This document shows positions 1 to 64,000 of a stretch of DNA of 64,000 nt, in pieces. The translations under genes were made by a program, and so were the position numbers. This stretch comes from Synechococcus sp. KORDI-52. Its GTDB lineage: Bacteria > Cyanobacteriota > Cyanobacteriia > PCC-6307 > Cyanobiaceae. Location of the stretch: contig NZ_CP006271.1 of the NCBI RefSeq assembly GCF_000737595.1, positions 2,046,001-2,110,000 of the forward strand, written 5' to 3'. The notes beneath the pieces were generated by a model. The model was given only the letters and a program-made list of their open reading frames with translations, searched no databases and was not told the origin of the DNA. Numbering within the stretch: position 1 is the first letter of the stretch; each line of letters starts with the position of its first letter.

Positions 1-94
1 GTGGAACCGGTTCTCACGAGTGCCATCTGAACGCTTTGTTGCCATTTGGAACCGCGACGGTCAAGCTCGATGAATTCAACGCAACGAAGGCAGG

Positions 95-1801
95 ATGTCT
101 CCCTCTGTCGTGACCTATGCCCTCGATCGCCTCGCCGATCTCGGCATCGGCCATGTCTTCGGTGTTCCCGGCGACTATGCCTTCCCAATCAACGATGCCG
201 TGGAGGTGCATCCGCGGTTGCAGTGGGTGCCGTCGGCCAATGAACTGAATGCTGCCTATGCGGCTGATGGCTACGCCCGCCGACGAGGGGCTGGCATTGT
301 CTGCACCACCTATGGCGTGGGGGAACTCAGTGCACTCAATGGCCTGATGGGTGCCATGGCCGAACGTCTTCCCGTCTTTCATTTGGTCGGCACACCCAGT
401 CAACGGATCGTGCGCCAGGGGCTGATCTGTCATCACACCCTCGGAGATCAAACCTATGACCGTTTTGAAGCGATCTCTGCGAGCGCAAGTTGTGTCAGCG
501 CCAGGCTCACACCTGAAAACGCCGTCATCGAACTGGAACGGGTGATTGACAAGGCTCTGGAGGAATCAAAGCCTGCTTATCTCACCTTTCCGATGGATCT
601 GGCGCTGATGCCGATCACCGGTAAGCCGATCCAGGGATCTCCAATCGGCCAGGTTGATCAACACGCAAGTGTGAGCCGGGAACTGGAGGCCGTCCTCGAT
701 CTCCTGGAGGCAAGGATTGGCGCAGCATCCAATCCCGTGGTGCTCCCCACCATCACCCTGAAACGTTTCGGTCTTGTGCCTGCCCTGGAACGTTTCCTCG
801 AGGCATCCGGCCTGGCCTATGCAACAACGCCGATGGACAAGTCGCTCCTGAGTGAAGACCATCCCGCTTTCCTTGGGATGTACAACGGCCATCGATCGAC
901 GCCCGCAAGCCTTGGCAAGGTCGTGGAAGAGGCTGATCTGCTGCTCGATCTGGGTGGATTGGTCCTGGAGGACCTCAACACAGGCCTCTGGAGTGGATCA
1001 CTTGATTCCAACCGACTCATCGCGGTGCATGCCGACTGGGTGCAGGCAGGGCATCAGGTGTTCACGAGCGTCAGCATCAGCGATGTCCTTGCCGGGTTGA
1101 CAGAACGCCTTCGGAAAGCGTCGCCGAGTCTGTCCTCCTGGGGAGATCAGAGGGTTGTACAACCGGCTGCGTTGCTTCCCCTCAGTGAAGCCATGGATCA
1201 GCCCACCGATTCGGCGAGCTTCTACCCCCTACTTCAACGATTTCTACGCCCCACTGACCTTTTGGTGTCCGATACCGGCACCTGCCTGTTGAAACTCAAT
1301 TCCATCCGGTTACCCGCAGGGGTGGCCATGGAAAGTCAGACCCTCTGGTCATCGATCGGGTGGGGAACACCATCGGCTCTGGGATGCGCCCTTGCTGAAC
1401 CGGAGCGCAGGGTCGTTCTGGTCACCGGCGATGGCGCCCACCAACTCACGATGCAGGAGATCGGGGTGATGGGGTTCACCGATGTGAAGCCTGTGGTGAT
1501 CGTTCTCAACAATGGCCTGTATGGCGTGGAGGCCTTGATCAGTGAGACCGGGCACGCCTACAACGATTTGCCCCCCTGGCGTTATGCCGAGATCCCGTCA
1601 ACGCTTGGATGCGAAGGTTGGTGGTGCGGGCGAGCGGCAACCGTTGCCGAACTGGAGGAGGCATTGACCTCAATCAACGCGCATCAGGGGGCGGCGTACC
1701 TGGAAGTGGTCATACCGGCAGAAGAGAGCCAGCCCCTGGAGGAAGAGGTGATTGAAACCATGCATCAAACAATGACCCCGGATTCCACGTCGCACAACTG
1801 A
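95..1801 (+). CDS. ThDP-dependent 2-oxo acid decarboxylase (pyruvate/indolepyruvate decarboxylase type)
   Basis: 568 residues, the usual length for pyruvate/indolepyruvate decarboxylases, which convert a 2-oxo acid to an aldehyde and CO2 in the cytoplasm. Seen: the catalytic Glu region (ANELNAAYAADGYAR) near residue 50, the His-His pair (ICHHTLGD) near residue 111 that marks this decarboxylase branch, and a C-terminal ThDP/Mg site that starts GDGAH and ends about 27 residues later in an Asn-Asn pair. The ATG follows a purine-rich GAAGGCAGG. It converges on the Coq4-like gene, with 34 bp between the two stop codons. Substrate (pyruvate, indolepyruvate or a branched 2-oxo acid) cannot be told from sequence alone. 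Acetolactate synthase is unlikely because the His-His pair is present. Confidence 0.87.
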   Translation: MSPSVVTYALDRLADLGIGHVFGVPGDYAFPINDAVEVHPRLQWVPSANELNAAYAADGYARRRGAGIVCTTYGVGELSALNGLMGAMAERLPVFHLVGTPSQRIVRQGLICHHTLGDQTYDRFEAISASASCVSARLTPENAVIELERVIDKALEESKPAYLTFPMDLALMPITGKPIQGSPIGQVDQHASVSRELEAVLDLLEARIGAASNPVVLPTITLKRFGLVPALERFLEASGLAYATTPMDKSLLSEDHPAFLGMYNGHRSTPASLGKVVEEADLLLDLGGLVLEDLNTGLWSGSLDSNRLIAVHADWVQAGHQVFTSVSISDVLAGLTERLRKASPSLSSWGDQRVVQPAALLPLSEAMDQPTDSASFYPLLQRFLRPTDLLVSDTGTCLLKLNSIRLPAGVAMESQTLWSSIGWGTPSALGCALAEPERRVVLVTGDGAHQLTMQEIGVMGFTDVKPVVIVLNNGLYGVEALISETGHAYNDLPPWRYAEIPSTLGCEGWWCGRAATVAELEEALTSINAHQGAAYLEVVIPAEESQPLEEEVIETMHQTMTPDSTSHN

Positions 1802-1835
1802 GCGATGGAAGCAACGTTGGGGAGTGACCTCGACG

Positions 1836-2570
1836 TCAGTCACGAACGGCCTCTCCCGGCAGAAGCGGAAATGGGCTGGACTGCAGAAGCCGACGAATTC
1901 CCAGCCGGTCACGCCACTGACTCAGAGGGGTCTGCCAACCCTCCTCCCACCGCTGAGCCAGAAAGGGTTGGGCCTGGGCACCAAGATTGAGGCCGTAGGC
2001 GATGGCCACGCCCACGTCCACAGCTCCACCCTCAGCCGGATCAGCATCGCTGACGCGATGAACCAAATCGGCCGCGATCAACAAGGCACTGCCAGGCCAG
2101 CGCAGCTGTTCCGTGGTCAGACCATTGGCCGCTGCCTCACCAGCCAGTGTGATCGGCAGCCCGGCGACCACATGCCAGAGATCATGGGTCTGGCGGATGC
2201 GCATCTGAAGGTAGGCGTCGTCGCCCCGTATCGCATCGGGAAGTTCTGGCGGGGGCAGATCATCCAACCCCTGCGAGGCCTTGAACAAACCGTAGACGTG
2301 TCCCAATGATCCAGCCGGCATCGCGATCAACTGAGACAGGGCTGGCCAATCCCCCCAGTAACGCTGAGAAACCAGTGGCGAAATCGCCGGATGGGTCTTG
2401 AGGCGATCACGGGCCGCCTGTGCCACGTCGGTGGAGTAGGTGGCATTGAGGAGATCAAAGGCATGATCGAGATCATTAGGATCACTGCAGAGGGCAGCCA
2501 GGTCGACAGCCAGGCGTTTCAACAGGGAGCGATTGGTCGGTGCGATCAAGACAGTTGGTTCGTTGAACAA
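1836..2570 (-). CDS. Coq4-family protein
   Basis: 244 residues. The key sign is an exact HDLWH followed 11 residues later by Glu (HDxxH-x11-E), the metal/ligand motif of Coq4, which organises ubiquinone biosynthesis in mitochondria and proteobacteria. Cyanobacteria make plastoquinone rather than ubiquinone, so the role here is open: a quinone-binding or lipid-handling protein is an inference. No signal peptide or clear membrane span is visible. The start used is TTG at 2570. No better ATG lies upstream, and the N-terminus reads naturally from there. The gene is convergent with the decarboxylase and lies just downstream of the broken kinase-like gene on the same strand, so it may share its transcript. 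Confidence 0.82.
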   Translation of the reverse strand: MFNEPTVLIAPTNRSLLKRLAVDLAALCSDPNDLDHAFDLLNATYSTDVAQAARDRLKTHPAISPLVSQRYWGDWPALSQLIAMPAGSLGHVYGLFKASQGLDDLPPPELPDAIRGDDAYLQMRIRQTHDLWHVVAGLPITLAGEAAANGLTTEQLRWPGSALLIAADLVHRVSDADPAEGGAVDVGVAIAYGLNLGAQAQPFLAQRWEEGWQTPLSQWRDRLGIRRLLQSSPFPLLPGEAVRD

Positions 2571-2613
2571 TGATGGTTTCCTCTCAGGGCAGGCCCCCTG
2601 ATGAAACCAAGGC

Positions 2614-3687
2614 TCAAGCTAGAGAGGGCAGCATCTCCAACGCCTCAAGCTCAACAACGAGGGAGCAGGATCTCTCAATCCACTCATCATTCAGCAAAAT
2701 CGCACGGGAACTGATGTTGGGATCCAGCTGCCAGTTATGAAGATGCAGCACCGAACTCAAACTGCGAAGAGCTGCTAGTTGCACATCAGCCCAGGCGTCG
2801 GCAAACGCATAGTCCTTCACACCATGCGAACTCAAACTCTGATGCCAACACGTGCAAAGCTCTTGCAATCGACCACGTCGTGCAGGCATCGGAACACCGC
2901 CGCCGATGAGATAAGCGAAATCCAGGGCTGCCATCGACCGGGTGGGAGTGCCCCAGTCGAGCAAAACGACATCGCGTTGCGACGCATCCCTCCCGAACAA
3001 CACGTTCTCAACACGCAAATCGCCATGAACCAGGGTTGCTGGTCGATCCGCCATCGCGGCGTCGATGGCCTCTGAATGCTCAATGACAAGGGCGATCGCC
3101 TTGAGGGCCTCCGACTCAATCCGCAACTCATAGTCATCCAAAAAGTTGCGATAAAACGATGACAACGTGTCTGTACTTCATTGAAACCAAACCTGATGAT
3201 CAGGCAGCCAGTCATGCCCATTCAGGGCAGGAGAATTCCAGAATCTGGCATGAATCTGCCCAATGACTTCAAGCACCTGAGAACAAGCATCAGCGCTCAC
3301 ATCGCGCACCTGGTTGCCGACCTTCATGGACGAAAGGTCCTCCATCAGCAACCAGCGCCCTTCATCGCTGGAGCCATTGCCCGTCGCATAGGAGAGCGGT
3401 ACCAACGAGGAGAGCTGCGGGGCAAACAAGCGATAAAACCCCATTTCCCGGCGAAAGCAATTCAACTTCAACGCCACTTCCTGGCTGCGGGGATCATCAC
3501 TATCAATCTTGAGAATCAGGGATGAGGGCAGGTCCCCAGAATCCCCCCTGGGCCGCAGACGCATGGTGTTGGATGCAAACCCCTGAGGCACGCCCAAAGC
3601 CTCAATCTCAAGCCCTTCAACACGAAGGCCCAACTGCTCGCTGAGCCATTCGGCATCAATGGGTACACCAGAGGGAAGCGAGGGCAC
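2614..3687 (-). pseudogene. CHK/aminoglycoside-phosphotransferase-like kinase, split by one in-frame TGA
   Basis: Two stretches in the same frame, 169 and about 183 residues, are separated only by a TGA at 3178-3180. Read through, they make a protein of about 357 residues, normal for the choline/ecdysteroid-kinase-like (CHK, DUF1679) family. The first part has LLMEDLSS, a family landmark. The second has the catalytic loop VHGDLRVENVLF and the following metal-binding segment LLDWG, then LDFAYLIGGG. Both halves look well conserved, so the lesion is recent or a base-call error. The downstream half could restart at a TTG (3165), but alone it lacks the nucleotide-binding lobe. The start is GTG at 3687. 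The small-molecule substrate is unknown. Confidence 0.75.
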
Positions 3688-4187
3688 GGATCATCGATGC
3701 AGCGCTTGTTCCACATAGTTGAAATGAACAATCAAACCCGAAACAAAAACAGCTTCTAGCTCAACAATTCCAACAGCCGGAACGAATCAAGAGAAGACAG
3801 ACAAGAATTCAAGGAACATTGGAAAGCCATGAAGTCACATCAAAAGGCACCAACAAGAAACCGTGGAGAAAGGAGACCTTTGACAATCACCGCCACAAAA
3901 CACGCGGACTAACTCAAAACAAAGACCTTTTAACTCAACCTCGAGCACTGGCACGAACAAAAATCAAACGAATACAAGTCCAACAAAAAGGAGCAGTCAA
4001 TACACTAAAAAAGGAATTGCAATTGTCTAAACAAAGCCATTAGAGCAGAGCAACAGACACAATGGCGTCGAAGCCTGTTCACGATGAAGGTCAGGCATAC
4101 ACATTCAATTGTGTACGGCTTCACCGACATGCGGCCCAACAAACATCAAAACAGAAACGCCAGCTCAACACGCACAAGGTGAGCCGA
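3688..4187. other. Gene-free A-rich interval
   Basis: About 500 bp, markedly A-rich on the plus strand. The only open frames are short, Lys/Asn/Gln-rich and without family features, so I see no supportable gene, RNA or repeat here. The promoter of the broken kinase gene should lie at its left end. Confidence 0.4.
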
Positions 4188-4685
4188 TCACTTCAGGGGT
4201 GCCCACGCCATCGTGGCATTGAACTTCTCACACCAGATCAAAATGGAGCCTTGGCGGGGAAGATCGATCGATGCCGGAATCACATAACGCTGAGCACCGG
4301 AAGTAGACCGCAAAGGTGCCATGACCGTGTAAGACCCAGCACGAAGTGGGTAGGCCGGTGGACTGCTCGTCGCCAACGGGGTAGTGGACGGGCTAAATGT
4401 GATTTTCAAATCCGGCGCCAGGTCGTTGGTCTTGAAATCACTGCTGAGTTCAAGCACCAGCTGCGAGCCTTCTTGATGGATTCGGAAGCCACCTTGAACA
4501 GGCGTTTCGGCTGCACGAAAACTGCCTTGCATCGCCGCGAACGCGACGAGGTCTACCGACGAAGATGTATGGGCAGTGGATGGCCGCACACGATGAACAA
4601 AAGCGGCAGAGCAGGCCACAAAGACCAATGCCGCCAAAAGCAGGGGAAACGGAGAATGCTGCGGCTTGACGACCATGCTGATCAA
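4188..4685 (-). CDS. DM13-domain secreted or membrane-anchored protein
   Basis: 165 residues. A basic N-terminus and one hydrophobic segment (about residues 13-29, ending near a Cys-Ser) suggest export or anchoring. A lipoprotein cleavage is possible but not certain. From about residue 48 the chain follows the DM13 pattern: GSF, a VQGGFRI strand, LELSSDFKTN, PDLKITF, then QRYVIPASIDL and the closing IWCEKFNATMAWAPL with its conserved Cys. DM13 domains are proposed redox or haem-linked electron-transfer modules outside the cytoplasm. That role is from family knowledge, not from this sequence. The gene stands alone on its strand between A-rich stretches. Confidence 0.83.
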   Translation of the reverse strand: MISMVVKPQHSPFPLLLAALVFVACSAAFVHRVRPSTAHTSSSVDLVAFAAMQGSFRAAETPVQGGFRIHQEGSQLVLELSSDFKTNDLAPDLKITFSPSTTPLATSSPPAYPLRAGSYTVMAPLRSTSGAQRYVIPASIDLPRQGSILIWCEKFNATMAWAPLK

Positions 4686-4696
4686 AATCAGTGCTC

Positions 4697-4963
4697 CTAG
4701 GTCAATTTAAAGCCAAGTGAACTAAATACACCACGCCTGCCTCGAGAGCGCCAAATAGCGACAAGCATGCAAGAGCCTGAATTCATGAAGGCAGACGAAA
4801 ACTTGCCGAATAGACGTAAGAGCTTGACTTCAATGATCAACAAAGGGAGGGGCATGACCATAAAGCACAAAACAAACACGCAAGAAGCGTGGAGCCAAGA
4901 CCACAAAAACCAACCCTTAAAAAAGATTAAAGTTTCGCCATCAAGCCAGTAGCTTGCTAACAT
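4697..4963 (-). CDS. Doubtful small hydrophobic ORF
   Basis: 88 codons directly upstream of the DM13 gene. The translation is hydrophobic with one or two possible spans, but A-rich DNA read on its complement easily gives Phe/Leu-rich chains, and no family is recognised. Listed only because its position would fit co-transcription with the DM13 gene. Confidence 0.15.
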   Translation of the reverse strand: MLASYWLDGETLIFFKGWFLWSWLHASCVFVLCFMVMPLPLLIIEVKLLRLFGKFSSAFMNSGSCMLVAIWRSRGRRGVFSSLGFKLT

Positions 4964-5024
4964 AAGTTTATTCTTTTCAATAAAAATAATTTTTGATTAT
5001 TTTCTTCAGCAATTCACTAACATT

Positions 5025-6788
5025 TTGATTTTTAAGCGACTGCCAAACTTTATCAAGAGTGAAGCATCGGCTGGGCCTGCCGCACGAATCATTGCTTCAT
5101 TAGCACCAATAACATTAGTGCTATCAGCAGGAATGCTTTCAATCAATTCATTACGCCAACAGTATATTTTTACATCTAAAGAGATACAGGGAATCGATGA
5201 TATTGAATTCCTGATTCACTTGAAAACATTACTAAAAGAGGCCCGGGGGTTAAGACAGTTCTCTGCCACGATGCCCGGACAGGATCTTCTGCTCCATAGA
5301 CAAAGCCACAGCCATAGCGATTGGTCAAACAAACTTGGGCATTCAATCGACAAACATGAGCACACAGAACACTCCGACCCTTCAGCAGAAGCCGTAAGCT
5401 CAAAGAACATAACGATCAATTCACTCATTGCTCAAAACAGAGCTGCTGTAGCCGAAATCCTTTCTTCTCGTGAATGGCTTTCAATCAAAAGACGCTATGG
5501 CTTCCACAGGGGTGACATCAAAGTGGAACTTGTTAGACAACCAGAAGACAAAGGGTTTTCCTTTGAGAAAGATTTTCAACAATACACAGACCGGATCAAT
5601 GAGCTGGATGAATACTTTGGAATTGTTGCCGATCGCTCAAATTTAATCTTAGACCCTGAGATTGACACCTACTATTTAACATTGTTAACAACATCAACCC
5701 TTCCATCAATTGCCGATCTAATCGCCCTTAGTCGAGGCCAGCGCGTGGACTACGACCTGAGAAAGAAAACCTCACAAATGAATACAGACAAGAAAAACGA
5801 AGTTTTTCTAAGATTAAGCAATTTGCTTGACTATCAACTGAGTTCTCTCAATCGAACGATTAATATTCTCGGTTACGCGTCCCCAGAATCATATAAATCT
5901 CTGAAAATCAACCGTCTTAATCTTGTCGACAAAATCAATGACCTGAGTTTTGGAATCAGATCAAAAGACTCAATGGGCTTTGATGCTGCAGTGGAGCACT
6001 GGAACGAATCAACTCAATTGCTTGAATTGCTGCAGAGCATTCAGTTCAATGGAATGTCAGTCCTTAGATGGAGGCTTGAAGAGAGACGCAGAAATATTGG
6101 ACTGGAAATCCTATTAATTTCCATACTTTTACTGACAGGAAGTTTAATAATCTTCTTTGTCAATAATCGTCTATTTGGACGGCTTGCCAATGCGCTTACA
6201 GACATCAAAATGCTTGCCAATACGGATTCATTAACCAAGCTGTTATCAAGACGTAGCTTGCCTCATTTATATCAACGCGCAATAACAGGCGAGGATAGCA
6301 ATTCTGAAGGCATTGGTCTTTGCATCTTTGATGTTGACTACTTTAAATTATTTAATGATAACTATGGTCACCTTGAAGGCGATGACGCCTTGGTTAAGGT
6401 CGCCACTTTTGTAAAAGATTCACTCCTAAGACAAACAGACTATGCATTTCGTTTTGGAGGCGAAGAATTTTTAATCATATTAAGCTCTTCCAGTCTTAAA
6501 AAATTCGAATATTTTTTACAAAGTATTCGCAGAGGCATTGAAAACCTCCAAATCAAGCACAAAGCAAGCAGTACTTCAGACTATCTCACGGTTTCGATGG
6601 GGGGGGTTTACATCCCACAAAGATCATCTGAGATCAAGCTTGACGTAGCTCTTCTGCAAGCAGATCGAGAACTTTACAAAGTAAAGCAAAGCTCAAGAAA
6701 TGCAGTTTCGATTACAACATTGACCGACAAGATGGCGTCTGAGCTAAAAAAAGAGCTGGACTGCAATACAGACCGCCGTACAGGTTGA
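5025..6788 (+). CDS. Membrane diguanylate cyclase with His-rich extracytoplasmic sensor region
   Basis: 587 residues. TM1 is about residues 21-41, then a long extracytoplasmic region, TM2 about 360-380, and a C-terminal GGDEF domain that makes c-di-GMP from two GTP. The active loop is GGEEF at 478-482, an accepted catalytic form. RQTD at 469-472 sits exactly five residues before it, matching the RxxD product-inhibition site. The sensor region has a His cluster around residues 91-118 (HRQSHSHSDW, then KHEHTEH), suggesting metal binding. It also contains an LDPEIDTYYL stretch like those in bacterial chemoreceptor and kinase sensor domains. The start is TTG at 5025, chosen because TM1 follows directly. 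Codon use is more A/T-rich than in the core genes to the right. Confidence 0.88.
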   Translation: MIFKRLPNFIKSEASAGPAARIIASLAPITLVLSAGMLSINSLRQQYIFTSKEIQGIDDIEFLIHLKTLLKEARGLRQFSATMPGQDLLLHRQSHSHSDWSNKLGHSIDKHEHTEHSDPSAEAVSSKNITINSLIAQNRAAVAEILSSREWLSIKRRYGFHRGDIKVELVRQPEDKGFSFEKDFQQYTDRINELDEYFGIVADRSNLILDPEIDTYYLTLLTTSTLPSIADLIALSRGQRVDYDLRKKTSQMNTDKKNEVFLRLSNLLDYQLSSLNRTINILGYASPESYKSLKINRLNLVDKINDLSFGIRSKDSMGFDAAVEHWNESTQLLELLQSIQFNGMSVLRWRLEERRRNIGLEILLISILLLTGSLIIFFVNNRLFGRLANALTDIKMLANTDSLTKLLSRRSLPHLYQRAITGEDSNSEGIGLCIFDVDYFKLFNDNYGHLEGDDALVKVATFVKDSLLRQTDYAFRFGGEEFLIILSSSSLKKFEYFLQSIRRGIENLQIKHKASSTSDYLTVSMGGVYIPQRSSEIKLDVALLQADRELYKVKQSSRNAVSITTLTDKMASELKKELDCNTDRRTG

Positions 6789-7220
6789 ATATGATAGTTT
6801 TGGTGGGATAGACTTTAAACCAGCGCCTGATTTTTCGCAAAACAACGCAAGCCCTTGCCGAGAAGCACAAATTTAGACGTAGAGAAAGAATAACACCAAC
6901 TCACTTCAACACCAGATATCCTGAATCCTTATCAATTGGCTGCATGAATACCTTGTGCTGTAAAGCTTCCAATTCGTTAAGTGTATAATCAAACTTGCGT
7001 GGAAGAGCAGATAAGCCCAAAGGTCGAACACACCCAGAAAACAAAGAGCATGCCTCTGCCTTGATAGATAATTAAAAAACGAAGAGTAAGATACAGTCAC
7101 TCCCGCTAGATTTAACCAAAACAAATCTCGATTCAAAAGCATCGTGATGCAGGCAGAAAAAATATAACAATGTCAATACAAGGATGTCATGATTGATTGC
7201 AGTTCATAGTTGCTGACAGG
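6789..7220. other. Gene-free A/T-rich interval
   Basis: About 430 bp between the stop of the cyclase gene and the stop of the glutamine-synthetase-like gene, which converge here. I see no open frame with protein-like composition and no strong hairpin followed by a T run. Confidence 0.4.
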
Positions 7221-8600
7221 TCATCCCCGATTCGACTGGTTTCTGGGTGAAAGATCCTGGAAAAGTCCACCCACAATCGGCCACCAGCAGGTGCTCGCCA
7301 CCTGTTGCTCTGGAGGGAGGTCTTCAACGCGATTGATTTCCCCAGCAAAGCTATCGAGCAGCGAACCGTGCAGAAGTTCCCCCATCGCGCTGCGCAAGAC
7401 GTGATCTCCCTCCAAGGCATGACGTGCTTCCACCAGAGTTGAAGGAAGTCGGGCAGGGGGGACCTCCATACCCGCCGGATCTCCCATAACCGGAGCTGGG
7501 AGCGTAGACGGATGGCTCAACGCATGAATCACCAATGCCTGAAGTGCACCCAAAAGAAGATAGGGATTGGTGGTTGGATCCACAGCTTTGATTTCAAGGT
7601 GCGCTGAACAGTGATCCAAGGCAGTTGGAATGAGTCGCAGAGCTGCTTCCCTGTTCTCAACACCCCAGACCTGATAAGGCGCGGACCAGGTGCTGGGACG
7701 CAGCCGTAGGTAAGACACGGGGGACGGACTGGCAAGGGCGATGAGGGCCGGGAGCTTCTGGAGAAGACCTGCGATCAACGCTTCACCCTCCTGGCGTAAT
7801 CCAGCAGGGCCAGGGCCTCCCTGAAGAACTGGACCTTGCGCATCCGCCACACTGAAATGAAGATGGCCACCATTGCCCACCCAGTCCATCCTGGGTTTGG
7901 CACTGAAACTGCAGAACCAATTGAACTGGCGCGTGACACGTTGAATCAGAAGTCGGGCGCGAATCAGACCATCAGCAACGTTGAGAGGTGCGTCCGGACT
8001 GAAGGACAACTCGAATTGAGACGCTCCATATTCTGGATGAAACTGAATCCAAGGCAGATCCGCTTGATCCAGAGCCATCAGCAGTGCCGAGACGTAATCA
8101 AGGCCTTCGATCAAGCGATCAGCTCCATAGGGCCCCCCAGGGATGACGGGCTGCGGAACGCCATGGCGATCGGGTGTAACAACAACCCACTCAAGTTCAA
8201 AACCGGCAGTCATCGAGAGTCCGGCCCTCTCCAAATTGCGGCCCATCGTTCGGCAGAAAGTTCGCTGATCAGCGGCGTAAGGACCAAGGTCCCGATCCCA
8301 GCGATCACCTGCTGCCCAGGCCCAACCGTTGGCAGCATCCAGAAGCGCGATGGAATCAGGATCCGCCTTGAGGCGTAGATCACCATCGGGGCGGGTCAAC
8401 CGGTGGTGCGGTTCGATGACCCCATCTGAGCGGAAGGCATCTGATACAGGAGAAAAACCAACCCCGGTGTGGATGGCATGGTGAAGTTGCCTCACCGGAA
8501 CGACCTTCACCAGTGATTCGCCCGCATGATTCACCCAGGTGACCGCGATCTGACGCACTCCGGATTGGACCAAGGCTTCAACATCAAGGCGAGGGGACAT
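7221..8600 (-). CDS. Glutamine-synthetase-superfamily ligase
   Basis: 459 residues, cytoplasmic. Family marks are the Glu-binding strand GFELEW near residue 137, EYGASQFELSFSP (about 195-207), the NGGHLHFS motif that carries the ATP/metal His, and the Arg-containing ENREAALR near residue 335. The order and length fit glutamine-synthetase-like ligases (GlnT, PuuA or GlnA3 type), which join glutamate or a related acid to ammonia or an amine. It is shorter and more divergent than the main GlnA of cyanobacteria, so a gamma-glutamyl-amide ligase role is plausible but inferred. It is divergently placed from a sodium/solute symporter unit across about 150 bp, which suggests the two handle the same nitrogen compound. 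Confidence 0.82.
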   Translation of the reverse strand: MSPRLDVEALVQSGVRQIAVTWVNHAGESLVKVVPVRQLHHAIHTGVGFSPVSDAFRSDGVIEPHHRLTRPDGDLRLKADPDSIALLDAANGWAWAAGDRWDRDLGPYAADQRTFCRTMGRNLERAGLSMTAGFELEWVVVTPDRHGVPQPVIPGGPYGADRLIEGLDYVSALLMALDQADLPWIQFHPEYGASQFELSFSPDAPLNVADGLIRARLLIQRVTRQFNWFCSFSAKPRMDWVGNGGHLHFSVADAQGPVLQGGPGPAGLRQEGEALIAGLLQKLPALIALASPSPVSYLRLRPSTWSAPYQVWGVENREAALRLIPTALDHCSAHLEIKAVDPTTNPYLLLGALQALVIHALSHPSTLPAPVMGDPAGMEVPPARLPSTLVEARHALEGDHVLRSAMGELLHGSLLDSFAGEINRVEDLPPEQQVASTCWWPIVGGLFQDLSPRNQSNRG

Positions 8601-8754
8601 CGCAATCCACGGACGTTCTCATCTTCAGGATGCAGCGATCGCAAGGGTTCGCGCCACGGCTGTGCCAACCGTTGATTCGACAAGACACCCAGGGCAACAG
8701 GTGGCAAGCCATCTCCTGTCTGGACAGACTTCAAACAGAAGTTGACCAACATCC

Positions 8755-8940
8755 GTGGGTGAAGCAACAAGGATCAAGGGTTGGATGGCCATCGGCGGCA
8801 TCTGCAGCCTTGCCCTGCTGATCCAACAGCTGGTCACGACAGGGGAGACTCTCATCCTTGGTCTACCGCCCTGGATCCTGCTCTTCATCCTGTTGCAAGT
8901 TGCACTCACGATCACTGCCGCCTGGATGGCAAAGCCATGA
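8755..8940 (+). CDS. Small membrane protein coupled to the symporter
   Basis: Up to 61 residues, from GTG at 8755; an internal ATG at 8785 would give 51. Two hydrophobic spans are visible (about residues 11-29 and 38-56) with a short basic N-terminus. Its stop overlaps the symporter ATG as ATGA at 8937-8940, so the two are very likely translated together. Small two-span proteins of the DUF3311 kind commonly precede sodium/solute symporters. The position fits, but the sequence match is too weak to name the family. Confidence 0.6.
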   Translation: MGEATRIKGWMAIGGICSLALLIQQLVTTGETLILGLPPWILLFILLQVALTITAAWMAKP

Positions 8941-10394
8941 ACATCACGCTTGCCACGTCAGTGATTGCGCTGAGCCTGTATCTCGGCACCTTGATCTGGC
9001 TGGGAACCCGAGATGGGATTCAGAAGGAAGCCAATGCCGACACTTACTTTCTGGCGGATCGCCGTCTGCAAGCAGGCGTTCTCTTCTTCACACTGATCGC
9101 AACCAATTTCAGCGCATTCTTCTTCCTTGGTTTCGCGGGTGCCGGCTATCGAATCGGCATGGCCTACTACCCGATGATGGCCCTGGGAACAGGTCTGGCC
9201 GCACTGACGATCGGCAGCTTCGGTTGCAAAGTACGGCAGATCAGCAAAGACCACCAACTGATCACACCATCGGAGCTGGTGGGCCACCTGCTTCCCGGTG
9301 AGGGCTTACGGCTGCTGGTGTTTCTGCTGATGCTGATCTTCACCCTTCCATACCTGGCGCTTCAGCCCATCGGAGCTGGTTATCTGCTCGAAAGCATGAC
9401 CGGCGGTACGGTGCCATTCGGAGCCGGTGCGGTGCTTCTCACCCTCGTGATCGTGCTGTACGTGATCACAGGAGGGATGAAAGCGGTGGCCTGGACTGAT
9501 GTGCTCCAGGGAATTCTGATGTTCGTGTTGATGATTCTGGCGTTCGTCACGATCGCCCAAAGCCTTGGCGGGGTGGAACAGATCAATCGTCTGGTGATGA
9601 CTCAAAAGCCTGAGCTGTTCTCCGGAGCAGGCGTGGACACGTTCTTCTCATTGCCAACGTTCGCAAGCTATTTACTTCTTTGGCCTCTTTGCCTGCCGAT
9701 GTTTCCCCAGCTGATGATGCGTTTCTTCGCCGCGGGAGATGACCGTTCACTGAAACAATCCATGGTGCTCTACCCAGTCGTTGCGGGCGTCCTGTTCATC
9801 TTCCCTGTTCTGATCGGCGTATGGGGGCATATCAGCTTCCCTGATCTTGATGGTCGAGCCACCGATCAGGTTCTGCCGATGATGTTGAGCCAGCACAGCC
9901 CTGAGTGGGTGGTCGGACTGGTGATGGTGGGAGCCCTGGCCGCCTTCATGTCCACCCTGGATTCGCAGTTGTTGGCACTGTCTTCGATGGTCACACGGGA
10001 CATCTATTGCCGTTACTGGCGACCGAAGGCCTCCTTGATCGAGCAGGTACGTGTCGGCAAGGTTGCGGTCTGTGCACTGGCCGTGGGTGGGCTGGCCATC
10101 GCCATGCATCCACCTGAAGCAATCCTGGCACTTGCCACCAACGCGTTCTCTGGTTTGGCTGTGCTGTTTCCAATGATGGTTGGCGCGACGTACGGCATGC
10201 GCTGGTCCAACTCGGGAGCCATCCTTTCGGTGCTGGGCGGAGAAACGATGCTGCTCGGCTTGCACATGGGCTGGATTCCAGCAGGCGTGAGCGGTGAATG
10301 TCTGCCGGTTGTTCCAGCGGTGATCGTGACTTCAGGGGTGTTGTTGCTGGACCATCTGGCAAGCAGAAAACAGCTCGACAGGTCGCATCAATGA
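8937..10394 (+). CDS. Sodium:solute symporter (SSS) family transporter
   Basis: 485 residues from the ATG at 8937, which overlaps the upstream stop. The open frame extends further 5', but that part is out of character, hydrophilic and His/Pro-rich. About 13 membrane spans. The SSS signature is clear in YVITGGMKAVAWTDVLQG (near residue 180), and ATNFSAFFFLGFAGAGYR near residue 55 is typical of the first core helices. The family imports small solutes (sugars, amino acids, pantothenate, urea, monocarboxylates) with Na+. The substrate is not readable here. The divergent glutamine-synthetase-like gene hints at an amino compound. Confidence 0.88.
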   Translation: MNITLATSVIALSLYLGTLIWLGTRDGIQKEANADTYFLADRRLQAGVLFFTLIATNFSAFFFLGFAGAGYRIGMAYYPMMALGTGLAALTIGSFGCKVRQISKDHQLITPSELVGHLLPGEGLRLLVFLLMLIFTLPYLALQPIGAGYLLESMTGGTVPFGAGAVLLTLVIVLYVITGGMKAVAWTDVLQGILMFVLMILAFVTIAQSLGGVEQINRLVMTQKPELFSGAGVDTFFSLPTFASYLLLWPLCLPMFPQLMMRFFAAGDDRSLKQSMVLYPVVAGVLFIFPVLIGVWGHISFPDLDGRATDQVLPMMLSQHSPEWVVGLVMVGALAAFMSTLDSQLLALSSMVTRDIYCRYWRPKASLIEQVRVGKVAVCALAVGGLAIAMHPPEAILALATNAFSGLAVLFPMMVGATYGMRWSNSGAILSVLGGETMLLGLHMGWIPAGVSGECLPVVPAVIVTSGVLLLDHLASRKQLDRSHQ

Positions 10395-10558
10395 GCAGCA
10401 ATACAAAACGATCGCTCGAAAAGAGAAACAAACTTACAAATCTAATCACCACACAACGTGAGCATTCATCGCTTCCAAACGAACAGCCGAGTAAAGCAAA
10501 ACAGAGAGTAACGACGCCTGAGCAATCAAAAATAAAGACAAACGGTCAAATTTCATAG
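10391..10558 (+). CDS. Possible small basic protein after the symporter
   Basis: 55 codons. The ATG overlaps the symporter stop as ATGA, so translation could be coupled. The product is very rich in Lys, Ser, Thr and Gln, with no hydrophobic core and no recognised family. Its end overlaps the end of the converging cyclase gene by 13 bp. The start/stop overlap is the only argument for it. Confidence 0.25.
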   Translation: MSSNTKRSLEKRNKLTNLITTQREHSSLPNEQPSKAKQRVTTPEQSKIKTNGQIS

Positions 10559-11994
10559 GAAATATTATTTGCATCGCAGGTAAAAATGGAAGCCTGATTA
10601 CGGCCTCTAGATTTAGAGCGGTAAAGCTCTTGATCAGCGAGATGAATCGCATCATCCATCGTCAGTCCGCCAGGATTATTCACATAACATGCACCACAAC
10701 TGACCGTAACCGCCTCAAAACTGACACCATTATGTTCAATCGAGAGACCCCGAACAGAAGCGAGCAGACGAGAACAGTAGCCTTTAAAGTTTTCGCCGGA
10801 CATATCAAACAAAATGATCAAAAACTCTTCTCCTCCGTAGCGAAAACATTCATCAAGGGGACGCAACAACAAACCAGACAGACATTGGGCAATCGAGACC
10901 AAGACCTCATCACCCTTTCTATGTCCATAAACATCATTGAATCGCTTAAAATGATCAACATCAACCATGACAATGCCAATGGAGCTGGATGTTCGTTGCG
11001 CCTGTTTCCAGGTTCGAAGACCATAGGTATCAAGCGACCTCCGATTACCAATCTGACATAATTGATCAGTCATGGAAAGATCATTTAGAGTCCTGAAAGA
11101 GAAGCTAAGGCGCTCAAGTATTCCAGAAATCATGAGTCGTAGCATCGCGATTTCTCTCACGCCACCAGTTGAGTCCTGAAGTTTCCTCGATATATCCTCA
11201 AGGCCTATAATAGCTTGGGATGTATCAGCATTTTTATCAACAATCGGAATAGCAGAAGCAAATGATGAAATCGCCTCCAGAGGTTTCACAATTGTTTTCT
11301 GATAGACAATAAAAGACAAACCTATTGCTGCCAACGACACAATAACAAGAGCAGCAAGAAGCATCTGTTCATAGAAGAGATCAAGCTCTTCCAATTGAAC
11401 TTCAAGCGACAATGCCAATTCATTCAAATCCTTGTGTGATGCAACAAGATTGCTTCGAACCATCCGTAGATCGGTTAAAGGATATGAACGCAGAAGCTGC
11501 AGCACATCATCTCGACTTAATTCACGGTTGAGAAGCAAGTATGAGGAGACAACCCGCTCAGCACGTAAAATGCGAAGATGAGCCGAATCAAACTCCTTTG
11601 TAATCAACAAGGGAAACTCATCCTGAGTAAGCCTAACCGAATCATCAACAAAAATAGAATTGAGAAATGTAAGTTTTTCCTCCAAATCCACGACAAGGCT
11701 TCTTGGAGCAGATGTAGATACTCGTGGAGCGAGAAGAAAATCTTCTTTGATTTGGTTCACTTCACCCAACAGAGCGGCCAAACGGACAAACTGATCCTCT
11801 TGCACAAGAGCGGAGTTGAGCTGCTGTTTTAACCTCTGGGACGAGGTCCAGGAAAACGACTCAATCAAGAATGTCGAAAAAAGGATGACAAAGACTGTGC
11901 CAAGTTGGATGTAGAGGACAAGTCGTCCCGCGCTGCTGTTCAAACCAGTAAGCCGCTTTAACCATGAACGCCGCAGAGGCTCTGACACGTTCAT
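10546..11994 (-). CDS. Membrane diguanylate cyclase coupled to a periplasmic binding lipoprotein
   Basis: 482 residues. TM1 is about residues 26-46, an extracytoplasmic helical region follows, TM2 is about 211-231, and a HAMP-like linker leads to a GGDEF domain. The catalytic loop is GGEEF at 387-391, with RPLD at 378-381 forming the RxxD inhibitory site. The ATG at 11994 overlaps the stop of the upstream lipoprotein gene (TGA at 11993-11991), a 4-bp overlap implying translational coupling. The likely mechanism (inference) is that the lipoprotein binds a ligand outside the inner membrane and contacts the sensor region to set c-di-GMP output, as NspS does with MbaA in Vibrio. Confidence 0.88.
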   Translation of the reverse strand: MNVSEPLRRSWLKRLTGLNSSAGRLVLYIQLGTVFVILFSTFLIESFSWTSSQRLKQQLNSALVQEDQFVRLAALLGEVNQIKEDFLLAPRVSTSAPRSLVVDLEEKLTFLNSIFVDDSVRLTQDEFPLLITKEFDSAHLRILRAERVVSSYLLLNRELSRDDVLQLLRSYPLTDLRMVRSNLVASHKDLNELALSLEVQLEELDLFYEQMLLAALVIVSLAAIGLSFIVYQKTIVKPLEAISSFASAIPIVDKNADTSQAIIGLEDISRKLQDSTGGVREIAMLRLMISGILERLSFSFRTLNDLSMTDQLCQIGNRRSLDTYGLRTWKQAQRTSSSIGIVMVDVDHFKRFNDVYGHRKGDEVLVSIAQCLSGLLLRPLDECFRYGGEEFLIILFDMSGENFKGYCSRLLASVRGLSIEHNGVSFEAVTVSCGACYVNNPGGLTMDDAIHLADQELYRSKSRGRNQASIFTCDANNISYEI

Positions 11995-12935
11995 GGCAAG
12001 TAACGATCTGAAACCACAGGAGATGGAGTGTCCTGTCGAATTAAATTCAGATGCTCCATGACTTGCTTGACGGACTCAATATTTCGTACGATTGGTCCAT
12101 TAGAAGCCATCAACATCTTTTGCTCATTGACGTTGGCCTTAAAGGCAATACCCTTCAATGTTTGCCTAAGTTGCTCAATGGACAAATTCAAGCTTGATGC
12201 GATAAAAGAACTGGATGCCACCTCTTGCTCGGATGCATAGCGGTGAGCCAGAAACCAACTAGCAACCACTGAGGAAACATCATCTGGTCGTGATGTAACA
12301 ACAGATGGCGAGACGGCAAGAACATCAAGAATCTGGCCAGGGATCTGAGAGCTGTCGAAAATAGTTTGTGCACCATAGGATCTCACCTTTTCACTATTGG
12401 GGGGATACAAAACAGCAGCATCGACCACGCCTGTCGCTAGAGCTTCTGGCATATCTGAAAGAACCATGGGGTTGATACTCAAATCGTCAATTGTCAGACC
12501 AACCGACATCAGTGCCTTGTGCAAAACAAACGGGCCGAAAGAGTTGCTAGCGACAGCGACTCTTGTGCCAGCAAGATCATCAACGTTATTGATATGAAAG
12601 GACATAATCTGATCACCACCAACTGATTCATTCAAGACCAACACAACAACGGGACATTGTTCAGGTAGTTTCGAACAAACATCTAAAATATCAACAGTGG
12701 TCAGCTGAACAACGTCAAGTTCTCCCCGCAAATAGGACCTCACCACCTCTGACTGATCGACCAGCGGGATAACCTCTGCGTTCGAAACAAATCCCTTCGA
12801 CACAGCAAGGTTGAGATATTCGTAACCAGGCCACTCCGAATGGGAGATTTTTAATGGTTGACTACGGATTAAACTGCATGCAGAAAGGCCAAAAGTAATC
12901 GCCAAACAAGGTAATACCCTTAGAAATCCAAACAC
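11991..12935 (-). CDS. SsuA/NMT1-like solute-binding lipoprotein
   Basis: 314 residues. The N-terminus has a signal peptide ending in a lipobox (LSACS, Cys near residue 21), so the mature protein is probably lipid-anchored at the outer face of the inner membrane. Sequence landmarks fit type 2 binding proteins for taurine/nitrate/thiamine precursors (SsuA, NrtA, THI5-like): EWPGYEYLNLAVSKGF, the switch segment GELDVVQLTTVD, LAGTRVAVASNSFGP, and ALATGVVDAAVLYPP. No ABC permease or ATPase gene follows. The next gene, overlapping by 4 bp, is a diguanylate cyclase, so this protein probably serves signalling rather than transport. The ligand is unknown; sulfonates, nitrate or polyamines are candidates. 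Confidence 0.83.
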   Translation of the reverse strand: MFGFLRVLPCLAITFGLSACSLIRSQPLKISHSEWPGYEYLNLAVSKGFVSNAEVIPLVDQSEVVRSYLRGELDVVQLTTVDILDVCSKLPEQCPVVVLVLNESVGGDQIMSFHINNVDDLAGTRVAVASNSFGPFVLHKALMSVGLTIDDLSINPMVLSDMPEALATGVVDAAVLYPPNSEKVRSYGAQTIFDSSQIPGQILDVLAVSPSVVTSRPDDVSSVVASWFLAHRYASEQEVASSSFIASSLNLSIEQLRQTLKGIAFKANVNEQKMLMASNGPIVRNIESVKQVMEHLNLIRQDTPSPVVSDRYLP

Positions 12936-12979
12936 TTAAAGGTGATTCTCAGGAATTACATCTTTAATTATAGAAGCAG

Positions 12980-13070
12980 GAGGCCTATGATTCAAGAAAA
13001 TCTCAGACAACTATCAGAGAAGCATGAGGCCTATGATTCAAGAAAATCTCAGACAACCATCAGAGAAGCA
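12980..13070. repeat. 46-bp tandem duplication
   Basis: Two adjacent copies (12980-13024 and 13026-13070) start with GAGGCCTATGATTCAAG and differ at a single base (ctat versus ccat). The unit period is 46 bp, not a multiple of three. Each copy carries a purine-rich GAGG and an ATG, so the duplication duplicates a translation start and shifts the frame between them. Confidence 0.9.
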
Positions 13071-13251
13071 GAATGATTCGCTACTGTTGCTGTACAAAAG
13101 GGTTAAGGAACTGTTTGACGTGCAGCCAAGGCATTGGCAAGATCTCATCAATAAAATCAAACGATACGAGGACCAGAACATGAGCAATAACAGGAAAATC
13201 AAACTTGCACATTGTTCAAAATGGTGCCAGAGATCTCTAGAGCAGATATAG
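13033..13251 (+). CDS. Small hypothetical protein with duplicated start region
   Basis: 72 codons from the second-copy ATG. A further ATG at 13024 is in frame. The product begins MIQENLRQPSEK and is hydrophilic and probably helical (LLLLYKRVKELFDVQ near the middle). The first repeat copy has its own GGAGG-CCT-ATG start, but from it the frame closes after 29 codons because of the 46-bp shift. No family is recognised, and the 3' end overlaps the end of the converging EAL-protein gene by about 50 bp, which lowers confidence. Confidence 0.3.
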   Translation: MIQENLRQPSEKQNDSLLLLYKRVKELFDVQPRHWQDLINKIKRYEDQNMSNNRKIKLAHCSKWCQRSLEQI

Positions 13252-14869
13252 GCTTAGACTTATAATAACCTTGAAAAAGATGACAGCCATGGGCAATCAA
13301 GAATTCCATCTGCTCTTTTGTCTCAACACATTCGGCACAGACCTCCAGACCAAGCTCGTTGGCCATCGATATGGTGCCTTTTGCAATGGCTGCATTTGAT
13401 AGTTTAGTTGGCAATCCAACGATAAAACTGCCATCTATTTTGATGCATTTGATGGGCAAAGCCTGCAGGATTGACAAGGAAGAGAATCCTGTTCCAAAGT
13501 CATCAATGCATAGGTCTACACCGATACGAGTGAGGTCGTCAAACAATTCTTTCGCTTTACACAAGTCAGTCAACAAAGAGGTTTCAGTAAGCTCAATTTT
13601 TATATTTTTCGGGGAAGTTTTATATTTTTCACAGCACTCTTTGATTTGCTTGGCATAGGAAAATCCAGTGTTTTTATAGTATTCAACTTGTATAGCCGAA
13701 AAATTTAAAGCCAAAGATATATCCTTGAATTCTTTTTTCAATAATTGAACAGTTTTGACTGCCTCCTCAAGAACCCAGTCCCAAATACGGTGGATCATTC
13801 CTGAGGATTCAGATAAGGGAATAAACAACTCAGGAGACACCTGTTGCCCATCGTGAACCCATCGACACAAGACCTCAAACCATTTTACTTCACCGAATTG
13901 ATCGAAAATTGGTTGATAGACAAGACTGAGCTCGTTCTTTTTAATAGCAACAGAAAGATTTGCTAGAATTTCTATCTCGTCATCAGTTTTTGTTTTTCTT
14001 AGCGAAGCCAGCTGCGAGGGATGAATAAAGTCATTAATTCGTGATTTTTGAGACTTTTTGGCAGACAACATGATTGCATCAGCCTTCCTGAATCCCTCCA
14101 AAATTCCGTCTTGCTCTGATGACATGCAGACACCAACTGCTGCATTAATTCCTGCCGCAATCAGTTCATTGCTAAGTCGATTATGAATAGAACTTGAGAT
14201 ATCTTCTTTAGATTTAAACAAAAGACAAAATTCATCACCCCCTGTTCTGTAGACTTTATCTTGATTGTTTCTAATCAAGCGGTGAAGAGTAAGGCCAAGC
14301 CTTTTAAGAACTCGATCTCCAGCTTCATGGCCAAAATCATCATTAATACTTTTAAAGTCATTAAGATCTACAACCGCAACACAATATTTATGCCGGCAAC
14401 ACCCCAGAACTCTATCATTTGCTTCAATCAAATCCCAAGCCTTTCGATTCAAGCATCCAGTAAGACTATCGACATGAATATCCTTCTGGCTGGTGATGTC
14501 TGTAAAAATCCAAACACGTGATCTAGCAGAATGCGGGCCTGGGAAAACAATGCTATTTCTTGCAAAGACACGGCCATCTTTAAATCTTATTTCATCATTC
14601 CAGGGCTGATCGCATCCATGAAGTGATTCAATCGTTTTCAAAAACTCTGTAGGATCAACGACTTGCTCTACAACATGATTCAAAAGAGCATAATCGTCGC
14701 CCTGATGAGCGATATTTCCAGGGATGCTCCACATACTCGTAAACTTTTCATTAAAGTAGATAACTTCTCTCGTTTCATCGTTAACGATTAAAATACCGTC
14801 AAGTAATTGATTAACGGTTAGGTCAAGCAGCTGAGCCAAAGCCTCAGGCTTACAGTTCGAGAAAAGCAT
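13199..14869 (-). CDS. PAS-GGDEF-EAL protein (probable c-di-GMP phosphodiesterase)
   Basis: 556 residues, soluble. A PAS-like sensor (about residues 15-130, DGILIVNDETREVIYFN) is followed by a GGDEF domain with an intact GGDEF at 210-214. Its inhibitory site is lost (NNQD where RxxD is expected). The EAL domain runs from about 315 to 545: EVL replaces EAL (FEVLCRW), and other catalytic residues are kept, namely the Asn in LNFSA, ELTETSLL, the DDFGTG pair of Asp, the Lys in KIDGSFI, and QGYYKSKP. The chain therefore looks competent to degrade c-di-GMP, with the GGDEF part possibly a GTP sensor. It sits 0.3 kb from the coupled lipoprotein/cyclase pair on the same strand. Confidence 0.88.
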   Translation of the reverse strand: MLFSNCKPEALAQLLDLTVNQLLDGILIVNDETREVIYFNEKFTSMWSIPGNIAHQGDDYALLNHVVEQVVDPTEFLKTIESLHGCDQPWNDEIRFKDGRVFARNSIVFPGPHSARSRVWIFTDITSQKDIHVDSLTGCLNRKAWDLIEANDRVLGCCRHKYCVAVVDLNDFKSINDDFGHEAGDRVLKRLGLTLHRLIRNNQDKVYRTGGDEFCLLFKSKEDISSSIHNRLSNELIAAGINAAVGVCMSSEQDGILEGFRKADAIMLSAKKSQKSRINDFIHPSQLASLRKTKTDDEIEILANLSVAIKKNELSLVYQPIFDQFGEVKWFEVLCRWVHDGQQVSPELFIPLSESSGMIHRIWDWVLEEAVKTVQLLKKEFKDISLALNFSAIQVEYYKNTGFSYAKQIKECCEKYKTSPKNIKIELTETSLLTDLCKAKELFDDLTRIGVDLCIDDFGTGFSSLSILQALPIKCIKIDGSFIVGLPTKLSNAAIAKGTISMANELGLEVCAECVETKEQMEFLIAHGCHLFQGYYKSKPISALEISGTILNNVQV

Positions 14870-15130
14870 TTTCGGAATGCTTCTACATCAACCATCATAA
14901 TAGCAACACAGCAACTTATGCCAACCATTCTCATTAAACCCTAAGACAATAAATATCAAAACATCAGATAGAAGAAGCTTAAAAACAAGTCTTACAAATA
15001 ATATAATACAAATTCATTACATCGAATGCTCAATCGAAGATTTGAACATCTTTGATAGGTCAGTTAATCACTGTTTTCACCAAACACAATCAATAGCATT
15101 CATGGCATGAGATCAAGACTTAGAGTTTCC

Positions 15131-15385
15131 CTATGCAGGCTTGTCGGAGCCAATCGACAAGGAATTAGCTCTGATATCTTGATCATTTCTAAGACATGAG
15201 GGAATCTTAAGTGAGCGACGCGGTTGGATTTTTGAGTGGCTGTGTTTCGATGACAGGTGTAACAAACTGGAGGCCTGATCTTGCTCTTCCACTTGGATGA
15301 GCTTTTTTACAAGATTCCAGGTGTCCTGTGCAGACATTTCCCCATCAAGCTCCCATTTAATGCTCGATAGTTCAGAGGGTGACAT
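15131..15385 (-). CDS. Hypothetical protein
   Basis: 84 residues from an ATG at 15385. The N-terminal half (MSPSELSSIKWELDGE, then a helix-like DTWNLVKKLIQVEEQDQ) has balanced composition; the C-terminal half is basic. No family recognised. It stands alone between A/T-rich intergenic stretches (14870-15130 on its right-to-left downstream side holds nothing I can call). Confidence 0.35.
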   Translation of the reverse strand: MSPSELSSIKWELDGEMSAQDTWNLVKKLIQVEEQDQASSLLHLSSKHSHSKIQPRRSLKIPSCLRNDQDIRANSLSIGSDKPA

Positions 15386-15669
15386 TAAAAGTCGACATGA
15401 ATTAATAATCTACAGATTTCAATCTGCTCGTGGTCGTTAGCACAAAGGATGTCACAAAGAAAATCAGATTTTGGATCGTTTTGATACAGGACTTGCGCCG
15501 AGACCATAAAGAAGCCCCTGCGAGGGAGGCTGGAGCCAAGTGCTGGGGACCTTGTTCAAGTACCGGTCCTAGAACGGCAAGCGAAGACAAGGGTCTCCAC
15601 ATCTGCTGGTCAAACCCATGCTGAAGACACTCCTGGCCGCTTCAACCACCAGATGGAGAACAAGCAGGG

Positions 15670-15816
15670 TCAGTGCGAACCGAACCAGGAGCAACAGGTG
15701 CCGAGACGGATCGTCAACAGCATCAGAACGCCAAGCGCCGCAGCCACAAAAGACACCCCTATCAGCTGCTGACGGCGCTTCTCACTGCTGGCATCGACCG
15801 ATTGGCTGCTGTTCAA
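15670..15816 (-). CDS. Possible single-span membrane microprotein
   Basis: 48 residues from TTG at 15816. The layout is a charged N-terminus (SEKRRQQ), one span (about residues 18-37), then a Cys pair near the C-terminus (TCCSW). This layout is common in picocyanobacterial microproteins. The remaining DNA between 15386 and 16011 shows no other convincing frame. Confidence 0.35.
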   Translation of the reverse strand: MNSSQSVDASSEKRRQQLIGVSFVAAALGVLMLLTIRLGTCCSWFGSH

Positions 15817-16011
15817 CGGACAAAAACTGGTAATTGATCCTAAGGGTTTTCGGTCACAAGCGCTACCAACTTGAGTGTTCTCCCTAGGCGGTGGCCTCAG
15901 TTCATCTTGCACCAGTGGTCGCCAGCTACAGATGCGCACACAAAACAACACCCTCTGTAATCGCAGCAAACAGCCCCAACTGATACACCTTGACCAGATT
16001 TGGGCCAAGCC

Positions 16012-16275
16012 ATGGGCGACCTGAGCAAAGAGCAGGAACAAGCCATCGCGCGGTCGACGATGTATCTGGTCGCAGCAGTCCTGACCATCCTGATGGTTTT
16101 CATTGCAGGGTTGTTCCTCAGTGCAGAGCTCGAACAACAAGCCTTGATGAAAGCGGAGACAGCACTACGGATCGCAGATCAAAGTGAGAGCGCTCCTCCA
16201 ACCAAGCGACCTTGGAGCCTTTGGAGCAGGCACGATTCAGCAATCTTGCCCGTGAAAACCTCGAGCTTGCGTTGA
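16012..16275 (+). CDS. Single-span membrane protein, function unknown
   Basis: 87 residues from the ATG at 16012 (MGDLSKEQEQAIARS). One clear span (about residues 17-39) is followed by a charged, probably helical tail that ends basic. The composition and codon use look like a real gene. No domain is recognised. Confidence 0.5.
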   Translation: MGDLSKEQEQAIARSTMYLVAAVLTILMVFIAGLFLSAELEQQALMKAETALRIADQSESAPPTKRPWSLWSRHDSAILPVKTSSLR

Positions 16276-16285
16276 TGGCTAAGCA

Positions 16286-16501
16286 TCAGCGAACTTCCAC
16301 CAGGCGGCGGCTGCGTGCGCTGAGCTGCATGCGCGCCCTGAGATGACGGTGGCGGCGACAGGGCCTTGCATACAGGTCGGCACTGTTTTTCCATGACCGC
16401 GGGTAGGGCCAACTGCGTTTGACCGCAGGCGAATTGGTTGTTCTGCAACACCACCAGGCGTGAAGCCACAGGGCGGTCATGCCACAGATCAAACCAGTCA
16501 T
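16286..16501 (-). CDS. Hypothetical small protein
   Basis: 71 residues: a hydrophobic Trp- and Cys-rich N-terminus (MTGLICGMTALWLHAWWCC) and a strongly basic tail. It could be a small membrane protein with a cytoplasmic Arg-rich end. A longer overlapping frame on the same strand (16179-16535) is poorer in composition. Not recognised. Confidence 0.35.
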   Translation of the reverse strand: MTGLICGMTALWLHAWWCCRTTNSPAVKRSWPYPRSWKNSADLYARPCRRHRHLRARMQLSARSRRLVEVR

Positions 16502-16656
16502 GGCTGCATGATGAACCCCATCGGGCCGGCGTCAACGGCAGATCAGCAAGCTACGCAAGGCTGCGACATCCCCCGCAGCTCTGCATGAATGAGTGATACG
16601 GCCAGTTGCCAAGTGCCCTTGGGCCGATGCAGAACGGGTGAATCGAATCAGCAGCC

Positions 16657-16839
16657 ATGGCCAAGCGTCGCTTTCTCGAGAAGCAACCGCTCACCGAAGC
16701 GCAAGGACTGACCGCCCTGATCATGATGGGCGTGGGCCTCACCCTGGGTGGCATCAGCGTCACCATCTTGATGGCGCTCAACGCCTCAGCCGCGGGGTCC
16801 TGGCAGGAGCTCTGGCTTTCAGGTCAACTGAATTTCTGA
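16657..16839 (+). CDS. Single-span membrane microprotein
   Basis: 60 residues. A basic N-terminus (MAKRRFLEKQPLTEAQ) precedes one long span (about residues 18-45). It ends 2 bp before the end of the converging FAD oxidoreductase gene. Not recognised, but composition supports a real gene. Confidence 0.55.
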   Translation: MAKRRFLEKQPLTEAQGLTALIMMGVGLTLGGISVTILMALNASAAGSWQELWLSGQLNF

Positions 16840-16841
16840 AC

Positions 16842-18476
16842 TCAGGCCAACCAAGGCCAACGCATTCCCAAAGCCTCCAGGGGATCCATCACGAGCTTGT
16901 TGAGGGCCCGGCCCCACACCACCTGGGGTTCTTCCGGACGGATCGGACGCACCGGATGTTCTTGGCAGCTCGATGCATCTGGCCCCTTCACCACCCCATT
17001 GCGCAACAAGGCATTAGCCGCCTCAAGGCCAGAGACGTAAGCCCGTTCCTGGCACAGTCCCTTGGCACCGTGCTCGCGTTCGCCCATCCGCACCCAATCT
17101 CCGGCGCAGACCACAGACGGAAGTGATGTTTGCAGAGGCGGGCGTTGATTGAAACTGCCAGGGGAGAACAACGACACCGAGCCCGGGTACCGCCGGACCT
17201 CAAACTCAAGCACCTGCGCCTGCCGAAAGCCTGGCACCGCCTGAGGCAACAGGTCATGCAGCAGGGTGTCGACGATCTCCTGATCACGCAGCGCAGCAAT
17301 CGTCGTGGCGTTGTAGAAGTCGCTGGCCACCACGGAACCCTGGGGCTCGCTGCCACCCCAGAGTGAGTCTTGATCTGCGTTCTGCAGCTGGTCAAGCATG
17401 AAAAAAGTAGCGCCCGCACCCCGCAAGGCCTCAAAGCGCGAAAGCACATTTGCGGGGTCGGCGACCGCGATGGTTCGATCTAACCACAGCCGCACCGACA
17501 CCACATCGATCGCTCCCAAACGGCCAGCGGCCACCAGCTCCGGCAGCACTTCGGCGGAGCGCGGAGACTGCGCCATCAGGGCATTCATGCCCTTGGCACC
17601 CACCGCCAGCACGACGCAATCAACGTCCTCAACAACGCTGAATCGGCCCGTTGCTCTGCAACGAAACTCTATCGACTGAATCGCTTCGCCTGGGTGATCA
17701 AGGTTCAGGCGCGTGGCCAACGTGCCTCCCAGAACAGTGAGCAGACCAGAGTCGAGCAGGCGTTCCGCCAGGGGAGCGATCAGCCGCTCGGTGATGCTGC
17801 CGGAACGAATCCAGCGCACGTCAAAGGAGTCTTGATGCGCCAGGGCGTAGTAATAGAGCAGCTCCATGGTGACGGCTGCCGATAATGCCTCCGGTGGCTT
17901 GAACAGACCCACCAAAAGAATCGGACGCAAAAACTCGTCGATCATCCGCTCAGAGATTCCGAGTTGGCGGAACAGGGTCAATGCATCGATGGCGTCGTAG
18001 CGCCGGAAGGTCTCCTCGTTGCGGTTCAGATCAAGCATCGCCACCAAAAGGCCGGCAATGCTCAGGCGATCGGCAACAGGCAGGCGCTTGAAGTTCTTGA
18101 TCGTCGCCATGGCCTGCCCCAGGGGGCTGGGCAACTGCAGCCCATCACCGAACACCGGGGCAGTGGCCTCCAGACCGGCGGGAGACCAGAAGGCACTGGT
18201 GGTGAAGTCAGTGAACACATCGGTGAGCCCAAGCTCATCCGTCAGCGCACTGATGTTCGGGTAATCCCTCCAAAAGCCCCGGGTGCCGGCTTCGAAGGGT
18301 TTACCGCTGGCGGTGCGCATCGGCGTTCCCCCCGTGGGATCCGACATCCCATCGACCAGGGTGACGCGAACGCCGGCTTCACAGAGAGCTTTTGCAGCAC
18401 CCCACCCCGCCCAGCCAGCACCGATCACAACCACATGAGAGGAATTACCGATAGCGGCCTTGGAAAGCTCAAGCAT
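16842..18476 (-). CDS. FAD-dependent oxidoreductase (carotenoid-desaturase/amine-oxidase fold)
   Basis: 544 residues. A dinucleotide-binding fold opens the chain: VVVIGAGWAGWGAAKAL (about residues 14-30) ending in an acidic LVDG. A C-terminal FAD segment reads CAGDWVRMGEREHGAKGL, followed by AYVSGLEAAN. This is the layout of the phytoene/zeta-carotene desaturase and amine-oxidase superfamily. The conserved opening TGGTPMRTASGKPFEAGTRG also fits. The substrate is unknown. A carotenoid or quinone-linked hydrophobic substrate is the likeliest guess because cyanobacteria keep several such paralogs. It stands alone on its strand, converging with the small gene at 16657. Confidence 0.83.
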   Translation of the reverse strand: MLELSKAAIGNSSHVVVIGAGWAGWGAAKALCEAGVRVTLVDGMSDPTGGTPMRTASGKPFEAGTRGFWRDYPNISALTDELGLTDVFTDFTTSAFWSPAGLEATAPVFGDGLQLPSPLGQAMATIKNFKRLPVADRLSIAGLLVAMLDLNRNEETFRRYDAIDALTLFRQLGISERMIDEFLRPILLVGLFKPPEALSAAVTMELLYYYALAHQDSFDVRWIRSGSITERLIAPLAERLLDSGLLTVLGGTLATRLNLDHPGEAIQSIEFRCRATGRFSVVEDVDCVVLAVGAKGMNALMAQSPRSAEVLPELVAAGRLGAIDVVSVRLWLDRTIAVADPANVLSRFEALRGAGATFFMLDQLQNADQDSLWGGSEPQGSVVASDFYNATTIAALRDQEIVDTLLHDLLPQAVPGFRQAQVLEFEVRRYPGSVSLFSPGSFNQRPPLQTSLPSVVCAGDWVRMGEREHGAKGLCQERAYVSGLEAANALLRNGVVKGPDASSCQEHPVRPIRPEEPQVVWGRALNKLVMDPLEALGMRWPWLA

Positions 18477-18592
18477 CGTCCAAACAGAGACGGTTGGGGA
18501 GGGCTCACATCATGCAGCCATGGCACGGAAACGGTCGCCATCGCCACAGAGAAGAAGGGATGAATAACGTCTTTTGAGTTCAAACCCGCTCT

Positions 18593-18700
18593 ATGGACAC
18601 CAACTCATCTGTGCGATGGCCAGTGTTTCTGCCATTGGTGCTGTTCTTTGGTGGAATCGGTGCCGCAGCAGCGATGACTCAGTTGCTGGGATCGTTCTGA
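18593..18700 (+). CDS. 35-residue single-span membrane microprotein
   Basis: MDTNSSVRWPVFLPLVLFFG opens a chain that is almost entirely one membrane span (about residues 10-32). Its size and layout resemble small photosystem or cytochrome subunits, but it matches none I can name. It lies alone between two minus-strand genes. Confidence 0.45.
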   Translation: MDTNSSVRWPVFLPLVLFFGGIGAAAAMTQLLGSF

Positions 18701-18714
18701 ACTTCCAAGCGCGA

Positions 18715-18924
18715 TCAGATCAGGTTCAAAGCCTCAAGCACTTGAGCCCGAATGCCTCCGAGACGGAACCAAGCTTGAACGGCATCGGCCTTGCAGGTGT
18801 AGGGCCGCCAGTCGTCGTCTTCAATGCGCCGTTGAATGTGACGCACCACCCGTTCAGCGACGACACGATCGCTGGATGCCTTCAGCACGATCTGCCGGCC
18901 ATTCAACTCAAACGAGTCAGCCAT
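18715..18924 (-). CDS. Conserved-looking hypothetical protein
   Basis: 69 residues, soluble, with a mixed strand/helix look: FELNGRQIVLKASSDRVVAE, then RRIEDDDWRPYTCKADAVQAW. Its ATG lies inside the last codons of the upstream membrane microprotein gene (8-bp overlap), so they form one transcript. Not recognised. Confidence 0.5.
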   Translation of the reverse strand: MADSFELNGRQIVLKASSDRVVAERVVRHIQRRIEDDDWRPYTCKADAVQAWFRLGGIRAQVLEALNLI

Positions 18925-19069
18925 TTTTGGGTGGTTTGATCAGCTCACCGGTCTGCAACGACACCACAGCGAAACTGCCCACAAAGACAACAGCCACCAG
19001 GACAAGAAAGGCCGCTGTGAGATTGCTGATTTCAAGCTGCCCGAGCATGAAGGCCAACAGATCTGGCAT
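18917..19069 (-). CDS. 50-residue membrane microprotein
   Basis: Starts MPDLLAFMLGQLEISNLTAA. One span (about residues 17-37) precedes a polar tail ending KPPKNG. The gene overlaps the next gene (18715-18924) by 8 bp. Composition and the overlap support a real gene. Function unknown. Confidence 0.5.
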   Translation of the reverse strand: MPDLLAFMLGQLEISNLTAAFLVLVAVVFVGSFAVVSLQTGELIKPPKNG

Positions 19070-19093
19070 CAACGGCAGCGAGGGTGATTTAGC

Positions 19094-19345
19094 TTAAACC
19101 CACTCGGGTGTGGTCGGAATTCCTGGAGCAACACCATCCAGGGAGAAGGCTTCACCAAACATATCAACGGCTTCCAACATGAGGCTTCTCAGGAGATGCT
19201 CGATGAATTGGGCTGAGCCATGGTGCTGGAGGACTTCTCTGGAGCTTGCACAGAAGAATCGGATGGTTTCTGAGGCTGCCAGGTGGAGGCTGCTGAACAG
19301 CGGGTGGGATTGTTCAACCAGGAACTGCGGCCCATCATCTTTCAA
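19094..19345 (-). CDS. Hypothetical protein
   Basis: 83 residues from TTG at 19345, helical and soluble (SETIRFFCASSREVLQHH, then HLLRSLMLEAVDMFGEAF). The composition is balanced, but no domain is recognised. It lies 24 bp upstream of the membrane microprotein gene on the same strand and may be in its operon. Confidence 0.42.
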   Translation of the reverse strand: MKDDGPQFLVEQSHPLFSSLHLAASETIRFFCASSREVLQHHGSAQFIEHLLRSLMLEAVDMFGEAFSLDGVAPGIPTTPEWV

Positions 19346-19479
19346 TCAGCTAGGGCAAGGATCGCGGCAGAAGCCTTAAAAATCTGTCTGATCGGCGACC
19401 GACGACGAAGGCAAGGTGATCGATCACGAAGCACTTCTGGGTCTTGATCCAGACCCAAACAGTTCAAGCATGGCTGAGG

Positions 19480-19671
19480 TTAAATGCGCGGAATGATCGC
19501 ATCGTTGGGAAAGAACTCCTCAAACACACAAATACGGTCGGCCCAACGGGCCTCGACTTCCAAACGCATCAAGCGATTGCGCACCCACATCAAGGTGTCC
19601 ACATCAATGGGCTTATTGAATTTGTGATGCTGCGCCCTCACCCAGTCATCCCTGTTCTGAGAGCTGTTCAT
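19480..19671 (-). CDS. Hypothetical protein
   Basis: 63 residues from the ATG at 19671 (MNSSQNRDDWVRAQHHKF). The frame is open further 5', but that part has no gene-like character. Probably helical with a conserved-looking core DVDTLMWVRNRLMRLEVEAR. Not recognised. Between 19672 and 20130 no protein gene is supported. Confidence 0.42.
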   Translation of the reverse strand: MNSSQNRDDWVRAQHHKFNKPIDVDTLMWVRNRLMRLEVEARWADRICVFEEFFPNDAIIPRI

Positions 19672-20130
19672 GGCCCCTAAAACTGATGTCCACATACGGT
19701 ACGAGGGGAGGCTTTGGGCGCCAGCAGCTTCACATTGAGTAAGCATCAGAAATCACTCAACCGCAGACGAACTGTTCGGCAGAACAACAAATTAATAGAA
19801 GCTTTGCGTCCGTGAAGGGTTGATCAGAGCTCGAACAACACGATCGGTAGCCGATCCATCATTCCGTTCATGCAAGCAGCGACACAATAAAAGCAATTCA
19901 TCTCCAGCCGTGATGACGCAAATCAGTGCCAGCCACACTCAGTTGCAGACCATCACGAATGCAACCCCAAAAGCACCGCAACTCAAACCACGCCCAGTGC
20001 ACACACCGCCCAAACCTGCTTGAGCCGTCCGAAGGCCTGCCCGACCGGAATTCGTGTTCTGTAACAGCCTGAACGACACGTGGATGGACAACCCCTCTAT
20101 AGAGGGTTTGTGGCAACCGCTACCCAATCA

Positions 20131-20206
20131 CGTTCACCTCGTCTTCGGCGAGGCGCAGTTCGACTCAGGCCATGGAACGGGGACCTGAGCTTGCTTCGAG
20201 GAACCC
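20131..20206 (+). ncRNA. Probable glutamine riboswitch ('downstream-peptide' RNA)
   Basis: The leader just before a 34-codon DUF4278 gene folds as a three-way junction. P1 pairs GTTC (20132-20135) with GAAC (20201-20204). P2 pairs CCTCG (20137-20141) with CGAGG (20149-20153). P3 pairs CTCAGG (20164-20169) with CCTGAG (20184-20189). The opening CGTTCA and the closing TTCGAGGAAC resemble the conserved ends of the glnA/downstream-peptide glutamine aptamers of cyanobacteria. Those RNAs are known to precede very short ORFs. The GAGGA in the P1 strand lies 5 nt before the ATG, so ligand binding would hide the ribosome site. The family match is by eye. Confidence 0.6.
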
Positions 20207-20209
20207 ATC

Positions 20210-20314
20210 ATGACCCTGACCTATCGCGGCCAGAAGTACAACCAGAACAACGCTGCTGCGTCCAACGTCCAGCGTCCTGTTCTTGTTTATCGCGGTCAGA
20301 AAGTCGCCAGCTGA
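20210..20314 (+). CDS. DUF4278 (YRG-motif) short peptide
   Basis: 34 residues, starting MTLTYRGQKYNQNN and repeating the motif near its end (VLVYRGQKVAS). The MTLxYRG start is the hallmark of DUF4278 peptides, found widely in cyanobacteria with unknown function. The gene follows the riboswitch-like leader at 20131-20206 and is closed by a terminator at 20340, making a complete one-gene transcription unit. A role in the glutamine/nitrogen response is inferred from the leader only. Confidence 0.8.
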   Translation: MTLTYRGQKYNQNNAAASNVQRPVLVYRGQKVAS

Positions 20315-20339
20315 CAACAGCACGACGAACACGTTCAAG

Positions 20340-20361
20340 CCCCGCATCGGCGGGGTTTTTT
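20340..20361 (+). terminator. Intrinsic terminator of the DUF4278 unit
   Basis: CCCCGC pairs with GCGGGG around an ATCG loop, followed by six T. Confidence 0.8.
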
Positions 20362-20368
20362 AATGGGT

Positions 20369-20488
20369 TCATTTGCCTTCAGGATCCTGCTGTTTGGCCT
20401 TCCAACGTTCAAACCAAACCGCGACGGCGAGGGACACACCCACAGCAAAACCAGCTCCAATCAGCACCACCCCAACTTCCACCGGCAT
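20369..20488 (-). CDS. 39-residue membrane microprotein
   Basis: Starts MPVEVGVVLIGAGFAVGVSL. One span (about residues 5-26) is followed by a charged tail ending in GK. It resembles small cyanobacterial photosystem/cytochrome accessory peptides in layout only. It converges with the DUF4278 unit. Confidence 0.45.
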   Translation of the reverse strand: MPVEVGVVLIGAGFAVGVSLAVAVWFERWKAKQQDPEGK

Positions 20489-20567
20489 CAACTCGACCTA
20501 GCGCTACCCCCTAATCATCGGACAACAGCAATCAATCCATCCAGAGCAGCATCCCTGAACCAACGCG

Positions 20568-21353
20568 TTATTGAACCAACGCCTGATAAGCCTCATTGAC
20601 GCGTCGAAACGCTTCAGCCGAACCACCGAGATCGGGATGGTGCTGCTTCACCAGTTTTCGATGCGCCTGCTTGATCTCCACCAGAGACGCGTTGGCATCC
20701 AGACCCAGGACCCTTAAAGCGGCCATGCGTGAATCACGGGGGTGAACCGAACCCACACGATCCGTTCGCCGTTGATCACTTCGGGTGCGGCGACCCTGCC
20801 GGCTGGAGCTTGAACGGTCTTGGCGCTGACGCAGCTGCTCCACCACCCGCCGTGGATCTTCATCCAGCCATTCAATGGCGCGAACACCAAACAAGGCAAA
20901 CGCCGCCAGAACTGCCGTTGTTTGTTTGTTGGGCTTGGCTCCCACTGCAGCCAGAACATCAGTTCCCAAACCCGGAACCAGCCGGTCCAGTCTCTGTTCA
21001 AGGGTCAAGCGGGCAGGAAAACTGCTGCGGTTGAGCTGATCAATCAACAGCTCCAACCCGCGCTGACGCAGAGCTGACCATCCCGACTGCTGAGCGAGGG
21101 ACTGCCCCCATGCCTGCACCTGTTGGCGGCTGATGCGTGGTGGTGGCTGGGCCGATGGTTCGCCCCAAGGGCGCTGCGAGCTGGGGTCCTGACGAGAGCG
21201 TTGGCGTTGCTGACGTTGAAGTCGCTCCAACTCACGGCTGAGCCGCGACACCTCGCGACGCAGAACATCGTTCTCGGCCAGCAACGCCTCAACGTTGCTC
21301 GTGACCCGTTGTTCTGAACGGCCGCCTGACCAATGGCGCGGGTCAAATCCCAA
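20568..21353 (-). CDS. J-domain (DnaJ-like) protein with C-terminal J domain
   Basis: 261 residues from TTG at 21353. The N-terminal third is a coiled coil (ALLAENDVLRREVSRLSREL) leading to a Gln/Arg-rich stretch. A helical middle region follows. The last ~55 residues form a J domain with the HPD triad (KLVKQHHPDLGG) that stimulates Hsp70 ATPase. The C-terminal placement, with no G/F, zinc-finger or CTD parts, makes it a type III J protein that likely brings a DnaK to one specific client. It ends near a small gene and follows an SDR gene on the same strand by 15 bp, so the two may share a transcript. Confidence 0.83.
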   Translation of the reverse strand: MGFDPRHWSGGRSEQRVTSNVEALLAENDVLRREVSRLSRELERLQRQQRQRSRQDPSSQRPWGEPSAQPPPRISRQQVQAWGQSLAQQSGWSALRQRGLELLIDQLNRSSFPARLTLEQRLDRLVPGLGTDVLAAVGAKPNKQTTAVLAAFALFGVRAIEWLDEDPRRVVEQLRQRQDRSSSSRQGRRTRSDQRRTDRVGSVHPRDSRMAALRVLGLDANASLVEIKQAHRKLVKQHHPDLGGSAEAFRRVNEAYQALVQ

Positions 21354-21368
21354 ACGGTATCTCCTGTC

Positions 21369-22034
21369 TCACCACGGCAACAACGCACCGTTGGCATGCC
21401 AGAAGCTGCCGCTGGTGGCCATGGTCAAGCCATCGATTCGAGCCAACAAACCCGTCACCGCCTGCTCAGGCGAAATACCACTTGGATTGAAGCGGATCAT
21501 GCGGGTGCGCACCAATCCAGGATGCAAAATCGCCACGGCGATGCCCCGCGGTTCCAGATCAATCGCCAACGATTTTCCGGCCATGTTGAGTGCCACCTTG
21601 GACATCCGATAGCCGTAGGAGCCTCCAGAGCTGTTGTCATCAATCGACCCCATGCGGCTGGTCATCAGTACCAACTTGGCACCGCGCGGCATTTGATCCA
21701 CCAAGGCCCTAGCCAGCAGCAAAGGGGCAAGGGCATTCACCTCAAACTGGCGACGGATTCCCGCGGGATCCAAATCCGCCAGCCCCATTGACTGCAGGAT
21801 TCCGGCATTGAGGATGACGCCATCCAGAGGCAAACCATCCAGACGCTGAAGCAGGTCGTTGATGGCGTGGCTGTCGGTCAGTTCAAGGCCGGCTTCAACC
21901 CGCACTCTCAGGCGTTCCAGTTCATCACTGCCTTGACGGCAGACGGCTATGACGTCCTCCCCTCGGGCCTCGAGCTGGCGACAGTATTCCAAGCCGATCC
22001 CACGGTTCGCGCCGGTGACCAGAAACGTCGCCAT
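21369..22034 (-). CDS. Short-chain dehydrogenase/reductase (SDR)
   Basis: 221 residues. Classical SDR marks are the TGANRGIG cofactor loop (residues 7-14), LNAG near 76, a Ser in LMTSRMGS near 125, and YGYRMSK providing the catalytic Tyr-x3-Lys. The C-rossman order resembles the CsgA/sniffer-like short SDRs. An acidic or Arg residue after the second strand is not diagnostic here, so NADP versus NAD is open. Cytoplasmic; substrate unknown. Confidence 0.85.
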   Translation of the reverse strand: MATFLVTGANRGIGLEYCRQLEARGEDVIAVCRQGSDELERLRVRVEAGLELTDSHAINDLLQRLDGLPLDGVILNAGILQSMGLADLDPAGIRRQFEVNALAPLLLARALVDQMPRGAKLVLMTSRMGSIDDNSSGGSYGYRMSKVALNMAGKSLAIDLEPRGIAVAILHPGLVRTRMIRFNPSGISPEQAVTGLLARIDGLTMATSGSFWHANGALLPW

Positions 22035-22102
22035 GGGGTGATGTCAACCACCGCCATCCTGCCGGCTCTTGCTTCGAACAAACGTCACCATCGCCAAATC
22101 AA

Positions 22103-22336
22103 TCAACCCGACCAATCGCCCTCGACGCCGTATTGATGCAAACACTGCTTGACCGTGAGCACCGAGACCGTGCTGCCGGTCTCAGCATCCAGCAGCAGAT
22201 AAGGACAACCGCGAAGCACACAGCGACGTCGTGCATCGATGTAGGCATCAAAAGCATTGGCATGGAAACACTCCTCCACCCAACCGTCACTGCTGAGATA
22301 ACGGGTGAGAATCATGCCCACGGAAGCCGAGGCCAC
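22103..22336 (-). CDS. Hypothetical protein
   Basis: 77 residues; a start at an internal ATG (22315) would give 70. The soluble core has DGWVEECFHANAFDAYIDAR and YLLLDAETGSTVSVL, which read like a small alpha/beta domain. The look is of a picocyanobacterial conserved protein but no family is recognised. It is followed by no clear terminator. Confidence 0.52.
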   Translation of the reverse strand: MASASVGMILTRYLSSDGWVEECFHANAFDAYIDARRRCVLRGCPYLLLDAETGSTVSVLTVKQCLHQYGVEGDWSG

Positions 22337-22423
22337 CGGTTATGGCTCAGACCATGTCCAAACCCGGGAAGCGACTTGAAGTCTTCGGGATCAAAGCTGG
22401 ATCAAAAGCGACGGTCACATCCC

Positions 22424-22609
22424 TCAATGGGATTCAGCCGATCCCTGCACGACGGTGACCACCTGATTCCAGGTGGCATGAACCACGCGATAGGTCTTCA
22501 GAGTGGCGCGTGATTTCGTGCGGGCATTCACAAAAGCTTTGAACTCAGTTTTAAAGCAGATCTCCTGGATCCACTGCCCTCCCGAATCAAGCCTTTCAAT
22601 GCAGTACAT
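22424..22609 (-). CDS. Hypothetical protein
   Basis: 61 residues (MYCIERLDSGGQWIQEICFK). The chain reads as a small soluble strand-helix-strand protein ending VVTVVQGSAESH. Composition supports a gene. Not recognised. Confidence 0.48.
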   Translation of the reverse strand: MYCIERLDSGGQWIQEICFKTEFKAFVNARTKSRATLKTYRVVHATWNQVVTVVQGSAESH

Positions 22610-22693
22610 CAGAGATTACGACACTTATCACATCACAACCGCACAACTTTTGCTGAGCACGAAAACAAAAGATGTTGTTTGGGATTGACAAAG

Positions 22694-22763
22694 AAAAAGC
22701 CCCCGCGGTGAGCGGAGGCCTGGGTGGTGTGAGGAGTCGACGTTTGTTACCAATGCCGACCCT
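22694..22763 (-). ncRNA. yfr1: Yfr1 small regulatory RNA
   Basis: Reading the minus strand, the unpaired core ACTCCTCACAC (22737-22727) is the exact 11-nt signature of cyanobacterial Yfr1. It is flanked 5' by a weak stem (GTCG ... CGAC, about 22761-22736). On the 3' side is a terminator stem, GCCTCCGC with GCGGGGGC (22719-22699, one G-U pair), followed by five T. A -10-like TAGGCT at 22777-22772 places the start near 22763. Yfr1 is a trans-acting antisense RNA that uses this core to repress outer-membrane porin mRNAs. It normally lies near guaB/trxA in marine strains; those genes are not here. Confidence 0.85.
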
Positions 22764-22819
22764 GATTTCATAGCCTAGTTCCGAGGCGCCAGCCCCTTCA
22801 GCCACAAAGCTTTATCCCA

Positions 22820-23122
22820 TCAAAGATAGAGAACACTGGCACGACAACGTCGGAGAGCCAAACGCACGGCATTCAGTGCAGCAACATCAGGCCGTTGCAG
22901 TCCATCAGGCACCAGCAGCACATCATCCGCATCCAGGCGGACCCTGGCCGAGAACCAGGTCCCAGGTCCCGGAATAGAGGCACGGCAGATCGGCTCTTGA
23001 CTGTCATCCAACCGGCGCTCGATCAACCAACCCTCCACACGATCCAAGGGTTGAAATGCCGTTGATCCCAGCGCGACAGGCGCACTCATGCTGAGCATCA
23101 ACCAAGACAAAGCATGCACCAC
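22820..23122 (-). CDS. Hypothetical protein, possibly exported
   Basis: 100 residues. The N-terminus (about residues 1-20) is hydrophobic and ends VALGST, so a signal peptide is possible. The rest is a soluble domain with RVEGWLIERRLDDSQEPICR and FSARVRLDADDVLLVPDGL. Likely conserved in picocyanobacteria but not recognised. It lies just upstream of Yfr1 on the same strand. Confidence 0.52.
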   Translation of the reverse strand: MVHALSWLMLSMSAPVALGSTAFQPLDRVEGWLIERRLDDSQEPICRASIPGPGTWFSARVRLDADDVLLVPDGLQRPDVAALNAVRLALRRCRASVLYL

Positions 23123-23212
23123 AACACCAGAACGACGGAAGCCCCCATCGTCACAGAGAACACCGGCTCAGCAGCCCCGTTGCGTTAGAAGAGTTGTGTC
23201 GCAGATCTGCCG

Positions 23213-23356
23213 ATGCCGTTATTCCGCTGTGCAGGATGTTCAATGCGCATCGAACGCTCAATGGCGGCTTACTGGCGGAGCAAGGGGAAATTGCTTTGCT
23301 CCACTTGTCTTGATAAGCAACAGGCGCCCAAGAAGAAGGCAGAAACAAAGGCCTAG
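23213..23356 (+). CDS. Zinc-ribbon microprotein, intact copy
   Basis: 47 residues. It begins MPLFRCAGCSMRIERSMAAY and has a second Cys pair in LLCSTCLDKQQ. This gives Cys-x2-Cys ... Cys-x2-Cys spaced like a single zinc ribbon, followed by a Lys-rich tail. Such small zinc ribbons are common in phages and act in DNA or protein binding. A damaged second copy starts at 26966. The gene lies at the left edge of the decayed phage-like patch. Confidence 0.6.
   Translation: MPLFRCAGCSMRIERSMAAYWRSKGKLLCSTCLDKQQAPKKKAETKA
23245..23301 (+). repeat. Left copy of 57-bp direct repeat (within zinc-ribbon gene)
   Basis: Matches 26966-27022 at 52 of 57 positions with no gap. It encodes the central part of the zinc-ribbon protein. 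Confidence 0.85.
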
Positions 23357-23378
23357 TACCACTTTTGTACTGCTTTTC

Positions 23379-23669
23379 TCAGGGTTGTTCCACTTCCCCC
23401 TCGAGCTCGGTGATGCTGACGTTTGCGGCCTCGTTCACCTTTTGGAGCCAGGCCTCGCGAACCAGCTCCTTCCGCAGCGCAAGCAGTTCCCTTGATGCCT
23501 TGGCAGCGGCTCAAGCCTCGGCAGCTTCTTTGGCCCAATCCTTCTCAAAGTACTGTCGCCAGCTTGCGTCCATCTCAGCTTTTTCCTTGGCGGCCAGTGC
23601 GGCAGCTTCAGCTTCATGCCGCTTAAGGGTGCGCTCAACAGCGGCCTGTCTGTCGGCCAGAGGGGTGGA
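23379..23669 (-). pseudogene. Ala/Glu-rich helical protein broken by an in-frame TGA
   Basis: In one frame the minus strand reads an Ala-rich helical segment (TLKRHEAEAAALAAKEKAEM, then WRQYFEKDWAKEAAEA). It is interrupted by TGA at 23513-23511, and continues as AAAKASRELLALRKELVREA to a natural stop after EGEVEQP. Both sides share the same coiled-coil character, so this was one gene. The true start is not clear; upstream the frame is open but loses this character. The family is unknown. Phage structural or small accessory proteins often look like this. Confidence 0.5.
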
Positions 23670-23965
23670 GGTCAGGCAACCCCTAGCCCGTCTCGGCAAT
23701 CGCCCACGGCTCTCAGACAGGCCCCTCAAAAAACCCATGGGGATCCCTGGGTGCACATTGAAGCTCAGTTCGGCAACCCGTAAGCACAAATGCTTATTGG
23801 GCGGTGTTAGACCAGTCGAATCGCATGAGAGCGAGGAACCCAGGGGGGCAAACAATCCTGGGTCTTTTCTTGGAAAACGCTCACGGCACCCACGGCAGTC
23901 CCTGCTCATCGATGAAGGTGATAGTCGCTTGGCGTCGTCCCGCCCTGCGGCACTTTCAGTTTCCG

Positions 23966-23995
23966 AAGGAGCGATAGGGATACCGCTCCTTTTTT
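23966..23995 (+). terminator. Intrinsic terminator
   Basis: GGAGCG (23968-23973) pairs with CGCTCC (23984-23989), followed by six T. No gene longer than a microprotein lies just upstream. Confidence 0.65.
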
Positions 23996-24226
23996 GTGCC
24001 CTAACGAACTTCCCTATTTGCTGCCTAGTTGCCGACTTTTTCCAGGAGGAGGGGCAGCGTGGTGGTTGTAAGAACAAGTGACATGGAGCACGGGAATCCA
24101 GGTCTTTTTTGTGCCTAGGCGGATTGACGGGAATGAGTCCCCGCCGCCTAAATCCCAATCCAGTAAAAATCGCTGCCGCTGCCTTTATGGCGGGTGCCTA
24201 CAACCTCAAAAAGGTGTTGCCTCGCC

Positions 24227-24397
24227 ATGTCTTACAGAGACGCCAACCACCTCAAATCAACCTTCCAGCGGGAACTTTGGAGTGAGGCGGGGACCTGGTT
24301 GCTGGAGAGGACTCAAACGCTTTGGGATGGCGGGATGCCCGATGAAGCATCTGCCCTCTATTCAGAGTTCTCCAGGGGTCCTGCTTTGGGTGAATGA
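24227..24397 (+). CDS. Small hypothetical protein
   Basis: 56 residues (MSYRDANHLKSTFQRELW), helical and soluble, with a C-terminal ASALYSEFSRG. The minus-strand protein at 27714-27899 has a similar layout (a charged helix, then ARCLYLEFGED), so the two may be distant paralogs. No known family. Confidence 0.45.
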   Translation: MSYRDANHLKSTFQRELWSEAGTWLLERTQTLWDGGMPDEASALYSEFSRGPALGE

Positions 24398-24516
24398 CTG
24401 TGTACCTGAGGGATACAGAAAGCGGTAATTCCGCTCATGCCTTGGTGCTCTGACACGCCTTAGAACAGGAATGAGGTCAGAGGCCGTTGAAGCAGAACCA
24501 GGTCTCAACGACCTTC

Positions 24517-24541
24517 AGGGGGGTCTTGCACCCCCCTTCTC
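24517..24541 (+). terminator. Weak terminator-like hairpin
   Basis: AGGGGGG (24517-24523) pairs with CCCCCCT (24531-24537), but only a short broken T run follows. Confidence 0.35.
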
Positions 24542-24629
24542 AATGAGCGGTTCTACGGATTACGAAGGGTCTGTAGCGGCGCGAACGTATTTTCATTCCT
24601 CGTAAGGGGGATGGGAATGTGTCGTGAGG

Positions 24630-24654
24630 GGAGCGGGTGGTACCGCTCCTTTTT
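24630..24654 (+). terminator. Intrinsic terminator
   Basis: GGAGCGG (24630-24636) pairs with CCGCTCC (24643-24649), then five T. The stem is nearly the same as the one at 23968. Confidence 0.65.
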
Positions 24655-24739
24655 CTTGGTTGCTTCACACCAGGGATGTTTTGTCGCGATCGCGACAACT
24701 TGTAGGTATTTCATCCATCAACTTGATTTTGTTCCCTTT

Positions 24740-24792
24740 GGTGAGGGGACGATGCGTCGTACGGGGAGGGATTAGGGACCCTCCTTTTTTTT
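24740..24792 (+). terminator. Intrinsic terminator, copy 1 of a duplicated element
   Basis: GGAGGG (24765-24770) pairs with CCCTCC (24779-24784), then eight T. The preceding GGTGAGGGG and ATGCGTCG blocks recur in the same order before the hairpin at 27651-27702, so the whole ~52-bp element is duplicated. Confidence 0.7.
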
Positions 24793-24891
24793 CGCAGTTC
24801 GTAAACAGCACCCACGGCACCCCTGACTGCCTGAAGAGAGTGGTTGGGCTGGTAGTACCAGCACCTTTGACGCATCATTCCCCTTGTTGTT

Positions 24892-24918
24892 GGCGGCATT
24901 CCCTGCCGCCTTTTTTTT
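24892..24918 (+). terminator. Intrinsic terminator
   Basis: GGCGGCA (24892-24898) pairs with TGCCGCC (24904-24910), then eight T. A short coiled-coil-like frame (ending VENTFSSMFDKP at 25025) follows it directly. That frame has no clear start and is probably a gene remnant. Confidence 0.7.
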
Positions 24919-25080
24919 GCCTGCAGAGCCTCCTAGCCCGCGTTCAGGAACTTGAGACCCAGATGGAACAACTGCAGTTCAGCAAAGTTGAGAACACTTT
25001 CAGCTCGATGTTCGACAAGCCATGAAAAGGCCCCCTCTGTAGCAGGAGCCATACCCTTGTTATCTACAGCAGGGTGCCGA

Positions 25081-25446
25081 TCAGGCCACAGCAGAGATGT
25101 CGGCGTGAATGTCGGTGGCCGTCGATGACAAGCCCAACCGAGCAGCCCTGATGCCGAAGCCTCGAGTGTGACCAGCCAGACGGTAGGTGCCTGCAACAAA
25201 CGCAGACTGCGTTGGCCCCTTGAAGTCCTCCCAACCGAAGCTGAGGTTTTTGGTGACGCCACCCTTTTGGACCTGGATGATCACTTCGTCAGTGTCTGCA
25301 GCCAGTGTGGCCACGATGTTGATCTGTGCGGTCTTGGCGCTCTCCAGGCCAACAATGGATTGAAAGCTGGTTGTCAGCAGGCCAGCGTCATCATCAGAAG
25401 ATGTGGTGTTGGGGAAGATCCCAGATGAGCGAGAAGTTGGTGCCAT
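25081..25446 (-). CDS. Hypothetical protein in the phage-like patch
   Basis: 121 residues from ATG at 25446. A polar Ser/Thr-rich N-terminus leads to a beta-rich domain (QINIVATLAADTDEVIIQVQ, then NLSFGWEDFKG) and a C-terminal GFGIRAARLGLS. It looks like an intact small structural protein, and it lies downstream of the terminase relic on the same strand as phage virion genes usually do. No family is recognised. The interval 25447-25923 to its right holds only short frames I cannot support. Confidence 0.5.
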   Translation of the reverse strand: MAPTSRSSGIFPNTTSSDDDAGLLTTSFQSIVGLESAKTAQINIVATLAADTDEVIIQVQKGGVTKNLSFGWEDFKGPTQSAFVAGTYRLAGHTRGFGIRAARLGLSSTATDIHADISAVA

Positions 25447-25923
25447 GGGTTGCTGATTGAAGGCTCCATAGGCTTCCGCTGCCGTCGGCTGAACCCTTGC
25501 TTTGTTCTCCGTCTATCGAAATCAGTGGGGTAGAAATCATGATGACGGCGCAGTAGCAGGCGATACGAAAACGAGGTCACTCACTCGTTTTTCAGGAAAC
25601 TGAGATTTGCGAGAGAAATGGTGGCAGGCCTCGCAACCTGCCCCCACACTGGGTCCCCAGATGGTTTTGACGCTGTCTTGGCAGCTCGGGTGAGCGACCC
25701 GTTGGCTGGCAGTAAAAGCACCCTTGGCACGAGCGATTGTCAGGGGGTGCTTTCTGCGCTTGTTGCAAACTCGAAGAAATTTGGTGCATTTGCCACACAC
25801 GTTGGTGATCCGCCGAAGGTGATTGAGCGGATACTGCATCGCTCGGGGAGGACTCGCTCCTCCTCGCAGTTCCGTGGCCCCAAGTCCTTGTTTCGGTTGT
25901 TATCCCACCGACGGAGGGGTCTG

Positions 25924-26965
25924 TTAGCTGAATCCAGGGATGTATACCCGCTCAACACCATCAATGCCGACCGTCGGCTGCAGCAGCGCATGACTACCGC
26001 GACCCCAAACAACAGGGGCGCTACCAGGAACGTCTCCACAGCAACCTGACCAGCGCACGTCCCCAGGAGAGAAACCGCTCCGAATCCACCGTTCTGCGAC
26101 GAATCGAATCCCGTAGGTGGCGGCATCAGCCAGGTCATCTGGAGCCCGCTTTTTGTCCAGGGCGATGTTCCGCATCTGGGCGTGCAGCACTGACAGCAGA
26201 TCGAGCCCCTTCACCGCATGGATCTTGCAGTTAGCTCCCAATCCCAAAATCTGAGATTGGCGGGCCTTCTTCGATCTGCCCTCGTGGGACAGGCCAACGA
26301 CGTTGAAGTTACGTTCACCGATCCGGTTGTCCAGCGACTTCAGGATGCGGAAGCCCTAGGCGGCCTTCTCCACCCCAAACGTGTGGGCGTTGAAGGGCTC
26401 AGCGAACTCCACGATCTGCAGTAAGGCTTCATCAACATCACCCTTAAGGAAGTACAGCCCAACGATCACCACCGCCTGGTTCTGCATCCCGACAGCCACC
26501 AGCGCTGAATCGTCACCACCATCGAGCGACATGTCGATGGCGATCATTGTTCCCTTGATGGCCACCTTTTCAAGGTCAATCTCCTTGATGAAGGACGTCT
26601 TCCACGCGCAGTACCCCGCGTCCTGTGTCACGTCCAGGCAGTACATCGCAGCGAAATCCTGGGGTGGCATTTGGGCCTGCAGGCTGGCTGCAAACTCAGG
26701 CGGGAACCGATGGCTGACGGGTGTCCCTGGTTCGCCGTACTGCGGCTGCTTCACCCTCCAACTGTTGGAGTGGCTGGCAACGATCTCTACATTCCGTTCT
26801 TCGGTTGGCGGCAGAAAAGGGCACGCAACCACCGTCCAGGGTGTTGTCCGCAGACCTTCCGCCTCAGCGATCTTTTCTTGGGCGATAAGCCATCCAGTTG
26901 GGTCCTCTGGCCCCAGTCGCTGGGCCGTGATGCAGATGCCACCTCCCCCTTGGTGAGCCTGGTCA
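25924..26965 (-). pseudogene. Phage terminase large subunit relic (nuclease half, broken)
   Basis: The open part reads ICITAQRLGPEDPTGWLIAQ, a late segment of the terminase ATPase. The chain then enters the nuclease domain with FAAMYCLDVTQDAGYCAW and the metal-site strand IAIDMSLDGGDDSALVAVG. It stops at an in-frame TAG (26358-26356), continues in the same frame through GFRILKSLDNRIGERN, and reaches KRAPDDLADAATYGIRFVAE, the typical C-terminal Asp motif. The N-terminal ATPase half is absent: homology stops where the zinc-ribbon repeat begins (26966). So the gene was truncated and then lost to a stop codon. It marks a former prophage or gene-transfer element. Confidence 0.75.
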
Positions 26966-27022
26966 GCGCATCGAACGGTCAATGGCGGCTTAATGGCGCA
27001 GCAAAGGGAAATTGCTGTGCTC
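26966..27022 (+). repeat. Right copy of 57-bp direct repeat (broken zinc-ribbon copy)
   Basis: 52 of 57 positions match 23245-23301. In the zinc-ribbon frame a TAA (26991-26993) replaces the Tyr codon TAC, and the second Cys pair is preserved only in a shifted frame (VCLDRLDNPLE). This is a decayed paralog whose N-terminus is replaced by terminase sequence. Confidence 0.8.
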
Positions 27023-27160
27023 GTATGCCTCGATCGCCTGGACAACCCTCTGGAAACAGCCGAAGAGCAGCGAAAGACAAGTTCTTCAGGATTCCGTGCC
27101 AACGACAACAAAAACTGATACACGGCATGGGAATGATGTTGAGGTGATACCACCTGAATC

Positions 27161-27244
27161 ATGGGTTTCCTCGCCGTCGCTGGATGCATGCTTCTGGCAA
27201 CTGCCATGTCTGCTGCACTCACCACCAAGCCCTCCAAGGCCTGA
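27161..27244 (+). CDS. Candidate 27-residue hydrophobic peptide
   Basis: MGFLAVAGCMLLATAMSAAL followed by a short basic end (KPSKA). It looks like a signal-peptide-sized membrane peptide, with an upstream GAGGTGAT and its own terminator at 27271. Short enough to be chance. Confidence 0.3.
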   Translation: MGFLAVAGCMLLATAMSAALTTKPSKA

Positions 27245-27270
27245 GCCACTGGAGCATTCGCAAACCAAAA

Positions 27271-27295
27271 AACCGGGCCGAGACCCGGTTTTTTT
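27271..27295 (+). terminator. Intrinsic terminator
   Basis: AACCGGGCC-type stem: ACCGGG (27272-27277) pairs with CCCGGT (27284-27289), followed by a run of seven T. Confidence 0.75.
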
Positions 27296-27413
27296 GTGGC
27301 TGTGCACCGACAGCCATCTTGTTTTTCTCCGACCAACGAGATTTAGAACTGCAAATCAAGGGTTCAAGGGGAACCCTAGCGGTTGTAAATCCATAATTCT
27401 GCTCGTGAATTCC

Positions 27414-27578
27414 ATGGAGAGCATCAGCCGTATCTGCCTTGCCTCTCATGGCACGACCATCGATGCCATTGGCCAAGGGCGTTACCGCGTTTGCAATCGT
27501 GACGCTGTTTGTTCAGAAGTCGACAGTCTCTGGCAGGCCTACGAAACCCTGAGGCGGCAGGAACAATCCCCAAATTGA
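27414..27578 (+). CDS. Small hypothetical protein
   Basis: 54 residues (MESISRICLASHGTTIDAIG). It reads as two short strands (GRYRVCNRDAVCSEVD) and a helix (SLWQAYETLRRQEQ), a compact soluble fold with three Cys. Likely a conserved small cyanobacterial protein, not recognised. Confidence 0.5.
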   Translation: MESISRICLASHGTTIDAIGQGRYRVCNRDAVCSEVDSLWQAYETLRRQEQSPN

Positions 27579-27650
27579 TTCATGGAGTCAGGAATAGGTA
27601 TCAACACTTACAGCACCACAGTGTTCCCTGCGTAACACTTGAGACACCCC

Positions 27651-27702
27651 GGTGAGGGGTAATGCGTCGATCTCGGGAGGGCCTAGGGAACCCTCCTTTT
27701 TT
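27651..27702 (+). terminator. Intrinsic terminator, copy 2 of a duplicated element
   Basis: GGAGGG (27676-27681) pairs with CCCTCC (27691-27696), followed by six T. The upstream blocks GGTGAGGGG and ATGCGTCG match the element at 24740-24792. Confidence 0.7.
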
Positions 27703-27713
27703 ATGCTTTCGCG

Positions 27714-27899
27714 TCAGAGCCTCAGGCTGCCGGTGCTGTCTTCACCAAACTCCAGATACAGACAACGCGCGTCTTCGGCCCGACCGCAATCAATCAGGTG
27801 CTGAACCCGCTCTCGCCACCACAACGACACCCCGGAACTCAATTCCTTGCCTTGAATACCATCAAAGGATTCACTCACAACAACATTTTGGTTGGGCAA
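27714..27899 (-). CDS. Small hypothetical protein
   Basis: 61 residues from TTG at 27899. Soluble, with LWWRERVQHLIDCGRAEDAR and a LYLEFGED end that recalls the protein at 24227. Not recognised. Confidence 0.48.
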   Translation of the reverse strand: MPNQNVVVSESFDGIQGKELSSGVSLWWRERVQHLIDCGRAEDARCLYLEFGEDSTGSLRL

Positions 27900-27959
27900 A
27901 CGCTAATCAAACGGATTGATCACATGATCTGACTTGTTACGTGCTGTTAGCAGCAGTTG

Positions 27960-28298
27960 CTACCCAAAGGTATTGCCGTTCCACCCCCAGCAACTGGCCT
28001 GCACATCCTCAAAACCGATGTACACCCGGTTGGCGGGGATTCCCGTACGCGCCTGGATCAATTCACAGAACGCAGCCGTCATTGCGGGTGGACGGAGCGC
28101 GCCGATCGATTTGACCTCCACGTAGGCACAGGGCTCATGACTCCCAGCGAAGGTCATCGGCACCCCTGTTTCCAAGAGCGTCATCACATAGGCCTCCGGC
28201 TTACCGGTCTGATTCGCCAGTTCCGAGGAAAGCTCCTGCAGCAACGCCGATCCATCCTTCAGCGCTGGAAGGGACGTGCGCACGTTGATGAGAGGCAT
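27960..28298 (-). CDS. MIF-family tautomerase
   Basis: 112 residues when started at the ATG at 28298, giving MPLINVRTSLPALKDG. Pro2 becomes the N-terminal catalytic Pro after Met removal, so the longer frame upstream is wrong. Other family marks are KPEAYVMTLL, VPMTFAGS, CAYVEVKSIGAL (with the active-site Lys/Ile), and the C-terminal IPANRVYIGFEDV ... WGWNGNTFG. The chain is very close in pattern to the Prochlorococcus MIF homolog, which has phenylpyruvate tautomerase activity. The physiological role in cyanobacteria is unknown. Confidence 0.92.
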   Translation of the reverse strand: MPLINVRTSLPALKDGSALLQELSSELANQTGKPEAYVMTLLETGVPMTFAGSHEPCAYVEVKSIGALRPPAMTAAFCELIQARTGIPANRVYIGFEDVQASCWGWNGNTFG

Positions 28299-28534
28299 TG
28301 TCTCGAGGAAGCTGAGAAAATTTTGGCACTCTCCAGCCCAGAGTGCCAAAGCCTATCTGAGCTCCAAACCGGAACATTTACGAGCGTGAACATCATCAAC
28401 CTGAACAGTTCAACTCAAGCAGACCCCTTAAATTTCCAGAGAAAGTGATCAATCACATGATCCTGCTTCACTTCTTTGGCCTCGGAGATATTCTGCGACG
28501 TTTTGAACTCGAGCAGATCACGGGCCTCACCATC

Positions 28535-28798
28535 ATGGGGTTCAGGCCACTGAGCCTCGACGAGTTAATGCAATGGTCACAACATATTGCCGATCAACAG
28601 CAATGGGATGTTGATGCCATCCGCAAGGACGTGATGAGCACATGGATGGATCAAGCCGACGACATCACCCACTGGAGACAGCGGCTGGATCAGGCGCCCG
28701 CCGAAGTCGAAGTTCTGGCCGGCATTGGCGATCAGCACACCTGGCGTGATCATTGGGAAGGCATGCTGCGCCAAACACCGCGCACTGGCTGGTCATAA
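28535..28798 (+). CDS. Hypothetical protein upstream of GH57
   Basis: 87 residues from the ATG at 28535 (MGFRPLSLDELMQWSQHI). The frame is open to 28445, which would add 30 residues of more hydrophobic sequence; neither start has a good ribosome site. Helical, acidic and Trp-rich (STWMDQADDITHWRQRL, HTWRDHWEGML). It ends 13 bp before the GH57 start, so co-transcription is likely. Not recognised. Confidence 0.5.
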   Translation: MGFRPLSLDELMQWSQHIADQQQWDVDAIRKDVMSTWMDQADDITHWRQRLDQAPAEVEVLAGIGDQHTWRDHWEGMLRQTPRTGWS

Positions 28799-28811
28799 CG
28801 AGCGGAGTGCA

Positions 28812-30302
28812 ATGACAGTTTGTCCACCGATCAGCGGACGTGAAGCTGATGTCGCCGCTTTGATGCTGAAACCGCGTCACGCATGGACGAACAGCTCCAT
28901 CGAGCTGGAACAACTGCGATCAGGATTCGCCTGCGCGCTTCACATGCACCAACCGACGGTGCCAGCGGGAGCAAACAACAGCTTGATCTCCCATCTTCAG
29001 TACATGTTCGATCACCCCAACGAGGGGGATAACCACAACGCTGAACCATTCGCCCACTGCTATCGGCGCCTTGGCGAGCTGCTACCTGAGCTGATCAGCG
29101 AGGGTTGCAGTCCAAGAATCATGCTCGACTACTCGGGCAATCTGCTCTGGGGAATTGAGCAGATGGGGCGTCACGACATTGGCGATGCCCTCAAACACCT
29201 CGCCTGTGATCCGTTGATGCAGGGGCATGTGGAGTGGCTGGGAACGTTCTGGAGCCACGCCGTGGCTCCATCTACACCGATCCCAGACCTGAAACTGCAA
29301 ATCAGCGCCTGGCAACAACAGTTCATCGCCTGTTTTGGCAGCGCCGCTCTGGAGAGGGTCAAGGGGTTCTCGCCACCAGAAATGGCGCTCCCCAATCATC
29401 CCGACACCCTGTTCGAATTCGTCAAAGCCCTCAGGGAATCGGGATATCAGTGGCTCCTGGTTCAAGAGCACAGTGTTGAGTGCATGGACGGCAGCCCACT
29501 GCTGCGCAGCCAATGCTTTGTTCCCAATCGACTTCTCGCCAGAAACAGCGAAGGCGAGGAGATCAGCATCACGGCGCTGATCAAGACTCAGGGATCTGAC
29601 ACCAAACTTGTGGGTCAGATGCAGCCTTATACCGAGGCATTGGGTCTCGAACGGCAACGCCTCGGCGACGTCGAGGTGCCATCTCTGGTGAGCCAGATTG
29701 CCGATGGAGAAAACGGTGGCGTGATGATGAATGAATTCCCAGAGGCATACCAGCAGGCCAATCGCCAGATCCGTGACAACCCCAAGGGGACCGTGGCCAT
29801 CAACGGCAGTGAATACCTTGAAGCCTTGGAGCGCAACGGCGTGACTCCCCAGCAATTCCCCACCATCCAGGCTGTGCACCAACACCGCCTTTGGACTGAA
29901 GTTGACGACGACAGCTCAGCCAACAGGATTGAACAGGCCATCAGCAGACTGAGGGGTAAAGACTCCAGCTTCAGCATGGAGGGTGCCTCTTGGACCAACA
30001 ACATGAGCTGGGTCGAGGGCTACGGCAACGTGCTTGGCCCGATGAAACAGCTCAGCGCTGAGTTTCATTCGCAATTCGACACCGCAGTCGCCGAAGCCCC
30101 ATCGACCACCTGCACCCGGTCCTATCAGGAGTTGTTACTGCATGTGCTGCTGCTGGAAACCAGTTGTTTTCGGTATTGGGGGCAGGGAGCCTGGACCGAC
30201 TACGCCCGTGAGATCCATCGCCGCGGCAAAGAGCTGCTGAATCAGATCAACGTCGCAGCTTCACACCGGGCAGGGGCACCTGCCGAACAACGCTTTACGT
30301 AG
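28812..30302 (+). CDS. Glycoside hydrolase family 57-like protein
   Basis: 496 residues from the ATG at 28812; the open frame begins earlier, but that part overlaps the upstream gene and is not protein-like. GH57 motif 1 is clear as CALHMHQP near residue 37. Motif regions around RIMLDYSGNLLWGI (near 100) and HPDTLFEFVKALRESGYQWL (near 200) also fit the family's (beta/alpha)7 barrel. The family includes alpha-amylases, 4-alpha-glucanotransferases and branching enzymes. The exact activity is not readable, since the catalytic Glu motif is not obvious by eye. A role in glycogen or exopolysaccharide metabolism is an inference. Confidence 0.78.
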   Translation: MTVCPPISGREADVAALMLKPRHAWTNSSIELEQLRSGFACALHMHQPTVPAGANNSLISHLQYMFDHPNEGDNHNAEPFAHCYRRLGELLPELISEGCSPRIMLDYSGNLLWGIEQMGRHDIGDALKHLACDPLMQGHVEWLGTFWSHAVAPSTPIPDLKLQISAWQQQFIACFGSAALERVKGFSPPEMALPNHPDTLFEFVKALRESGYQWLLVQEHSVECMDGSPLLRSQCFVPNRLLARNSEGEEISITALIKTQGSDTKLVGQMQPYTEALGLERQRLGDVEVPSLVSQIADGENGGVMMNEFPEAYQQANRQIRDNPKGTVAINGSEYLEALERNGVTPQQFPTIQAVHQHRLWTEVDDDSSANRIEQAISRLRGKDSSFSMEGASWTNNMSWVEGYGNVLGPMKQLSAEFHSQFDTAVAEAPSTTCTRSYQELLLHVLLLETSCFRYWGQGAWTDYAREIHRRGKELLNQINVAASHRAGAPAEQRFT

Positions 30303-30311
30303 CGTTACATT
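30294..30311 (+). promoter_or_regulatory. HLR1-like (RpaB) element
   Basis: TTTACGTA and GTTACATT, two direct repeats separated by GC. HLR1 is (G/T)TTACA(T/A)(T/A) twice with a 2-nt gap. The second half is perfect and the first has one mismatch. A TATATG-like -10 lies about 10 bp downstream, ahead of the microprotein gene at 30344. The element overlaps the end of the GH57 gene. Confidence 0.45.
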
Positions 30312-30343
30312 CGTGTAGGGTATATGCAGTAAAGGATCTCTCC

Positions 30344-30466
30344 ATGGGCGACTACACAACGGCGATCCTTGCCATGGTGGGCATTGGAATCGTGCTGACG
30401 GCTGCTGTGGTGTTCGCCCTAATGCGACCCAGTGACCTGCCGATCATTGATGAAAATCGCAATTGA
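30344..30466 (+). CDS. 40-residue single-span membrane microprotein
   Basis: Starts MGDYTTAILAMVGIGIVLTA. One span (about residues 7-27) is followed by an acidic tail (DLPIIDENRN). The size and layout are those of small photosystem subunits, but it matches none of PsbX, PsbY, Psb30, PetN or PsaM by eye. Preceded by an HLR1-like element, which would make it light-regulated. Two bases separate it from the next microprotein gene. Confidence 0.55.
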   Translation: MGDYTTAILAMVGIGIVLTAAVVFALMRPSDLPIIDENRN

Positions 30467-30468
30467 TC

Positions 30469-30564
30469 ATGGGGATCATTGCTGAACTGCTCATCGCCGC
30501 CAGTGAAATCGGAATCGCTCTTGTGGTAGCCGTTTCCCTACCGCCCACTGAACCCCAGAGCTGA
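30469..30564 (+). CDS. 31-residue membrane microprotein
   Basis: MGIIAELLIAASEIGIALVV then a polar end. Starts 2 bp after the stop of the previous microprotein gene, so the two are probably one transcript. Short enough that chance cannot be ruled out. Confidence 0.35.
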   Translation: MGIIAELLIAASEIGIALVVAVSLPPTEPQS

Positions 30565-30587
30565 ATTCCTGAATTGAATTATTGAGT

Positions 30588-30770
30588 TCAGATCACTTCC
30601 TTCGAGCAGAATTCCAGAACAATGGAAGTGGCATCGCGCTTGCGATCAAGTTCGTTCAGATCGCTGCATCGCGCTTGCATCCAATAAACTGTTTCTCTCC
30701 AAATTTCCAGCCGGTAACGTCGCTCGAGGTTTTGTCCGGAACCGTCCAAAGCTCTGCAAGTATCTCCCAC
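30588..30770 (-). CDS. Hypothetical protein
   Basis: 60 residues from a GTG at 30770 (GDTCRALDGSGQNLERRYRL). The chain is helical and charged with a C-terminal ATSIVLEFCSKEV. The frame is open to 30854, but the extra sequence is hydrophobic and less gene-like. Not recognised. No feature is seen from 30855 to 31060. Confidence 0.38.
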   Translation of the reverse strand: MGDTCRALDGSGQNLERRYRLEIWRETVYWMQARCSDLNELDRKRDATSIVLEFCSKEVI

Positions 30771-31081
30771 TGAATGTAAGCAAATCAGAATCACAATGTA
30801 GGGGATGTCAACATTCACCCATCGGAGCTTGACCCACAACACGTTAACAGTCACGCAACAGTTACCGCTGTCTCACACCCATCAGCGCAAAGGCAGCGCA
30901 TCAGCCTTGATCAGCGACGTGCATGACATGAATCGAACAACTGCGCAAAAAGAATCTGCTGTTGCGACCACACAGATTCATACCCATCCATGGCGCTGAC
31001 ACCGACCAACCCTCCGACGCGGAACAGCAACCCACACCAGAAATAACGCTTCGTTAAAATAAGTTGACATACTTGCAACAC

Positions 31082-31240
31082 ATGGACCTAAGTCTGCCTC
31101 AGCAGTTCGAAGCTGAAACGATCAAGCGGTCCATCGAGGACGCAGACGATCTCAACACGTTGAAAGCATTGGCGCGTGAACTTGCTGACCTCTACGTGCG
31201 TCAAAGGGCTGCCACGGCCTGGGTGATTGCTGAAAAATAG
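31082..31240 (+). CDS. Conserved-looking 52-residue helical protein
   Basis: Starts MDLSLPQQFEAETIKRSIED; amphipathic helices follow (LNTLKALARELADLYVRQ). A -35-like TTGACA lies about 20 bp upstream. The pattern is like a small cyanobacterial two-helix protein of the kind found in many strains. Not named. Confidence 0.6.
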   Translation: MDLSLPQQFEAETIKRSIEDADDLNTLKALARELADLYVRQRAATAWVIAEK

Positions 31241-31243
31241 AGA

Positions 31244-31420
31244 TCACACCTTGCTGTCGTTTCTCCAGGAACGTTCCAAACGCTGACGCGCTTCGTCAAC
31301 TGTGTAAGCGCGGGTTGGCGTCGTCTTGTCGCGATAAGGGCGCGTGATCGACCAAAACTTGACGGCAGAAGCGAAAGCCACCACCAACCATGCGAGCACA
31401 ATCCATCCCGGATTCGTCAT
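31244..31420 (-). CDS. 58-residue membrane-anchored protein
   Basis: MTNPGWIVLAWLVVAFASAV: one span (about residues 5-22) followed by a charged tail with TRAYTVDEARQRLERSW. It converges with the gene at 31082, with 3 bp between the stops. Not recognised. Confidence 0.5.
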   Translation of the reverse strand: MTNPGWIVLAWLVVAFASAVKFWSITRPYRDKTTPTRAYTVDEARQRLERSWRNDSKV

Positions 31421-31432
31421 CGTTGCCCAGCA

Positions 31433-31621
31433 ATGGACTCCATGATGGCGAAAAAATCAGTCTCAGACCTGCAAGCTCCCCCAATCAGCGCAATCGTGGA
31501 TCCTGAGGTGAGGAATTTCGTGATCAGCCAGTTGACGGTGATCGCACTACCGGTTGGAACCCTTTTCGGCGTCTGGCTTTGGATGCTCAACTGGAGCGGT
31601 CGTTCCCGCAGAAACCAGTGA
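31433..31621 (+). CDS. Small membrane protein upstream of DUF1499
   Basis: 62 residues, with alternative ATGs at 31442 and 31445. The polar N-terminus (SVSDLQAPPISAIVDPE) precedes one or two spans (about residues 34-55). Its stop overlaps the GTG of the DUF1499 gene (GTGA at 31618), showing a coupled pair. Confidence 0.55.
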   Translation: MDSMMAKKSVSDLQAPPISAIVDPEVRNFVISQLTVIALPVGTLFGVWLWMLNWSGRSRRNQ

Positions 31622-32019
31622 CTGTCCTGGCCGGCCTACTGGCGCCCGTCTTGATGCTGTTCCATCTTGTTGGCCCCGTCCCTGCGGATCTCGGTGTGAG
31701 CAACGGGGCGTTACGCGACTGCCCGACAACAGCTCATTGTTCCAGTCAAACCTGGGAGAGCTCCAACCCGATGGCTGAATTCAACGAGCTGAGTGGGTTG
31801 GTGCAGGAGTCGCCGCGGACGGTTGTCGTCCATCAAACCGAGACCTACCTCCATGCCGAAGCCACTAGCGCCTTCTTTGGCTTTGTGGATGACCTCGAAC
31901 TGTTCGCTGATCGCGACAACAACCGGATCCAGGCAAGATCCGAGTCGCGCCTCGGCGACTCGGATCTTGGTGTGAATGCCGCAAGATTAGCGGCGTTGCG
32001 GTCGGGGCTGGACAGGTGA
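31618..32019 (+). CDS. DUF1499 family protein
   Basis: 133 residues from GTG at 31618, which overlaps the preceding stop; the frame is open 13 codons further 5'. The N-terminus is a signal peptide or anchor (VTVLAGLLAPVLMLFHLVG). The DUF1499 start motif is seen as LRDCPTTAHCSSQ, then a soluble domain with VVVHQTETYLHAE and FGFVDDLELFADRDNNRIQ, typical of the family. Location is probably outside the cytoplasm or in the lumen. Function unknown in the family. Confidence 0.8.
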   Translation: MTVLAGLLAPVLMLFHLVGPVPADLGVSNGALRDCPTTAHCSSQTWESSNPMAEFNELSGLVQESPRTVVVHQTETYLHAEATSAFFGFVDDLELFADRDNNRIQARSESRLGDSDLGVNAARLAALRSGLDR

Positions 32020-32026
32020 AGGCCGC

Positions 32027-32167
32027 TTAAACCTTGGCGCGGCGAAGTTTGCTCAGATCGGTGATCATTTCCTTGATGCCAACCACGAATCCGATGGCGG
32101 CCAAGGCCACGATGCTCAAGATGATCGCCGTGTCGAGCAGCGAGCGTGGATCGATCCAATCGGGCAT
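32027..32167 (-). CDS. 46-residue membrane microprotein
   Basis: MPDWIDPRSLLDTAIILSIV: a polar start, one span (about residues 12-32), then a basic tail (LSKLRRAKV). It converges with the DUF1499 gene. Not recognised. Confidence 0.5.
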   Translation of the reverse strand: MPDWIDPRSLLDTAIILSIVALAAIGFVVGIKEMITDLSKLRRAKV

Positions 32168-32253
32168 GGCATGAACCTGGGCTGATCTCGTGTTAGCCAG
32201 AGCCCGATAAAATTCGAGCACATGGCGCGAACGGTCAACACAAATCGTCAGAC

Positions 32254-33630
32254 ATGCACGACATCATCTGCCCGCACTGCAGCACAGCCTTCAAGGTGGA
32301 TGAGGCAGGCTATGCCGACATCCTCAAACAGGTGAGGGATCGAGATTTTGAACAGCAACTGAACAAGCGCCTTGCCCTGGCGGAACAAGACAAACGCAAT
32401 GCCATCGAGTTGGCCATTGCCAAAAAAGACAGGGAGATGCAAACGCTGGAGGCACAACTCAAGCAAAGTGCGATGCATCAGGAACTGGCGATTAAAGACG
32501 CCGTTAACCAAGCGGAGAGGCAGCGCGATCGCATTGCCATTGAACTCCAGCAAATGCGTGAGCAGCAGGAAACAGAACGACGCCTAGCAGAAACCAAATT
32601 CGCCAAAGAAATGCAGGCGATGACGCTGCAAAAAGACAATGAAGTAAGGGATCTGCAAGCGAAGCTCCAGGCTGGGGCCATGCAGCGCCAGCTGGCCGTG
32701 AATGAAGCGGTAAGTTCCGTTGAAAAACAACGGGATGCACTTCAGAGCGGCTTGAAGGAAGCGGAACTGAAGCATCAACTGGAATCTCAATCACTGAAAG
32801 ATCGCTACGAAGTCCAGCTCAGTGATCGGGATCAGGCCATTGAACGCTTGCGCGACATGAAGGCACGGCTCTCCACCAAAATGGTTGGAGAAACCCTCGA
32901 ACAACACTGCGAAACCGAATTCAACAGGATTCGTGCAGCGGCTTTCCCAAAGGCCTATTTCGAAAAAGACAATGACGCGCGCAGTGGAAGCAAGGGTGAC
33001 TACATCTTCCGCGACCAAGACGACCACAACAACGAAATCATCTCGATCATGTTTGAGATGAAAAACGAGGCCGACACAACAGCCACCAAAAAGAAGAACG
33101 AAGACTTCCTCAAAGAACTGAACAAAGACAGGAACGAAAAAAATTGCGAGTATGCGGTGCTCGTCTCCCTGCTGGAGCCTGAAAATGAGCTGTACAATTC
33201 AGGCATCGTCGATGTGTCGCATCGCTTCCCGAAGACCTATATCATTCGCCCACAATTCTTTATCCCATTCATCACATTGCTCCGCAATGCCGCCATGAAA
33301 TCTCTGGAATACAAGGCTGAACTGGCTTTGGTCAAAGCCCAGAACATCGATGTCACCAACTTCGAGAACGACCTCGAAACCTTTAAAACAGCCTTCTCAC
33401 GCAACTACGACCTCGCCTCAAGACGCTTCCAAACGGCAATCGATGAAATCGATAAGTCGATTGATCACTTGCAAAAAACCAAGGACGCCCTGATGGGTGC
33501 TGATCGAAACCTGAGGCTTGCCAATGACAAGGCACAGGATGTGACCGTTAAAAAGTTGACCCGGCGCAATCCAACGATGGCGGCCAAGTTCGCAGACTTG
33601 GACACCGCTGCTGATCAGAAATCCGCCTGA
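32254..33630 (+). CDS. DUF2130 domain protein
   Basis: 458 residues. The N-terminus has a zinc-binding CPHC ([19 protein letters not shown]). A long coiled coil follows (about residues 20-200), then the DUF2130 domain (about 205-430) with [48 protein letters not shown] and [16 protein letters not shown]2130 is related to the restriction-endonuclease-like fold, so nucleic-acid binding or cleavage is possible. That is family knowledge and not shown here. The next gene starts 3 bp after its stop, so the two are one operon. Confidence 0.87.
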
Positions 33631-33633
33631 GCA

Positions 33634-34131
33634 ATGCCCTCAAGTCCACGCAACCGGATCGGCGAGGTTTACGGCAAACTCACTGTGGTGCGCCCTTCAG
33701 AGCGGCGAACTAAAGCAGGAAACACTTTTTGGTGGTGCCGCTGCAGCTGCGGGGCCGAGCGGGAAGTTCCCAGCGACAAGTTGTCGCTGAACACGGCACG
33801 CCGCAAACCAACCGTGAATGCCTGTGAAGCATGTGCTCGCGAGTTTCAGATTGAAGGCGTGTATCGCAAAAACGATCGCGAGGAAAAGCAACGCCGCCAA
33901 GCAGCGCTTGAAGCTAGATCACAGCTGAAGGGTCAAGTGCCTGAACGCTGGCTTTCCCTACCGCTCACCGATGCCCACGCACGGGAACTCGGGCAAAAAC
34001 TCTTTTTCCGCGGCACAACTTGTCTGCGTGGACATCTGGCGCCATACCGCATCAATGGCGGCTGTCAGGCTTGTTCTGGCCAGACTCCATCTGCTTCAGA
34101 TTCGCCATCAACCAGGCCCAAAGAGTCATAA
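33634..34131 (+). CDS. Phage-type zinc-cluster DNA-binding-like protein
   Basis: 165 residues. The N-terminal region GEVYGKLTVVRPSERR ... WWCRCSCGAEREV is the DNA-contact domain often found fused to phage HNH or AP2 proteins. Further Cys pairs are CEAC near 70, CLRGH near 130 and CQAC near 143; FFRGTTCLRGHLAP ... GGCQAC resembles a small HNH-linked zinc ribbon. There is no catalytic HNH triad I can see, so it may only bind DNA. The start follows the DUF2130 stop by 3 bp. The 3' end overlaps a small minus-strand gene. Confidence 0.6.
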   Translation: MPSSPRNRIGEVYGKLTVVRPSERRTKAGNTFWWCRCSCGAEREVPSDKLSLNTARRKPTVNACEACAREFQIEGVYRKNDREEKQRRQAALEARSQLKGQVPERWLSLPLTDAHARELGQKLFFRGTTCLRGHLAPYRINGGCQACSGQTPSASDSPSTRPKES

Positions 34132-34174
34132 CCGCGGCACCAAAGGCCAACATCGCCAGGAGCTTGGCTTCCAT
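34052..34174 (-). CDS. 40-residue membrane microprotein
   Basis: MEAKLLAMLAFGAAVMTLWA: one span (about residues 4-24) and a polar tail (KQMESGQNKPDSRH). Its start directly follows the stop of the gene at 34175-34258 (TGAATG). It overlaps the 3' end of the opposite-strand gene by 80 bp. Confidence 0.42.
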   Translation of the reverse strand: MEAKLLAMLAFGAAVMTLWAWLMANLKQMESGQNKPDSRH

Positions 34175-34258
34175 TCAGAGGAAATCGAAATCGTCTTCCG
34201 AATCACCGGAAAATGCATTCATCACAAGTGCAGAAAACGGCACAAAGAGGGCCGCCAT
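34175..34258 (-). CDS. 27-residue peptide
   Basis: MAALFVPFSALVMNAFSGDS followed by an acidic end (EDDFDFL). A short span with a very acidic tail. It abuts the next microprotein gene with no gap, which is the only support for it. Positions 34259-34444 show nothing else. Confidence 0.35.
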   Translation of the reverse strand: MAALFVPFSALVMNAFSGDSEDDFDFL

Positions 34259-34444
34259 CACTAATATTTCCACGATTTTGAAAGCACCTGATTTAACTTA
34301 ACGAATTTGACTTTACAAAAAGTCATCAGCACTACCGTCCCACTGAAGTGAGTTCAAATACTCATTTCGGATTCAGGTCTAGGCATTTCACCCCGTTGTC
34401 AGCCCAGACGGCCGAATCAGACTGAATTCAGTCGTACAACGACG

Positions 34445-34762
34445 ATGCCAAAGGTGCTGAAGGCGGCTTCACAGACGATTCGCAATCTGCTCAAGCCAGC
34501 TGCCCAACACGGCTTCTCCGAAGACCGGCTCCGCAACGACCGGCAGAGCTACATCGCAATGACGCGGGCACTCGTCGATGCCCAGCTCGAATGGCGTGAT
34601 GCCGAGCTCAGCTCACGCCTCTGGAAAGACGTGGCCGACCGTGGCATGGATCGCGGTCGGCTGCTTCACCTGATCTACAGCGTTGAAGCGCATCACGATG
34701 AGGAGGCCCTGCAGAAGGCCGACACGGCCTACCTGCAGTTGGTTGATCCCAGCGATCCCTGA
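34445..34762 (+). CDS. Hypothetical protein
   Basis: 105 residues, soluble and helical (LRNDRQSYIAMTRALVDAQL, WKDVADRGMDRGRLLHLIY). Balanced composition supports a real gene. No family recognised. Confidence 0.55.
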   Translation: MPKVLKAASQTIRNLLKPAAQHGFSEDRLRNDRQSYIAMTRALVDAQLEWRDAELSSRLWKDVADRGMDRGRLLHLIYSVEAHHDEEALQKADTAYLQLVDPSDP

Positions 34763-34774
34763 GGCGGAACTCCC

Positions 34775-34930
34775 TCAGAGCTCGAACAGCGTCCCCAGCA
34801 GCATGGCGGGATGGGTCGACTCCCCTGCGGTGCTGCGTTCCAACTGAACGGCCATAACGCAGTGGGCCATGAATCGAACGGCCGAAAGAACAGCCAGACC
34901 AATGCACAGGGGGCAGTGCGTGAGGGTCAA
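34775..34930 (-). CDS. 51-residue hydrophobic protein
   Basis: From TTG at 34930: two Cys and two Met/His patches in a hydrophobic first half (THCPLCIGLAVLSAVRFMAH), then a polar tail. A membrane microprotein with possible metal ligands. Not recognised. Confidence 0.4.
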   Translation of the reverse strand: MTLTHCPLCIGLAVLSAVRFMAHCVMAVQLERSTAGESTHPAMLLGTLFEL

Positions 34931-35099
34931 GACAGGTGCCTACCGGAGTGATGGACCCATCCCAAGACAGAAGCGGGGACGCGCCACGATCTCTTCAACA
35001 AGCGTCATGCAACACGCGCAACCACATTAAGCGGGTGGTAGTGAAGGGGGAAAGGTAGGCTGGTAAGGTTGATGTTTATTGCTCTCTTTCGGGGAACGG

Positions 35100-35276
35100 A
35101 TGAGTCAGGTCACAGTCGGCGAAAACGAAGGTATTGAATCCGCATTGCGGCGCTTCAAGCGCTCCGTCGCCAAAGCCGGCATCTTTTCTGATCTGCGTCG
35201 GATCCGTCACCACGAGACCCCCGTTGAGAAGTACAAGCGCAAGCTGAAGCAGCGTTCACGCAACCGTCGTCGCTGA
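35100..35276 (+). CDS. rpsU: 30S ribosomal protein S21
   Basis: 58 residues. [20 protein letters not shown] is the conserved S21 start, followed by the basic helices ([18 protein letters not shown]) and the Arg-rich C-terminus. S21 sits on the small-subunit platform and takes part in translation initiation. The ATG at 35100 is certain from the family alignment. A good terminator follows at 35301. Confidence 0.97.
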
Positions 35277-35300
35277 GCTAACCCATCACAGCAGTTGATA

Positions 35301-35324
35301 ACGGGCCCTCGGGCCCGTTTTTTT
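35301..35324 (+). terminator. Terminator of rpsU
   Basis: ACGGGCCC pairs with GGGCCCGT around TC, then six or more T. Confidence 0.85.
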
Positions 35325-35551
35325 GTGCCCGTCCCCAGCTCACAGCGGATCAGGTCGCCACGTCACGGTGCCCTCTTCACAGTGCGCTCTTGTTTTCGCC
35401 AGACTTCATAAATGCTTAAGAAGGCCAAAACCAACCGATGGTGTTGATCAATCCATTTTGCCCAATCAGCGCGGCAAAAATTGCTGGCTTGAAGGCCACC
35501 GTGGTCTTGCTGCTGGTGCTGTTGATGAAATCGAAATTGCTGCGGATCAAG

Positions 35552-35677
35552 ATGTCCTTTTTTGGATCTGTTCTTGGATTCGCGATGTTGGTGAGCTTTT
35601 TGCTGACCACAGGCCTGCTCGCTGTGATCACTGGCGGAGCCGTTGCTTACGCCGCCACGCAAAACCGGAGCAACTGA
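35552..35677 (+). CDS. Small membrane protein
   Basis: 41 residues from the ATG at 35552 (MSFFGSVLGFAMLVSFLLTT). One or two spans and a short polar end. The frame is open to 35438, which would give 79 residues with an extra hydrophobic segment. It ends 3 bp before the next gene, so they are probably co-transcribed. Confidence 0.5.
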   Translation: MSFFGSVLGFAMLVSFLLTTGLLAVITGGAVAYAATQNRSN

Positions 35678-35680
35678 GTC

Positions 35681-36370
35681 ATGCGCAATCGTCTTCCATT
35701 CCTGAGTGGACTTGCATTGGCAACCCTCGGGGTTTCAGGTCTTGCCGGCGGTGGTTTGCTTTGGAATTTTCAAGGCCGCACCCTGGGGCTTGGTAGCACT
35801 ATCACGGCGTTGGCTCTGCTGGGAATCAGCTTTGTTCTGCTTCGGCCTGAACCACTACTTTCACCCGTTGAAGTCCCTGAAGCCAGCCAGCCACTCAAAA
35901 TCAAAGCGCCACAAGCATCGGTCCTCGGCCTGATGCTGGCTGCCCTCGGCACCTTCGGGATGGCGGGTTCTGGCTTGCTGTGGAACTTTCAAGGTATGGC
36001 TTTGGGTCTCACCGGCACGCTCACGGCCGCCGTCGCCCTTCTGCTGAGCCTGGTTTTTCTGTGGCCTCTCGGCCCCGCCAAGGCCTTCAGGCAACCTGTT
36101 TCCTCGATTGCGGCCATCGGCAACAGCTTGGAACCAGAATCGGTTAAGTCGTTGGAACCCGTCTCACAGAGCACACCTGCCCCGCAAACAACAGCAGAAG
36201 CGATTGCTGAACTCTTGGCGGCCGAACAGCATGAGCGAGCGGAACCAACGTTGGTGAACTTTGCTCCGCTGAACCTTTTGCCGGGCCAAAGTGTTCCCAC
36301 AAAGTCTCGACGCGGTGGCAGTTCTCTTGCTCGTTATCGCTCAATGGCCAGTGACTTGTTCAAGAGTTGA
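35681..36370 (+). CDS. Four-span membrane protein with internal duplication
   Basis: 229 residues. Two ~47-residue units, at about residues 10-57 and 83-129, share the pattern LALATLGVSGLAGGGLLWNFQG / LMLAALGTFGMAGSGLLWNFQG with matching second helices. Each unit makes two spans. A long soluble tail (about 135-229) contains a helix rich in Ala/Glu (AEAIAELLAAEQHERAEPT). The protein ends convergently, overlapping the next minus-strand gene by 11 bp. Not recognised. Confidence 0.6.
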   Translation: MRNRLPFLSGLALATLGVSGLAGGGLLWNFQGRTLGLGSTITALALLGISFVLLRPEPLLSPVEVPEASQPLKIKAPQASVLGLMLAALGTFGMAGSGLLWNFQGMALGLTGTLTAAVALLLSLVFLWPLGPAKAFRQPVSSIAAIGNSLEPESVKSLEPVSQSTPAPQTTAEAIAELLAAEQHERAEPTLVNFAPLNLLPGQSVPTKSRRGGSSLARYRSMASDLFKS

Positions 36371-36662
36371 CATCTCTCCAGAAATTGAAATTGCGAATTT
36401 TTCTGTACCAGGGAGTGATGTTCAAGTCAGGTCGCTGAAGGGTTGATCCTGGCTTATCAACACTGAATCCAGCTTCGTCCATCTCCCTTTTCAGACGACG
36501 GGTCACCGGGATAAGTGCGATTGAAAGCACCAAGGCTGCTAAAAGCAGGATGGGAAGTAACGTCACCAGCCAAACGGTGGCAATACAAGTGATTGCAGCC
36601 GCCATGACCGTCTTCAGCCATCGCGGCAGAGTTCTGCGCCGTTGAGGTGGAAGTTGCTTCAT
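36360..36662 (-). CDS. Small membrane protein
   Basis: 100 residues. A basic start (MKQLPPQRRRTLPRWLK) precedes two adjacent spans (about residues 17-50). A basic cytoplasmic loop with VTRRLKREMDEAGF and a soluble C-terminus ending FNFWRDVNS follow. It is the last of three small same-strand genes (36858, 36666, 36360) spaced by a few bases. Not recognised. Confidence 0.58.
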   Translation of the reverse strand: MKQLPPQRRRTLPRWLKTVMAAAITCIATVWLVTLLPILLLAALVLSIALIPVTRRLKREMDEAGFSVDKPGSTLQRPDLNITPWYRKIRNFNFWRDVNS

Positions 36663-36665
36663 GGC

Positions 36666-36851
36666 TCAGGACAGTCCATTTGCTCTCGAAAAAATCCGCT
36701 GGAGTTCACGCTGAAACGCTCTTGCGTTGAGAGGTTCCCCCAAGCGCCTGCGTTGGTAGCGTCGCAGCACAGCCCCAATCCAACAAACCTGTAGAGCTAT
36801 CAACAGTGAAGCAATGATCAGAACAGGAGATTCAGGATCATTCCACTGCAT
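36666..36851 (-). CDS. Single-span membrane protein
   Basis: 61 residues: MQWNDPESPVLIIASLLIAL forms one span, then an Arg-rich cytoplasmic tail (LRRYQRRRLGEPLNARAFQR). Spacing of 3 bp to the next gene supports one operon. Not recognised. Confidence 0.55.
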   Translation of the reverse strand: MQWNDPESPVLIIASLLIALQVCWIGAVLRRYQRRRLGEPLNARAFQRELQRIFSRANGLS

Positions 36852-36857
36852 CTCGGC

Positions 36858-37013
36858 TCAGTAGCTGGATTGGGGCAAGGTGAAGCCCGACTGCATATGA
36901 CCAACATCAAGCATCACGTAGGTGAGCCAAATCAACACTGCTGCAACACCAGCCCCTGCTGCAATTTTCGCCAATGAACGGCCAATCATCTCGAGCAGGC
37001 TGACCTCTTTCAT
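36858..37013 (-). CDS. Single-span membrane protein
   Basis: 51 residues from ATG at 37013 (MKEVSLLEMIGRSLAKIAAG). One span (about residues 18-36) ends in an extracytoplasmic GHMQSGFTLPQSSY. First gene of the three-gene unit; the terminator at 37080 separates it from doxX. Confidence 0.55.
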   Translation of the reverse strand: MKEVSLLEMIGRSLAKIAAGAGVAAVLIWLTYVMLDVGHMQSGFTLPQSSY

Positions 37014-37073
37014 CGCGTTGATCCAATTTCCCTGATTCTGACGCGTCCTTAGCCCATACCGTCGCCAGCCATC

Positions 37074-37102
37074 AAAAAAGCCCCGCGATCTGCGGGGCTT
37101 TT
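37074..37102. terminator. Bidirectional terminator
   Basis: GCCCCGC (37080-37086) pairs with GCGGGGC (37092-37098), with an A run before and a T run after. On the minus strand it closes the DoxX gene. Confidence 0.8.
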
Positions 37103-37122
37103 GCAGGTGATCACACTGAAAG

Positions 37123-37629
37123 TCATCGGGGTGCGACGGCTTCTTCCAGAACAGCAACCTTGCCATTAGCAAACTCCGCATCCTCCACAGCTGTAAACTG
37201 CATGTCAGGCTCAAGTCGGCGAACAATGAGTTCGTCAATGGAAAAGACACCAGGACCGCAGGCAAGAACGGCAATGGCAGCCGCGAAGTAGAGCCCAAGC
37301 AGCTCAAGAAGATAGATGTTGAAGCCCGCGGTGACGATGGCGTGATAGATGGCGACGGAGATGGTCCCTGCGACGGCCAAAGCTCCCATCCGCGTCAGCA
37401 ACCCAGTAATCAAGAACCAGCTGCCGATGACTTCGGAGAACGCCGCGACGTAGGAGAGAAGAATCGGAAAGGGCAAATGCAGCGGTCGGACAAATGCATC
37501 AGCGAAGTTCTCGATGTTGGCGAGCTTCTCGTACCCGTGGTGAATCAGCAGAGCACCGGTGAATACCCGAAGCACGAGCAGACCGAGATCGCCAGCGATG
37601 GGGCGGGACAGGATGGCGCGAATCACCAC
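37123..37629 (-). CDS. DoxX-family membrane protein
   Basis: 168 residues. Family pattern: LGLLVLRVFTGALLIHHGYEKL at the start (Arg21, His and Gly-Tyr in the first span), then LPFPILLSYVAAFSEVIG, and GLLTRMGALAVAGTISVAIY. Four spans, with a soluble C-terminus (about 135-168). DoxX proteins are quinone-linked membrane subunits in some archaea and are tied to redox stress in bacteria. The role here is unknown. A perfect 32-bp palindrome lies just upstream of the start (37641-37672), the likely control site. Confidence 0.85.
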   Translation of the reverse strand: MVIRAILSRPIAGDLGLLVLRVFTGALLIHHGYEKLANIENFADAFVRPLHLPFPILLSYVAAFSEVIGSWFLITGLLTRMGALAVAGTISVAIYHAIVTAGFNIYLLELLGLYFAAAIAVLACGPGVFSIDELIVRRLEPDMQFTAVEDAEFANGKVAVLEEAVAPR

Positions 37630-37640
37630 AGGACATATCG

Positions 37641-37672
37641 ACTACACACAACTTAAATAAGTTGTGTGTAGT
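37641..37672. promoter_or_regulatory. Perfect 15-bp inverted repeat (operator candidate)
   Basis: ACTACACACAACTTA, a 2-bp AA spacer, then the exact reverse complement. It ends 12 bp before the doxX start. No T run on either strand, so it is a protein-binding site rather than a terminator. Confidence 0.75.
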
Positions 37673-37717
37673 GTCGCGGCTTCGCGCCTCGCCGTGGCCA
37701 GGAATAAGTACTTCTAC

Positions 37718-37936
37718 TCAGTCGTCGTACACCAGGCACTCCGGTTCATCGGGGTTCTGCTCGCAGAACAGCTCAAGGGGAGAGGGGTCATGGGGATCGT
37801 CAGGAAATTGCTTCTTGTGATCCAACAGCCACTGCAGCTCCTCGGTGAGATGACGCACCTTGCCTTCATTGTGCTCAGACAGGGCCTTGAGAAACTCCTC
37901 CTGGTCCTTCTGGATGTGCTCGTCAATCGTTTTCAT
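37718..37936 (-). CDS. CP12-like protein with only the C-terminal cysteine pair
   Basis: 72 residues from the ATG at 37936 (MKTIDEHIQKDQEEF). The end LELFCEQNPDEPECLVYDD is the CP12 C-terminal loop, whose Cys pair forms a disulfide that holds GAPDH. TEELQ in the middle matches the EEL region of CP12. The usual N-terminal Cys pair, which binds PRK, is absent. Full CP12 links GAPDH and PRK in the dark to switch off the Calvin cycle; this variant could bind GAPDH alone (inference). It lies between two perfect inverted repeats. Confidence 0.78.
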   Translation of the reverse strand: MKTIDEHIQKDQEEFLKALSEHNEGKVRHLTEELQWLLDHKKQFPDDPHDPSPLELFCEQNPDEPECLVYDD

Positions 37937-38002
37937 GACTGAAACTGTCATCTGGCTGACATTCAGTTATTAGCGAAAACAAGCCCTGTCGATCAGTCAG
38001 TA

Positions 38003-38042
38003 GATCTACCTTTGTGATCGAAAGAACACAAAGGTAGATCTG
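38003..38042. promoter_or_regulatory. Perfect 15-bp inverted repeat upstream of the CP12-like gene
   Basis: AGATCTACCTTTGTG (38003-38017) and its exact reverse complement (38028-38042) flank a 10-nt loop. It lies about 65 bp before the CP12-like start, with no T run on either side. Could be an operator or an mRNA hairpin. Confidence 0.6.
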
Positions 38043-38126
38043 CATCGGCGCCCATCACGTCCTGTGACACTGCAGTGGCCATTGGAGGTTCGCCGAAGGA
38101 AAGTCAGAGGGCCTCTCGTTGGGTGG

Positions 38127-38285
38127 ATGTCATTTTCCGAACGCAGTGTTCTGACGGGACTGCTGGTCTTTGCCGTTGGAGTTGTGGTGGGTATCGGTAT
38201 TGGTTCAGCCAGTGCTGTTGCGGCCCTGACCCAGGGGGCGCCCGATGTGCTCCAGTCATGGTCGGGGGTGGTTGCTCTGCCGTGA
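38127..38285 (+). CDS. 52-residue membrane protein
   Basis: MSFSERSVLTGLLVFAVGVV then a Gly-rich span (VGIGIGSASAV); a long frame upstream is ignored. One span, with the end outside the membrane. Not recognised. Confidence 0.52.
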   Translation: MSFSERSVLTGLLVFAVGVVVGIGIGSASAVAALTQGAPDVLQSWSGVVALP

Positions 38286-38379
38286 AAAGCTGGCATCAGC
38301 TCCAGTTTTCGCCGTCCGGAATCCGTAGTAGAGCGAAGGCCTTACAACGTTTGCATGAACCACGAACGGGATTAGCGCG

Positions 38380-38550
38380 CTAACGCGCTCCAACACTGAT
38401 GCTGCCTGCGCCGATGAGGTGCTCGAGCCTTGCTGTCAGCTTCAACTCCGTGCGATCAAAACGATCTTGATGGCCAGCCAGGTAAGCGAGCTCTTCGTGG
38501 GTGATCACCTGATGGGTAACGGCATCCAGATAGATCTCAACCAGGGACAT
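38380..38550 (-). CDS. Small helical protein, paralog of 47726-47908
   Basis: 56 residues from ATG at 38550 (MSLVEIYLDAVTHQVITHEE). The chain LAYLAGHQDRFDRTE and RLEHLIGAGSISVG aligns well with the protein at 47726. Both are two-helix soluble proteins of unknown role, so this is a small paralogous family within the window. Confidence 0.6.
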   Translation of the reverse strand: MSLVEIYLDAVTHQVITHEELAYLAGHQDRFDRTELKLTARLEHLIGAGSISVGAR

Positions 38551-38625
38551 CTCAGCATCACCAAGGATGCGCCATCCTGGCAACACGGGGACGCCAACTG
38601 GGAACCGTGCAACGGATAGCTCACC

Positions 38626-39123
38626 ATGGACCGTCAGACCATTCAAAGCCTTGTCAAGCAATGCAGTTTGGGGCTGTTTGATTTGGCTTGTGCGGTCAGT
38701 GGTCGCCCCAGCTGGGATCTGAACCTGCCCGTTGGTGTGATCGATGCGAGACGCACCAAACCGAAGCTGATCGTGAGCGCCATCGGCACCATCAACTCAA
38801 CCTTGAAAGCATCGTCGACCATTGCTCACCCGCTGATGGTGCGTTTGTTCGAGCGTTTCGACGCTGTGGGCTTGGAACAGGCGCTCGTTGAAATGAAGAG
38901 CGGTGATGACGGGGAGGCCTTCGCGGAGGTCTGGCAGGCCTACAGGGATGAACGCTGTTCCGGGGATGCCCCGATGTGGAGCATCGAAGACGCAACGGCG
39001 TTTGTTGTGCAATCGCGTGAGGCCCATGCCGACAGGGAGGTGGCATGCGTCGCCATCCTGCCCGGAGATCCCCATCGCATCATCACGTTTTCGATCCCGA
39101 TTGCATTCCTCACGCGAGATTAA
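38626..39123 (+). CDS. Hypothetical protein
   Basis: 165 residues. It starts MDRQTIQSLVKQCSLGLFDL. A mid part with KLIVSAIGTINSTLKASSTI suggests an alpha/beta fold, and there is a helical region (FERFDAVGLEQALVEMK). Balanced, gene-like composition; no domain recognised. Confidence 0.6.
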   Translation: MDRQTIQSLVKQCSLGLFDLACAVSGRPSWDLNLPVGVIDARRTKPKLIVSAIGTINSTLKASSTIAHPLMVRLFERFDAVGLEQALVEMKSGDDGEAFAEVWQAYRDERCSGDAPMWSIEDATAFVVQSREAHADREVACVAILPGDPHRIITFSIPIAFLTRD

Positions 39124-39885
39124 GGAGATGCATGGAGTGGGTCCTGCCTCGCTGAACTCGAACATGGCTCCTGTTGCGTGGAGTCGCTGAAGAGATTGAT
39201 TGTAATCAAATCACACCTACAGCAACAAAATCTTCAGCAGAAGCTAACAGCATTTTGCTATTTTACAAACCATAAATTACACCCAGCATCAAAAAGAGAC
39301 AAAAATAACTTGCCATATCCAAGCAAACGCAGAGCACAGAATCGACACGCATAGGAGACTAAATTCAAGCCCTCAGTCTTCTGAAGCTTGAGCCCTTACC
39401 TAAACGCCCTTGAAGGATTTATCGAGTGAATTGCACGCTTTCTAGTACCCATACCCACCATGATAATGAGCAACTATGGCTTGATCAGATGTGGGAATCA
39501 ATCAGCTATTTCTGGATCAAATTCGCCGCATGATATCTAGAGCACTGGTGTACGTGAACTCTCTGCTCAAAAGTCTTGTTGATCAGCATCACATGTATTT
39601 CATAGCCTTCATTAATAGATGCTGATTGCTGCTCGGAGCTGAGGCGACAGATCCTCAAGATGCGGCTTGATAAAAACCTGCTGTCTCTCCAGAGCAGAGA
39701 TCGCGCTGATGCCCTTGAAGAGATGTGCCAGCACAGCCGTTCAAGCCTTTCTCACCGATGGTGGCCCATTTCAACCAGCGGACTCTCTAATGACCGATGC
39801 AGCCAAAGGCCTCAGCACCATCTCGGAGCAACCGATGCTCATCGGCGATGAACTGGCTAAACAGTGGTTGTCTGATCCACTGAGC
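39124..39885. other. Gene-free interval
   Basis: About 760 bp before the next supported gene, A/T-rich between about 39190 and 39650. A long frame extends into it from the secreted protein gene, but its sequence is not protein-like. I see no RNA or repeat that I can support. Confidence 0.4.
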
Positions 39886-40131
39886 ATGAAAAAGGTCCTC
39901 TTAGCCCTGTTTGTTCTTGCCTCATCAGCACCTGCAGCAATGGCCCAAAAGGAAATTCCCAAGGCTCCTGGCCATGACCAGTGTCCGCTTGGTTACGTCA
40001 ACACGCTTGGGACCACCTGTGTTTCGCCGATTTATTACGAAGTGGCACCCACAAACGGCAAAGCCTGCATGTCGGGCTGGATGAACATCGGGGCCGGCTA
40101 CTGCAAAAAGAAAACACTCGGGATTTTCTAG
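39886..40131 (+). CDS. Small secreted Cys-rich protein
   Basis: 81 residues from the ATG at 39886. A signal peptide (MKKVLLALFVLASSAPAAMA) is followed by a polar mature part with four Cys (HDQCPLGYVNTLGTTCVSP, GKACMSGWMNIGAGYCKKK). These would form two disulfides outside the cytoplasm. The GAGYC motif also occurs in the His-rich secreted protein at 43568. Function unknown. Confidence 0.72.
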   Translation: MKKVLLALFVLASSAPAAMAQKEIPKAPGHDQCPLGYVNTLGTTCVSPIYYEVAPTNGKACMSGWMNIGAGYCKKKTLGIF

Positions 40132-40233
40132 CCAGAACAGCCTGCACCGCAGCCCATCCCGTGACGATCAGCACCACTGCTTGTCTCGATCTCGGTTCCT
40201 CAGATCACAGGTCAAACTTAGGAGTCGATCACC

Positions 40234-40320
40234 ATGGCTATCGGAAATGGATTGGTGCCGGGATTCACAACTGAACCGTTTGCGCAGAGGCATCAACGTC
40301 TAAGAGATGCGCTGGTTTGA
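40234..40320 (+). CDS. Candidate 28-residue peptide with strong ribosome site
   Basis: MAIGNGLVPGFTTEPFAQRH preceded by AGGAG at a normal distance. No family, short, could be chance. Confidence 0.25.
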   Translation: MAIGNGLVPGFTTEPFAQRHQRLRDALV

Positions 40321-40431
40321 GAGGGTCGCCACCGTCAGGCAGGCCGTCTCCTGACAAACCCACGAAACTCTCAGCTTTCACTCATTTTATTGCTCTACAA
40401 ACAGAGCATGGTTGTGCTGTGAGTGAAAAGC

Positions 40432-40465
40432 AGACCCCTGGATTTGGAATGCTCCGGGGGTCTTT
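40432..40465 (+). terminator. Terminator-like hairpin
   Basis: AGACCCC (40432-40438) pairs with GGGGTCT (40457-40463) around an 18-nt loop; only a short T run follows. It could also be part of a small RNA in this gene-poor stretch. Confidence 0.35.
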
Positions 40466-40896
40466 CTGTGATCAGGACAGTCCAAGGATGTGCAGCCCGG
40501 CATCGAGACTGCGTCTGCACTGCAGCACCAACCGTTTCAGCAGGCAAGAATCAAGGCCCTGACAAAAGCCCTGATGGTTTCGTTGTGGCGTGATTTGCCC
40601 TCAATGACCAACATCGAACGGATCGTCGGGTGCAGGTCTCGATCGGTTCCAGAACCTCGCGAATGCAGAGATATCCCTGAAAAGGGCGGGCGCCAGCACC
40701 GCCCAGTTCTCCACTCTGCTCTTTCTGGTCAGTCAGCATCGGCTCAACGGAGCCCGACCGAGAAGCAGGCCTCCCCTGTGGACAGCACGATGAGCCTTGG
40801 GACAGCTCAGCCGTTGACGGCTAACTTGCCGGACCCGAGCCATCTGCTCTGATCGAGCAGAGCTCAGCCATCGACGCCTCTGTTCCAATCACCCCC

Positions 40897-41049
40897 ATGA
40901 ATGCCCATGTGATCGATGCCAAGGGGCGCTGGACCTACATGGGCGAGGACGGATGCCGTGGCAGTGTTGGTGATCCCTCGCTGTTGGAACAGCTTCGAAC
41001 GCTTCGTGACCAGCCCACCGACGATGGCTGCGGAAGTCTGCAGTCTTGA
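40897..41049 (+). CDS. 50-residue hypothetical protein
   Basis: MNAHVIDAKGRWTYMGEDGC begins a soluble chain with a second Cys near the C-terminus (TDDGCGSLQS). Coherent composition, no family. The interval 40321-40896 before it has only doubtful short frames. Confidence 0.45.
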   Translation: MNAHVIDAKGRWTYMGEDGCRGSVGDPSLLEQLRTLRDQPTDDGCGSLQS

Positions 41050-42957
41050 CCTGCAGTGATCGAGCGTGAACAGGTCGCGGTCCTCGCGGTCGATCTCTAG
41101 CAACGATGCAACTCTGTTCACCAGATTCATGTCCATGCTGTCGAAAGAGATTTCAAGAGCAAACCTTCTCGAGCAGATGCCAATCAGAACCGTTCCCTAT
41201 GTCGAAGGCGCACTGTGCACACTTCAATTTCACTCGACATATAACTGAAAACGGTCCTGAAGATCAGCACTTAAACAAGCTGATGTAGCAGCACGAAAAC
41301 AGGCAATATCCACATTCGCCTGAGAAAGCATTCCAACCATGCAACCTCAGCTGGAGGCAGCTGATAACACGGCTAAAAATATATTTCAGCTGCCCATTTC
41401 AGGCTTTTTTGCTATTACTATAGACTTTCTTACACCATGGAACATCAAGGCCATGATTCATGATATTCAAGAAAAAGCAATACAGATACTGCACAAGAAG
41501 CAAAACAGGCTAAGCGACGACAGACGCGATTACTTTTCACTGCATTCAACATCCACACCCATTCAAATCACTTAATCCAAAGCCAAAATCGAACTCTAAT
41601 CAACACACTACCAACTTCAACATGAACAGACACATGGGCGTCGTTCAAAGACTAACGATGAGAGCAGAGATGATGGAGGTACGACCTGCGGTCAACAGAA
41701 CCACTGCTCAAGATACAATTCGTTGATGATAATGAATCAGGCGATTGCCGACGGGACACTGAGAACTCACCGGCTGGAGAGGTCGTTAAACCAAATTCAA
41801 ATGACCAAAAAACGGCTGACCCCAAAACAACCATCAAGCAGCCAATGAACCAATGGCCTCTTGAAAGCCCATAATCCATCTCTAGAGCACCAATCAACGG
41901 AATATGACTTAAATAGCTCCCCACAGAAAAAACTCAAAACATTCTAATAAGAATCATAGGAATTTTAATGGGATTCTCATTAACCTCACAAGGATCCCAA
42001 CCCTCAAGCCCTCAATAACAACAAGACCAGCGATGAAGAGTACGGCAATGGCCTCGTAGCAAAAGAGGTCGCACCTTCCTTCTCCCAAGCGAGCTCGCGA
42101 ACATTACACGACCGCGAAAACCTCAACAACAACCGAAATACAATTCAGACTAAAACAAATCAGCGGACATTGCAGGCAAGCAACAACACATTGGCAGCCA
42201 CCCAATTCGTTAGCCATTCATCACAATGGCAAACTCGCAGCCAAGTCCAACGAATCCATTGCGGGTCACCAATCGCTCTCGATAACGTGTGCCGAACAGA
42301 GCAGCAGTGGCTATGAATCCCAAGCCAAAGCCCAAAAACCAAAATCGACCAGAAAATTCAAACAACATTAAATAGGACTCATCGACAATCAATTTTCAAA
42401 TTAGATATTGAAAGCATAAATGATGATCCTAAAAAAATCTAAGCTTTTTGATTCACGATGAACTGATTAAAAATCAAGATGAACACAAAGCACATGGGGC
42501 TTATCAACAGCACTTTAGAAGCATGGCATTCGCAACATTCAGCAACCCATGAAGTAGAAATGATACAAGGGAGCTCAATACAAGGCGCACGAATGCTGCA
42601 GCACTAATGGGCGAGATGGGCAGCCATGCGTTGCGAAAGATTCTCGGTAGGAGAAATAACCAGAGAAGATTGAAAACGACTGATCGCAATTTGATGGATC
42701 AAAAAATTAGCCAACGAGAGACCCGCGGCACTGACGATTGCGATAGCGCAAAACAGATATTTCTTGGACAAAAGTGCTTGTCAATCGATTGTTGCTCAAT
42801 ATTAAGACCTTCTGCCCCCCCCCACTGAACTCGCGATGCGATAACGCTTCTGAGCCCCTCCATGCCGCTACCACCAGCACGATGGCGAAGACAGCCTGAC
42901 CTCGCTTGCCAAAACCGATACGCTCTAGCTAGTACTGGTGTATTACATCCAGAGGTC
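41050..42957. other. A/T-rich gene-poor region
   Basis: About 1.9 kb. The best minus-strand frames are 42210-42392 (60 codons, one or two spans, FWFLGFGLGFIATAALFG), 42504-42689 (61 codons, hydrophobic) and 41652-41924. Each is compatible with a membrane microprotein, but in A-rich DNA such hydrophobic frames arise by chance. None is strong enough to list as a gene. Confidence 0.35.
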
Positions 42958-43188
42958 ATGGAGGAGTGGGACTTCTTTGAAGAGCGTGAACTGCAGGGCT
43001 GGAAAGGGGGTGTGGTCTGCATGACCTGTCAGCACTTCACCTATGGCGTTGACCAGCACTGCCACACGCTTGTGGGCTGCAGCCTCAGAAAGAGACAACT
43101 TCAACAGGGTGAACACCTGAAAAAGCGCTGCAAGCTCTGGGCCTCCACCTGGCAGACGCAAGTGGGCTGGGCACCCGAATCAAGTTGA
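42958..43188 (+). CDS. Cys/His-rich small protein
   Basis: 76 residues from ATG at 42958 (MEEWDFFEERELQGWKGGVV). A metal-type cluster follows: CMTCQHFTYGVDQHCHTLVGC, then a basic helix (SLRKRQLQQGEHLKKRCKLW). Five Cys and several His suggest zinc binding. Not recognised; conserved-looking. Confidence 0.6.
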   Translation: MEEWDFFEERELQGWKGGVVCMTCQHFTYGVDQHCHTLVGCSLRKRQLQQGEHLKKRCKLWASTWQTQVGWAPESS

Positions 43189-43219
43189 ACAGCTCAGGTC
43201 TTGGTATCCAGACAGTGGC

Positions 43220-43486
43220 TTGTCCAGACAGAAACCAGCTGAAAATCAACAGCAGCTTCAAATGAAAGTGGCGCGTTTTTTACTCAGAGACGGCAACAAG
43301 GTTGGTGCAGCAGTTTGCCCTGACGGGCTAGAGGTCTTCACCTACACAGACCAAAAAGGCCAAGTGGTCCACGCGTTGGCGACGGTCAAAGCAGAAAGGC
43401 AATTCCTCAAGCAAGTGCCCTCAAAACTGCTTCCGTTGTATATCCGCATGGATCAAGCTCTTGCCAAGAGCGTTGGTCGGAGTTGA
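43220..43486 (+). CDS. Hypothetical protein
   Basis: 88 residues; an internal ATG at residue 15 (MKVARFLLRDGNKVG) is an equally good start. A beta-rich soluble chain (VGAAVCPDGLEVFTYTDQKG) with a helical end. Not recognised. Confidence 0.5.
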   Translation: MSRQKPAENQQQLQMKVARFLLRDGNKVGAAVCPDGLEVFTYTDQKGQVVHALATVKAERQFLKQVPSKLLPLYIRMDQALAKSVGRS

Positions 43487-43567
43487 AGAGCTTTCACGCT
43501 GCGCCTCAACCATCACGGCACTAAGAAGATGCGGGTCCTTGCAACACGCATCTTCTTTGCAGTGGCC

Positions 43568-43939
43568 TCACCACCTGACCTTGACCTCACCTCCGTTCGG
43601 TCCCTGGAAAGAAACACTCCCTGATTTGTTTCGAGGTTCGTAGTAAGGGCCCCATTCAACGGGCCTTCCCCCCGTCCACCACTCTCCATTCCTCACGCAG
43701 CGCCCATGACCTGCGTAGTGATAGCCGAGTGCACAAACGTAGTGATCGTGATTGTGGTGGTGGTGTTTTTTGTGGTGGTGGTGATTTGCCGTGCAATAGC
43801 CAGCACCAAGAGCTGGCCCCGTCTGAACCCAATGGGCACCTTGTCCGCAATTTTGAGCCGCTTGCGCAGGCACCGCACCCATGCAGACCGCTGAAGCGGC
43901 TGCCCAAACAGCGCAGAACACCGGCAATCGTTGAAGCAT
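43568..43939 (-). CDS. Secreted His-rich protein
   Basis: 123 residues from the ATG at 43939, after which a signal peptide reads to AQA (about residue 28). The mature part has Cys residues in QNCGQGAHWVQTGPALGAGYC. It then has a dense His tract (HHHHKKHHHHNHDHYVC), a further GYHYAGHGRC and a Trp-rich end. The His tract should bind Ni, Zn, Cu or Co outside the cytoplasm. The frame is open 54 codons further 5', but that region lacks a signal peptide. It shares the GAGYC element with the protein at 39886. Confidence 0.7.
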   Translation of the reverse strand: MLQRLPVFCAVWAAASAVCMGAVPAQAAQNCGQGAHWVQTGPALGAGYCTANHHHHKKHHHHNHDHYVCALGYHYAGHGRCVRNGEWWTGGRPVEWGPYYEPRNKSGSVSFQGPNGGEVKVRW

Positions 43940-44230
43940 GAGACGAAAACAAACTCTTTTCAGCTTGACCACGCCAGGCTTTTTTGTCAGATGCGTCCGC
44001 CATGAAGAAGGACCTGAGGGAGCCTTATCTGTTGAATCGGCTTGATCAACGGCAAACATGCGTGTTGATGGTGATGATGCAGGCAAGGGGCCAGGCTCCA
44101 CAGATTGCCATTGACACTCAAATGTCGTCTGAACGCGACGTTGAGGCTGTCTGCACCACGCAGGTGTCAGGAATGGCTGTGAAGGCTAGGTTTTGCAGGG
44201 GTTTTGAGGTTTGGATCACACCATTCAGCC

Positions 44231-45001
44231 ATGAGTGCTTCCGAACTGCTTGCCCAGATCAGCCTCCTTGGCATCGCCATAGGTGCCAATGCCCTTTCCG
44301 CTCTGGCAGGGGGTGGAGCTGGCCTGGTTCAACTGCCGGCACTCATCCTTCTTGGCCTGCCATTCGCCATGGCGCTGGCCACCCACAAGGTGGCGAGTGT
44401 TGCCCTGGGGCTGGGAGCGACCGGGCGCCATTGGCGTGCCAGCAGTCTTGACCTCAAACGCTCTGCACTTGTACTGGCTGCCGGGCTACCGGGGGTCTGC
44501 TTGGGGGCCAGTCTTGTTCTTGTGCTCCCGGATCAAGCCGCTACCAGGAGCCTCGGCCTGCTGACACTGGGACTCGGCATTTATTCCGCTCGGAAGGACG
44601 ATCTGGGCACAACGGACAACCCCCGTCCGCTGACAGCCCGGACCATCGGAGTCGGAGCCTGCGGACTGTTCATCGTTGGCATCCTCAACGGTTCTCTCAC
44701 TTCAGGCACCGGTTTGTTTGTCACCCTGTGGCTGGTGCGCTGGTTCGGACTCAGTTACCCAAGAGCTGTTGCCCACACGCTGGTGCTGGTGGGTTTGGCC
44801 TGGAATGGCACCGGAGCACTGGTTCTGGGGTTGAACGGCGAGATCCGCTGGGACTGGCTTCCGGCACTGGTTCTCGGATCACTGATCGGAGGCTTCCTCG
44901 GCGCCCACTATTCCCTGGTGAAAGGAAGTCGCGTGGTGAAACGGTCCTTCGAGATCTTGGCACTGCTGATGGGTGGATCACTCCTGGTCCGCAGCTTCTG
45001 A
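44231..45001 (+). CDS. TauE/SafE-family permease
   Basis: 256 residues from ATG at 44231 (MSASELLAQISLLGIAIGAN). Seven or eight spans. Family landmarks are the first repeat SALAGGGAGLVQLPALILLG with the GGG, ATHKVASVALGLGATGRHW (the Lys/Ala helix of the family), and the second repeat GILNGSLTSGTGLFVTLWLV. The family exports sulfite, sulfonates or small organic acids. The substrate cannot be told. It ends convergently with a small minus-strand gene, overlapping by 24 bp. Confidence 0.85.
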   Translation: MSASELLAQISLLGIAIGANALSALAGGGAGLVQLPALILLGLPFAMALATHKVASVALGLGATGRHWRASSLDLKRSALVLAAGLPGVCLGASLVLVLPDQAATRSLGLLTLGLGIYSARKDDLGTTDNPRPLTARTIGVGACGLFIVGILNGSLTSGTGLFVTLWLVRWFGLSYPRAVAHTLVLVGLAWNGTGALVLGLNGEIRWDWLPALVLGSLIGGFLGAHYSLVKGSRVVKRSFEILALLMGGSLLVRSF

Positions 45002-45232
45002 ATCGGATTCAGAGAGAAAACGCCCGGAAAATCGCGTCGCCAACACAACCGTTGCAGCCCCGTAGGCGATGAACGTCACCGCTTGACCTGCACTGGCTGT
45101 TTCGTAAACCTCGCCCGTCAGCAACATCCAGTCCATCAAGGACGAAACCGTTCCCCAGATCACCACCCAGACGGACACGTAGGCAACACCGCGAACAATC
45201 CGATTCACTCGCCCATGGGTCGGTTGTCCCAA
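44978..45232 (-). CDS. Small two-span membrane protein
   Basis: 84 residues from TTG at 45232, chosen because the upstream frame crosses the opposite-strand gene. It reads GQPTHGRVNRIVRGVAYVSV and has two spans (about residues 14-34 and 46-66) and an acidic end (SESDSEAADQE). Not recognised. Confidence 0.5.
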   Translation of the reverse strand: MGQPTHGRVNRIVRGVAYVSVWVVIWGTVSSLMDWMLLTGEVYETASAGQAVTFIAYGAATVVLATRFSGRFLSESDSEAADQE

Positions 45233-45277
45233 CGCTAAGGGAAGCCCATCGAAGGGTGAGGGCCAGTGGCTCCCGTA

Positions 45278-45574
45278 ATGTCGCTCATTGATCCGGTTGA
45301 GGTGATGCCGAAGAAACGCCGCAAGCTCAACAAGGACATGGAAGCGGAGATGGCCGCTGCCAAGCGAAAGATCGAGCTGGTCGGTGCGCTGATCAACGAC
45401 ATCCGGGATGAGGACATCCAGGCTGAGTACCTCGGTGCCTTCACGCAGATCCGCAGCGCCGTCGTGAATCTGATCGCGAAGTACACCACCGATGGATTCT
45501 GCGAAGAAACCGAGGGCCTCCTCGCCCTTTACAACGGGCTGATCCAGCAGTTCGAAGAGGAGTACGAACTCTGA
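45278..45574 (+). CDS. Conserved-looking helical protein
   Basis: 98 residues from ATG at 45278; an ATG at 45266 would add four. The start MSLIDPVEVMPKKRRKLNKD is basic. Helices follow (MEAEMAAAKRKIELVGALIN, LGAFTQIRSAVVNLIAKY), with an acidic end (IQQFEEEYEL). Soluble. Not recognised, but strong codon and composition support. Confidence 0.65.
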   Translation: MSLIDPVEVMPKKRRKLNKDMEAEMAAAKRKIELVGALINDIRDEDIQAEYLGAFTQIRSAVVNLIAKYTTDGFCEETEGLLALYNGLIQQFEEEYEL

Positions 45575-45654
45575 AGACGCGACAGCATCGGTTGTCGTCG
45601 AAGCAGACACGGGCGAAGCCCACCCATTAGGTTCGACAGCCTTTGTGGCATGCC

Positions 45655-45780
45655 ATGGCTCTTCGCCAGAACCAACAGCAGGTGTCACCACTGCGCCTGA
45701 AGATCACACTCCTGATCGCCGGCTTCGGGCCACTGGTCGCCATCGGCCTCTGGCTTCAGTCCAAAGGTTTTTTCAACTGA
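45655..45780 (+). CDS. 41-residue membrane microprotein
   Basis: MALRQNQQQVSPLRLKITLL: a basic start then one span (about residues 17-35). Ends 4 bp before the DUF481 gene, so it may share its transcript. Confidence 0.5.
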   Translation: MALRQNQQQVSPLRLKITLLIAGFGPLVAIGLWLQSKGFFN

Positions 45781-45784
45781 CTCC

Positions 45785-46684
45785 ATGCACCGTCTCATCA
45801 CCACCGCAGGGCTGCTGACCCTCGGAATGATCCCTGGAATGAGCTGGGCCGAGACCGTCACATTGACCCTTCGCAACGGCGACAGCCTTCAGGGCGAACT
45901 GGTTGAACGGAATCCAAAGGATGGAACCACCGTGCTGGAGCATCCCCAGCTTGGGCGGTTGACACTCACCGCGGAGCAACTCAAGCCTGTCGAGACCAAG
46001 CCCCTTTGGACAAGCTCTGTCTCCGCCGGTCTGATCGGGAACGAGAAGGATGGTGACAGCTCTCTTTCGATCAGCTTCTCCGGCAACACCCGTTACAAAG
46101 ACGAGCAGCAGACGCTGTCGTTACGCGGCAGTTTCAACGCAAGCCAATCGAAGGATGCAGGGAAACCAATTTCCATCGATACGGAGAAGGGCTCCGCTGA
46201 ACTCCGGTACGACAAACCCATCGGATCCAACCTCAATTTGTTTGCTCTGAGCAGCTATCAGTACAACGGCACCAACGATTCGGGTGTGAACACCGTGTTG
46301 GGCAACATGGGTGTGGCAGTTCCCGTGATCAAGTCAGACAACACTGAACTCACGGTCTCGATCGGACCTTCGCTGCAGTGGAGTGGAGGCGGACGAAACT
46401 GTGACAGCGACGCTTTTTGCGACAACACATACGGCGGCGCAACACTGACCGCTGACCTCGGCTGGAAACCCTTGCCAACGCTGCGTTTCGGACTGCAAAA
46501 CCAGTTCACAACAGTGTGGGCAAGCGACGTTCAACCCGCCAACACCCTGACTGCTGAGATCCGTTATTACCCCTCAGTGAACAGCAAGTTGTTCACAACC
46601 TTGCGGGTCCAATCGATTTACCAAAGCATGAGCACGCCGCAGATCAACAACACCATCACAGCTCAGGTGGGCGCTGACTTCTGA
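45785..46684 (+). CDS. DUF481 outer-membrane beta-barrel-like protein
   Basis: 299 residues. A signal peptide (about residues 1-22, ending SWAE) is followed by a small N-terminal domain (VTLTLRNGDSLQGELVERN). The DUF481 region follows, rich in alternating beta strands: SSVSAGLIGNEKDGDSSLSI, LSLRGSFNASQSKDAG, AELRYDKPIGSNLNLFALSS, TAEIRYYPSVNSKLFTTLR. DUF481 proteins are salt- or starvation-induced outer-membrane barrels in Gram-negatives. Its last base is shared with the next gene's ATG (TGATGA). Confidence 0.83.
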   Translation: MHRLITTAGLLTLGMIPGMSWAETVTLTLRNGDSLQGELVERNPKDGTTVLEHPQLGRLTLTAEQLKPVETKPLWTSSVSAGLIGNEKDGDSSLSISFSGNTRYKDEQQTLSLRGSFNASQSKDAGKPISIDTEKGSAELRYDKPIGSNLNLFALSSYQYNGTNDSGVNTVLGNMGVAVPVIKSDNTELTVSIGPSLQWSGGGRNCDSDAFCDNTYGGATLTADLGWKPLPTLRFGLQNQFTTVWASDVQPANTLTAEIRYYPSVNSKLFTTLRVQSIYQSMSTPQINNTITAQVGADF

Positions 46685-47133
46685 TGACAACACCCCCGAT
46701 GATTCATCCCCCGCTTGACGCCGAACAGATCCGTGCCTTGTTCACCAAGCCCTACGGATCACCGGGACCCACGGCTGAACAATGGAAGGCTGTCTACGCC
46801 GAGGACGTTCACTTCACCGATCCAACCCAGGAAAGGCAGGGCATTGATGCTTACATCCTTGCCCAAGAGGGCCTGATGCAACGCTGCGATGACGTTGTGC
46901 TGGAAGCTGAAGCGGTGGCGGTCAACGGCCAGACGGCCTTTGTTGAATGGCGCATGGGCCTCAAAATCAAGGGAATTGAGTTCATCTATCCCGGCACAAC
47001 CCGTCTCAGCTTCAATGCAGACGGAAAGATTGGGGATCACCGCGATTACTTCGATTTCGTCGGCCCCACCTTCGCTCCTGTTCCTGTGATTGGCGGGCTG
47101 GTGCGGTGGCTGTACAAACGGTTCGTTGCTTGA
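46684..47133 (+). CDS. NTF2-like (SnoaL-type) protein
   Basis: 149 residues. The fold pattern is clear: helix EQIRALFTKPYG, then EQWKAVYAEDVHFTDPTQER (the loop with Asp-Pro of NTF2/SnoaL proteins), then strands AEAVAVNGQTAFVEWRMGLK and GTTRLSFNADGKIGDHRDYFD. These proteins bind small hydrophobic ligands or act as isomerases. The function here is unknown. Start overlaps the DUF481 stop by one base, and the next gene overlaps its stop by 8 bp, so the three are one operon. Confidence 0.78.
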   Translation: MTTPPMIHPPLDAEQIRALFTKPYGSPGPTAEQWKAVYAEDVHFTDPTQERQGIDAYILAQEGLMQRCDDVVLEAEAVAVNGQTAFVEWRMGLKIKGIEFIYPGTTRLSFNADGKIGDHRDYFDFVGPTFAPVPVIGGLVRWLYKRFVA

Positions 47134-47668
47134 AGCGTCAAGGCATGGGCACGTGCTGATCGGCCCACCGGGCAGTGGAAAGTCCACACTGGCTGCCACT
47201 CTCGCTGAATCGCTCCGTGCCCCGGTGGTCTCCAGCGACAACTTGAGGCAGGAGCTCTGGGGGGATGCTGGTATTCAGGGCCCCTGGTCTGAGTTGGAAC
47301 CTCGACTGCATGGGGCGATCGACAACGCCCTTGCCGCAGCCGGGACCGTGATTATGGATGCGACCCATGCGCAACTCAGCTGGCGCCAACGGTTGATGCA
47401 AAGACATCAGGAAGCGAGGCGTGTGCAATGGATCGGCTGGTGGCTGCAGACACCGTTGCACCAGTGCCTGGCCTGGAATCGCTCCCGTCATCGACACGTT
47501 CCAGAACCCATCATTCGTGCGATGCACAAACGGCTGACCACCCCACCTGACCAACCAGATCCATCGGAGGGATTCACAAGCTTGATCCGGCTCAATCCTT
47601 GCGGCGCTTGTCTAAACAAGCAGGTCAACCGGGCACTTCAGATCATCCATAGCCATGAAGAAAGGTGA
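47126..47668 (+). CDS. P-loop kinase (zeta-toxin/T4-PNK-like)
   Basis: 180 residues from TTG at 47126, overlapping the preceding stop by 8 bp; a long upstream frame is not real. It has a Walker A (IGPPGSGKSTLA), a substrate-facing SSDNLRQELWG, an Asp near the Walker B position (IMDATHA), and an arginine-rich lid (NRSRHRHVPEPIIRAMHKRL). This is the layout of small kinases for polynucleotides, adenylylsulfate or zeta toxins. The lid and the substrate loop favour a PNK- or zeta-type kinase. No antitoxin gene lies next to it, so a toxin role is not supported. Confidence 0.75.
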   Translation: MLEASRHGHVLIGPPGSGKSTLAATLAESLRAPVVSSDNLRQELWGDAGIQGPWSELEPRLHGAIDNALAAAGTVIMDATHAQLSWRQRLMQRHQEARRVQWIGWWLQTPLHQCLAWNRSRHRHVPEPIIRAMHKRLTTPPDQPDPSEGFTSLIRLNPCGACLNKQVNRALQIIHSHEER

Positions 47669-47725
47669 GCAGGTCGTGCATCCCCCTTGGAGTCCCATCA
47701 ACGTGATTTCAACTGCATCAGTGCC

Positions 47726-47908
47726 ATGACGGTCGGAGAACTGTTTCTCGAAGCCATGTCCACCGGCGTGATCACGAATGGCGAGATGGCGTGGGTGACC
47801 GCCCGGCAAGATCAATTCACACGCACCGAGGAAGCCGTTGCCCAGAGGCTGGGGCGGTTGATCGATGAGGGCACGATTCAACTGGGCTGCCGCATGCCCA
47901 TGGCCTGA
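47726..47908 (+). CDS. Small helical protein, paralog of 38380-38550
   Basis: 60 residues from ATG at 47726 (MTVGELFLEAMSTGVITNGE). It aligns with the 38380 protein over the helices MAWVTARQDQFTRTE and RLGRLIDEGTIQLG. Soluble, unknown function. Confidence 0.6.
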   Translation: MTVGELFLEAMSTGVITNGEMAWVTARQDQFTRTEEAVAQRLGRLIDEGTIQLGCRMPMA

Positions 47909-47925
47909 TTGAAGGCACGGCTCTG

Positions 47926-48327
47926 ATGACGCGCATTTCCTGCCGCTACGAGGGAGATCTGCACTGTTCAGCCGAACATGGGCCCTCGGGCGTGGCGGTG
48001 CATACCGATGCACCGCCAGATCACGACGGCCGGGGGGAAAGCTTTTCACCAACAGATTTGTTGGCCACCGCTCTGGGCACTTGCATTTTGACCGTGATGG
48101 GAATCACGGCCAAACGCCGGAATTGGTCGGTCACTGACGCAACAGCATCTGTTGAGAAGGTGATGAGTCAAACAGGGGCGAGAAGAATTGACACCCTTCG
48201 GGTGTTGATCACTCTCCCTCAAGGGTTATCGGAGGATCAAGTTCAGTTGTTCAAGCGTGTTGCCTACGACTGTCCTGTGAAACGCAATTTAGAACCATCC
48301 ATGTCGATCGATTTGATCTGGTGCTGA
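47926..48327 (+). CDS. OsmC-family protein
   Basis: 133 residues. OsmC/YhfA marks are SPTDLLATALGTCILTVMG with the first reactive Cys and YDCPVKRNL with the second. These two Cys detoxify organic peroxides, using lipoyl or thiol reductants, in the cytoplasm. The sequence between them (the RGES region and VSVEKVM strand) fits the short YhfA branch. It follows the small helical gene by 17 bp on the same strand. Confidence 0.87.
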   Translation: MTRISCRYEGDLHCSAEHGPSGVAVHTDAPPDHDGRGESFSPTDLLATALGTCILTVMGITAKRRNWSVTDATASVEKVMSQTGARRIDTLRVLITLPQGLSEDQVQLFKRVAYDCPVKRNLEPSMSIDLIWC

Positions 48328-48444
48328 TCATGCTCTGTTCGGCCACACCAGCTTCAGAGCGTACGGGGTGCACCAGCATTAGTTGAAGACAGAGCAGAAA
48401 TGATGTTTGTAAGGCTTGACGTGCATCTGCAGCGATCACGAGGC

Positions 48445-48606
48445 TCAGTGATGGTGCTTGCGTCGCCGTGAATGACGACGCATGCGCTTCACCAGGCGGT
48501 CGCTGACAGAGCGATTTTCAACACACTCGAACTGGTTCCAACGCCATCCCAACAAGGACAACAACAGAACGATGGCAAGGGCAATCAACCAACCCACTGG
48601 AGCCAC
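48445..48606 (-). CDS. 53-residue membrane-anchored basic protein
   Basis: From GTG at 48606 (APVGWLIALAIVLLLSLLGW): one span, then a very basic tail (RMRRHSRRRKHHH). Probably a small membrane protein with a cytoplasmic nucleic-acid- or lipid-contacting end. Not recognised. Positions 48607-48847 hold nothing supportable. Confidence 0.5.
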   Translation of the reverse strand: MAPVGWLIALAIVLLLSLLGWRWNQFECVENRSVSDRLVKRMRRHSRRRKHHH

Positions 48607-48847
48607 TCAGAGACAAAGACTGCTGGTCCACAGCTCTTCATCATCACCAAGATGCGTCCGAACGCAGGAGGTGACGCATTCACCATCATCGATCGAACAC
48701 GTGGTGATGCACTCCAGGCATGCTTCAACCGAATCCCAGGATCCAGCCTGTTGTTGCTCCATGGCGTTCCCAACCGACTAGAAGAGTTGTAGGTCGGCGA
48801 TTGATCCCTGTCGCTCCTTCCATGAAGACGCGTGAAGGAAGCGGGTT

Positions 48848-49045
48848 TCACCGCTGAGCGTCCTGATCGAGACTGAACTCGAGCAAGGCTGCCGTGAGCA
48901 GGGTCTTCATGGCCTGCAGTGCCTCCTGCTCCCGCGGATCCGGCCCCCCAGGCCATTTCTCAAGGTGAAAGCTCACCGAGCGGTGGAGCAGGCGAACGGC
49001 TTCGAGATCCAGATCGAACTGGAGGCTGGCACGAGATTCACTCAT
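48848..49045 (-). CDS. Small helical protein
   Basis: 65 residues from ATG at 49045 (MSESRASLQFDLDLEAVRLL); the open frame runs further 5' but is shadowed there. Acidic, helical (REQEALQAMKTLLTAALLEF). Not recognised. 49046-49265 shows no gene. Confidence 0.52.
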   Translation of the reverse strand: MSESRASLQFDLDLEAVRLLHRSVSFHLEKWPGGPDPREQEALQAMKTLLTAALLEFSLDQDAQR

Positions 49046-49265
49046 GGCCACATTCTCCCCAATACGCCCACGGCAGCGCCACCGCCTTAACGGCAGAAGA
49101 GCAGTCTTGGGGGGTTCTGCTTGTTCATGGAGATCGTCAAGGTTTCCCTGCCAACCAACGGGGCGCACGGCATGTCGACCATGCGAGCCTCCACAAAGCG
49201 TCAACTGCTGGTGGCCTAGGCAGCACAGCTTGATCTCAGGCCCTTGGAAGCGGCGAGCCGCCACC

Positions 49266-50126
49266 TCATCTCCCGAGAGAACGACGCCAGACAACAAACG
49301 GAGCCACGGTGATCAACATCAGCACGCCATAGACCGCTGAAGGGAGACTCATTTCCGTCAACACCGCATTGAAACCGGGCTGACTGAGCATGGCCCCCAC
49401 AACAATGCCAACAGTCCCGTTCTGAAAGCCACTCTCAATGGCCAATGTCGTCACTTGAGGCCTGGGCAAAGCCAGTAACGGACCCAGCGTGCAACCCAGC
49501 AAGAGCATCAGCACATTGAGGCTGATCAGGATCGGACCAAGCACCTCCAGATGGGCCGTGAACACGTCCCATTGGCTGATCAATGTGGCAAGAAGGATCA
49601 GCGCGAACAGCAGGTTCGCCAAACGGGAACAACGCCGTTCCCACTGGATGGTGGCTGAAGCATGCAGCTTTCTGAGCATCACGCCGATCAGCACAGGCAA
49701 GGTGGCAAGCGCAAACACCTTGAAACTGAGTGGAACAACAGCAAATTCAAGATCCGAGGTCGCAAGAAACCGGCCTGCGGCTGATCCAAGAATGAGTGGG
49801 AGTGTGAATGCCGTCAGCAGACTGACGATGGCTGTGTAAGAGATGGAGAGGGCCACATCGCCCCGAGCCCAACGGGACATCACATTGGATGTGATCCCTC
49901 CAGGACAGCAACTCAGGATCATCACGCCGAATGCCAAGTCCCCCTGCAATCGAAACAATCCAATCAGCACATAGGCCATCAATGGCAAAAGAATGACCTG
50001 ACAGAGCAAGCCCGCCAGCAAGGCTCTCGGTTGACGAAAGGCAACAACAAAATCCTTGAGCTCCAAACTGAGCCCAAGGGAGAACATGATGAAGGCAAGA
50101 CTGAGTCCAAGAGCGAGCTCAATCAT
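49266..50126 (-). CDS. Bile acid:sodium symporter (BASS) family protein
   Basis: 286 residues, about ten spans in two inverted halves. Family signatures are MILSCCPGGITSNVMSRWA (near residue 73) and the second-half LAIESGFQNGTVGIVVGA (near 225), the unwound substrate/Na+ helices. BASS proteins import bile acids, pantoate or pyruvate with Na+; in plants and cyanobacteria relatives move keto acids or glycolate-linked acids. The substrate is open. It stands alone on its strand. Confidence 0.87.
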   Translation of the reverse strand: MIELALGLSLAFIMFSLGLSLELKDFVVAFRQPRALLAGLLCQVILLPLMAYVLIGLFRLQGDLAFGVMILSCCPGGITSNVMSRWARGDVALSISYTAIVSLLTAFTLPLILGSAAGRFLATSDLEFAVVPLSFKVFALATLPVLIGVMLRKLHASATIQWERRCSRLANLLFALILLATLISQWDVFTAHLEVLGPILISLNVLMLLLGCTLGPLLALPRPQVTTLAIESGFQNGTVGIVVGAMLSQPGFNAVLTEMSLPSAVYGVLMLITVAPFVVWRRSLGR

Positions 50127-50253
50127 TGAGCAGCGCTGCGATTACAAGGCTGGAGACTTTATCGAACAAACAGACGAAATCAGTCCCAAAGCCGAAACAG
50201 CTGCCCAGCAACGCATCAAAACCGAAATGTTATGGCTCTAATTCTTAGCTCAT

Positions 50254-50282
50254 AAAAAAGCCCCCTCCGAGGAGGGGGCTTT
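50254..50282. terminator. Terminator of psbA (bidirectional shape)
   Basis: AAGCCCCCTCC pairs with GGAGGGGGCTT, with A/T runs on both sides. On the minus strand it closes psbA 59 bp past its stop codon. Confidence 0.85.
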
Positions 50283-50340
50283 CCGATTCAGTTGATCTGA
50301 ATCGTTTGTGCTGTTCAGATGTGAACAGGTTGATTCCAGA

Positions 50341-51417
50341 TCAACCGATGGCGGGAGCCTGCAGAGCCACAGGAGTGGACTCCACAGCAGCCAGGTCGAG
50401 GGGGAAGTTGTGAGCGTTGCGCTCGTGCATCACTTCCATGCCGAGGTTGGCGCGGTTCAGCACATCAGCCCAGGTGTTCAGGACACGGCCCTGACCATCA
50501 AGGATGGACTGGTTGAAGTTGAAACCGTTCAGGTTGAAGGCCATGGTGCTGATGCCCATGGACGTGAACCAGATGCCAACGACAGGCCAGGCAGCCAGGA
50601 AGAAGTGAAGGCTGCGGCTGTTGTTGAAGGAGGCGTATTGGAAGATCAAGCGACCGAAGTAACCGTGGGCAGCCACGATGTTGTAGGTCTCTTCCTCTTG
50701 GCCGAACTTGTAGCCGTAGTTCTGGGACTCGCTCTCGGTGGTTTCACGCACCAGGGAGGAGGTCACCAGGGAGCCGTGCATGGCGGAGAACAGAGATCCA
50801 CCGAACACACCTGCGACACCCAGCATGTGGAAGGGGTGCATCAGGATGTTGTGCTCAGCCTGGAACACCAACATGAAGTTGAAGGTGCCAGAGATGCCCA
50901 GGGGCATGCCGTCAGAGAAGGAACCCTGACCGAAGGGGTAAACCAGGAAAACAGCGAAGGCGGCAGACAGCGGAGCGCTGTAAGCAACGCAGATCCAGGG
51001 ACGCATGCCAAGGCGGTAGGAGAGCTCCCACTGGCGACCCATGTAGGCGGAGATGCCGATCAGGAAGTGGAAGACCACCAGCTGGTAAGGACCGCCGTTG
51101 TACAGCCACTCATCGAGAGAAGCAGCTTCCCAGATGGGATAGAAGTGCAGGCCGATGGCGTTGGAGGAAGGAACAACAGCACCGGAGATGATGTTGTTGC
51201 CGTAGATGAAGGAACCAGCAACAGGTTCACGGATGCCGTCGATATCAACCGGGGGAGCGGCGATGAAGGCAATGATGAAGCAGATCGTGGCCGCCAGGAG
51301 GCAGGGAATCATCAGAACGCCGAACCAACCCACATAAATGCGGTTGTTGGTGTCGGTCACCCACTGACAAAAGGCTTCCCAGTTGCTCTGACGTCCGCTG
51401 CGAATTGCGGTGGACAT
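50341..51417 (-). CDS. psbA: Photosystem II D1 protein (D1:1 type)
   Basis: 358 residues from the ATG at 51417 ([13 protein letters not shown]); the frame extends upstream only as leader. D1 is the thylakoid reaction-centre subunit that carries the Mn cluster and QB site. Landmarks: [28 protein letters not shown], where the Gln corresponds to residue 130 of the standard numbering (one less here), the D1:1 form; [28 protein letters not shown] and [15 protein letters not shown] for the Mn and chlorophyll ligands. The chain ends 14 residues past the processing Ala with [14 protein letters not shown]. Full length and intact. Marine Synechococcus usually carry several psbA copies; this is the low-light copy by its Gln. 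Confidence 0.98.
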
Positions 51418-51439
51418 AGAAGAAAAGAAGACGTATGGA

Positions 51440-51497
51440 CCTCTCCCCAAAGAAGGGACAGGTGCATCAAGCTTATGGAGGGAACCTTCCGTTACAT
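51440..51497 (-). promoter_or_regulatory. psbA promoter and 5'-UTR hairpin
   Basis: On the minus strand, the leader has a stem CCTGTCCC with GGGGAGAGG (51462-51440, one mismatch) ending 22 nt before the ATG. A TAAGCT at 51475-51470 is a likely -10. A GTTACAT (51491-51497, plus-strand sense) overlaps the expected -35, one half of an RpaB (HLR1) site. The hairpin may be a PhotoRC-type leader element; I did not fold it beyond this stem. Confidence 0.42.
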
Positions 51498-51557
51498 GAG
51501 AACTCAACAATCAGAATCAGCTCTCAAAAAAACTTCATTAAGAACTTCATGAAGCCT

Positions 51558-52928
51558 TCATGAAGTTCCATGAAGCAGCCAATTTCTGGATTGCTGAACG
51601 AAGCCGTTCCAGTTCATTCGTTCCTCTTCTGCAGCCCGGGCGACCAGCAACGGGGCCTGCTGTTTAAACGCCACTAGATCAAGCTCGTCCACACCGGCGT
51701 TGATCGCCAGCCAATCCGCCATGGAACGGCCCACCACGCGGGTGAGATAGGCCGCACTGAGGGCCTGCATCGCACCAGCAATCAGCCAACTTCCCCCATC
51801 GAGCTTGGCCAGACCGAGCAAGGTCTGGCCAGTCCACTCCACCACGCCCTGGGCGAGGGCGACCCGCGCCAGCTGCGCCGCCGCTTCCCGGAGCACATCC
51901 GGCTGCAGCGACGTGCACCAGATCTCTCCCATCTCCTTGATCATCAAACCGTTCGCGACGGCGACGGCGAGGAGATCAAGGCTGGCAATGGGGGAGGCCA
52001 TCACAGAACCGGCCACCAGCCACTGGGTGCGCTGCTGGAGCTGAAGAAACCGATCTCGCCGGAGCGATTCCAGTTCGCGCTGCCAGCGCCGGTGCAGTTC
52101 CGCCAGAAGCCGGGGCCGTGTCTCGGCCGCAGCCTGTTTCAGCGAACGACGCAGAGGCGCAAGAGCAGACCGCAGCGAGAGCGATGGAGCCTCAACAAGA
52201 ATCCGGTCACGCCAACGCGCGGGAAGATCATCGCGAACAGCGGCAATGGCATCAGCCGTAGGCGCTTCCTGCCCTTCGGTAGCCAGAAGCAGCCAAGCAG
52301 GTTGGTCGGCCGGCACCTGCTGAAGCCAAAGCAGATCGGAGGCCAGCAAGGGCGCTTTCAGGCTGAACAGGATCAGATCCTGATCCACCAGCCCGCTGGG
52401 CCAGCAGCGGCTGCCGTCGTCGGTGGTCAAGGGGTGGCACAGCGACAGCGTCAGCGGCACAGAGCCCGCCAGGGAACGGCTGAAGTCGGCTTCGTTCGTT
52501 GCCAGAGAGACACCCAGGGCCACCATGGCAACGCGCACAGGAGTTTCTGCGCGTTCCACCACTGACTTCAGATCAGCGCGACGGGCCTGATCCGCAGCTG
52601 GCTGATGCTCAAAGCGCGCGAACTGATCCAGCACCTCCTGACATCGAGCCATCCATCCCTCCAGCGACACCGGTGCTGCGAATCGCGGCTGGCTTGGTTT
52701 GCGGCCGAGCCAGATCACCACGCCACCGGCAGCCAGAAGCCCCATCCCCCCACCGGGGAGATGCATCACATCACTGATCAGCCACTGGCCTGCAATCAGC
52801 CCAACTCCTGTCAGCGCCAAAGGCCGCAGGAGCGACGCCTGTGGCATCACCAGGTCTGGCAAGGAAGCCGGGAATTTCAAGAGAGACCCTGCTCGAGCAG
52901 TTGCCCTTCTTAGCTCAACCCACCCCAT
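51558..52928 (-). CDS. DUF697-like membrane protein
   Basis: 456 residues. Two hydrophobic segments near the start (about residues 36-75) are followed by a large soluble GTPase-like middle without P-loop motifs. A C-terminal DUF697 part (about 310-440) reads QQRTQWLVAGSVMASPIASLDLLAVAVANGLMIKEMGEIW, then LLGLAKLDGGSWLIAGAMQALSAAYLTRVVG. DUF697 modules occur with Era-like GTPases; here the GTPase part seems degenerate. Function unknown. After its stop, CTTCAT/ATGAAG pairs before seven T may end the transcript. Repeated CTTCATGAA-like units in this spot are partly its last codons. Confidence 0.72.
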   Translation of the reverse strand: MGWVELRRATARAGSLLKFPASLPDLVMPQASLLRPLALTGVGLIAGQWLISDVMHLPGGGMGLLAAGGVVIWLGRKPSQPRFAAPVSLEGWMARCQEVLDQFARFEHQPAADQARRADLKSVVERAETPVRVAMVALGVSLATNEADFSRSLAGSVPLTLSLCHPLTTDDGSRCWPSGLVDQDLILFSLKAPLLASDLLWLQQVPADQPAWLLLATEGQEAPTADAIAAVRDDLPARWRDRILVEAPSLSLRSALAPLRRSLKQAAAETRPRLLAELHRRWQRELESLRRDRFLQLQQRTQWLVAGSVMASPIASLDLLAVAVANGLMIKEMGEIWCTSLQPDVLREAAAQLARVALAQGVVEWTGQTLLGLAKLDGGSWLIAGAMQALSAAYLTRVVGRSMADWLAINAGVDELDLVAFKQQAPLLVARAAEEERMNWNGFVQQSRNWLLHGTS

Positions 52929-52992
52929 GGCACCAGATTTTCAGGTCAGAGGAACGACTTCTCCATAAGTTGGGAACAGGCCACGGACAGCC

Positions 52993-53919
52993 GTGACACA
53001 GAGTCATCCCATCGCGATCGTCGACAACCGCCAGGGGGTGCGCCGGGTTCTTTTGGTGGCCCTTGGCTTGAACATCGCCATGTCGCTTCTGAAACTGCTG
53101 GTGGGGGCCATGAGTGGATCCCTGGCGGTGATCGCGGATGGCATGCACAGCGCCACCGATGCTCTCTCCAGCCTGACGGGTCTGGTCACCAACAAGCTCT
53201 CCGATCCACAACCCGATCGCGATCACCCCTACGGCCATCGCAAATATGAGGCGGTAGGCGCCCTCGGCATTGCCGGTTTCATCCTGTTCACAGCCATCGA
53301 GATTCTGTTGCGTTCTGGGGAACGGCTTCTGGAGGGGCTTCCACCCATCCGTGTCACCGGGCAGGAGCTGGTGCTGCTCACGCTGGTGCTGGGATTCAAT
53401 CTCCTGCTCGCCGGCTATGAACTGCGGGAAGGTCGACGACTGAAGAGCAACCTGCTCAAGGCTGATGCTCGGCATGCAGCCAGTGATGTGTGGACCACCG
53501 TGGTGGTGCTGGTGGGCATGGCTGGGGCGGTTTGGTTGCAGGTGAACTGGCTCGACGTCGCACTGGCAATCCCCATGGCCCTGCTGCTGATCCGTGCCTG
53601 CGCGGAAGTGCTCCGGGGGACCTTGCCCTGGCTTGTGGACCACATGGCAGTGGCACCAGAGGCCATCTATGCCGAAGCGATGGCAACCGGCGGCGTGATG
53701 AACTGCCACGACATCGCCAGCCGAGGGGTTCTGGGGCAGCAGGTGTTCATTGAAATGCACATGGTTGTTGATGCCGACGACCTCACGACGGCGCACCAGA
53801 TCACCGAAAGGGTGGAAGAGCGCTTGGAGACAGCCTTCGGCCCCGTGCGGTGCACCATCCACCTGGAACCCAAGGACTACGTGGAGGACGGGATCACCTA
53901 CTGCGGTGCCCATGGCTGA
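52993..53919 (+). CDS. Cation diffusion facilitator (CDF) metal exporter
   Basis: 308 residues from GTG at 52993. Six spans. The metal site is seen as DGMHSATD in TM2 (Asp-x2-His-x3-Asp) and HAASDVW in TM5 (His-x3-Asp), which fits Zn/Mn-type CDF transporters. GSLAVIADGMHS matches the family signature. A C-terminal soluble dimer domain (about 210-308) includes MEMHMVVDADDLTTAHQITE. It exports divalent metal, most likely Mn or Zn, from the cytoplasm. The next gene starts 8 bp inside its stop region. Confidence 0.9.
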   Translation: MTQSHPIAIVDNRQGVRRVLLVALGLNIAMSLLKLLVGAMSGSLAVIADGMHSATDALSSLTGLVTNKLSDPQPDRDHPYGHRKYEAVGALGIAGFILFTAIEILLRSGERLLEGLPPIRVTGQELVLLTLVLGFNLLLAGYELREGRRLKSNLLKADARHAASDVWTTVVVLVGMAGAVWLQVNWLDVALAIPMALLLIRACAEVLRGTLPWLVDHMAVAPEAIYAEAMATGGVMNCHDIASRGVLGQQVFIEMHMVVDADDLTTAHQITERVEERLETAFGPVRCTIHLEPKDYVEDGITYCGAHG

Positions 53920-54439
53920 AGCTGATGCCCTCACGATGGAGCTCGCCGGACTGACCGAGCGTCAGCAGAGGGGTCTGATTGACGTGCTCGATGAAATCCG
54001 CCATGCCGATGGCTGGTCTTGGCAACTACCGGTCTTGCTGCGGAATCGCTGCTGGCTGCGGCTGTCACGCATACCTCTCAACGAACTGCATCACCTGTTC
54101 CCCCCGGATGGGCGCGATGAAGCGCCGGAACTGATGCAGTACCGGCGGTTGCTGCACCAGGGAGTAGATCCACTCCTGGCCCAGCAGAGCTGCTGGCAGG
54201 ACTTCGGCATGGAGGACTGCCAGAGGGCGCTGCAGGCGTACTGGCGCAGCCGCGACACTGCGATCCACGGATGGACGGCCCAGCGGTACAGACAGCTGGT
54301 GAGCAGCTACCGCGAACGGATTGAACGGAAGATCACGACTGTGCCGATGCTGGTGCTCGCACGGAAAAACAGCCTTGAAAACCACCGGTTGCTCTGGATC
54401 ACTGAAAACACTCCGGTGATGCGTCACACTTGCGCCTGA
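53912..54439 (+). CDS. Hypothetical protein
   Basis: 175 residues from ATG at 53912, overlapping the CDF stop by 8 bp; the open frame upstream runs through the CDF gene and is rejected. Helical (MELAGLTERQQRGLIDVLDE), Trp/Arg-rich (VLLRNRCWLRLSRIPLNELH), ending in a basic region. No family recognised. Translational coupling to the exporter is likely. Confidence 0.68.
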   Translation: MAEADALTMELAGLTERQQRGLIDVLDEIRHADGWSWQLPVLLRNRCWLRLSRIPLNELHHLFPPDGRDEAPELMQYRRLLHQGVDPLLAQQSCWQDFGMEDCQRALQAYWRSRDTAIHGWTAQRYRQLVSSYRERIERKITTVPMLVLARKNSLENHRLLWITENTPVMRHTCA

Positions 54440-54455
54440 TTCCAGGCCATGGGCC

Positions 54456-54986
54456 ATGAGTGATTCCTACAGCGATCCCCAACACCAGGGGGGACAGGGA
54501 GACGGCGGCCGCGACGGTCAACGCCTTCGCAGCAACCGTGGCGGTGGCCGCGAAGGCGGAGGTTTTCGCATCCGTCTGAGTGACAACGAAATGCGCTCGG
54601 CAAGGGCACTTCAGGAGGCCTTCAATCTTCGATCCACCGTTGCCGTCCTGGGTTTCGCCGTCCGCAGCCTTGGCCAGATGCTGGAAGACGGCCAACTTGA
54701 CGCCCTGATCGAGCAGCAACGCAATCAACCGGCCCGGGGTGGCCGGCGTGATGGCGGCGGTCGTGATGGCGGCGGTCGCGGACGTCGGTTTGATGACGAG
54801 CGCGGAAACCGTGGCTCCCGTCCGAACCCCTTCGCTCGGCCGGCTAAACCCCAGCCTGAAGCTCAGGCAGAACCGCTGACAGAGCCGGGGTCCGAACCCG
54901 AAGCGTCCCCAAGCGACGACGCCAGTACAGCCCCTGTTGCGGACGTGTCCACGGACGACATCAAAACTGAAGCAACCGAGGGCTGA
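54456..54986 (+). CDS. Gly/Arg-rich protein with a small helical core
   Basis: 176 residues. The N-terminal 35 residues and the part after about 95 are low in complexity, with repeats GGGRDGGG and RGG. Between them is a helical core (RIRLSDNEMRSARALQEAFN, STVAVLGFAVRSLGQMLEDG). The C-terminus is acidic (SEPEASPSDDAS). RGG tails bind RNA or drive condensation in other proteins. Its position just before trpS, 3 bp apart, is operon-like. Function unknown. Confidence 0.65.
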   Translation: MSDSYSDPQHQGGQGDGGRDGQRLRSNRGGGREGGGFRIRLSDNEMRSARALQEAFNLRSTVAVLGFAVRSLGQMLEDGQLDALIEQQRNQPARGGRRDGGGRDGGGRGRRFDDERGNRGSRPNPFARPAKPQPEAQAEPLTEPGSEPEASPSDDASTAPVADVSTDDIKTEATEG

Positions 54987-54989
54987 TCG

Positions 54990-56003
54990 ATGAACCGGCC
55001 AAGGGTTCTTTCCGGGGTGCAACCGACCGGAGCACTGCATCTCGGCAATTGGCTGGGTGCCATTCGCAACTGGGTTGACCTACAGGACACCCACGACACC
55101 TTCGTCTGTGTCGTGGATCTCCACGCCATCACCGTTCCCCATGAGCCCAGCCATCTTGCTGAAAACACCCGCTCCACGGCTGCGCTCTACCTGGCCTGTG
55201 GGATGGATCCCAGGCGCTGCTCGGTGTTTGTGCAGAGCCAGGTGGCAGCCCACAGTGAACTCTGCTGGCTGCTGAATTGCGTCACACCACTCAACTGGCT
55301 GGAGCGGATGATCCAGTTCAAGGAAAAAGCGGTGAAGCAGGGGGACAACGTATCCGTTGGCCTGCTGGATTATCCAGTTCTGATGGCTGCCGACATCCTT
55401 CTCTATGACGCGGACCTGGTGCCCGTCGGTGAAGATCAGAAGCAGCATCTCGAACTGGCGCGTGATATCGCCCAGCAGCGCATCAATGCCCGCTTCGGCG
55501 ACAAGGACACCCCGGTGCTCAAGGTTCCGAAACCGTTGATCCTCAAGGAAGGAGCTCGGGTCATGAGCCTGACCGATGGTCGCAGCAAGATGAGCAAAAG
55601 TGATCCGAACGAGGGAAGTCGCATCACGCTCCTGGACCCTCCTGAACTGATCACCAAAAAGATCAAACGTGCCAAAACCGATCCCGAGCGTGGCTTGGAA
55701 TTCGGAAACCCGGAGCGGCCGGAAACCGACAACCTGCTGGGGCTCTACGCGATCCTCAGCGGCAAGGGCAGGGAGCAGGCCGCCTGCGAATGCGCCGAAA
55801 TGGGATGGGGGCAGTTCAAGCCGCTGCTGGCCGATGCCACCGTGAACGCCCTCGAGCCCATCCAGGCGCGCTACGGAGAACTGATGCGCGACCCCGCTGA
55901 ACTCGACCAGGTGCTGAGCGAGGGACGCGAGAAGGCCGAAACCGTGGCCAACGCCACGCTGGAACGTGTTCGCGAGGCCCTGGGCTTTGCCCGGCGAGCC
56001 TGA
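54990..56003 (+). CDS. trpS: Tryptophanyl-tRNA synthetase
   Basis: 337 residues, full length. Class I marks: the HIGH-like ALHLGNWLG near residue 14 and KMSKSDPNEGSR near residue 200. GVQPTGALHLGN, HSELCWLLNCVTP and LMAADILLYDADLVPVGEDQ fit bacterial TrpRS. It charges tRNA-Trp in the cytoplasm. Start is the ATG at 54990, 3 bp after the RGG-protein stop. Confidence 0.96.
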   Translation: MNRPRVLSGVQPTGALHLGNWLGAIRNWVDLQDTHDTFVCVVDLHAITVPHEPSHLAENTRSTAALYLACGMDPRRCSVFVQSQVAAHSELCWLLNCVTPLNWLERMIQFKEKAVKQGDNVSVGLLDYPVLMAADILLYDADLVPVGEDQKQHLELARDIAQQRINARFGDKDTPVLKVPKPLILKEGARVMSLTDGRSKMSKSDPNEGSRITLLDPPELITKKIKRAKTDPERGLEFGNPERPETDNLLGLYAILSGKGREQAACECAEMGWGQFKPLLADATVNALEPIQARYGELMRDPAELDQVLSEGREKAETVANATLERVREALGFARRA

Positions 56004-56103
56004 TTGCCCTTGAAGAAAACCATCAGCTGCTCTTATCAATGCGCCGGGCAGGATCTCGCGCAGCGACCTAAGTAATTAGACGGAGACAACCCCAGTGACA
56101 GCG

Positions 56104-56123
56104 GAGAGTCTCGCAAGACTCTC
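56104..56123. promoter_or_regulatory. 8-bp perfect hairpin upstream of the lysozyme-like gene
   Basis: GAGAGTCT, CGCA loop, AGACTCTC. There is no T run after it, so it is not a terminator. It may be an operator or a leader structure. Confidence 0.3.
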
Positions 56124-56228
56124 ACCATTCTCTCAGCTGCCTAGACACAACACGGCAGACACGTCAACCCCACAAGCGCCGGCCTCGCATCCAGACCTTG
56201 TGGGCCAGCACTGTGACCGTCCACCCGA

Positions 56229-56912
56229 TTGTTGTGCGTGCATCGTCTTCTGTCTGCGTCCAGCCCAGCCACGCGTTGGAACCGACCTCTTATCGGTGCA
56301 GCTCTGAGCGCGGGAATGATTCTGTGCGCTGGAGCCTCTCAGCCCCGCCAGAGCGTTCAGCCAGTCGCCGCATCCGTTGAAGAAGACGCCCCCAGCAGCC
56401 GTGCCCACCTCGCGTCCGGCAACGAAGGAGGGCGCTATGAGCTGACCCCAGAGCGTCGAGCACTGCTCAACACCATCCGCTACGCCGAAGGCACCTGGAA
56501 AGATGGCGAAGACAAGGGCTATCAGATCATGTATGGCGGCGGGCAGTTCCAGGATCTGACCCGCCATCCCGAGCAGGTGGTCGTCAAGCGCTACTCCAGC
56601 GCCGCAGCGGGTGCATATCAGTTCCTCCCCAAGACCTGGAAAGGAGTGGCGCGGGAACTCAAGTTGGCCAGCTTCGAACCCAAGCACCAGGATCAGGCCG
56701 CCCTGCACCTTGCCGAGCGACGGGGCGCACTTGAGGACATTGACCGGCAAGGGCTGACCAAAGACGCCATGGCAAAACTGGCACCCGAATGGGCATCCTT
56801 CCCGACCAAAGCCGGCCGCTCTGCCTACGGCCAACCCGTCAAGAGTCATCAGGAGTTGGCGAGCTTCTACAGCAGCAACCTGCGCCAGCTTCGCAATCAG
56901 CTGGGAGCCTGA
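56229..56912 (+). CDS. Phage-lysozyme-like (lambda R type) secreted muramidase
   Basis: 227 residues from TTG at 56229; a start a few codons later (GTG) is possible. A signal-like segment (IGAALSAGMILCAGAS) precedes the enzyme domain (about 75-227). Family marks: LLNTIRYAEGTW with the catalytic Glu, DKGYQIMYGGGQF, RHPEQVV, then SSAAAGAYQFLPKTWKGVA, typical of COG4678 phage muramidases that cleave peptidoglycan glycans as lytic transglycosylases. No holin or spanin is near, so this is a domesticated wall enzyme rather than a live lysis cassette (inference). Confidence 0.8.
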   Translation: MLCVHRLLSASSPATRWNRPLIGAALSAGMILCAGASQPRQSVQPVAASVEEDAPSSRAHLASGNEGGRYELTPERRALLNTIRYAEGTWKDGEDKGYQIMYGGGQFQDLTRHPEQVVVKRYSSAAAGAYQFLPKTWKGVARELKLASFEPKHQDQAALHLAERRGALEDIDRQGLTKDAMAKLAPEWASFPTKAGRSAYGQPVKSHQELASFYSSNLRQLRNQLGA

Positions 56913-57253
56913 GGAGAGCGGAACTCCCCCAACCTCGCAGCCAGGGCCCACACCTCCGTGACCAAACCATGCCAGGGATTCATCACCTCCATGGAGACGG
57001 CCATGGGCTGCGTTGATGCAGCCACAAGCGAACGTGTTGCAGCAATGGCCTTCTTGCCGTCCTGCAGCCGCTCCTCCATGCGTCGGCGCTCCTGCAACGG
57101 CATCACCTCCTCCGGACAGGCCTGCAACAGCTCCTCGCCGCGCTGAAACCAATGCTCGAAGTCATCCAGCAGGGATGTCAGCAACTCATCCAAAAGTGCG
57201 CCAGCTTCCTGATTGGTTGACTCACCCACCTGGTGCCCTCGGGTCTCGCCCAT
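56897..57253 (-). CDS. DUF2605 family protein
   Basis: 118 residues. Family pattern: LLDELLTSLLDDFEHWFQRG, then EEVMPLQERRRMEERLQDGK and AVSMEVMNPWHGLVTEVWAL. DUF2605 is restricted to cyanobacteria and has no known role. It overlaps the end of the lysozyme gene by 16 bp and is divergent from thrS. Confidence 0.85.
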   Translation of the reverse strand: MGETRGHQVGESTNQEAGALLDELLTSLLDDFEHWFQRGEELLQACPEEVMPLQERRRMEERLQDGKKAIAATRSLVAASTQPMAVSMEVMNPWHGLVTEVWALAARLGEFRSPQAPS

Positions 57254-57256
57254 AGG

Positions 57257-59092
57257 ATGGCGGGCCCTGAACCTGAACCGGTGAGCAGCGCTGCAGCAAC
57301 CACCCCAGCCCCTTCAGCACCGGTGGTTCTGCCCAAGACCAGCGAAAGCGATCAACTGCTGAAGATTCGACACTCCATGAGCCATGTGATGGCCATGGCA
57401 GTGCAGCAGTTGTTTCCCAAGGCACGCGTCACCATCGGCCCCTGGACCGAAACAGGTTTTTATTACGACTTCGACAATCCCGATCCCTTCACCGAGGCCG
57501 ACATGAAGGCGATCAAGAAAGGGATGATCAAGATCATCAACAAGAAGCTTCCGCTCGAGCGTGTCGAAGTGACGCGCGCCGAAGCAGAAAGCAAGATCAA
57601 GGCCCAGAACGAGCCCTACAAGCTCGAAATTCTTGAAGGACTGCAGGAGCCGATCACCCTCTACACCCTCGGTGAACAGTGGTGGGATCTCTGTGCTGGC
57701 CCGCACGTGGAGCACACGGGTCAGCTCAACGCCAAGGCCTTTGAGCTGGAGAGCGTCGCGGGAGCCTACTGGCGCGGCGATGAAACCAAGGCGCAACTGC
57801 AACGCATCTACGGCACGGCCTGGGAAACCCCGGAACAGCTGGCGGAGCACAAGCGACGTAAGGAAGAGGCCCTTCGCCGCGACCATCGCCGCATCGGCAA
57901 GGACCTTGACCTCTTCTCCATCGAGGATGAGGCTGGGGCCGGCCTGGTGTTCTGGCACCCCCGCGGTGCCCGCATGCGCCTGTTGATCGAGGAGTTCTGG
58001 CGCCAGGCCCACTTCGAGGGCGGATACGAGCTCCTATACACCCCCCACGTGGCGGACATCAGCCTCTGGAAGACCTCAGGCCACCTCGACTTCTACGCCG
58101 AGAGCATGTTCGGCCCGATGGAGGTGGACGAGCGGGAGTACCAGCTCAAGCCGATGAACTGCCCGTTCCACGTGCTCACCTACGCCAGCAAACTGCGCAG
58201 CTACCGGGAACTGCCGATCCGCTGGGCGGAGCTTGGAACGGTGTATCGCTACGAGCGCCCCGGAGTGATGCACGGTCTGATGCGGGTGCGGGGCTTCACC
58301 CAGGACGATGCCCATGTGTTCTGCCTGCCCGAACAGATCAGCGACGAGATCCTGAAGATCCTCGATCTCACCGAACGGATCCTCTCCGCCTTCGATTTCA
58401 GCAGCTACGAGATCAACCTCTCCACCCGCCCCGAAAAGTCCATCGGCGATGACGCTGTGTGGGACCTGGCCACCAAGGGACTGATTGAAGCCCTGGAGCG
58501 CAAGGGTTGGGCCTACAAAATCGATGAGGGCGGCGGTGCCTTCTACGGCCCGAAAATCGACCTCAAGATCGAAGACGCCATCGGCCGGATGTGGCAGTGC
58601 TCCACCATCCAGTTGGATTTCAACCTGCCGGAACGCTTCGAGCTCGACTACATCGCCGCCGACGGCAGCAAGCAGCGGCCGATCATGATTCACCGCGCCA
58701 TCTTCGGTTCGCTGGAGCGGTTCTTCGGGATCATGACCGAGAACTACGCCGGCGATTACCCCTTCTGGCTGGCCCCCGAGCAGGTGCGTCTGCTTCCGGT
58801 CACCGACGAGGTGCAGCCCTACGCCGAACACGTGTTGGACCAACTCACCAAAGCTGGCGTTCGCGCCACGATCGACCGCAGCGGTGACCGGCTCGGCAAG
58901 TTGATCCGTACCGGCGAACAGATGAAAATCCCTGTGCTGGCGGTCATCGGTGCCAAGGAAGCCGAGCAGAACGCCGTGAGCCTTCGCAGCCGACGGGACG
59001 GTGACATTGGGGTCACAGCGGTGGCTGAACTGCTCAATGCAGCCAAGAGCGCGAACAGCCAGCGCGCCGCAGGCCTGGAGCTGAACCAATGA
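57257..59092 (+). CDS. thrS: Threonyl-tRNA synthetase (no TGS domain)
   Basis: 611 residues from ATG at 57257; the frame opens 8 codons earlier. Class II synthetase. The editing domain is present with HSMSHVMAM (HxxxH) and CAGPH (CxxxH), which clears Ser from tRNA-Thr. The catalytic domain has MNCPFHV with the zinc Cys, RYERPGVMHGLMRVRGFTQDDAH, and the anticodon domain at the end (about 510-600). The N-terminal TGS domain of many bacterial ThrRS is missing, so residue 1 leads almost directly into editing. It overlaps the next ORF as ATGA. Confidence 0.95.
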   Translation: MAGPEPEPVSSAAATTPAPSAPVVLPKTSESDQLLKIRHSMSHVMAMAVQQLFPKARVTIGPWTETGFYYDFDNPDPFTEADMKAIKKGMIKIINKKLPLERVEVTRAEAESKIKAQNEPYKLEILEGLQEPITLYTLGEQWWDLCAGPHVEHTGQLNAKAFELESVAGAYWRGDETKAQLQRIYGTAWETPEQLAEHKRRKEEALRRDHRRIGKDLDLFSIEDEAGAGLVFWHPRGARMRLLIEEFWRQAHFEGGYELLYTPHVADISLWKTSGHLDFYAESMFGPMEVDEREYQLKPMNCPFHVLTYASKLRSYRELPIRWAELGTVYRYERPGVMHGLMRVRGFTQDDAHVFCLPEQISDEILKILDLTERILSAFDFSSYEINLSTRPEKSIGDDAVWDLATKGLIEALERKGWAYKIDEGGGAFYGPKIDLKIEDAIGRMWQCSTIQLDFNLPERFELDYIAADGSKQRPIMIHRAIFGSLERFFGIMTENYAGDYPFWLAPEQVRLLPVTDEVQPYAEHVLDQLTKAGVRATIDRSGDRLGKLIRTGEQMKIPVLAVIGAKEAEQNAVSLRSRRDGDIGVTAVAELLNAAKSANSQRAAGLELNQ

Positions 59093-59484
59093 CGGATTCC
59101 CCTGTGCAGCACCTGGCCGATCTCGCCCGCTTGCGGGGAGCGCCGGAGTTGCTTCCCCAGATCAGAAACAAGCTGCGAGGAGAACTCGATCAGGCGATGG
59201 CCAAGGCCAGCTGGTTCACCATCGGCATCATGGCCCCGTCCAGAGAGCAGGCCCTCACGGCGCTGCGCAGCCTCGAGCAAAGCCAACAGTGGGAGCCGCT
59301 TGAGCTCGTCGACAGCCCCGAGGAGCAGGGCCCTGTTTTCCTGAAAGCCAACCAGAAGGGGGGCACGATCCGCATTCGGATCGAGCACGGCCTTGGCGAA
59401 GGAATTCTGATCAGTGGCCACGGTGACGACGACACCACGCCAAGCACCACCTGGGGACCACTTCCACTGGACTTCTTCTCGTGA
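59089..59484 (+). CDS. Conserved cyanobacterial protein (possibly DUF1824)
   Basis: 131 residues. Coupled to thrS (ATGA). An alpha-helical first half (HLADLARLRGAPELLPQIRN) and a beta-rich second half with KANQKGGTIRIRIEHGLGEG and ILISGHGDDD match the pattern I associate with DUF1824, though that name is from memory. Soluble; function unknown. Confidence 0.7.
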   Translation: MTDSPVQHLADLARLRGAPELLPQIRNKLRGELDQAMAKASWFTIGIMAPSREQALTALRSLEQSQQWEPLELVDSPEEQGPVFLKANQKGGTIRIRIEHGLGEGILISGHGDDDTTPSTTWGPLPLDFFS

Positions 59485-59519
59485 GCAAACCACGCTGTTA
59501 GGAGTTGTCGCAGCCCTGG

Positions 59520-60554
59520 ATGGCCACCACCACACTCCTGGCGGGGGACATGGGAGGCACCAAGACTCTGCTTGCTCTCTACGGGAATGAGAAAGGCCAG
59601 CTGCGCCTGCTGCATCAGGAACGCTTCCGCTCCGGAGAATGGTCATCCCTTGAGCCGATGCTCGAGACCTTCCTCAACAACCGCCCCGCTGATCTCCCGG
59701 CTCCAGCGCATGCCTGCATCGCCGTTGCTGGTCCGGTGCGACACAGGGAGGCCAGGATCACCAACCTGCCCTGGCGGTTGCAGGAGGCCGATCTGGCGCG
59801 GGCTGCAGGCACGGAACAGCTCGAGCTGGTGAACGATTTCGGTGTACTGATTTACGGGCTGCCCCATTTCGACGGCCATCAACAGGTGATCCTTCAGAAG
59901 GGCCGCCAAGACAAGGGTCCCCTGGCCATTCTTGGTGCCGGCACCGGCTTGGGCATGGCAAGGGGGCTGCAGAGCGAACAGGGACTTGTAGCCCTGGCGA
60001 GCGAAGGAGGTCACCGCGAATTTGCTCCGCGCAATGAAGAGGAATGGGAGCTGGCCTCCTGGCTCAAACAGGATCTGGGGATCAGCAGATTGTCGATTGA
60101 ACGCATCGTGAGTGGCACCGGACTGGGGCACGTGGCCCACTGGCTGCTGCAGAAACCGGATGCCGCCATGCACCCCCTGCGCAGCGTGGCGGAGGCCTGG
60201 CGACGCAACAGTTCCAACGATCTTCCCGCTCAGGTAACCGTCGCCGCTGAAGGGGGGGATCCCTTGATGCAGCGCGCCTTACAGCTCTGGCTGGAGGCCT
60301 ATGGCTCAGCGGCAGGCGATCTTGCCCTTCAAGAACTGTGCACAGGAGGCCTCTGGGTCGGTGGCGGCACCGCCTCCAAACAACTGAAAGGACTTCAATC
60401 CGCCAGCTTTCTCAACGCGATGCGCGACAAAGGACGGTTCCGCGAGCTGATCGAGGGGTTGCAGGTCACGGCGGTGATCGATCCCGAGGCCGGACTGTTC
60501 AGTGCCGCCTGCCGTGCACGGATGCTGGCGGAGTCAGGTGGGACACTGGCCTGA
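59520..60554 (+). CDS. glk: Glucokinase
   Basis: 344 residues from ATG at 59520 (MATTTLLAGDMGGTKTLLAL); a frame upstream is ignored. The phosphate loop GDMGGTKT is at the N-terminus, the hexokinase-type catalytic Asp lies in ELVNDFGVLIYGL, and the ATP-binding ILGAGTGLGMARG follows. The domain order is that of bacterial glucokinases (ROK-distant, Glk branch). It phosphorylates glucose in the cytoplasm. It is 35 bp from the preceding stop and 14 bp from the thrB start. Confidence 0.92.
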   Translation: MATTTLLAGDMGGTKTLLALYGNEKGQLRLLHQERFRSGEWSSLEPMLETFLNNRPADLPAPAHACIAVAGPVRHREARITNLPWRLQEADLARAAGTEQLELVNDFGVLIYGLPHFDGHQQVILQKGRQDKGPLAILGAGTGLGMARGLQSEQGLVALASEGGHREFAPRNEEEWELASWLKQDLGISRLSIERIVSGTGLGHVAHWLLQKPDAAMHPLRSVAEAWRRNSSNDLPAQVTVAAEGGDPLMQRALQLWLEAYGSAAGDLALQELCTGGLWVGGGTASKQLKGLQSASFLNAMRDKGRFRELIEGLQVTAVIDPEAGLFSAACRARMLAESGGTLA

Positions 60555-60568
60555 GCAGAGGATCAGCG

Positions 60569-61516
60569 ATGGCGCTGCCGCGCATCGGTCAGAAAGTCGT
60601 CGTGGACGTCCCGGCAACCACGGCCAATCTCGGACCTGGTTTTGACTGCCTCGGTGCAGCTCTCGACCTGAACAACCGATTCGCGATGCGGCGGATCGAA
60701 GGGGGCGGCGAGCGTTTTGAGCTGATCATTGAGGGAACGGAGGGCAGCCATCTCCGCGGGGGACCGGAAAATCTCGTGTACCGCGCGGCCCAGCGGGTGT
60801 GGAAAGCGGCTGGGCTGGAACCCGTCGCCCTGGAGGCCCGTGTGCGACTTGCTGTGCCGCCAGCTCGGGGGTTGGGCAGCAGTGCAACGGCCATCGTGGC
60901 GGGATTGATGGGAGCCAATGCCCTCGTTGGTGAGCCCCTCTCCAAAGAGAAGCTGCTGGAACTGGCCATTGACATCGAAGGACACCCCGACAACGTGGTG
61001 CCCTCTCTTCTGGGAGGCCTCTGCATGACGGCCAAGGCCGCGTCCCAGCGCTGGCGGGTTGTGCGCTGCGAATGGATGCAGGGCGTGAAAGCCGTTGTTG
61101 CGATTCCATCGATTCGCCTGAGCACAAGCGAGGCCCGCCGGGCCATGCCCAAAGCCATCCCCGTCGGCGATGCTGTGGTCAACTTGGGTGCCCTGACGCT
61201 CTTGCTGCAGGGATTGCGCACCGGCAACGGTGACCTGATCTCCGATGGCATGCACGATCGACTTCACGAGCCGTATCGCTGGCGACTGATCAAAGGAGGT
61301 GACCAGGTGAAACAGGCCGCCATGGAGGCAGGTGCTTGGGGCTGCGCCATCAGTGGCGCAGGGCCGAGCGTGCTTGCACTCTGCTGCGAAGACAAAGGCC
61401 CAGCGGTCAGCCGAGCGATGGTGAAAGCCTGGGAAGCCGCAGGGGTCGCCAGTCGCGCACCCGTGCTGAATCTGCAGACCTCAGGCAGCCACTGGCAACC
61501 AGCCGAAGATGAGTAG
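60569..61516 (+). CDS. thrB: Homoserine kinase
   Basis: 315 residues from ATG at 60569 (MALPRIGQKVVVDVPATTAN); a longer frame from upstream overlaps glk and is rejected. GHMP-kinase marks: PATTANLGPGFDCLGAAL, the ATP loop VPPARGLGSSATAIVAGL, and SGAGPSVLAL near residue 265. It makes O-phosphohomoserine on the way to threonine, in the cytoplasm, so it shares the threonine theme with thrS nearby. Confidence 0.94.
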   Translation: MALPRIGQKVVVDVPATTANLGPGFDCLGAALDLNNRFAMRRIEGGGERFELIIEGTEGSHLRGGPENLVYRAAQRVWKAAGLEPVALEARVRLAVPPARGLGSSATAIVAGLMGANALVGEPLSKEKLLELAIDIEGHPDNVVPSLLGGLCMTAKAASQRWRVVRCEWMQGVKAVVAIPSIRLSTSEARRAMPKAIPVGDAVVNLGALTLLLQGLRTGNGDLISDGMHDRLHEPYRWRLIKGGDQVKQAAMEAGAWGCAISGAGPSVLALCCEDKGPAVSRAMVKAWEAAGVASRAPVLNLQTSGSHWQPAEDE

Positions 61517-61573
61517 ATCCACCTAAATACAGGGATCAGCCCTGTTAGCTTTGTTAAAGATTGCGGACAAGGA

Positions 61574-63109
61574 ATGGACGCTGGGTTAGCAGAGCTTGCT
61601 GTCTCGAGCAGTCCCTTCCCATGGTTGTCTTTGATTGTGCTGCTGCCTGCGGCAGCGGCCCTCGTCTTGCCGTTGGTGCCTGCCCGTGAGGACCAACCTT
61701 CCCCTTTGCCCAAAACCATCACGCTGATCGTCCTGCTGGTCGATCTGCTGTTGATGATGGGGGTGTTCGCCACCCGGTTCGACCCCAGCGTCGAAGGCCT
61801 GCAGCTGGTGGAGCGAGTGAGCTGGCTTCCGGCTCTCGGGCTCGAGTGGTCGCTAGGTGTCGATGGTCTCTCGGCGCCTCTCGTCGTGCTCAGCGGCTTG
61901 GTGACCTTCCTGTCGGTGGCTGCCAGCTGGTCGGTTCAACGCAAACCAAGGCTCTACTTCGCTCTGATGCTGGTGCAGGCCTCGGCCCAGGGCTTGGTGT
62001 TTCTGTCCCAGGATTTCCTTCTCTTCTTCCTGGCCTGGGAGCTGGAACTGGTCCCTGTTTACCTGCTGATCGCCATCTGGGGAGGACAAAACCGCCAATA
62101 TGCGGCAACCAAATTCATCCTCTACACGGCGCTGGCCTCTCTGCTGATCCTGATCAGTGGGCTGGCGCTGGCGCTCTCCGGAGACAGCTTCACCTTCAAC
62201 CTCACGGAACTGGCCAATCGCTCCCCCGGCGGCAGCTTCGGTCTGTTGTGCTACCTCGGCTTCCTCATCGGCTTCGGCGTGAAACTGCCGATGTTCCCTC
62301 TTCACACATGGCTCCCCGATGCCCACGGTGAAGCCAATGCTCCGGTGTCCATGCTTTTGGCCGGAGTGCTCCTGAAAATGGGCGGCTACGCCCTGCTCCG
62401 CTTCAACGTGCAGATGCTGCCGGATGCGCACTTCATCCTGGCGCCTGCGCTGGTGATCCTCGGGATCGTGAACATCGTCTATGGCGCCCTTAACGCCTTC
62501 GCCCAGGACAATGTCAAACGCCGGATCGCCTGCAGTTCCGTCAGTCATATGGGCTTTGTGCTTGTGGGAATCGGTGCCGTCGATGCCCTCGGGATCAGCG
62601 GAGCCATGCTCCAGATGGTGAGCCATGGCCTAATCGCCGCCGCGATGTTCTTCGTTACGGGCGTGTTCTACGAGCGAACCAAGACCCTTTCAATCCCCAA
62701 CATGGGCGGACTGGCGAAGGCCCTGCCGATCACCTTTGCCTTCTTCCTGGCCAGCTCCCTGGCGTCACTGGCGCTGCCGGGCATGAGTGGCTTCATCAGT
62801 GAAATCACCGTCTTCCTTGGCATCACCAGTCAGGAGGCCTTCACATCGGTGTTCCGCTCGATCACGGTGCTGCTGGCCGCCATCGGTCTGGTGCTCACAC
62901 CGATCTATCTGCTCTCCATGTGCCGCCGGGTGTTCTTCGGCCCCAGGATTCCTGCCCTCGCCAGCGTTGCTGACATGCGTCCCAGGGAACTGGTGATAGG
63001 CCTCAGCCTGCTGGTGCCCACCCTTGTGATCGGCATCTGGCCCCGCGTTGCCATGGATCTCTACGAAGCCTCCACCAACGCCCTCGCCCTTCAATTCATC
63101 GCAAGCTGA
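61574..63109 (+). CDS. ndhD: NAD(P)H-quinone oxidoreductase subunit 4 (NdhD)
   Basis: 511 residues, 14 spans. Family core: [26 protein letters not shown] with the key Glu, [34 protein letters not shown] (the discontinuous helix with Lys/His), and the second antiporter half with [19 protein letters not shown]. It is a proton-pumping membrane subunit of the thylakoid NDH-1 complex in cyclic electron flow or respiration. Which NdhD paralog it is (NdhD1/D2 versus CO2-uptake D3/D4) was not resolved. The next ORF starts 1 bp after its stop. Confidence 0.95.
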
Positions 63110-63110
63110 T

Positions 63111-64000
63111 ATGACTGCTGTTTCCCCCCTCCTGCGCGGCGAAGGGCTTCCTGAGTTCCGTGCCATTTCCCCTGAGCTCGTCAGCGCAGACATTCCTGTT
63201 CTGCTTGCACAGCTGGATCAGGACTTCAGTGCGCTCGAGCAGACTCTGGATTCAGCCCTCGCCGGACCCTCAAAACTGTCCTGGGATGGGGTGATGCAAC
63301 CGCTGCAGGCCATCGGCGAACGGCTGCGGTGGAGCTGGGGTGTGGTGTCACACCTCAATGGCGTCTGCAATTCCGCTGAACTGCGGGATGCCCATGCCGC
63401 CCAGCAACCCGAGGTGGTGCGCCTCAGCAACCGACTTGGCCAAAGCCAGATTCTTCATCGGGCCCTGATGGCCCTTCAAAGCGATCCTGCAGAACCGCTT
63501 AACCCAACCCAACAGCGAATTCTGAGCTCAGAACTGCTGTCGATGCAGCAGCGCGGTGTTGGCCTCAGTGGCGATGAGAAAGCAGCCTTCAACAGCACCA
63601 GTGAACGTCTCGCCGCACTGTCCACCCAGTTCGGCAACCACGTGCTCGATGCCACGCAGCAGTGGACCCTGAAGCTCACGCAAGCCAGCGAGGTGGACGG
63701 TCTGCCGCAACGGTCCCTGGAGGCACTGGCCGCAGCGGCGCGCGACGCCGGGGACGCTGAAGCGTCCGCGGAAACAGGCCCCTGGCTGCTGGGGCTGGAC
63801 ATGCCTCGCTACCTGCCCTTCCTCACCCACGCCAACAACCGCTCCCTGCGGGAGCAGGCCTATCGCGCCCATGTGGGGCGGGCCAGTGAAGGAGAGCTCG
63901 ACAACCGGTCACTGATTGAAGAAATCCTGACCCTGAGGCGCGAACAAGCCTCCCGACTGGGCTATGCCCACTGGGCAGACTTCAGCCTCAGCGCCAAGAT
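63111..64000 (+). CDS. M3-family oligopeptidase, N-terminal part (runs off the window)
   Basis: At least 296 residues from ATG at 63111, with no stop before the right edge. The N-terminal helical region of M3A peptidases (oligopeptidase A type) is seen: ISPELVSADIPVLLAQLDQD, QPLQAIGERLRWSWGVVSHL, RAYRAHVGRASEGELDN-like segments. The catalytic HExxH should lie beyond the window edge. It would degrade signal and transit peptides and short oligopeptides in the cytoplasm. Confidence 0.85.
   Translation, partial: MTAVSPLLRGEGLPEFRAISPELVSADIPVLLAQLDQDFSALEQTLDSALAGPSKLSWDGVMQPLQAIGERLRWSWGVVSHLNGVCNSAELRDAHAAQQPEVVRLSNRLGQSQILHRALMALQSDPAEPLNPTQQRILSSELLSMQQRGVGLSGDEKAAFNSTSERLAALSTQFGNHVLDATQQWTLKLTQASEVDGLPQRSLEALAAAARDAGDAEASAETGPWLLGLDMPRYLPFLTHANNRSLREQAYRAHVGRASEGELDNRSLIEEILTLRREQASRLGYAHWADFSLSAK

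Follow-up and report, generated by a model that had tools for sequence, protein, structure and literature searches.

Does a solute-binding protein (SBP) whose gene overlaps that of a diguanylate cyclase (DGC) take part in import, or does it report a ligand to the enzyme? The question is raised by a locus of the marine-type cyanobacterium Synechococcus sp. KORDI-52 that lies in a stretch of 64,000 nucleotides (hereafter the window, to which all coordinates refer). The inputs sensed by c-di-GMP enzymes are mostly unknown and, if the second answer holds, picocyanobacteria would gain a chemical, not a light, input to c-di-GMP. According to a 2022 review, SBP_bac_3 is the only one of the PBP-clan domains to have been studied in c-di-GMP networks (PMC8846402). 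A first-pass annotation had proposed that here a periplasmic SBP feeds a c-di-GMP enzyme.

Organization of the cassette

The SBP gene (11991-12935, minus strand; 314 aa, GTG start) encodes an SsuA/TauA/NMT1-type lipoprotein belonging to what we call below the signalling clade. It is followed on the same strand by the gene of a two-TM DGC (10546-11994; 482 aa, ATG start), the ATG of which lies on the SBP stop codon in a 4 bp ATGA overlap (11991-11994, minus strand). The coordinates and the overlap had been given exactly by the first-pass annotation. The SBP/DGC pair that it described stands, but as a two-gene unit it is incomplete: a third cassette gene, encoding a PAS-GGDEF-EAL protein (13199-14869, minus strand; 556 aa), had been overlooked 263 nt upstream. 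The order of transcription on the minus strand is PAS-GGDEF-EAL gene, 263 nt gap, SBP gene and DGC gene. The gap holds two tandem copies of a 46 nt repeat (12967-13058, strand not assigned; 91% alike), which overlap a promoter-like TTGAAT-17-TATAAT site upstream of the SBP gene (12967-12995, minus strand); this site is a consensus match only, and the regional count of such matches is not above that in shuffled sequences. By eye, the repeats are not seen in the two other cassettes described below (genomes G101 and G374). No ABC transporter genes follow the pair, as had been stated; the flanking ORFs encode an SSF symporter (8781-10394, plus strand) and a glutamine-synthetase-like protein (7221-8600, minus strand).

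The window also contains features outside the cassette. Two adjacent minus-strand ORFs (2614-3165 and 3178-3687) look like one broken gene, each matching a different half of an ecdysteroid-kinase-like/APH family. A Coq4-like protein (1836-2570, minus strand) is encoded near a TPP-enzyme gene, which is unexpected since cyanobacteria are not known to make ubiquinone. On the plus strand are a glutamine-II riboswitch (20128-20189) and a Cyano-2 RNA (25680-25882).

The binding protein and the two predicted c-di-GMP enzymes

By both profile and predicted fold, the SBP is a type II solute-binding protein of the NMT1/SsuA family. Its N-terminus (...LPCLAITFGLSACSL) carries the lipobox LSA/C, with Cys20 as the lipobox cysteine. 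It scores 28.3 bits against Pfam NMT1 (PF09084), above the cut-off of 20.5, and 80 bits against SsuA (TIGR01728) and 73 bits against TIGR03427, both below their cut-offs (163.5 for the former). Searched as a single sequence, it has no match in the PDB at E 0.01; a match required a profile. The AlphaFold2 model (mean pLDDT 95.8 from 59 sequences) adopts a predicted type II binding-protein fold that is nearest to TauA (PDB entry 6ssy; VIA Z 31.6, rmsd 2.6 over 281 residues), followed by SsuA (PDB entry 2x26; Z 29.9), with 16-17% identity to the two. The partner that would make it a binding protein for ABC import is missing from the locus, where neither a permease nor an ATPase gene is adjacent.

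The DGC consists of a first TM segment, a helical periplasmic region of about 160 residues, a second TM segment, a linker and a GGDEF domain with an I-site. Two hydrophobic peaks are found, in 19-residue windows starting at residues 26 and 212, and the GGDEF domain matches PF00990 at E 2e-36. The active site RPLDECFRYGGEEF starts at residue 378, with RPLD (an RxxD I-site) five residues before GGEEF, so that the protein carries the marks of a membrane diguanylate cyclase (GGEEF, I-site and TM segments), its catalysis being predicted. The model is confident for the GGDEF part; the sensor part is all-helical and mostly below pLDDT 70, and it matches no Pfam family. Shared ancestry with the DGC sensors of loci L079-L081 is not claimed: the alignment is collinear with a score that is not significant. 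The SBP gene thus adjoins the gene of a membrane receptor with a periplasmic region, which is the layout of SBP-receptor pairs.

The PAS-GGDEF-EAL protein retains the EVL, LNFS, ELTE, DDFG, KID and QGY motifs, and from these motifs the cassette likely encodes both a maker and a breaker of c-di-GMP. Neither PilZ nor ComFB has a match in the KORDI-52 genome, despite nine GGDEF matches. Several of the latter are clustered at about 2036-2060 kb, a possible c-di-GMP hotspot, and the window encodes a further GGDEF protein (5025-6788, plus strand; 587 aa), which lies in another patch of low GC.

Recurrence and probable transfer of the cassette

A search of 400 Cyanobiaceae genomes finds the DGC sensor region in three (KORDI-52, G000; G101; G374). 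In all three the SBP gene lies directly upstream of the DGC gene with the same 4 bp overlap and is itself preceded, at a distance of 262-282 nt, by a GGDEF-EAL gene. The search for this neighbourhood that the first-pass annotation had called for therefore finds it in two other genomes. Since the overlap recurs with orthologues there, and the adjacency of SBP and signalling genes recurs across the clade, the pairing goes beyond chance.

The three genomes represent two genera and have unrelated flanks; DNA similarity among the cassettes is limited to 10586-14800 of the window, with the flanks outside it. The cassette has a GC content of 39-45% compared with 55-60% (for the window and the fetched loci only), the other two cassettes are likewise low, and one genome of 34 in the genus carries the DGC. 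Together, the low GC, the rarity and the confinement of similarity to the cassette point to a transferred module. The same low GC and rarity would be expected of an acquired island that is decaying and no longer functions; we regard this as very improbable, given that all three frames are intact, the catalytic motifs are kept and the proteins are still 54-64% identical across genera.

Relatives of the binding protein

Relatives of the SBP in Cyanobiaceae fall into two sets, one with an SBP-permease-ATPase arrangement and the other beside GGDEF, GGDEF-EAL or kinase genes. The latter often shows two tandem SBP genes with a 4 bp overlap, then a GGDEF gene, and a divergent GGDEF(-EAL) gene on the flank. 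With a profile of this signalling set, we scanned 84,980 species, each represented by one genome, and obtained 79 loci; cyanobacteria, gammaproteobacteria, planctomycetes, verrucomicrobia and bdellovibrios are among the groups represented. With few exceptions, the SBP gene there is either followed by a histidine kinase, GGDEF or GGDEF-EAL gene or facing one. Because the two peptide patterns of the scan derive from signalling SBPs, the set is biased towards that clade; gene context played no role in choosing the sequences.

In a tree built from 127 SBPs, 118 sequences lie on the signalling side. Of these, 100 have the gene of a histidine kinase, GGDEF or EAL protein within 450 nt, and none that of a permease; the remainder include contig ends, outer tandem members and true singles. 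The downstream partners are histidine kinases, hybrid histidine kinases, GGDEF or GGDEF-EAL proteins, often with a 4 bp overlap, and the partner labels are clustered (25 changes versus 75 in shuffles). The seven ABC-linked members form one group (starred on the tree) apart from the signalling clade, the deeper branches having mixed support, by SH-aLRT only.

These data bear on the alternative of an orphan transport role, in which the SBP would work with a distantly encoded ABC permease and would adjoin the DGC only incidentally. The fold of the SBP and its closest solved relatives, TauA and SsuA, are those of ABC binding proteins, and SBPs can serve remote permeases. However, no clade member on the tree stands beside a permease, and the SBP co-occurs with the DGC and not with a transporter. 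The first-pass annotation had named a co-occurring ABC partner elsewhere as evidence that would count against its proposal; for the SsuC-type permease of the nearest ABC-linked relatives, there is no match at E 1e-3 in the KORDI-52 genome or in G092. We therefore consider an orphan transport role to be improbable.

About equally improbable is that the SBP acts mainly with another receptor or with the GGDEF-EAL protein, the overlap reflecting co-expression only. In many Cyanobium-type loci, indeed, an SBP gene not only precedes a GGDEF gene but is also divergent to GGDEF or GGDEF-EAL genes. Yet no TM peak or periplasmic part is predicted in the GGDEF-EAL protein of the window, which precludes direct contact with the SBP, whereas the DGC has a periplasmic part.

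Several loci show other arrangements. In L071, L083, L085 and similar Cyanobium/Vulcanococcus loci, a tandem SBP1-SBP2 pair with a 4 bp overlap precedes a GGDEF gene; the two SBPs fall on separate branches, which suggests a two-SBP receptor. In L101, L111 (Shewanella), L114, L118, L126 and other non-cyanobacterial loci, the clade SBP gene is directly upstream of a histidine kinase gene. Many of these kinases, from several phyla, are large hybrids, and their ligands are seemingly unreported. The window SBP is one of a large family of binding proteins, apparently not yet described, whose genes adjoin those of signalling enzymes in many bacteria; the literature searched, which covers a minority of subscription journals, contained no paper joining NMT1-type SBPs to kinases or c-di-GMP enzymes.

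Candidate ligand

Guanidine-I riboswitches occur near the ABC-linked relatives in six of seven Cyanobiaceae loci, and the one fully annotated operon of this kind also encodes an arginase-family (GdmH-like) enzyme and HypA/HypB. Such gene content has been described for the guanidinase (GdmH) operon of Synechocystis (PMC12186494). Thirty further cyanobacterial relatives carry the WPGW and D-[NH]-S-x-G-N-D motifs; of the 20 scanned among them, 11 have the riboswitch within a short locus, and some of the rest have HypAB. From the riboswitches, the GdmH-like enzyme and HypAB, the ABC-linked relatives are probably guanidine importers.

The signalling clade and the ABC-linked relatives have W35, G37, T79, D/N102, S104, G106, D108, P199 and D204 in common, all of which except position 102 are listed as conserved in the clade; S104 and D108 are found in 118/118 signalling and 7/7 ABC-linked SBPs. 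The signature (W-x-G, T, D-x-S-x-G-x-D and P..D) is kept in the window SBP, with N102 replacing the first aspartate, and its residues would form the pocket. TauA and SsuA lack the polar signature, except for D204 in TauA and the glycine at position 37 in SsuA. As the signature is shared with probable guanidine importers, a small cation, perhaps guanidinium, is a fair guess for the ligand. Taurine, nitrate and polyamines, the ligands put forward initially, are not favoured, as the closest ABC-linked relatives resemble guanidine importers; sensing of polyamines or taurine by analogy was set aside on the same ground.

A narrower proposal, compatible with a sensor role, is that the SBP senses guanidine itself, or a close guanidinium compound, through an importer-type pocket. 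The riboswitches and GdmH-like gene of its relatives and the shared signature speak for it, but we hold it as a tentative and rather doubtful refinement. The SBP is only about 30% identical to the importer SBPs; position 38 is mostly tyrosine in the signalling clade versus tryptophan in importers, and position 201 is mostly glutamate versus alanine (glutamine in the window SBP, which also has N102). Furthermore, the guanidine-I riboswitch is absent from nine of 13 signalling-SBP genomes tested and from the surroundings of nine other signalling loci. It (RF00442) has no match in the KORDI-52 genome, including the window, and none of the parts of a guanidine-importer operon (permease, ATPase, riboswitch, GdmH/HypAB) lies beside the window SBP.

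Proposed mechanism

The reading that we favour with good confidence is that the SBP is the periplasmic ligand sensor of the DGC and thereby controls c-di-GMP, as the first-pass annotation had proposed. The conserved gene order, the negative permease search and a clade whose neighbours are signalling and not ABC genes all support it. The SBP would be exported, lipidated and retained in the periplasm as a dedicated receptor subunit rather than an import component. A small solute (less surely, a guanidinium-like or other small cation) would bind between the two lobes of the SBP, of which either the open or the closed state would dock on the periplasmic helices of the DGC. Docking would alter the geometry of the DGC dimer across the membrane and switch c-di-GMP synthesis by the GGDEF domain; the cytosolic PAS-GGDEF-EAL protein would probably degrade c-di-GMP, resetting the signal. 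Ligand binding, SBP-DGC contact, the direction of regulation and the enzyme activities are all inferred. Since related SBPs pair with receptors that show no detectable sensor similarity to the window DGC, the docking surface cannot be generic. Against this reading, adjacency within signalling-gene islands could in part be hitch-hiking.

More speculatively still than the guanidinium refinement, and in our view unlikely as a whole, a family of lipoprotein SBPs with the pocket residues of guanidine importers may have been given over to signalling in several phyla. Guanidinium-type compounds outside the cell would be the cue, passed on to histidine kinases or, in the picocyanobacterial case, to c-di-GMP enzymes, and the cassette would be a mobile example. 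Guanidine currently attracts interest as a candidate ligand. In an NMT1-type clade linked to both kinases and c-di-GMP enzymes, knowing what one SBP binds may reveal the input of many orphan receptors.

Comparison with known systems

The SBPs of cyanobacterial guanidine ABC importers are the nearest ABC-linked relatives and share D-x-S-x-G-x-D and the other signature positions with the window SBP, which differs in its separate tree branch and in having no adjoining permease, ATPase, riboswitch or guanidinase gene. The sulfonate ABC importer proteins TauA and SsuA have the fold in common with it, but not most of the polar signature.

In NspS-MbaA of Vibrio cholerae, a membrane enzyme performs both the synthesis and the degradation of c-di-GMP, and its activity is set by the ligand state of a periplasmic binding protein (PMC8967002). 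The proposed logic of the window cassette is similar, and to this extent the comparison drawn by the first-pass annotation is apt. It goes no further: the window SBP is of the NMT1/SsuA and not of the PotD polyamine-binding type, and, unlike the bifunctional MbaA, the receptor carries GGDEF alone, the EAL domain being found on another, cytosolic protein. The cassette is not a member of the NspS-MbaA system. Vibrio parahaemolyticus ScrB-ScrC presumably differs as well, in having a GGDEF-EAL receptor and a different SBP. This pair is cited as an example of an SBP-linked c-di-GMP enzyme (in PMC9602780).

Many relatives of the window SBP are encoded directly before histidine kinases, a likeness to the known SBP-histidine kinase pairs. 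Compared with one of these, TorT-TorS, the output of the window cassette would be c-di-GMP, and TorT is an SBP of a different type. In TorT-TorS and other such pairs the SBP gene adjoins the receptor gene (PMC9602780, PMC11113362), and the activation of receptors by SBPs is of an established kind (PMC9602780).
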